Source: Pseudomonadota bacterium (GTDB lineage: Bacteria > Pseudomonadota > Gammaproteobacteria > Steroidobacterales > Steroidobacteraceae). From it: DNA of 26,685 nt. The stretch is taken from positions 1-26,685 of the forward strand of contig QGUX01000008.1 of assembly GCA_003242275.1 (NCBI GenBank). The letters run 5' to 3'. The notes beneath the pieces are model-generated. The model saw nothing but the letters and a program-made list of their open reading frames with translations, did no database searches and was not told the DNA's origin. The position numbers were made by a program, and so were the translations under genes. Positions 1 through 26,685 of this stretch are shown here, piece by piece. Every line of letters begins with the position of its first letter. The first letter of the stretch is position 1.

Positions 1-2
1 AC

Positions 3-2531
3 GGCCACTTCCTGCAGCTGGACGACGGCGGCGTGGCCTACTCGGCCGACTTCGGTGACTACAGCGGCGACGACTACGTGAAGGGCGGCGCCGGTGACGA
101 CACCCTCGAGGGAGGCGCGGGCGACGACCGGCTGCTCGGCGGCGCGGGCGGCGACACGCTCGTGGGCGGTGCCGGCGCAGACTTCCTCGACGGTGGCGAG
201 GGCAGCGACACCTACCTGATCGCCCGGGATGACGTCGCCGACGGCGACGAGATCGCCGACGGCGGCACGGAAGGCACCGACGTGGTGCAGATCGTCGACA
301 GCGGCGACATCGATCTGACCGGAGTGTCGATCTCGGGCGTGGAAGAACTGCGGTTCTCGGCGGAAGGCAACGACCTGAAGCTGCACGCCGGCAAGGTCGA
401 CCTCGGCGCGATGGAGATCATCGGCAGCGACTTCAACGACTCGCTGGTGATCGAGTTCGGCGAGGACGGCGAGGCGGCGCTGGCCACCAGCGGCATCGAG
501 AACGTGCGCCTGCAGACCCGGGGCAGCAACAGCCTCGACATCGCGGGCGTGGCCGGCGCCACCGTCGCGGTGGAGGCCGGCGAGGCCACGGACGTGCTGG
601 CGCTCACCGGCGTGGCCGTCGACGTCGATGCCGGCACCTTTGCCGGCGAGCTGGACGTCGCCGGCGTCACCGGCGCGGGCTTCAAGGTCACCACCGGCAG
701 CAACCGCACCGGCGTCGCCGCCGACGACGGCCAGATCGAGGTCGCCGCGCAGAAGCTGGCCAATGACACCACGCTGGCGCTGGCCGGCAGCAGCCGCTTC
801 ACCGTGACCGGCCTGGTCGGCGACGTGGATGCCTCGGGTGCGTCCGGCGCCGTGGACATCACCACGGCCGACAACACCCAGGACGACGACATCAAGATCA
901 CCACCGGCAGCGGCGCGACCACCATCGACGGCAAGGGTGCCAACGACACCATCACGGTCCACGCCGGCGCACTGTCGGAGGACGAGCTGCTCACCCTCGA
1001 GGGCGCAAGCACCTTCGTGGTCGATGGCGTGGTTGCCGATGTCGATGCCGCCGGCCTCGCGGGCGCGTTGACGGTGGAGGTCGCCGATGCCGCGGACAAT
1101 GCGGTTTCGATAACCACAGGTTCCGCCAGCGCCACCGTGTCCGGCGCCGCGGCCGACGACAGAATCTCCATCGATGCGGCCAACCTGGCCGCGGAAGCCA
1201 CCCTGACGCTGTCCGGCGAGTCGGCCTTCACGGTCACCGGCCTGAAGGGGGACCTGGATGCCAGCGGGGCGACGGGATCGGTGAAGGTCGCGGCCGGGAG
1301 CGGCGGACAGCGGCTCATCGGCGGCGACGGTGACGATCACCTCTACGGCGGCGACGACGACGATACCGACCTGCTCATCGGCGGCCTGGGCTCCGACGTC
1401 GCGGTATTCGAGGGCAGCCGCGATGATTACGAGATCACCACCGACTGGATCACCGTCGATGGTGGAACCGAGGAGGTCCGCGTCCTCAAGGTCGAGAACA
1501 GGTCCAGCGGCTCGTTCGATTACGTGCACTCCAGCGTCGAGACGCTGGTGTTCACCAGCAACGTGGCCGGCTACCTGGCCAACCCGGATCCGGAAGCGCC
1601 CGGGGTCGAATCGTACTCCACCAGCGACTTCCGCACCGGCGTCATCCGCGAACTGGCTGCCGACAATACCGTGCTCGGGACCTATGACACCCTCGAGGAA
1701 GCCCTCGCCAGTGCCACGGCCGGCTCCCTCATCGAGATTGCGGACGGTGTCGACCTGAGGGAAGAGGGCGTGGTGACCGTTGGGGTCGAGGGCCTGACCA
1801 TCCGGGCCAGCGACACGGTGCAGATCACGGGGCTGAAGCTCGGCGAGGGGGTGAAGTCGCTGTACCTGGAGGGCAGCTTCAGCACCGAGATCGAGGGCAA
1901 CGACTGTGACAACCGCATCGTCGGCAACGACGGCGACAACGTCATCCGCGGCCTGGGCGGCAACGACTTCATCGACCTCGGGGGTCGCACCGGCCGCAAC
2001 GTGGTCGACGGCGGCGATGGCGATGACGTGATCGTCGGCGGCAAGGGCGATGACGTGCTCAGGGGCGGCACGGGCCACGACGTGATCGTCGCCACGGGTG
2101 GCGCCGACACGGTGCTGGGAGGCTCCGGCAACGACCGCATCGTGCTGGGCTCGACCGGCGGCGAGCGGGTGGTCGTGCAGGGCGGCAGCGGCGCCAACCA
2201 GTACATCATCGACAACTTCGGCGATGAAGAAGGCATCAACCTCAACGTGGTGATCACCGACTTCATCCGCGGCCTGGACCAGATCGACTTCAGCCACCTG
2301 CGGCTCGAGGGCCGGGAACTGACGCTGGCCGACCTGGGGTTCGAGCATCCGGCGGACGCGGTGATCGACCTCGGCGCCCTGGGGCTGGAGCAGGAGACCG
2401 GCGGGGAACCGCTGGCGGCGCAGGGCACGCTGACGTTGAGCATGATCAATGGCCTGCGCCTGACGGCGGACGACTTCGTGTTCGATCCCGGCGAAGCCTC
2501 GCCCTGGCAGGACCTGTTCCTGGCCGGCTGA
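3..2531 (+). CDS. RTX / hemolysin-type calcium-binding repeat protein, 5' end outside window
   Basis: The reading frame is open from the first bases, so the N-terminus lies upstream; the GTG at 33 is probably not the true start. Three blocks of glycine-aspartate nonapeptides (GGxGxDxLx type) are visible, around 81-225, 1305-1420 and 1898-2150. Such repeats form a calcium-binding parallel beta-roll, usually in proteins secreted by a type I system and folded outside the cell. Between blocks 1 and 2 lie about three and a third copies of a 67-72-residue module starting D-V/L-D-A. A beta-helix-like stretch follows near 1680-1900. The C-terminus (ITDFIRGLDQIDFSHL, ending in DLFLAG) resembles the end of RTX proteins, where an uncleaved secretion signal is expected. 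No catalytic motif is seen, so an adhesin or surface-layer role is as likely as an enzyme fused upstream. No type I transporter genes are in the window. Confidence 0.85.
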   Translation, partial: GHFLQLDDGGVAYSADFGDYSGDDYVKGGAGDDTLEGGAGDDRLLGGAGGDTLVGGAGADFLDGGEGSDTYLIARDDVADGDEIADGGTEGTDVVQIVDSGDIDLTGVSISGVEELRFSAEGNDLKLHAGKVDLGAMEIIGSDFNDSLVIEFGEDGEAALATSGIENVRLQTRGSNSLDIAGVAGATVAVEAGEATDVLALTGVAVDVDAGTFAGELDVAGVTGAGFKVTTGSNRTGVAADDGQIEVAAQKLANDTTLALAGSSRFTVTGLVGDVDASGASGAVDITTADNTQDDDIKITTGSGATTIDGKGANDTITVHAGALSEDELLTLEGASTFVVDGVVADVDAAGLAGALTVEVADAADNAVSITTGSASATVSGAAADDRISIDAANLAAEATLTLSGESAFTVTGLKGDLDASGATGSVKVAAGSGGQRLIGGDGDDHLYGGDDDDTDLLIGGLGSDVAVFEGSRDDYEITTDWITVDGGTEEVRVLKVENRSSGSFDYVHSSVETLVFTSNVAGYLANPDPEAPGVESYSTSDFRTGVIRELAADNTVLGTYDTLEEALASATAGSLIEIADGVDLREEGVVTVGVEGLTIRASDTVQITGLKLGEGVKSLYLEGSFSTEIEGNDCDNRIVGNDGDNVIRGLGGNDFIDLGGRTGRNVVDGGDGDDVIVGGKGDDVLRGGTGHDVIVATGGADTVLGGSGNDRIVLGSTGGERVVVQGGSGANQYIIDNFGDEEGINLNVVITDFIRGLDQIDFSHLRLEGRELTLADLGFEHPADAVIDLGALGLEQETGGEPLAAQGTLTLSMINGLRLTADDFVFDPGEASPWQDLFLAG
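621..1310 (+). repeat. Tandem ~70-residue modules inside the RTX protein
   Basis: Modules begin at the D-V/L-D-A codons at 621, 822, 1038 and 1251 (spacings 67, 72 and 71 codons); the last is cut short by RTX block 2. Shared features in order are an opening DVDA-x-G, an ITTGS or VTTGS segment mid-module, a following A-x-D-x-I strand, and a closing F-T/V-V-T/D-G strand. The DNA copies are diverged, so the repetition is old and protein-level. I do not recognise the module as a named domain; beta-strand-rich stacking is inferred from alternating hydrophobic residues. Confidence 0.75.
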
Positions 2532-2537
2532 AAAGGG

Positions 2538-2565
2538 AGTGCCGCCCGGTCGCCCGGGCGGCACT
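2538..2565. terminator. Strong stem-loop after the RTX gene
   Basis: A perfect 12-bp inverted repeat (AGTGCCGCCCGG and its complement) with a TCGC loop begins 6 bases after the RTX stop codon. Only two T residues follow, so it is not a textbook intrinsic terminator. It lies between convergent genes and may act on either strand or as a 3'-end stabiliser. Confidence 0.6.
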
Positions 2566-2580
2566 TCACGCGGAAGGTAC

Positions 2581-2604
2581 GGGCCGCGCCGGTGGGCGCG
2601 GCCC
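2581..2604. terminator. Second stem-loop in the convergent gap
   Basis: A perfect 10-bp inverted repeat (GGGCCGCGCC / GGCGCGGCCC) with a GGTG loop lies 15 bases beyond the first hairpin, just downstream of the minus-strand gene ending at 2633. There is no T-tract on either side. Its position suggests it is the 3'-end structure of the minus-strand transcript. Confidence 0.5.
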
Positions 2605-2632
2605 AGGGGCCGTCATGCGACCCGGCCGGCAC

Positions 2633-3817
2633 TCAGCCGCCGCAGGACTCCTTCCACTGCTGCGCCTTTTCGATCATGGCGCTGTAGTCGCCCATCAGCG
2701 AGGACAGACGCTTGACCAGCCTGGACTTCAGGTCCTGCATCTTCTTTTCCTTCATGTCGGAGACCTTGGCCAGGTAACCGAAGGGCGCCGCGACCTTCCG
2801 GGATCCCAGGCTGACCGCGCTGGAATCGCCGTTGTACCAGTACTTGGCCCGGACGTGGAGCTTGATCCAGTTCCAGTTCGGGTCCCTGTCCTCCACCCGC
2901 ACGCAGGTCGCCACCTTGACGCTGCTGGTCAGGTTGATCTTCGGCATGCAGAGCTCGCCCTTCTCGGTGTCGCCGATGAAGTACTGGTACAGGTTCAGGG
3001 TCGTCCAGTTGTTGTCGCTGAACTTGAAGTAGGAGTTGTAGGACAGGTCGATGCCCTCGAGCTGGCCCAGCAGGAAGGGCTGATCCTTGCCCGTGGAAAC
3101 CACGTTCTTGGGGTAGATGGGGTACATGCGCAGGTCGGCGCGAAGCTGGATGGTGCGTTCCTTGCCGCCGAAGTCCTTCTTGTCCTTCTTGTGCAGGTGG
3201 AAGAGCGGATAGCCGTTGGTGCGGATCTGGTCCAGCTTCTCCTTCTTGTCCTGCAGGTCGGCCAGCAGGTGCACGAGCCGGCACGCCTTCCTCTTGGCTT
3301 CCTTGAACTTCGAGACCGTGTTGTTGTCGAGCTGGTCCAGGGCGGCCGCGAGCGCGGCGTCCTCGACGTTCTGGTTGCACCTGAGGAGGGCGATGTCCAG
3401 CTTGGTGCTGTCCTCGTCGGCGGCGGCCTTCGCCAGCTCCATGGCATTGGTCATGCTGAGCGTGACCTGGGGCGGCAGCTTGTCCTGGATCTTGCCCTCG
3501 GGCAGCGGCGAGGTGTATCCGGTCAGGTTGTAGGCCGTGTTGACCAGTTGCGTGCTGTCCTTGGCTGCCTTGTTGAGCTTCTCGAAGGTGTCGATGAACT
3601 CCTTGGCGTAATTCTTGTTGGTCGCCGATTCGATGTCCTTCTCTGCGCCGGAATTCTCGGTGTCGGCCCGATTGGCGAAGTTCGCGATCTTCGCCTTGAC
3701 GTCATCGAGGTTCACCGGGCAGCTGCCGGCGGGAAGCGCCGACGCCGGCGCCAGCCCGACGGCCAGCGCCACGGCGTACGCGGTTGCGTTCACGAGCTTG
3801 CGTTCATGCCTGGACAA
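2633..3817 (-). CDS. Secreted lysine-rich protein of unknown function, TTG start
   Basis: This gene encodes 394 residues that I do not recognise. A Sec signal peptide is visible: basic start (SRHERK), hydrophobic stretch (AYAVALAVGLAPA) and a likely cut after ASA near residue 27. The mature protein is rich in Lys, Asp and Asn, mostly helical in its first half (residues 35-210), and more beta-like and aromatic later (LYQYF, NWIKLHVRAKYWY). It has six cysteines, the last in the terminal ESCGG, suggesting disulfides in the periplasm or outside. The TTG start is chosen because a full AAGGAG lies 7 bases upstream; a GTG nine codons in would leave a poorer signal peptide. It lies 84 bases after the lipoprotein gene on the same strand and may be co-transcribed with it. 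Its lysine codons make it less G+C-rich than its neighbours. Confidence 0.75.
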   Translation of the reverse strand: MSRHERKLVNATAYAVALAVGLAPASALPAGSCPVNLDDVKAKIANFANRADTENSGAEKDIESATNKNYAKEFIDTFEKLNKAAKDSTQLVNTAYNLTGYTSPLPEGKIQDKLPPQVTLSMTNAMELAKAAADEDSTKLDIALLRCNQNVEDAALAAALDQLDNNTVSKFKEAKRKACRLVHLLADLQDKKEKLDQIRTNGYPLFHLHKKDKKDFGGKERTIQLRADLRMYPIYPKNVVSTGKDQPFLLGQLEGIDLSYNSYFKFSDNNWTTLNLYQYFIGDTEKGELCMPKINLTSSVKVATCVRVEDRDPNWNWIKLHVRAKYWYNGDSSAVSLGSRKVAAPFGYLAKVSDMKEKKMQDLKSRLVKRLSSLMGDYSAMIEKAQQWKESCGG

Positions 3818-3824
3818 TGTCGTT

Positions 3825-3830
3825 CTCCTT
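3825..3830 (-). promoter_or_regulatory. Ribosome binding site deciding the TTG start
   Basis: AAGGAG on the minus strand sits 7 bases before the TTG at 3817. No in-frame ATG is nearby, so this site supports TTG initiation. Confidence 0.7.
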
Positions 3831-3901
3831 GCTGGTGGGGATGCAGCAGGATTCTGGCGAGCGCGCCCGCGACCCGGTACGCCATGAATGTGGTGGTGGC
3901 G

Positions 3902-5461
3902 TTACTGCGCGGCGCTGGCTTCTCGCCTGAGCAGGTCCTTCACGAGTCCGGAGACGTCCGGGATCCTGTGCAGGATCTTGCGGCGCTCGATCACGGCGTA
4001 TTCGGGCGTGTCGATGCTCATGGTGCGCATCGCCTCCAGCACGCGCCGCTCCTGCGAGCCGCGGAACACCTCCGGCTCGGACAGGATGCCCAGCACCAGT
4101 GTTTCCGAGGTCGCCACCTCCTCCCGCGAGGCGCCGAAGGCTCCGCCGACGCCCGGCACGCGCCGCAGGCCCACCTGTCCCGAGTCGTCATGCTTCTGGC
4201 TGCCGTTGGAGAGCTTACCCAGTACCACCGGCCTGCCGTAGGGAAAGTGGCCGGTCACGGCATAGCGGTTGGTCGACACGTTCAGGACCTGCGCATTCAT
4301 GCTCGGTTCGAGCGTCGCCACCGAGCTGAGCTCGAACTCGAGCCTGAGCCGCACGTAGGCAGGTGTGGCCAGCTCCGGCTGCACGCTCAGCACCGTACCA
4401 GTCTGGGCCGTGTGCTCCGAGGCGTCGCCGTACACGCCGCCCGACAGCAGGATCGTCAGGTCGGCGCCGTCGCGAAGTTCGGAGGATTCGCCGAGCGAGG
4501 CGATGACCGTCGGCGCGGCGTTCAGGTAGATGCTGCTGCGCAGGTTGACCGGCATGAAGCGCATGGCGTACTGGATGTCGGGAATCGACAGGTGGGGCTG
4601 CAGCAGCAGCTGGCGGGTGCGCATGACGTTCTCCCGCCGGCTTGCATCCTCGCCGTCGAACTCCTCGCCGATCTCGCGGATGCGCTCGTAGCGGTAGAAG
4701 TTGTCGCCCTCGCTGGCGCCAAGCCGGAAGACCAGGTCGTTGAAGAACCCCGAGCCGCGCGTGGTCGCATCCGAGGCGTAGTGGCGCACGAAGTACACGC
4801 TGAAGGTGATGTTCAGGTTGCTGCAGGCCGGCTCCTCGGCGCGATTGTCGGCGGTGCAGACCAGCGCCGCGTCGAAGCCCTCGCCGCCGGGCTCGTGCGG
4901 GATCACGCTCAGCGGCTGCGGATACGTGCCGTCCCCGGGCGAGTACACGGCGCGGATGAAGCGCGTGGCGGGGTCCTCGTCCTGGATCCGCGCGGCCTGC
5001 ATGGCGTCGAACAGCGTGCGCGCCACGGTCTCGGCGCCGCCGCGCAGCGCCGCGATGGCCGACAGCGCCCAGTACATGCTGCGGTCCTCGATCAGCGCCG
5101 CGTTCATGAACGCGACCTGCGCCTCGAAGAAGTTCCCCAGCTCCATTTCCGCCAGTCCCAGGCCCGCATAGGAGGGCGCGTGGTCGATGGAGAAGCGTGC
5201 CGCGCTCGAGAAGGCGGCACGGGCGAAAACGGTCCTGTGCTGGTCCAGCCGCTTGCCCTCCAGCAGCTCCAGGCCGTAGCGGAAATGGCCGCGCCAGTCG
5301 TAGCCCAGGTTCTGCATGGGCTCCGCCGGTTTCTCGTACCGCGGCATGCCACCGCAGCCTGACAGCGCCGCCACGGCGAGCAGCACGACGCCTCTGGACG
5401 GACGCGGATGGTCCGCGGCGGCGCGGGCGAAGCAGCGGAGGCGGGGCGGTGCGGAGCGCAT
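3902..5461 (-). CDS. Lipoprotein with TPR-like N-terminus and secretin-like C-terminal domain
   Basis: Starting at the ATG at 5461, the product is 519 residues. The start is supported by GAGG 9 bases upstream; in-frame ATGs at 5491 and 5536 would only lengthen the leader. A lipobox LSGC (Cys36) follows the hydrophobic run VVLLAVAA, so the protein should be lipidated and anchored in the outer membrane. Residues 58-150 are alpha-helical with TPR-like pairs (YAGLGLAEMELGNFFEAQVAF). Residues about 313-466 follow the order of the secretin C-terminal domain: GTVLSVQPEL, a strand pair VRLRLEFELSS, GRPVVLGKL, RRVPGVGGAFG, then LVLGILSEPEVF. These match the family's GT-L-v-P, G-vvlGGL, vPlLGdIP-LG-LF and LvifitP elements. 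If real, it could form an outer-membrane channel. It is shorter than type II or III secretins and lacks obvious N0-N3 domains. The fold assignment is inference from motif order. Confidence 0.65.
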   Translation of the reverse strand: MRSAPPRLRCFARAAADHPRPSRGVVLLAVAALSGCGGMPRYEKPAEPMQNLGYDWRGHFRYGLELLEGKRLDQHRTVFARAAFSSAARFSIDHAPSYAGLGLAEMELGNFFEAQVAFMNAALIEDRSMYWALSAIAALRGGAETVARTLFDAMQAARIQDEDPATRFIRAVYSPGDGTYPQPLSVIPHEPGGEGFDAALVCTADNRAEEPACSNLNITFSVYFVRHYASDATTRGSGFFNDLVFRLGASEGDNFYRYERIREIGEEFDGEDASRRENVMRTRQLLLQPHLSIPDIQYAMRFMPVNLRSSIYLNAAPTVIASLGESSELRDGADLTILLSGGVYGDASEHTAQTGTVLSVQPELATPAYVRLRLEFELSSVATLEPSMNAQVLNVSTNRYAVTGHFPYGRPVVLGKLSNGSQKHDDSGQVGLRRVPGVGGAFGASREEVATSETLVLGILSEPEVFRGSQERRVLEAMRTMSIDTPEYAVIERRKILHRIPDVSGLVKDLLRREASAAQ

Positions 5462-5624
5462 GAGGACGGACCTCGGGAATTCTGGAAGCATTCGTACGCC
5501 AAGATTCCCACAAGGCGCCGCCGTTCCCACCCCCATGGATATGGGGAGCGGGGAATGCCTGCCCGCCGCGCCGCCCCATCTTCATGGCGTACCGGCGAAG
5601 GGTGACGCTCCCTATGCTCCCTCC

Positions 5625-5648
5625 GGTCGCGCAGGCAGTTCCGCGACC
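5625..5648 (+). promoter_or_regulatory. Leader inverted repeat before the six-cysteine gene
   Basis: GGTCGCG and its complement CGCGACC flank a 10-base loop about 33 bases upstream of the Shine-Dalgarno of the gene starting at 5695. It could be a 5'-leader stem or an operator in the 233-base divergent gap (5462-5694). A weaker 6-bp repeat, CCCCAT/ATGGGG, lies at 5531-5546. No convincing -35/-10 pair was seen in the gap. Confidence 0.3.
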
Positions 5649-5694
5649 ACGGAAGGCGCCTGTGTACTGCAATCCACAGCGAGGAGACTTTCAT

Positions 5695-6207
5695 ATGAAG
5701 TACGTGATCCTGCCGGCGGTGATGCTTCTGGGCCTTGCAGCCATGCCTGCGCACGCGGCGAAGTACAAGTGCGGCTGCGAGGAAAGCGCCAAGGCGGGCC
5801 TGCAGCAGTCCAAGGACCCGAAGATCGAGTGCGTCGAAACCTACAAGGGCTACGACAAGCACGTTTCCATCCAGGAAAGCCACCTGAAGATCTACGTCGA
5901 CAGCAGCAACCTGGTGCAGGGCGACAAGGACGCGAACATCCGCTTCCGGCCGCGCGACGGCAAGTGCCTGGAGCGCGTCGCCGACGGCAACCAGGAGAAG
6001 GTCCTGTGGATGGGCTCACACTGCAGCAACAGTTCCTACAGGGACGTGGGCCAGTTCAAGCTGAAGGAATCGAAGGAGCAGGAAGGTCAATGGATGGCCA
6101 CCTACGAGGCCAGGACCAGTGGCAAGGACTACACCGGCTTCCTGATCTACGCCACCGGCAAGGACGGCAAGCGCTACATGCAGGCGGCCTGCCTCGAGAA
6201 CAAGTGA
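5695..6207 (+). CDS. Small secreted six-cysteine protein of unknown function
   Basis: This gene encodes 170 residues. The ATG at 5695 has GAGGAG 8 bases upstream; the longer in-frame start at 5584 would bury the signal peptide. The leader MKYVILPAVMLLGLAAMPAHA is a classic Sec signal with cleavage near residue 21-22. The mature part has Cys at 26, 28, 46, 91, 110 and 166, suggesting up to three disulfides, and is rich in Lys, Asp and Tyr. No family or catalytic motif is recognised. It is divergent from the secretin-like lipoprotein gene. Like the secreted protein at 2633-3817 it has a Sec signal and six cysteines, but I see no alignable similarity between the two. Its base composition is also lower in G+C than the signalling genes that follow. 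Confidence 0.8.
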   Translation: MKYVILPAVMLLGLAAMPAHAAKYKCGCEESAKAGLQQSKDPKIECVETYKGYDKHVSIQESHLKIYVDSSNLVQGDKDANIRFRPRDGKCLERVADGNQEKVLWMGSHCSNSSYRDVGQFKLKESKEQEGQWMATYEARTSGKDYTGFLIYATGKDGKRYMQAACLENK

Positions 6208-6232
6208 TTCCCGCAGGGCTGTTTTCCGCCGC

Positions 6233-6257
6233 GCACGCCCCGCTTGCCGGGGCGTGC
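6233..6257 (+). terminator. Stem-loop terminator after the six-cysteine gene
   Basis: A perfect 10-bp stem (GCACGCCCCG / CGGGGCGTGC) with a CTTGC loop lies 25 bases after the stop codon, followed by GTCTTCG. The T-tract is weak, but position and stem strength fit a transcription end. Confidence 0.6.
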
Positions 6258-6290
6258 GTCTTCGTGCGCGCGGCGGCAGTGCGTCGGGTT

Positions 6291-6307
6291 GGCGCACGCA
6301 GTGCGCC
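6291..6307. promoter_or_regulatory. Operator-like inverted repeat upstream of the response regulator
   Basis: GGCGCAC-GCA-GTGCGCC is a perfect 7-bp inverted repeat with a 3-base spacer, ending 57 bases before the GTG start at 6365. The size fits a binding site for a dimeric helix-turn-helix regulator, possibly the LuxR-type regulator encoded next to it. The binding protein is unknown. Confidence 0.4.
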
Positions 6308-6364
6308 TGGCTTAGTCTTTGCCGGCGCCGCATCCATGCGCGCGGCGACGAGGAACTGAAGTCC

Positions 6365-7051
6365 GTGAACACGCCGGAGAACAGCGGGGAAGCCGGGTAC
6401 GCACCGGTCCGCGTGTTGCTGCTGGAGGACGACACCCGCCTGCGCGAACGCTTCGCCGGCATCCTGCGCGGCTGGCCGGGGGCCGGGCTGGTAGCGGCCT
6501 GCGCCTGCCTGGCCGAGGCGCGGCAAGTGCTGCAGTCCGGCCCGGTGGACCTGCTGATGACCGACCTGCAGCTGCCCGACGGCCATGGCGTGGAGGCGAT
6601 CCGCCTGCTGCGCCAGCTCAATCCGGCGGCAGATTCGGTGGTGATCTCGGTGCTGGCGGACGAGGAAACCGTCATCGACGCCATCGAGGCGGGGGCCGTC
6701 GGCTACCTGCTGAAGGATGCCGGCCCCATCGAACTGATCGATGTCATCCGTGAGCTGCGGCAGGGACGCTCGCCCATCTCCTCGTCCATCGCGCGCATCC
6801 TGGTCCGCCGCCTGGGCGCCCGGGCCGCCGCGCCGAGCGAGGAGCCGCTGCTCACGCCGCGGGAGACCGAGATCCTCTGGGGCATCGCCAAGGGTTACAC
6901 CTACGCGGAGCTGGCCGAGCAGCTGGGCATCTCGCGCAACACCGTGCCGGGCTATATCAAGAACATCTACCGCAAGCTCGCGGCCAACAACCGTTCCGAG
7001 GCCGTGTTCGAGGCCACGCGCAGGGGATTGATCCGGATTGGATCAATCTGA
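6365..7051 (+). CDS. NarL/FixJ-family response regulator
   Basis: This 228-residue protein is a DNA-binding partner of a histidine kinase. The GTG at 6365 has GAGGAAC 9 bases upstream; the frame is open further up, but a longer form would add no conserved sequence. The receiver domain (residues 15-130) has the acidic pair Asp22-Asp23, phosphoacceptor Asp67 in LMTDLQLP, Ser95 and Lys117 in YLLKDA. A LuxR-type helix-turn-helix (about 155-215) begins LTPRETEIL and contains ELAEQLGISRNTV and IYRKL. The kinase gene begins about 90 bases downstream, so the two form a two-component pair. Target genes are unknown; nearby EAL and acetyl-CoA synthetase genes on the same strand are candidates by position only. 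Confidence 0.93.
   Translation: MNTPENSGEAGYAPVRVLLLEDDTRLRERFAGILRGWPGAGLVAACACLAEARQVLQSGPVDLLMTDLQLPDGHGVEAIRLLRQLNPAADSVVISVLADEETVIDAIEAGAVGYLLKDAGPIELIDVIRELRQGRSPISSSIARILVRRLGARAAAPSEEPLLTPRETEILWGIAKGYTYAELAEQLGISRNTVPGYIKNIYRKLAANNRSEAVFEATRRGLIRIGSI
7026..7048. promoter_or_regulatory. Inverted repeat at the 3' end of the response regulator gene
   Basis: GATTGATCC-GGATT-GGATCAATC is a perfect 9-bp inverted repeat with a 5-base loop, ending immediately before the TGA stop. It could be an operator upstream of the kinase gene or an attenuating stem in a shared transcript. Confidence 0.45.
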
Positions 7052-7070
7052 CCCGGCTGCATCCGGATTG
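7031..7070. repeat. ATCCGGATTG direct repeats, 30-base period
   Basis: ATCCGGATTG occurs at 7031-7040 and again at 7061-7070, exactly 30 bases (about three helical turns) apart. Each holds the palindrome ATCCGGAT, and a partial copy (AACCGGAC) follows at 7071. Same-face spacing upstream of the kinase gene suggests cooperative protein binding. Confidence 0.45.
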
Positions 7071-7143
7071 AACCGGACTCGGCCGGTCGACCCGCGTGCA
7101 ACCCTATCCTTGCCCCGCACAGAGGCAGGGATTCGACTCCATC

Positions 7144-9057
7144 ATGGCGGGCGGCGATGCAGGACGGCGGGCTCTCGCCGGCAGCGGACGGTGGGCCTGC
7201 AGGGCCGTCTGGACGGCGCTGTGGGGCGGCATCCTGCTGGCCGGTCTCTGGCCCTTCCTGGGCATGCCGCCCACGCCCCGCGCGCAGGCCATCGACCAGG
7301 TCGTGCACGTCGAAGCCGGGGGACAGGCTCCGGCAAGCCTGCCGATCGCCACGGTCGAGCGTGGCGGCACTTCGCATTTCCGCGTGCTGCTCGAGGTGAA
7401 CCGGACCGAGCGGCCGCTGTACCTGTTCGTGCCGCTGCTCAGCCAGCACGCCACGATCCACATGGAAGGCCGGCTGATCGCCGACAGCGACAACCGCACG
7501 GTGATGGAGGGCCTGGCATCGGGAACCTCCCTGCTGGCCGTGCTGCCGGAGGACCTGCTGGGCGCCGGGCCGCGCGCCATCGACATCCACCTGCAGGCCA
7601 CTGGCCTGCAGCGCGCCTACCTGTCGCGCCTGTACGTGGGTACCGCGGAGGAACTGGCCCCCTATTACCGCCTGAGCGTGCTGGTGCTGGAACACCTGCG
7701 CGCCATCACCGTGGGAGCCCAGCTGCTGATGGCGGTGCTCGCGCTGGTCATCTGGCTATACCGGCCCCGCGAGCCGCTGTTCCGCTGGCTGGTGGCACTG
7801 CTGGCGTTGTCGCTGGTCACCAGCATCCTGCAAGTCAGCGGCCTGGCAACTTCCGTCAACGGGATGGGAGCGCTGGCCCCGATGCTCGGATCATCGGCGT
7901 GCCTGATCCTCGTGATCGTGTCCCTGCTGCTCGGGGGAGCATCGCCGCCGCGCTGGCTGAAGCTGTCGGTCGTGGGCGTGCCGGCATTCAGCCTGCTGGT
8001 GGCGGCCGGCCCCCTGCCGTTGGCGCAGGTCGCCATGCTGGTCAACATCCCGATGAACGTGGCGGCCATGATGGCGAGCACGGCGATCATCTGCCGCGAG
8101 GCACTTTCCGGTGTGTCCCGCGACGCGTGCCTGCTGGTGGTGCCGGCCGGCCTGCTGGGACTGGCATGCGTCCATGACGTGCTGATGTTCTTCGGTGTCC
8201 TCGACCGGCCGCTGTTCCTCTCCATGTACTACCGGTCGATCTTCACCATCGGCATCGCCATGGTGCTCATGAGGCGCCTCGGTGACAGCCTGATGCAGCT
8301 CGACCAGTCCAACGACCGCCTGCGCCGCGCGCTGGCCGACCGCGAGGCAGAGCTGGAACGGATGCACGAGGAGGACCGGCGCAAGGCGGCCGAGCAAGCC
8401 TTGCACGAGGAGCGCCAGCGTCTGGTCATGGACCTGCACGACGGACTGAGTGGCCATCTCGCATCCATCATCGCCCAGTCCGAGGAGGCCGGCGTTGCCG
8501 GTATCGAGAGCACGGCGCGGGAGGCCCTGGACGACCTGCGTCTGGTGATCCACTCCCTCGACATTGGCGACGGGGAACTGCGGGTCGCCCTCTCGAGCCT
8601 GCGGGAAAGGCTGGAGCGGCAACTGCACCGCATCGGTGTGGAGCTGGAGTGGTCGACCGCGCGCCTGCCTGAAGTCGGGGGCGTGACGCCCACGCACGCC
8701 CTGAACGTGCTGCGCATCGTCCAGGAGGCCGTCACCAACGCCATCCGCCATGGCGGGGCACGCCACATCCGGGTGGCCGGCAGCAGGTCGCCGGAAGGGT
8801 GCGCCTGCCTGTGTGTCGAGAACGACGGCGTGCCCTTCTCGTGCTCGGAGCTAGCTGGCAATGGCCTGGCCAACATGCAGCGGCGCGTGGCGCAGCTTGG
8901 GGGCGAGATCCACATCGAGGCCATGCCGACCGGGACCCGGGTGCTGCTGCTGCTGCCGCTGACGCTGTCGCCCGCGGACGATGCGGCCGTCGATATGCGA
9001 AACGAGGTTGGCGCGAACCACGCTTTGGGCCTGCACCTGTTGCGCAACGCCAGTTGA
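7144..9057 (+). CDS. 7TMR-DISM-like sensor histidine kinase, HisKA_3/DesK type
   Basis: From the ATG at 7144 the product is 637 residues; an in-frame GTG at 7096 is the alternative, and neither has an ideal Shine-Dalgarno (GGCAGGG lies 13 bases before the ATG). An N-terminal membrane segment (about 20-40) is followed by about 150 periplasmic residues of beta character, then seven membrane helices (about 180-380), as in 7TMR-DISM receptors that sense extracellular small molecules. A charged coiled coil (LDQSNDRLRRALADREAEL) leads into the dimerisation domain with phospho-His432 in DLHDGLSGHL. The ATPase domain has the N-box EAVTNAIRHGG and G-box GNGLANM. The kinase should phosphorylate the adjacent NarL-type regulator. 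The ligand cannot be read from sequence; carbohydrate or carboxylate sensing is the family precedent. Confidence 0.9.
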   Translation: MAGGDAGRRALAGSGRWACRAVWTALWGGILLAGLWPFLGMPPTPRAQAIDQVVHVEAGGQAPASLPIATVERGGTSHFRVLLEVNRTERPLYLFVPLLSQHATIHMEGRLIADSDNRTVMEGLASGTSLLAVLPEDLLGAGPRAIDIHLQATGLQRAYLSRLYVGTAEELAPYYRLSVLVLEHLRAITVGAQLLMAVLALVIWLYRPREPLFRWLVALLALSLVTSILQVSGLATSVNGMGALAPMLGSSACLILVIVSLLLGGASPPRWLKLSVVGVPAFSLLVAAGPLPLAQVAMLVNIPMNVAAMMASTAIICREALSGVSRDACLLVVPAGLLGLACVHDVLMFFGVLDRPLFLSMYYRSIFTIGIAMVLMRRLGDSLMQLDQSNDRLRRALADREAELERMHEEDRRKAAEQALHEERQRLVMDLHDGLSGHLASIIAQSEEAGVAGIESTAREALDDLRLVIHSLDIGDGELRVALSSLRERLERQLHRIGVELEWSTARLPEVGGVTPTHALNVLRIVQEAVTNAIRHGGARHIRVAGSRSPEGCACLCVENDGVPFSCSELAGNGLANMQRRVAQLGGEIHIEAMPTGTRVLLLLPLTLSPADDAAVDMRNEVGANHALGLHLLRNAS

Positions 9058-9152
9058 CGCCCGGTTTGCCGGAATGGCGGGATGGGTTCGAATTGAACTC
9101 AACTGCCGCCCGGAGCGCGCGTCCGCAGTCAAGATGTCGCGAGGAAACAGGG

Positions 9153-10046
9153 GTGGTCGATATGCAATCGATGCTGAAGAAACAGCTCCAGCGGGCGTTC
9201 CAGCTCGGAGAGCTCGAGGTTCACTACCAGCCCAAGTTCCATTTGGCGACGGGGGGGCTGCATGGCGTGGAAGCGCTGCTGCGGTGGCGCACCGTCAGCG
9301 GCCAGTGGATCGCCCCGGCCACCTTCGTGCCGGTGCTCGAGGACACGGGCCTGATCGACGACGTGGGCATCTGGCTGTTCCAGCGCACGGCGGCGGATGC
9401 GGCATACTGGCGCTGCCAGGGCTGCGACGTGGGCCGTGTGGCCATCAACGTCTCGCCGCTGCAGCTTCGCCGGGCCGGCTTCCTCGACTGGGTGCTCGCC
9501 ATCAGCAGTTCCTGGAGCGAGTGGGGCGCGAGCCTGGAACTCGAACTGACCGAATCGTCCCTGCTGCCGGATCCGGCGGCCATGGTGGAGCCGATGAACG
9601 CGCTTGCCGCCGCGAACGTGCGCTTCGCGCTGGATGACTTCGGCATGGGTTATTCCTCGCTCGAGCTGCTGACGCAGCTTCCGGCGAGCTACCTGAAGAT
9701 CGACCGCAAGTTCGTCGGGCAGATGCTGGACAACGGCAAGTCGGCGGCCGTGGTCAAGGCCATCGTGCGCCTGGCGCGGGAGACCGGCCTTGAGACCATC
9801 GCCGAGGGAATCGAGACCCTGGCGCAGCTCAAGCAGCTTCAATCCATTGGTTGCGACATCGGCCAGGGCCACTATTTCTGCGCGGCCCTCGACCGGGACG
9901 CGTTGCTGGAATTCCTCCGGGCCGGCAATCCTGGCGCGATGCCGTCCGTGGCACCTGGGGACGAGGCGGGGGTCTCTTCCCCGCTCCAGGGCATCCCGAT
10001 GCGTCCCGTGCCGCCGGCCCCGCAACCGCGCTCCCGGTTGAACTGA
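9153..10046 (+). CDS. Stand-alone EAL-domain c-di-GMP phosphodiesterase
   Basis: The protein has about 297 residues. GTG 9153 has GAGGAA 6 bases upstream; ATG 9162, three codons later, has AGGGG 8 bases upstream, and either may be used. Almost the whole protein is one EAL domain, which cleaves c-di-GMP to pGpG. The residues needed for activity are present: EALLRW signature, Asn in INVSPLQL, Glu in ELTESSLL, the Asp pair in [10 protein letters not shown], Lys and Asp in LKIDRKFV, Glu in IAEGIET and Gln in GQGHYF. No N-terminal sensory domain or membrane helix exists, so control must come from expression or a partner. The C-terminal 40 residues are proline-rich and unrelated to the domain. It follows the kinase gene by 95 bases on the same strand, so it may be an output of that system. 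Confidence 0.92.
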
Positions 10047-10152
10047 TCCCCGTCCGGATCGCGGGGCACGCCCGCGCCGGATTGTGGCAACATCCCCCGG
10101 CACTACGGCGGCGCAGTGCCGCCACCGCATTGAACAAGGGGGATATTCGCGC

Positions 10153-12117
<1,965 letters not shown>

Positions 12118-12173
12118 GCTGGCATCGCTCCTGGTGCCTGCTCTCCGGGCGCCGTGCCAATGCTGGAAAGAAA

Positions 12174-12207
12174 AAGGCCCCGCCGGAGCACTCCGGCGCG
12201 GCCTTTT
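12174..12207. terminator. Bidirectional intrinsic terminator between convergent genes
   Basis: A 15-bp stem with one mismatch (12174-12188 against 12191-12205) has an A-rich 5' flank (GAAAAAGG) and a T-rich 3' flank (CCTTTTCT). It therefore reads as an intrinsic terminator for acs on the plus strand and for the gene ending at 12228 on the minus strand. The tip must open beyond the 2-base centre to form a loop. Confidence 0.85.
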
Positions 12208-12227
12208 CTCGTGCTGCGGCAGGCCGC

Positions 12228-13172
12228 TCAGTTCGCCGGCCGCCGATCCGCCTCGGTGCCCGTGGCTCCGCCGCGGAAGCTCGACTGCAGCAGGTGCGTC
12301 AGCGTGTGCACGTAGCGCAGCTTGCCGTTCTCGACCCGGAACAGGTGCGTGTCGGCCGCGCCGCTGCTGTTCGGGCCGCCGCCGAAGTTGCACCACACCA
12401 CCACCATGCCCAGCACCTCGTCGACCACGAACTGGCGGTTGGCAATGTTCACGCCGGCGGGCATGCCGGCCTCGCAGGTGTCGTCGTCGCGGCCGCGGCC
12501 GGTGGTCATGCCGCCCTCGACGCGCACGCAGGGATAGCCCCAGGGCACCAGGTCCACCTTGCCCTCGAGGAAGGCGTCCATGTAGGCATTGGCGGCGTAG
12601 ATGAGGTCGCCATACGGCGTGCGCTTGTCCGCCGGGATCGGGCCCCAGTTCTCCTGCGAGGAATAGTTCAGGTAGTTGTCGGCGTTGAACAGCCAGTAGC
12701 CCGTGGTGGTCCAGATCACCTTGATCTCGGCGATCTTGTCGTGGTTCACGCGCAGCGTGACGCCGGCGACATAGGGCTCTTTCTCGTCCGTGACGATGAT
12801 CTCGGTGAAGGTCTGGCAGCTCCTGTCGTCGTACATGCTCATGTGCCGGTCGATCTTCAGCGGCTTGGTCAGGAAGCCCGTCTTCACGTCGCCGGGCTTC
12901 AGGTTCTCGCTGTAGAGCATGCTGTTCGCCAGCGGCAGGCCGGAAATGTCGCCCTTGGTCTGTGCCTCAAGGTACAGCCGCACCGCGTGCTGCAGGCCGC
13001 CGCGCTGGCAGGACACCGTCGGCCGCTGCGCGGCCTGGACGCGGCCCTCGTTGGCTCCGGGGCCGATGCCGCCCTGCTGGGGGGCCGGGGGCTGGGCGGC
13101 GCCGGCCACCGTGGCGGCAAGCAGGGCGCCGCACAGCGCGGCCGCGGTGGTGATCAGGTTGGTGCGTTTCAC
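12228..13172 (-). CDS. Secreted NTF2-like (DUF8021-like) protein of unknown function
   Basis: This gene encodes about 314 residues. I chose the GTG at 13172 because GGAGGG lies 9 bases upstream of it; the ATG at 13181 directly abuts that Shine-Dalgarno. A Sec signal peptide (KRTNLITTAAALCGALLAATVAGA) precedes a Gln/Pro/Gly-rich linker. The body appears to hold two alpha+beta-barrel units: residues about 65-165 (LYLEAQTKGD to EIKVIWT) and about 195-300 (AANAYMDAFLEGK to LRYVHTLTH), the pattern of SnoaL/NTF2 folds. The ending HLFRVENGKLRYVHTLTH resembles DUF8021 proteins known mostly from fungi, but that is recall, not a search. Four to five cysteines could pair in the periplasm. The gene follows the two Tat-SDR genes by 51 bases on the same strand, so it may bind or isomerise their product. 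Confidence 0.6.
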   Translation of the reverse strand: MKRTNLITTAAALCGALLAATVAGAAQPPAPQQGGIGPGANEGRVQAAQRPTVSCQRGGLQHAVRLYLEAQTKGDISGLPLANSMLYSENLKPGDVKTGFLTKPLKIDRHMSMYDDRSCQTFTEIIVTDEKEPYVAGVTLRVNHDKIAEIKVIWTTTGYWLFNADNYLNYSSQENWGPIPADKRTPYGDLIYAANAYMDAFLEGKVDLVPWGYPCVRVEGGMTTGRGRDDDTCEAGMPAGVNIANRQFVVDEVLGMVVVWCNFGGGPNSSGAADTHLFRVENGKLRYVHTLTHLLQSSFRGGATGTEADRRPAN

Positions 13173-13181
13173 AGGACTCAT

Positions 13182-13187
13182 CCCTCC
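13182..13187 (-). promoter_or_regulatory. Ribosome binding site deciding a GTG start
   Basis: GGAGGG on the minus strand lies 9 bases before GTG 13172 but directly touches ATG 13181. Spacing favours the GTG. Confidence 0.6.
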
Positions 13188-13223
13188 ATTGGTTCGGTGA
13201 CTTGCGGGGTTCACTCGCCGGGT

Positions 13224-14357
13224 TCAGATGCCGGGCACATTGCGCTGGCGCGTGGCGCGCCGGTGCGCGATCTCCTGCACGTAGATGGGCGTGCGCGTGT
13301 AGTCGCGCCCGCCCAGCGACTCGGGCATGGGCGTCAGCGGCACCATGGACTCCAGCAGTGCATTGGCGCGCGCCTCCACCCCGGGGCGCCACTCCGGCTG
13401 CAGCACCACGAACAGGTCGTTGTGGTAGATGCCGTCGAGCAGCACGCGGCCGACCACCACCGGATCCTGCGGCCGCGCCCAGTAGGGCGAGGGCGCCGGC
13501 GCCGGCGGACGCGACTGCGCACTGAACACATTGCCCTGGCCGCGACCCGGCCCACCGGCGGCGCCGCCGGCGGGGGCGGATTCATTGCGCATCTCGGGCG
13601 GGCGGTACGTCTCGCTCTGCGAGATGTTGCTGGTGGTGTTGCCGGGCACGAAGCAGGTGGTGCCGATGTTGGTGGTGCGCAGCTCGCTGCGCAGCTGCTC
13701 CATCAGCGCCACCGCCGCCATCTTCGACACCGAATAAATGCCGGTGGAGGGGTTGGGCACGATGCCGCTGGTCGAGGTGGTGGTGACGATCTGCGCACCC
13801 TGGCCATGCGCCAGCATGCGCGGCACGAAGGTGTTCACGCCGTACACCGGGCCCCAGAAGTTCACCCCCATGCCCCATTCCCAGTCGTTCAGCGTGCCGC
13901 GCGAGGCCGACTGCTGCAGGCCCACGCCGGCGTTGTTGACCAGGATGTGCACCGGGCCGAACTTCTTCTCGATCTCGTCGGCGGCGCGCTGCCAGCCGTC
14001 CTTGTCCATCACGTTGTGGACCACGGTCATGATGCGCGGGTCGTTCTGCGGAAAGTGCCTCAGCGCATCGGCCCACTGCCGGTCGTCGAGGTTGCCGATG
14101 GCCACCTTCGCGCCCGCCTCGTGCATCACGCGCGCGATGCCGAGGCCGATGCCGCTGGAGCCGCCGGTGACGTACACCACCTTGTCCTTCACGCTGGTGA
14201 TGGTGGGTGGCTGCGAGGTGCCGGCATCGGCGGTCGGCGCGCCCTGCGCCTGCGCGGCGGAGGCGTCGCGCGGCAACAGCCCGGAGGCCATGCCGGCGGC
14301 CCCGGCGGCCGCCATGCCACCCAGCAGCCAGCGCCGGTTCAGAGTCTGTTCGTCCAT
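13224..14357 (-). CDS. Tat-exported short-chain dehydrogenase/reductase, second copy
   Basis: This 377-residue protein starts at ATG 14357, with GGGGTG about 7 bases upstream. The N-terminus has a twin-arginine signal (LNRRWLLGG, Arg8-Arg9), a hydrophobic alanine/glycine stretch and a likely cut after DASA near residue 34. The rest is a classical SDR: TGGSSGIG at 64-71 for the dinucleotide, an acidic NLDD after the second strand (hinting at NAD), NNAG at 141-144, and the catalytic Ser195, Tyr208 and Lys212 (YSVSK). The C-terminal 120 residues include a Gly/Pro/Ala-rich insert (about 258-290) and a longer tail than a usual SDR of about 250 residues. Tat export would carry the folded enzyme with its cofactor to the periplasm. 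It lies 26 bases after its paralogue. The substrate is unknown. Confidence 0.88.
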   Translation of the reverse strand: MDEQTLNRRWLLGGMAAAGAAGMASGLLPRDASAAQAQGAPTADAGTSQPPTITSVKDKVVYVTGGSSGIGLGIARVMHEAGAKVAIGNLDDRQWADALRHFPQNDPRIMTVVHNVMDKDGWQRAADEIEKKFGPVHILVNNAGVGLQQSASRGTLNDWEWGMGVNFWGPVYGVNTFVPRMLAHGQGAQIVTTTSTSGIVPNPSTGIYSVSKMAAVALMEQLRSELRTTNIGTTCFVPGNTTSNISQSETYRPPEMRNESAPAGGAAGGPGRGQGNVFSAQSRPPAPAPSPYWARPQDPVVVGRVLLDGIYHNDLFVVLQPEWRPGVEARANALLESMVPLTPMPESLGGRDYTRTPIYVQEIAHRRATRQRNVPGI

Positions 14358-14383
14358 GTGGTCACCCCGTATGGATGGAAGGA

Positions 14384-15544
14384 TCACGCGCCTTCGAAGC
14401 CCTTGATGCTGCGCTTGCGCGTGGCGCGGCGGTGCCGGATCTCCTGCACGAAGATGTCGGTGAAGTAGTAGCGGCCCGCATCCACGCCGGCCTTGATGTT
14501 CTCGGGCATCGGATAGTAGTCGACCATGGATTCGGCCATGGCCAGGCCCCTGGCCAGCACGCCCTGGCGGTACTCCGGCGCCGGGAAGATGAACAGGTCG
14601 TTGTGCAGGATGGCGTCCACCACCATGCGGCCCACCATCAGCGGGTCCTGCGGGCGCTGCCACAGCGGGTTCACGGCCGCCGGCGCGGCGGCCTGCGGCG
14701 CACGTCCCGCGGCGCCGCCGCGCGGTGCCGCCGGCACCAGCGGACGTTGCGGCTGCTGCGGTCCCTCGTTGCGCAGGTCGGCCGGGCGCGCCTCCTCGCT
14801 GCGCGCGATGTTGGTGGTGGTCATGCCGGGGATCAGGCAGGAAGTGCCGATGTTGGTGTTGCGCAGGTCGTTGCGCAGCTGCTCCATCAGGCCCGTGGCG
14901 GCGATCTTGGACACCGCGTAGATGCCCACCGGCAGGCCGACCAGGATGCCGCTGGTGGAGGTGGTGGTGACGATGTGCGCGGGCGTGCCGCGCTTGAGCA
15001 TCCTCGGCACGAAGGTCTTCACGCCGTAGACCGGGCCCCAGAAGTTCACGCCCATGCCCCAGTCCCAGTCGTTGTAGCTGCCGTCGACGATGCCCTGCTG
15101 CAGGCCCACGCCGGCGTTGTTGACCAGGATGTCCACCGGGCCGAAGAACGACTCGATCTCGTCGGCCTTCTTCTCCCACTCGTCGCGCTTCATCACGTCG
15201 TGCACGATGATCTTCACGCGCGGGTCGTTGGGCGGGAACTTCGCCAGCGCGTCGGCCCACTGGCTGTCGTTGTAATTGCCCAGGATCACCTTGGCGCCCG
15301 CCTCGTGCAGGGCCTGCGCGATGCCGAGGCCGATGCCCGAGGAGCCGCCGGTGATGTAGGCGACCTTGTCCTTCACGTCGGTGATGGGCGGTTTCTGCGC
15401 CTCGCCGCGGTCGTGGAACTGCACGTCCGGAAGCGCCTGGGCGGAGGCCTCGCGGGAGCCCAGCGTACCCAGCACGCCCGCCGTGCCCGCCGTCACCGCC
15501 ACGCCGCCCAGCACCTGGCGGCGGCTCAGGTTCTTCTCGTCCAT
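14384..15544 (-). CDS. Tat-exported short-chain dehydrogenase/reductase, first copy
   Basis: This 386-residue protein starts at ATG 15544 behind a GGGGGGAA Shine-Dalgarno. It is clearly a paralogue of the next gene along almost its whole length (shared WGMGVNFWGPVYGV and TTTSTSGI). The twin-arginine signal is LSRRQVLGG (Arg8-Arg9), followed by a hydrophobic core and cleavage near EASA. SDR residues are TGGSSGIG at 65-72, NNAG at 142-145, Ser196, Tyr209 and Lys213. After the second strand it has NYND rather than NLDD, so cofactor preference may differ between the copies. An Ala/Pro/Gly-rich insert (about 270-300) differs in sequence from that of the second copy. A DNA duplication followed by divergence is the simplest origin. 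The substrate is unknown; a hydrophobic alcohol or ketone handled outside the cytoplasm is inference. Confidence 0.88.
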   Translation of the reverse strand: MDEKNLSRRQVLGGVAVTAGTAGVLGTLGSREASAQALPDVQFHDRGEAQKPPITDVKDKVAYITGGSSGIGLGIAQALHEAGAKVILGNYNDSQWADALAKFPPNDPRVKIIVHDVMKRDEWEKKADEIESFFGPVDILVNNAGVGLQQGIVDGSYNDWDWGMGVNFWGPVYGVKTFVPRMLKRGTPAHIVTTTSTSGILVGLPVGIYAVSKIAATGLMEQLRNDLRNTNIGTSCLIPGMTTTNIARSEEARPADLRNEGPQQPQRPLVPAAPRGGAAGRAPQAAAPAAVNPLWQRPQDPLMVGRMVVDAILHNDLFIFPAPEYRQGVLARGLAMAESMVDYYPMPENIKAGVDAGRYYFTDIFVQEIRHRRATRKRSIKGFEGA

Positions 15545-15552
15545 CGTGTTCC

Positions 15553-15578
15553 CCCCGGTTGGTTGGTCAGGACCGGGG
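15553..15578 (-). promoter_or_regulatory. Leader hairpin that could hide the Shine-Dalgarno of the first SDR gene
   Basis: On the transcript, CCCCGGT pairs perfectly with ACCGGGG across a 12-base loop. The 3' arm includes the first bases of the GGGGGGAA ribosome binding site, just before ATG 15544. Such a stem can lower translation until melted or bound. The stem is short (7 bp), so the effect is speculative. Confidence 0.35.
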
Positions 15579-15632
15579 ATTCTGAACCCAATCGGCAGGC
15601 CCGCAAAGGGCGGGGCGGGCGGCGATAGTCGG

Positions 15633-16127
15633 TCAGATCACCTTCTGCCAGTAGCCCACGTCCACCCAGCGATCATGCTTGAAACCCACCGCCTCCAGCG
15701 TGCCGGTGTGCCTGAAGCCGAGCTTTTCGTGAAGCGTAACGCTGGCCGGATTGGGCAGCGCGATGATGCCGATGGCAGTGCGGATGCGCTGCGCCTTCAG
15801 CGCCTCGATCAGCTCGGTGTACAGGCGGGTGCCGATGCCATGTCCCTGCCGGCCATGGGCGAGGTACACCGAGGTTTCCGCGCAGTAGCGGTAGGCCGAG
15901 CGGTCCTTGAACTGCCCGGCATAGGCATAACCGACCACGCCCTCGCGGTTCTCGGCCACCAGCCAGGGCAGAGAATGGCTGCGCACCGCGCTGATGCGCT
16001 GCTCCATCACCCGGGTGGAGACGGGCTCCTCCTCGAAGGTGACCACGGTGTGGCGCACGTAATGGTTGTAGATGTTGGCCACCGCCCAGGCATCGGCCAG
16101 CGTGGCGGGGCGGACGACGATGCTCAT
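15633..16127 (-). CDS. GNAT N-acetyltransferase, phosphinothricin/methionine-sulfoximine type
   Basis: This 164-residue single-domain protein starts at ATG 16127, with GGGGAGG about 5 bases upstream. It transfers acetyl from acetyl-CoA to an amine. Markers of the Pat/Bar/MnaT subfamily run the whole length: IYNHYV near the N-terminus, TFEEEPVS, LPWLVAE, GYAYAGQFKDRSAYR, ETSVYLAHGRQGHGIG (acetyl-CoA loop, R/Q-x-x-G-x-G), HEKLGFRHTGTL and GFKHDRWVDVGYW. Members detoxify methionine sulfoximine, phosphinothricin or similar amino acids, but many have other natural substrates. It lies 88 bases upstream of the first SDR gene and 53 bases downstream of the S46 peptidase gene, all on one strand. I see no functional tie to either. 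Confidence 0.88.
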   Translation of the reverse strand: MSIVVRPATLADAWAVANIYNHYVRHTVVTFEEEPVSTRVMEQRISAVRSHSLPWLVAENREGVVGYAYAGQFKDRSAYRYCAETSVYLAHGRQGHGIGTRLYTELIEALKAQRIRTAIGIIALPNPASVTLHEKLGFRHTGTLEAVGFKHDRWVDVGYWQKVI

Positions 16128-16180
16128 GGGCGCCTCCCCGGGTCACGTCTGGTGTCAGGGCGGCCCATGGGCATGCCCCC

Positions 16181-18238
16181 TCAGAGCCCCAGCTCGCGCG
16201 CGATCGCGCCGGCCGCGTAAACCTGCATCAGCGCCACCCGCATGATGGCCGGATGCACCGCCACCGCGCGGTTCTTCGCCGGATCCACCCAGTAGGCGCC
16301 GGCGATGGCGTGGATGTTGCCATCGAAGACCAGGCCCACCACCTCGCCGCGGGCATTGACCATGGGGCTGCCGGAATTGCCGCCGATGATGTCGTTGGTG
16401 GTGACGAAGTTGACGCGCGTGTCCATGTCCAGCGAGTCGCGCCGGGCCAGCCAGCTGTCGGGCAGGCGGAAGGGATCCGTGCCGGTGGCGCGCTCGAAGG
16501 CCCGCGCCAGCGTGGTGAACGGGAATACCTCGGTGCCGGCCTCGTTCCAGCCCTGCACCACGCCGGGGTTGATGCGCAGCGTGAAGGTGGCATCCGGGTA
16601 CACGCCGGTGCCGAGCTGCGCGAAGCGGACCGCGGCGATCTTCTGCGCCGCCACGGCGACCACGGCCTCGACCTCGTCCTCGTACTGCCTGCGCAGCGCG
16701 CGTGCTTCCGCATCGACGAGGCGGGCGATGCGGATCATCGGGTCGTTCGAGGCCTCGATCACCGGCAGGCCGCCTTCCCACAGCAGTCGGCGCGTTTCCG
16801 GGTCGGCGAGGCTGGTCTGGTAGACCAGACCGGCGGCGAGCTCGTCGGGCGACAGCTCGGCCAGCAGGTTGCGCACCAGCGGGTGGTCGGGACCGAGGAA
16901 CTCGCGCATGCGCTCCAGCCCGAACGACAGCGTCAGGATCTCGCGCTGCGGATACACCGGCACGTCGGCGAAGAGCTGTTGCGTGAGCCGCGGCAGCGCG
17001 GTGCTGACGTACTCGCGCAGGCGCTGCTCGTCCGGCCTGGTGCGCTCCTCCGCGCCGCGCACCAGCGCGCGGGCGTAGTCGAACAGCACGCTGTTGAAGC
17101 CGGCTCCGGATTCAATGAAGGTGTAGGGCAGCAGCAGTTCCTGCTCGCGCCACATGGCGCGTTCGATCTGCGCCCAGGGGTCCTCGCCGGCCGGGAAGGT
17201 GGCCGCGGCGCGCAGCGCCTGCTCGGCCGCGCGCTTCTGCTCCATCAGCGCCGGGTCGAGCAGCGCCTCGAGCTGCTTGCGGCGCACCTTGATCGAATTC
17301 TCAAGGGAGGCGAGCGCATCCCGGGCGATGCGCGCGTTCTCCGCCGAAAGCTTCGAGAACTGGATGAGCCGGCCGCGCAGCTCGCTGGCGCGCAGCAGCC
17401 ACAGGGGCAGCCTGGCGCGCTCCGACTCCAGCTGCGCCACGGTGAGCAGGCGCTGCGTGGTGCCGGGATGGCCGGAAACGAACACGGCTTCGCCAGGCTC
17501 CGGCCCGTTCCAGTTGACCGGCAGGTGCGCCAGCGGCTTCACCGGCGCGCCGTTCTCCCAGGCGCGCAGCAGCGCCATGTCCAGGCACCAGCGCGGGAAC
17601 TGGAAGTTGTCCGGGTCGCCGCCGAAGGCACCGATGGCCGCCTCGGGGGCAAACACCAGCCGCACGTCGTCGAAGCGCTTGTACACGTAAAGGAAGTACT
17701 GGCCGCCGCCGTACAGCGTCACCGCCTCGCAGCGGCGGGGATCGCGCGTGCCGGCGGCTTCCTCGCAGGCCTTCTCCAGCCGCGTCAGCGCCTGCTTGCG
17801 TGCCTCGTTGGCCTCGGCCTCACGCTTGCCGGCCATGGTGGCGCTGACTTCGGCGGTCACGTCGCGCATCTCCATCAGCACGTCGGCGCGCTGCGTGGGG
17901 CAGCGCACCTCGACCTCGCGCGTGGCGGCGAGGAACCCGTCGCGCAGCAGGTCCTCGCCCTCGCTGGAGAGCTGCGCCAGGCAGGGGGAGACGCAGTGGT
18001 GGTTGGTCAGCATCAGCCCGTCGGGCGACACGAACGAGGCCGTGCAGTTGGACAGCCGCACCGTGGCCAGCCGCACCCGCTCCAGCCACTGCGGCGTGAT
18101 GTCCACGCCCAGCCGCTCGCGCACCGCTTCCGACGGGAAATTGTCCAGCGTCCACATGCCCTCGTCGGCCTGCGCCGGAATGACGCAGAAGGCGGCGAGC
18201 AGGGAAGCGGACAGGCGTGGAAGCAGTGACCGGCGCAT
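16181..18238 (-). CDS. S46-family dipeptidyl-peptidase, DPP7-like
   Basis: This 685-residue exported serine peptidase removes dipeptides from peptide N-termini in the periplasm. The ATG at 18238 opens a good Sec signal (LLPRLSASLLAAFCVIPAQA, cut near residue 24); the longer open frame upstream overlaps the VOC gene and is not coding. The chymotrypsin-like triad is visible: His81 in TNHHCV, an Asp in the segment GGDPDNFQFPRWCLD, and Ser622 in GGNSGSP. Eighteen residues after the serine is Gly640; in characterised DPP7 this site is Gly (hydrophobic P1), while DPP11 has Arg (Asp/Glu P1), so a DPP7-like preference is predicted. Length matches the family. A TACAAT box lies upstream on the minus strand (near 18268-18275) without a clear -35. 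Confidence 0.92.
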   Translation of the reverse strand: MRRSLLPRLSASLLAAFCVIPAQADEGMWTLDNFPSEAVRERLGVDITPQWLERVRLATVRLSNCTASFVSPDGLMLTNHHCVSPCLAQLSSEGEDLLRDGFLAATREVEVRCPTQRADVLMEMRDVTAEVSATMAGKREAEANEARKQALTRLEKACEEAAGTRDPRRCEAVTLYGGGQYFLYVYKRFDDVRLVFAPEAAIGAFGGDPDNFQFPRWCLDMALLRAWENGAPVKPLAHLPVNWNGPEPGEAVFVSGHPGTTQRLLTVAQLESERARLPLWLLRASELRGRLIQFSKLSAENARIARDALASLENSIKVRRKQLEALLDPALMEQKRAAEQALRAAATFPAGEDPWAQIERAMWREQELLLPYTFIESGAGFNSVLFDYARALVRGAEERTRPDEQRLREYVSTALPRLTQQLFADVPVYPQREILTLSFGLERMREFLGPDHPLVRNLLAELSPDELAAGLVYQTSLADPETRRLLWEGGLPVIEASNDPMIRIARLVDAEARALRRQYEDEVEAVVAVAAQKIAAVRFAQLGTGVYPDATFTLRINPGVVQGWNEAGTEVFPFTTLARAFERATGTDPFRLPDSWLARRDSLDMDTRVNFVTTNDIIGGNSGSPMVNARGEVVGLVFDGNIHAIAGAYWVDPAKNRAVAVHPAIMRVALMQVYAAGAIARELGL

Positions 18239-18276
18239 CGGGGGACTCTCGCAGGGGGTCGGACACTTATTGTATG

Positions 18277-18292
18277 CGCGCGAAGGCGCGCG
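18277..18292. terminator. Small GC stem between the VOC and S46 genes
   Basis: CGCGCG-AAGG-CGCGCG forms a 6-bp stem in the 79-base gap after the VOC gene. It has no T-tract on the minus strand and is followed there by CATACAATAAG, which holds a -10-like TACAAT. It may separate the upstream operon from an independently started S46 gene. Confidence 0.35.
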
Positions 18293-18317
18293 GCGGCGCG
18301 GCGGACCGGACCCTGCA

Positions 18318-19013
18318 CTAGCCCGGCGCGAGGCCGAGCAGGCCCACACCGTCGGCCACGTGCAGCAGGCTGTGGGCGCGATGGCGCAGCGCCGGCAGCC
18401 GCGCCGGCGCGATGCCCAGGCGGGCGATCGCCCCGGCCTCCACGGGCCCGTCGAACACCAGCAATACGTCGCGGCTGGTGGAAACCTCGTGGCAGGCGAG
18501 CGGCAGCGACTCGACGGCCAGTCCCGGCCAGGGTTGCTCGATGTCGCGCACCTCATAGCCCAGCCGCTCCCAGAAGCCGCGCGCCTCGGCGAGGTCGGGG
18601 CAGGGCAGGCTCAGCGCATCGAACACGCCCAGCGAGGTGCGCGCCGGTACTTCCGCCGGTGCGGAGAAGGTACGCGCCTCCTGCACCCTGAGCAGCGTGC
18701 CCCCGGGTTCGCGCAGCTCGATGAGGTTGAATTCGTCGTCGCCCAACCGGGCGTGCTCCACGCCGAGCAGCCGGTCGGCCAGCTCGCGCTCCAGCTGCGC
18801 CACTTCGGGGCGCACGAAGCTGATAAACGGCGACTCGCCGCCGGCGGCGTGCAGGCCCACGGCCACGCCCTCGCAGGCGACCACCCCGTAGGCATGCGGC
18901 CAGATGTCACCCGCCTCGGCGCCGGCGAAGCCCAGCCCGAGCCAGCGCTGCCAGCTCGTTCCGGTATCGGGCACCACCAGCGAGAGTTCGAGGAAGCGCC
19001 CGAGCATGCTCAT
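18318..19013 (-). CDS. Two-module VOC (glyoxalase/bleomycin-resistance) family protein
   Basis: This protein has 231 residues from ATG 19013. Two VOC-like halves are visible: the first begins FLELSLVVPDTGTSWQRWLGL and the second FDALSLPCPDLAEARGFWERLGY, each with the family's strand-helix opening. The halves are partly degenerate, and the usual metal-binding His/Glu positions are not clear, so it may be a binding protein or an enzyme without a known reaction. The ATG overlaps the ferrochelatase stop (ATGA), indicating translational coupling. An ATG two codons in (19007) has better spacing from AAGGG and could be the real start. It is the last gene of the thiolase chain. Confidence 0.7.
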   Translation of the reverse strand: MSMLGRFLELSLVVPDTGTSWQRWLGLGFAGAEAGDIWPHAYGVVACEGVAVGLHAAGGESPFISFVRPEVAQLERELADRLLGVEHARLGDDEFNLIELREPGGTLLRVQEARTFSAPAEVPARTSLGVFDALSLPCPDLAEARGFWERLGYEVRDIEQPWPGLAVESLPLACHEVSTSRDVLLVFDGPVEAGAIARLGIAPARLPALRHRAHSLLHVADGVGLLGLAPG

Positions 19014-20026
19014 CCCTTCAGCAGCGGCGACAGCAGCCGGCCGATCAGCGCCACGTGCGCGGCATCGGCGTTGAGCGCCGGGACGTAGCGCAGCGACTCG
19101 CCGCCGGCGGCGCGGAAGGTCTCGTTGCCCTCGTGCCCGATCTCGTCGATGGTCTCCAGGCAGTCCACCGCGAAACCGGGGCAGATGGCGTCCAGCCGCT
19201 TCACGCCGCGCCGGGCCAGCTCCACCAGCGTCGGCCCGGTGTACGGCTGGAGCCACTCGGCCGCGCCCACCCGCGACTGGAAGCTCATGGTCCATTCGGC
19301 ATCGGACAGTCCCAGCGCCGCGGCCAGGGCGCGCGCGGTGGCCTCGCAGCGCCGGCGGTAGGGATCGCCCTGGTCGCAGTACTTCTTCGGGATGCCGTGG
19401 AAGGTCATCAGCAGGTGCTCGCCCGCGCCATGCCGGGCACGATGCGCGCGCACCGAATCGGCCAGCGCCGCGATGTAGGCGGCGTCGGTGGCGTAATCAT
19501 CCAGGAAATGCAGTTCCGGCACCCAGCGCCAGTGGCGCAGCGCCTCGCCCACCTGGTCGAGGGCGGCGGCGTTGGTGGTGCCGGAGTACTGCGGGAACAG
19601 CGGCAGCACGATGATGCGGCGCGCGCCCGAGTCGCGCAGGGCGGAGAGCCCCTGCGCCACGTCCGGGGTGGAATACAGCATGCCCAGCTCCACCATTACG
19701 GGCTGGCCGGCGGCATCGCGCAGCTGCGCGCGCAGGGCGTCGCGCAGCGCGACCGAGTGCACCAGCAGCGGCGAGCCGGCCCCGGTCCACACGCGGCGGT
19801 ACTTGGGCAGCACCCTGGCCGGCCGCAGCGTGAGGATGAAGCCGTAGAGGATGGGATTCCAGACGAGGCGGGGCAGCTCCACCGTGCGCCGGTCCGACAG
19901 CAGGCGGCGCAGGAAATCGCGCACGCCGCCCACGGTCAGCGAATCGGGCGTGCCCGAGTTCACCAGCAGCACGCCGGTGCGCGGCGGGCCGTCCTGCCAC
20001 GCCGGCGACGGCTCGTATCTAGGCAT
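19010..20026 (-). CDS. hemH: Ferrochelatase
   Basis: This 338-residue enzyme inserts ferrous iron into protoporphyrin IX, the last step of protoheme synthesis; the bacterial enzyme works in the cytoplasm or at the inner membrane. Family landmarks are LLVNSGTPDS near the start, LPLFPQYSGTT, FHGIP with catalytic His210, SFQSRVGAAEWLQPYT, and CPGFAVDCLETIDEI with Glu291 opposite the histidine in the active site. Length is normal. ATG 20026 overlaps the stop of the upstream dienelactone hydrolase-family gene by 8 bases (ATGCCTAG), and its own stop overlaps the VOC start by 4, so the genes are coupled. It is odd for a heme gene to sit among degradation-type genes. No other heme gene is in the window. 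Confidence 0.95.
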   Translation of the reverse strand: MPRYEPSPAWQDGPPRTGVLLVNSGTPDSLTVGGVRDFLRRLLSDRRTVELPRLVWNPILYGFILTLRPARVLPKYRRVWTGAGSPLLVHSVALRDALRAQLRDAAGQPVMVELGMLYSTPDVAQGLSALRDSGARRIIVLPLFPQYSGTTNAAALDQVGEALRHWRWVPELHFLDDYATDAAYIAALADSVRAHRARHGAGEHLLMTFHGIPKKYCDQGDPYRRRCEATARALAAALGLSDAEWTMSFQSRVGAAEWLQPYTGPTLVELARRGVKRLDAICPGFAVDCLETIDEIGHEGNETFRAAGGESLRYVPALNADAAHVALIGRLLSPLLKG

Positions 20027-20741
20027 CGCCCCAGTTGTCCAGCGGCTGCTCGTCGTCCAGCGCCTCGGCCAGGTGGCGGGCGAAGAAGGCCAGCGTGCGC
20101 TCGCGCGCCAGCCGCGCCGATTCCGCATGCCAGGAGGCGCGCTGGTCGCAGTTGAAACCGTGGTCCGCGGGATAGATGTGGAACTCGCCTTCCGGGTGCG
20201 CGGCGCGGATCTTCTCGATGTTCTCCGGCGGGATGGTCTTGTCCTTCTCGCCGAAGTGGTACTGCACCGGCACGCGCGGCCGGCGGTCGAGGTACTGCAC
20301 GATGCGCGTGCCGTAGTAGCACACGGCCGCGCGGACGGGCAGCTCGCAGGCGGCCAGGTAGGCGATGGCGCCGCCCCAGCAGTAGCCCACCACGCCGACC
20401 GGGCCATTGCGTTTCACCACGTTGATGCAGGCGGTGAGGTCGGCGAGGATGCCTTCCTCCTTCAGCTGCAGCACGTAGCCGCGGCCCTGCTCCACCGAGG
20501 ACGGGCTGTAGTCCAGCTCCACGTTGCGGCGCACGCGGTCGAACAGGCTGGGCGCGATGGCCACGTAGCCCTCGGCGGCGAAGTCGTTGGCCACGGCGCG
20601 GATGTGCGAGTTGACGCCGAAGATTTCCTGCAGCACCACGATGGCGCCGCGCGGCGTGCTCGACGCGGGCACCAGCCAGGCGTCGAACTCGTGCCCGTCG
20701 CGGGCCATCAGGCGGGTGAATTCGCCCCTGGCCGCCGTCAT
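20019..20741 (-). CDS. Dienelactone hydrolase-family alpha/beta hydrolase
   Basis: This 240-residue enzyme starts at ATG 20741, with GGAG 8 bases upstream, overlapping the thiolase stop by one base (TGATG). The family's Cys-Asp-His triad is visible: Cys121 in GYCWGG, Asp167 in GEKDKTIP and His194 in PADHGFNC. LQEIFGVN near residue 37-44 holds the Glu that holds the cysteine in check in classical members. It is cytoplasmic with no signal peptide. Classical members open dienelactones during chloroaromatic breakdown, but most genomic members have unknown esters or lactones as substrates. No catechol dioxygenase or other ring-cleavage gene is in the window, so the reaction is not assigned. Confidence 0.88.
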   Translation of the reverse strand: MTAARGEFTRLMARDGHEFDAWLVPASSTPRGAIVVLQEIFGVNSHIRAVANDFAAEGYVAIAPSLFDRVRRNVELDYSPSSVEQGRGYVLQLKEEGILADLTACINVVKRNGPVGVVGYCWGGAIAYLAACELPVRAAVCYYGTRIVQYLDRRPRVPVQYHFGEKDKTIPPENIEKIRAAHPEGEFHIYPADHGFNCDQRASWHAESARLARERTLAFFARHLAEALDDEQPLDNWGDA

Positions 20742-22033
20742 CACGGCCGCTCCACGATGGCGGTGACGCCCATGCCGCCGGCCGTGCACACGGATATGAG
20801 GCCGCGCTTCGCCGACGGCAGCTCGTCGAACAGCTTGGCGGCAGAGGCCAGGATGCGCGCGCCGGTGGCGGCGAAGGGGTGGCCCAGCGCAATGCTGCTG
20901 CCCTTGATGTTGAGCTTGCTGCGGTCGATGGAGCCCAGCGGCGCGTCGCGGCCCAGCCGCTCGCGGCAGTAGTCGGCCGACTCCCAGGCCCTCAGCGTGC
21001 ACAGCACCTGCGCGGCGAAGGCCTCGTGGATCTCGTAGAAGTCGAAGTCCTGCAGGGCCAGGTTGGCGTCCTTCAGCATGGCCGACACCGCGTAGGCCGG
21101 CGCCATCAGCAGGCCCTCGTGGCCGCTGGCGAAGTCCACCGCCCAGGTCTTGCCATGGGTGAGGATGGCCTTGACCGGCAGGCCGTTGGCGCGCGCCCAC
21201 TCCTCGCTGGCCAGCAGCACCGCCGCCGCGCCGTCGGTGAGCGGCGTGCTGTTGCCCGCGGTCAGCGTGCCGGCCGGGCTGGTGTCGAATACGGTGCGCA
21301 GCTTGGCGAGCTTCTCCAGCGAGGTGTCGGCGCGCACGTTGTTGTCGCGCTTCAAACCCTTGAACGGCACCACCAGGTCGTCATAGAAGCCGGCCTGCCA
21401 GGCGGCGGCGGCCTTGTGGTGGCTCTCCATGGCGAGCCGGTCCTGCTCCTCGCGCGGGATCTGCCAGGTCTTGGCCATCAGCTCGCAACTCTGGCCCATC
21501 GACAGGCCGGTGCGGGGCTCGACCACGCCCGGCATCACTGGCTTGAAGTGCCGCGGGCGCACGCCGAACCAGGGTTTCAGCCGCTGCCAGAATGAACGGC
21601 CGCGATAGCTGGCCAGCAGCAGGTCGCGGTACTCGGCCGGGAACACCACCGGCGGGTCGCTGATGGTATCGACGCCGCCGGCGATGCCGGCATCGATCTG
21701 CCCCAGCGCGATCTTGTTGCCCACCAGGATGGCGGCCTCCAGGCTGGTGCCGCAGGCGCGCTGGATGTCGAGGCCCGGCGTCTGCGGGTCCAGCCCGGAC
21801 GACAGCACGCTCTCGCGCACCAGGTTGAAGTCCCTGGAGTGTTTCAGCACCGCGCCGGCGATGACATCACCCAGCCGCCTGCCGGCCAGGCCGTACTTCT
21901 CGACCACCCCGCGCAGCGCGGCGGTGAGCATTTCCTGGTTGCCGACGCCCGCGTAGGCGCCATGCGCTCGCGCGAAGGGGATGCGCGAGCCGCCGATGAT
22001 CGCGACGCGCCTGAGCGATCCTGCTGCCAGCAT
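20741..22033 (-). CDS. Acetyl-CoA C-acyltransferase (thiolase), FadI-like
   Basis: This 430-residue protein starts at ATG 22033, with AGAGG 6 bases upstream. Thiolases cleave 3-ketoacyl-CoA with CoA in beta-oxidation or condense two acyl-CoAs. Active-site elements are Cys94 in QRACGTS (acyl-enzyme), His336 in EIHEAFAAQ, His385 in ALGHPFAATG and Cys416 in VCTAGGMG. HEAF in place of the commoner NEAF, and a length well above 390, match the FadI/trifunctional-protein type. A FadJ-type partner (hydratase/dehydrogenase) is not adjacent, which is unusual for FadI. It begins the overlapping chain of thiolase, hydrolase, hemH and VOC gene, and is divergent from gshA with 59 bases between starts. Confidence 0.92.
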   Translation of the reverse strand: MLAAGSLRRVAIIGGSRIPFARAHGAYAGVGNQEMLTAALRGVVEKYGLAGRRLGDVIAGAVLKHSRDFNLVRESVLSSGLDPQTPGLDIQRACGTSLEAAILVGNKIALGQIDAGIAGGVDTISDPPVVFPAEYRDLLLASYRGRSFWQRLKPWFGVRPRHFKPVMPGVVEPRTGLSMGQSCELMAKTWQIPREEQDRLAMESHHKAAAAWQAGFYDDLVVPFKGLKRDNNVRADTSLEKLAKLRTVFDTSPAGTLTAGNSTPLTDGAAAVLLASEEWARANGLPVKAILTHGKTWAVDFASGHEGLLMAPAYAVSAMLKDANLALQDFDFYEIHEAFAAQVLCTLRAWESADYCRERLGRDAPLGSIDRSKLNIKGSSIALGHPFAATGARILASAAKLFDELPSAKRGLISVCTAGGMGVTAIVERP

Positions 22034-22092
22034 GAGCTACCTCTTCCGGTGGAATAATAATCCGGGGTCGCTAGTGTAGACTGCCCCGCCAC
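22034..22092. promoter_or_regulatory. Short divergent gap between thiolase and gshA
   Basis: The 59-base gap holds an A+T-rich island (GGAATAATAATCC, about 22055-22067), rare in this sequence. It offers TATTAT-like -10 candidates toward the thiolase, and TAGACT (about 22076-22081) is a weak -10 for gshA. No good -35 or Shine-Dalgarno for gshA is seen, so these are tentative. Confidence 0.3.
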
Positions 22093-23679
22093 ATGGGGCG
22101 CGCCGTCGACACCACCTTTGAAAGACGTCTGGCCGCGCTGGTCAATTCCCGTGAACCCGGGGTTCTCCAGGGCGGCCTGAAGGGCGTCGAGCGCGAGGCC
22201 CTGCGCGTCACGCCCGGGGGCCGCATCGCCCACACCCCGCACCCGGAGGCCCTGGGCTCGGCGCTGGCCAGCGAGCACATCACCACCGACTTCTCCGAGG
22301 CGCTGATCGAGCTGGTCACGCCGGCCTTCCGCCACAGCTGGGAGCTGCTGCAGTACCTGTGCGACCTGCACCAGTTCGTGCACCGCCACCTGGGCGAGGA
22401 GGTGCTGTGGGTCAATTCGATGCCCTGCCCGCTGGCCGGCGACGACGACGTGCCCACGGCCCGCTACGGCAGCTCGCACGTGGGCATGATGAAGTACGTG
22501 TACCGCGAGGGCCTGAGGCACCGCTACGGTGCGCTGATGCAGGCCATCTCCGGCGTGCACTTCAACTATTCCTTCGCGCCGCGGTTCTGGGAGGTGTACG
22601 CGGCCATCACGGAGCAGCGTGGCGGCAACACGCAGGAGTTCCGCTCGGCGCGCTACTTCGACCTCGTCCGCAACTACCGCCGCCTGTCGTGGATCGTGCT
22701 GTACCTGTTCGGTGCCTCGCCGGCGGTGGGCCGCGACTTCCTGGACGGGCACACCGACGGCCTGGTGATGCTGGACGACCGCGTCGCCGCGGGACCGTAC
22801 GCCACCTCGCTGCGCATGAGCGACATCGGCTACCGCAATCGCAACCAGGCCGGCATCAGCGTGTCGGCCAACAGCCTCGAGGAGTACCTGCGCGACCTGC
22901 GGCACGCGGTGACCACGCCGCACCCGGAGTACCAGAAGCTCGGCATCAAGCGCGACGGCCGCTGGATCCAGCTCAACACCAACCGGCTGCAGATCGAGAA
23001 CGAGTACTACAGCGCCATCCGTCCCAAGCGCGTGGCGCGCTCGGGCGAGAGCCCGAGCAGCGCGCTGCGCCGGGGCGGCGTCGAGTACATCGAGATGCGG
23101 GCGCTGGACTGCTCGGCCACCGATCCCATGGGCGTGAACGGCAACAAGGTGCGCTTCCTCGAGGCCTTCGCGGCGCTGTGCCTGCTGAAGTCGAGCCCGC
23201 CCATCGGCAGCTCGGAACAGGAGGCCATCGACGAGAACTTCCTCAAGGTGGCCAGGCGCGGGCGCGAGCCGGGCCTGAACCTGCGCCGCGACGGCCGCCA
23301 GCTGCCGCTGGCCTCGTGGGCGGCGGAGATCCTCGACTGCATGACCGGCCTGTGCGAGCTGCTCGACGAGGGTGACCCGGCGAAGCCGTATTCCGCGGCG
23401 CTGCGCACGCAGCAGGAGAAGGTGGCGGACGCGGCGCGCACGCCGTCGGCGCGCCTGCTGTCCGCGCTGGAATCCGGCGGCGAGGACTTCTTCACGATGA
23501 CGCTGCGCATGTCGCGCGAGCACCAGGAGTATTTCCGCTCGCTGCCGCTGCCGAACGAGGCGCGGCTGGCGGAGTTCGAGGGCGAGGCGCGCGAGTCGCA
23601 CGCCCGGCAGGCGGCGATCGAGGCCTCCCAGACCGGAACCTTCGAGGACTACCTGGCGGACTGGTTCGCGCGCATCTGA
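22093..23679 (+). CDS. gshA: Glutamate-cysteine ligase, group 1
   Basis: This 528-residue enzyme joins glutamate and cysteine with ATP, the committed step of glutathione synthesis in the cytoplasm. It aligns from memory with E. coli GshA (518 residues) through KGVEREALRV, HPEALGSAL, ITTDFSEALIELVTP, SMPCPL, YREGLRHRYGALMQAISGVHFNYS, YLFGASPAV, LQIENEYYSAIRPKR, SGESPSSAL and GGVEYIEMRALD, which cover the nucleotide, metal and substrate sites. This form is typical of gammaproteobacteria. gshB is not in the window. The ATG at 22093 lacks a clear Shine-Dalgarno. The 3' end overlaps the convergent protease gene by 31 bases. Confidence 0.96.
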   Translation: MGRAVDTTFERRLAALVNSREPGVLQGGLKGVEREALRVTPGGRIAHTPHPEALGSALASEHITTDFSEALIELVTPAFRHSWELLQYLCDLHQFVHRHLGEEVLWVNSMPCPLAGDDDVPTARYGSSHVGMMKYVYREGLRHRYGALMQAISGVHFNYSFAPRFWEVYAAITEQRGGNTQEFRSARYFDLVRNYRRLSWIVLYLFGASPAVGRDFLDGHTDGLVMLDDRVAAGPYATSLRMSDIGYRNRNQAGISVSANSLEEYLRDLRHAVTTPHPEYQKLGIKRDGRWIQLNTNRLQIENEYYSAIRPKRVARSGESPSSALRRGGVEYIEMRALDCSATDPMGVNGNKVRFLEAFAALCLLKSSPPIGSSEQEAIDENFLKVARRGREPGLNLRRDGRQLPLASWAAEILDCMTGLCELLDEGDPAKPYSAALRTQQEKVADAARTPSARLLSALESGGEDFFTMTLRMSREHQEYFRSLPLPNEARLAEFEGEARESHARQAAIEASQTGTFEDYLADWFARI

Positions 23680-24977
23680 AATGTGCGGCAGCGGGCGCGG
23701 TACAGCGCCATCAGTCCCAGCAGCGCCAGTGCCGTGCCGGCCAGCGCGCCGCCGCCTCCGCCGACGTCCACCGGTGCGCCTCCGCCGACGTCCACCGGTG
23801 GCGTCAGGCAGGAGGCGGCCTCGATGCGCGGCATCATCTGCGCGATGCTGCAGGCGGAGAACTGCTGGCTGCCGTTGATGCGCGGCCCCATCAGGAAGCT
23901 GTTGCTGCTGACATCGGCGCACGCGCCTTCCTCGTCGCCGTCGTGCGGCGCGCCGATGACGTGCGCGATCTCGTGCGCGGCGATCAGCGCGGCGAAGGTG
24001 GGTGCGGTGCGCGCCTCGGAAAGGCTGGCGCTGTAGCGCCGGCTGCACAGCTTGTCGAGATAGGCCAGTCCCACCGTGCGGCGATCGATGTCGCGGCCGG
24101 TGAACAGGTGCGTCAGCGCCGACTGGCGCTGCGCGACATTGCCTGCGCGCCACGCCGACAGCTGGTCGAGCAGGCGGCTGGCGTCGGTGGTGCCGCTGAG
24201 CGGGTCTTCCTCGCGGCGGGTGAAGGTGGTGATGCTGGCGGAGGTCACCTCCAGGCCGAGCTGGTTGCGGTACAGCCCGTCGATGATGTTGAGCTGCGCC
24301 AGCAGGTGGGATTCGAGGAATTCTCCCTCGCGGGCGGCGAGGAAGTGGTCGGCCACCATCGCCACGGCCAGGCGGTGCGTGGGGCCGTCGTCGAACGTGA
24401 GCGCGGTTGGGGTGAGGCCGGTGACCAGCTCCTGGCCGTTGCCCGGCGGCGCATGCAGCACATCGCCCTCGAAGGAGACATCGTCCCAGACCACATCGCT
24501 GAGCCGGAACACCATGGGTTGCCCGGGCGGTGCGCCGGCGAGCGCCTGGTGCCCCGTGTCGGCCAGCGCCGTGGCGGCCTCGATGCCGTAGTACTCCTCG
24601 CCATCGAACCAGATGCCGCTCCAGCCCCGGCGCGTGCGGGTCAGGGCCGCCCACGAGCCAGGGCGGCCGGGCACTGTACCCGCATAGGCCTCCGCCTCGC
24701 CCTCGGCGACGCCGAAGGCGCCCAGCACGCGGTGCGGCGCCAGTTCCAGCACGGCAGTGCCGGTGCGCGTGCCGATTTCAAGGCGCAGCGGACCGGCGGC
24801 CAGGGCATCGCCGACGCCGGCCGCCGGCGAGGCGCGCACCACGCCGGCATCCACGTCCAGCAGGTGCACGTCGGCGGCATTCGCCGGCCCACCGGCCATG
24901 CCCAGGAGCAGCACGCAAACGAGGCGTGCCAGACCGCTTCGCCAGCCATACGCACCAGCTTTGCGCGCACCGTTCAT
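23649..24977 (-). CDS. Secreted M12-like metzincin protease with GlyGly-CTERM-like tail
   Basis: This 442-residue protein starts at ATG 24977, with GGGG 7 bases upstream (a GTG at 25013 is the alternative). A Sec signal (LARLVCVLLLGMAGGPANA, cut near residue 35) precedes a propeptide-like beta region resembling reprolysin prodomains. The zinc site is HEIAHVIGAPHD (His335, Glu336, His339, His345), with a likely Met-turn at Met363 in SFLMGPR, as in ADAM-type metzincins. Paired cysteines (311, 353, 376, 390) fit an extracellular fold. The tail is a doubled PVDVGGG linker (394-408), one membrane helix (about 408-425) and arginines, the layout of GlyGly-CTERM sorting signals cut by rhombosortase after type II secretion. 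A further tail of about 12 residues overlaps gshA, longer than usual after such a signal. Confidence 0.88.
   Translation of the reverse strand: MNGARKAGAYGWRSGLARLVCVLLLGMAGGPANAADVHLLDVDAGVVRASPAAGVGDALAAGPLRLEIGTRTGTAVLELAPHRVLGAFGVAEGEAEAYAGTVPGRPGSWAALTRTRRGWSGIWFDGEEYYGIEAATALADTGHQALAGAPPGQPMVFRLSDVVWDDVSFEGDVLHAPPGNGQELVTGLTPTALTFDDGPTHRLAVAMVADHFLAAREGEFLESHLLAQLNIIDGLYRNQLGLEVTSASITTFTRREEDPLSGTTDASRLLDQLSAWRAGNVAQRQSALTHLFTGRDIDRRTVGLAYLDKLCSRRYSASLSEARTAPTFAALIAAHEIAHVIGAPHDGDEEGACADVSSNSFLMGPRINGSQQFSACSIAQMMPRIEAASCLTPPVDVGGGAPVDVGGGGGALAGTALALLGLMALYRARCRTFQMRANQSAR
23754..23800. repeat. Tandem 24-base repeat encoding PVDVGGG twice
   Basis: A 23-base unit at 23754-23776 recurs identically at 23778-23800 (period 24). 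It encodes the doubled PVDVGGG linker of the metalloprotease just before its membrane helix. The perfect in-frame duplication suggests recent slippage and a length-variable spacer. Confidence 0.85.
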
Positions 24978-25061
24978 CGCGGTGCCCCGTATTGGTGCAG
25001 CTTCAGTGGACACTGGGGGCCGGAAGGCTGCGGACCCCCCGGTTTGGCGCTAGGATGGCTG

Positions 25062-25077
25062 TGGCACGAAAGGTGCA
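25062..25077 (+). promoter_or_regulatory. Sigma-54-type promoter upstream of the PII gene
   Basis: TGGCACG-AAAG-GTGCA matches the -24/-12 consensus TGGCACG-N4-TTGCA except for G in place of the first T of the -12 box. The essential GG (25063-25064) and GC (25075-25076) are 12 bases apart as required. Transcription would start near 25088, about 54 bases before the ATG. PII genes are classic NtrC/sigma-54 targets, which supports the call. No clear NtrC site was found. Confidence 0.7.
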
Positions 25078-25123
25078 ATCTCTCATCCAGTCCCTGGACC
25101 GCTCGGAACGCGATTGAGAATAA

Positions 25124-25480
<357 letters not shown>

Positions 25481-25514
25481 CAGCCGTTTGACCTAATCCT
25501 GCGTCATTTCCAGC

Positions 25515-25545
25515 GCGGAGCCTGGCGTGATCCGCCAGGCTCCGC
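25515..25545. terminator. Stem-loop between the PII and ilvH genes
   Basis: A perfect 13-bp stem (GCGGAGCCTGGCG / CGCCAGGCTCCGC) with a TGATC loop lies 34 bases after the PII stop and is shared by the convergent ilvH transcript. Neither side has a T-tract. A 12-bp palindrome, CCCGGGCCCGGG, lies nearby at 25576-25587. Confidence 0.65.
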
Positions 25546-25591
25546 CGCGCGTCCGGCCGCCGGGGAACCGCGGCGCCCGGGCCCGGGACCC

Positions 25592-26095
25592 TCAGGCCTG
25601 CACCACGTGCAGCGTGGGTTCCTGGCGCGACATCGCCAGGGCGCCGCTGCGCACGATCTCCAGCAGTTCGCCCTGGGCGGCGAGCTCCCGGGCCAGTTCG
25701 GTGATTGCCGCCTCGCTGGAGGTCAGCTCCACGATCAGGTAGTCGCGCTCCTCGACCAGCAGCCGGCCCCCGGCCGCCAGCACCTGCTCCCGCATCTTCT
25801 CGCGCACCGCCGGCCGGACCCGCAGCTTCAGCAGGGCCAGCTCCCGCTCCAGGTGGTCCTCGCCGGTCATGTCGTCCACGGCCACCACGTCGATCAGCTT
25901 GTGGAGCTGGTTGACGATCTGCTGCACCACGGCGTCGGAACCCTGCGTAACGAGGGTCAGCCGCGACAGGGTGGGGTCGTCGGTCGCTGACACGGACAGC
26001 GATTCGATGTTGTAGCCGCGGCTGGAGAACAGCCCGGCGACCCGGGAGAGGGCCCCGGACTCGTTCTGCAGGAGAATTCCGATGATGTGACGCAT
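25592..26095 (-). CDS. ilvH: Acetolactate synthase small (regulatory) subunit
   Basis: This 167-residue protein activates the large subunit of acetohydroxyacid synthase and gives it valine feedback, in the first shared step of valine, leucine and isoleucine synthesis. The N-terminal ACT domain reads HIIGILLQNESGALSRVAGLFSSRGYNIESL; Asn11, Gly14 and Asn29, known in E. coli IlvH to affect valine inhibition, are present, so feedback is expected. A second ACT-like half follows (ALLKLRVRP to YLIVELTSSEAAITEL). ATG 26095 has no clear Shine-Dalgarno; AAGG lies 15 bases away. The gene faces away from the large-subunit gene instead of following it. Confidence 0.94.
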   Translation of the reverse strand: MRHIIGILLQNESGALSRVAGLFSSRGYNIESLSVSATDDPTLSRLTLVTQGSDAVVQQIVNQLHKLIDVVAVDDMTGEDHLERELALLKLRVRPAVREKMREQVLAAGGRLLVEERDYLIVELTSSEAAITELARELAAQGELLEIVRSGALAMSRQEPTLHVVQA

Positions 26096-26124
26096 AGTTG
26101 TCGCATGTTAACCTTTCCAACCCC
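26096..26124. promoter_or_regulatory. 29-base divergent gap between ilvH and the large-subunit gene
   Basis: This gap must carry, or be flanked within coding sequence by, start signals for both acetolactate synthase subunits. It contains GTTAAC but no Shine-Dalgarno toward either gene and no -35/-10 pair. Leaderless or internally promoted transcripts are possible. Confidence 0.4.
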
Positions 26125-26685
26125 ATGAACGACACCGCCACCAAGGCCGATCCTCCGGCACACCCCCTCGCAGGCCAGGTCATGACCGGAGCGGCGATGG
26201 TGGTACAGGCCATCGCGGATGAAGGCACCACCGCCATCTTCGGATACAGCGGCGGCGCGGTGCTGCCCTGTTATGACGCGGTGTTCCTCTACAACGAGGC
26301 CCAGGTCAAGGCGGGCAAGCCGCAGCTGCCGCTGATCGTTCCCGCCAACGAGCAGGCCGCCGGCTTCATGGCGGCCGGCTACTCGCGATCCACCGGCCAG
26401 GTAGGCGTGGCCATGGTCACCTCCGGCCCCGGCGCCACCAACATGGTCACGCCGGTGCGCGACTGCATGGCCGACTCCATCCCCATGGTGGTGATCTGCG
26501 GCCAGGTGGCGCGCGCCGCCATCGGTTCCGACGCCTTCCAGGAGGCGCCGATCGCCGCCGTGATGGGCGCGGTGGCCAAGCACGTGTTCCTGGTGACCGA
26601 GCCCGAGAAGCTCGAGGGCACCATCCGCGCCGCCTTCGAGCTGGCGCGCACCGGCCGTCCCGGCCCGGTGGTGGTCGACATCCCG
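26125..26685 (+). CDS. ilvB: Acetolactate synthase large (catalytic) subunit, 3' end outside window
   Basis: 187 codons are open to the window edge with no stop. The thiamine-diphosphate enzyme joins two pyruvates, or pyruvate and 2-ketobutyrate, in branched-chain amino acid synthesis. The N-terminal domain reads GAAMVVQAIADEG, IFGYSGGAVLPCYDAV, PANEQAAGFMAAGYSR (with the conserved cofactor-activating Glu), VTSGPGATNMVTP, DSIPMVVICGQV, DAFQEAPI and ARTGRPGPVVVDIP. An insert of about ten residues (YNEAQVKAGKPQ) before the Glu motif is absent from E. coli IlvB or IlvI. The ATG at 26125 has no Shine-Dalgarno. ATG 26182, in frame and directly before GAAMVVQ, would give a more usual N-terminus. 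Other pyruvate-oxidase-like family members are less likely given ilvH next door. Confidence 0.9.
   Translation, partial: MNDTATKADPPAHPLAGQVMTGAAMVVQAIADEGTTAIFGYSGGAVLPCYDAVFLYNEAQVKAGKPQLPLIVPANEQAAGFMAAGYSRSTGQVGVAMVTSGPGATNMVTPVRDCMADSIPMVVICGQVARAAIGSDAFQEAPIAAVMGAVAKHVFLVTEPEKLEGTIRAAFELARTGRPGPVVVDIP

Follow-up and report, generated by a model that had tools for sequence, protein, structure and literature searches.

A lipoprotein joining a TPR domain to a secretin barrel adjoins genes for predicted exported proteins in scattered proteobacteria

Results

A TPR-secretin lipoprotein and its neighbours

The window, by which we mean the whole 26,685-nucleotide stretch of DNA that was analysed, encodes a protein in which lipid anchor, TPR domain, secretin domain and tail follow one another (Table 1). 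A gene for a 394-residue partner comes after it, the reverse of the partner-to-pore order of related loci, and a gene for a 170-residue six-cysteine protein is divergent from it; the signal peptides of both partners were judged by eye. Elsewhere in the window, an RTX protein in which Pfam marks six RTX stretches (33-2531, +), encoded convergently with the 394-residue partner, had no homologue in the related subfamily-1 loci. The listed open reading frame of an EAL-domain protein (8799-10046, +) begins before the kinase gene has ended, and for a 328-residue protein (12228-13214, -), exported as judged by eye, the Pfam scan returned nothing at E up to 1e-5. A Reprolysin-like metalloprotease (23649-25013, -) has a glycine-rich, hydrophobic and basic C terminus, which we take to resemble a GlyGly-CTERM sorting tail.

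Table 1. Features of the TPR-secretin locus in the window
Feature	Position	Strand	Basis or remark
TPR-secretin lipoprotein gene, 519 aa	3902..5461	-	start 5461, end 3902
Lipoprotein signal peptide, lipobox LSGC, Cys36	5354..5461	-	pattern scan
TPR domain, residues ~54-176	4934..5302	-	
Secretin barrel domain, residues ~217-459	4085..4813	-	PF00263, profile-profile match, alignment
C-terminal tail (S-domain position), partly helical, conserved RRK..H..P motif	3905..4072	-	alignment, model
394-aa partner, signal peptide, six invariant Cys	2633..3817	-	conserved neighbour, alignment
170-aa six-Cys protein, signal peptide	5695..6207	+	family adjoins subfamily-2 TPR-secretins
LuxR-type response regulator, start codon uncertain	6287..7051	+	PF00072 and PF00196
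Histidine kinase	7144..9057	+	HATPase_c; HisKA_3 below cut-off
Dyad CCCCATGGATATGGGG, candidate regulator site	5531..5546	.	between divergent pore and six-Cys genes
Second dyad CCCCATCTTCATGGCG, candidate	5574..5589	.	same intergenic region; suggestive only

A single open reading frame encodes the TPR domain and, fused immediately to it, a complete secretin barrel domain, and this fusion is conserved across the family. PF00263 (Pfam Secretin) matched residues 315-457 with 33.5 bits, against a curated cut-off of 27.5, and was found in 26/26 family members (E up to 1). The lipobox pattern was present in 24/26, the two misses being sequences that start late in the 26-member alignment; the same pattern also matches 4/26 partner proteins. 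The sequence-only reading, which had proposed a lipoprotein with a TPR-like N terminus and a secretin-like barrel, is thus borne out, as is its remark that N0-N3 domains are not evident: the Pfam scan of the 26 members (E up to 1) returned no domain of N0-N3 type (Secretin_N, STN). In the tail, R493, R494 and P501 are invariant (n = 26).

Profile comparisons located the resemblance to secretins in the second half of the chain. When ten family proteins from three subfamilies were compared with ten other secretins drawn from relatives' genomes, the two profiles matched with a probability of 97.7 (E 2.5e-12), and the aligned span, residues 357-621 of the GspD-like protein L038, begins with the first barrel strand. 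The subfamily-1 profile A1 scored 96.0, covering the second half only; the barrel half alone scored 97.5 and the TPR half 0.04, and the control profiles of the 394-residue and six-cysteine families reached 0.12 and 0.15. The start of the barrel domain in the window protein was read off the multi-subfamily alignment. In Foldseek searches of the PDB, all 40 matches with E <= 0.001 were chains of secretin-containing complexes. Judged by this domain, the protein is a member of the secretin superfamily. The predicted model does not itself display the paired-hairpin barrel fold on which the sequence-only reading depended: its barrel part is of low confidence (10-residue means mostly 30-75) and superposes poorly (TM ~0.2, rmsd 17-34).

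The similarity to secretins of type II systems is weak (16.1 bits for the GspD equivalog TIGR02517, below its cut-off of 351), as might be expected if the secretin-derived domain were not a channel and served as a surface or periplasmic scaffold, for example as the signal receptor of the adjacent kinase. We regard this as very unlikely, since the domain aligns with secretins along its whole length and the proline ahead of the last strand (P494 of L029) is invariant in ten proteins from three subfamilies.

No dedicated machine among the scanned neighbours

When 19 proteins from the window and 30 that flank the pore in five loci (L001, L003, L004, L005 and L032) were scanned against Pfam, no component of a T2SS, T3SS, pilus or Tad system came up besides the pore, in agreement with what had been read from the window sequence, and no ATPase, platform or pilin gene among the scanned cluster proteins of the window and five loci; these scans took in part of the open reading frames, and the flanks vary among loci. 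By architecture and context, the protein lies outside the T2SS, T3SS, pilus and Tad secretins. At least one other secretin is nevertheless encoded in 9/9 host genomes, so that a pilus or Tad machine elsewhere in the genome could assist in trans. It is also conceivable that some pilus, Tad or T2SS machine with genes elsewhere uses the TPR-secretin as an additional outer-membrane channel, a reading for which the same nine genomes speak. We consider this improbable, given that no N-terminal domain of the kind coupling secretins to inner-membrane parts was detected, that the scanned neighbours include no gene of such a machine, that GspD exceeded its cut-off in 3/9 host genomes and not in the other 6/9, and that the distribution is sporadic, with the partner in 3/40, 2/246 and 2/3 genomes.

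Individual loci carry further genes. ExbB, ExbD and TonB genes (L031 4806-7117, +) lie ~2.3 kb from a subfamily-2 pore gene, and ExbD and TonB genes ~7.8 kb from the pore gene of L029; in L031, the proximity may be fortuitous or may reflect an energy source. In L001, an MFS transporter and an HlyD-type protein are encoded just past the pore gene, and the L032 locus contains a phage-type integrase.

Exported partners of three kinds

A survey of neighbourhoods for conserved partners, as the sequence-only reading had advised, was informative: a homologue of the 394-residue protein adjoins the pore in 6/6 subfamily-1 loci (48-53% identity to the window protein in the five aligned). Across 26 aligned members of this family, six cysteines are invariant, of which one shortly follows the signal peptide; mean column identity is 51%, with 51 invariant columns. 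The predicted model shows long helices around a beta domain, and fold searches with it returned no known fold. The subfamily-2 pores (L029, L030, L031) adjoin homologues of the window's 170-residue protein instead, with 47-50% identity to it and six cysteines invariant in four sequences. These were found in 3/40 genomes of G004's order, precisely those of L029-L031; as the query was built from these three plus the window, the information lies in the 37 genomes that gave no match. The subfamily-3 pore of L032 adjoins a 143-residue protein predicted to be exported; for the partners in general, signal peptides were judged by eye. No similarity was detectable among the three partner kinds (profile probabilities 1.7, 3.3 and 1.9). 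The window pore belongs to subfamily 1, yet both the 394-residue and the six-cysteine kinds of partner are nearby. In L030, a DsbA-like thioredoxin-fold protein (5228-6424, -) is encoded next to the six-cysteine gene, which fits a disulfide-rich partner.

The partner might alternatively be a periplasmic subunit, that is, a plug, gate-keeper or adaptor replacing N0-N3, in which case the pore would pass other cargo or import. Like machine subunits, the subfamily-1 pore and its partner occur together in the six fetched loci and in the same 7/289 genomes; the partner is well conserved, and its modelled helices could span a vestibule. We find this reading rather doubtful, because cargo is better suited by the three dissimilar families that fill the partner place and by the two tandem partner copies of the Tistrella locus (L003 7171-9872), each with its own dyad near the start. 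A distant relative of the 394-residue partner (profile probability 99.6), a 522-residue protein exported as judged by eye (L050 7249-8817), occurs in one genome without a TPR-secretin match, which counts against a subunit as well.

A sparse family

The TPR-secretins form a sparse proteobacterial family of at least three subfamilies, each adjoining a predicted exported protein. A genome scan yielded six subfamily-1 loci, from Rhodobiaceae/Parvibaculum (L001, L002, L006), Tistrella (L003), Alishewanella (L004) and Aliidiomarina (L005), of which L001 and L002 are near-duplicates; the divergent subfamily-2 pores come from three genomes of G004's order, and L032 represents the third type. Both genes were searched in 289 genomes (40 + 246 + 3): the partner was found in seven and the subfamily-1 pore in the same seven, broken in one of them, while three further genomes held a divergent pore alone, with no match to the partner. 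Since six of the seven are seed genomes of the locus scan and only G1020 is new, this co-occurrence mainly means that neither gene was found alone elsewhere. In Parvibaculum indicum (L006 9860-11803), the pore gene is split by an open reading frame that by eye is transposase-like, and the partner reading frame is open.

In a protein database, 19/54 pore clusters could be matched to one of 87 partner clusters via the length-matched longest contig; with jittered lengths, 2000 trials averaged 0.26 such matches and never exceeded 3. The 394-residue partner was found in 2/398 genomes of a phylum-wide sample, namely the centre genome G001 and one distant match only, and in 1/369 genomes of a class sample, the centre genome G002. 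A scan of a viral collection revealed no relative of the query pore, and the literature searched, mostly by title, contained no description of a TPR-secretin fusion.

Two-component genes and dyads

Homologues of the regulator and kinase accompany 5/6 subfamily-1 loci and are also present in L032 (subfamily 3) and L033. In four related loci, the regulators are 43-67% identical to that of the window and the kinases 26-47% over the alignment. A scaffold acting as receptor of the kinase would account for this linkage; against it, the Alishewanella locus (L004) and the three subfamily-2 loci (L029-L031) have pore and partner with no kinase nearby, nor a regulator in the case of L004.

A 16-bp dyad, TACC-N8-GGTA, occurs in ten exact copies across six loci having two-component genes, each copy upstream of a regulator or partner gene, and in none of the four loci that have no such genes (L004, L029-L031); shuffled sequence of four loci gave 0.20-0.35 copies per locus. 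The pattern was first spotted by eye in five sites, and L002 was left out of the scan. Because L006 and L033 are closely related to L001 and L003, only the two L032 sites and the one ahead of the L003 regulator count as independent new sites. The gap from dyad to gene is 52-93 bp, measured from reading-frame starts; for one L003 partner, with a listed reading frame that begins 2 bp past the site, an internal ATG served as the start.

The window has no exact TACC-N8-GGTA, and neither the window nor its dyads at 5531 and 5574 passed the matrix test. It does contain three CCAT-N4-ATGG dyads, two of them between the divergent pore and six-cysteine genes. Two that close arose in 1/400 simulated windows, although the form was chosen after the fact and the number of perfect dyads within the window is ordinary. 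The regulator's recognition helix reads TVPGY in the window versus TVPVH in four others, an alteration that would fit a changed binding site; the window dyads are only suggestive as candidate regulator sites.

Discussion

Well-studied secretins operate with an inner-membrane machine. GspD, PilQ and RcpA, of the T2SS, type IV pilus and Tad systems, share the barrel domain of the TPR-secretin from the first strand onward; they differ in that here no N0-N3 domain was detected, a TPR domain occupies that place and no inner-membrane machine was found among the scanned neighbours. The phage f1 pIV protein (7ofh) is a compact secretin with a weak profile match (E 0.07) and a fold match (E 4.1e-5); it is not known to be a TPR lipoprotein, in contrast to the TPR-secretin. 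The liposecretin HxcQ is likewise a secretin that is itself a lipoprotein. Viarre and colleagues reportedly described it in 2009 as self-piloting; unlike the TPR-secretin, we take it to belong to a T2SS and to have no TPR domain.

The pilotins TadD, Tgl/PilF/PilW and Y4yS are likewise TPR lipoproteins but are separate proteins, whereas the TPR-secretin has both parts in one chain. Passages of PMC10499894 and PMC10653833 describe TadD and Tgl/PilF/PilW as outer-membrane TPR lipoproteins that aid secretin assembly or abundance, a role that a passage of PMC4500985 gives to Y4yS, a predicted one. The first of these passages states that TadD is required for RcpA assembly and binds the last four RcpA residues, and the second that Tgl and its kin were modelled on the unfolded beta-lip of PilQ. 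According to a review, PMC4471445, the passage of a secretin to the outer membrane may depend on a separate pilotin, on its own lipid or on general pathways; many systems do without a pilotin, either since their secretin is a lipoprotein or since general pathways suffice.

The explanation we favour, to which we give roughly even credence, is that the chain unites a secretin with a TadD/Tgl-like pilotin and releases a co-encoded exported protein. By virtue of its lipid anchor, the pore would follow the lipoprotein route to the outer membrane. There the TPR domain would give the barrel segment and tail, in cis, the assistance that TadD and Tgl give in trans to RcpA and PilQ, and about a dozen copies would assemble into a secretin ring. 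This ring would lack the N0-N3 stack through which other secretins connect with an inner-membrane machine. The ring may release Sec-exported, disulfide-bonded proteins encoded with it: the 394-residue protein and, in the window, probably also the 170-residue six-cysteine protein. Where present, the adjacent two-component system would turn on the partner and hence the pore. Self-piloting and self-assembly are suggested because lipid and TPR domain lie on the pore chain and a conserved tail follows the barrel, and release of the partner because the exported neighbours are exchangeable. The sequence-only reading had already pictured a self-piloting outer-membrane channel; the lipobox and the TPR lipoproteins that assist secretins (PMC10499894, PMC10653833, in the passages above) speak for the piloting, and channel formation and transport stay suppositions. 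Its "unknown cargo" may now be narrowed to the co-encoded exported proteins.

Several observations count against this explanation. The barrel model is of low confidence and superposes poorly, the other secretins of the nine genomes might help in trans, and the ExbB-ExbD-TonB (L031) or ExbD and TonB (L029) genes might provide a proton-driven helper. The distant partner homologue without a TPR-secretin match and the window's missing exact dyad and failed matrix test weigh in the same direction, as does the core module's lack of an encoded energy source; we know of no secretin machine that operates without one. More tentatively still, the module could be a minimal secretin-based secretion system that has no inner-membrane motor of its own. 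It would consist of a self-piloting pore lipoprotein and an exchangeable exported partner, frequently under a two-component switch belonging to the module, and would be compact and scattered among proteobacteria.

The family described here has a TPR pilotin-like domain and a pore in one chain, together with an exported partner and with no machine found beside it. If our reading is true, it would open two questions directly to experiment: in what way TPR pilotins work upon the barrel, and whether protein release through a secretin requires a motor. That relatives in unrelated bacteria adjoin an exported-protein gene points tentatively to a small, hitherto undescribed system of protein release.
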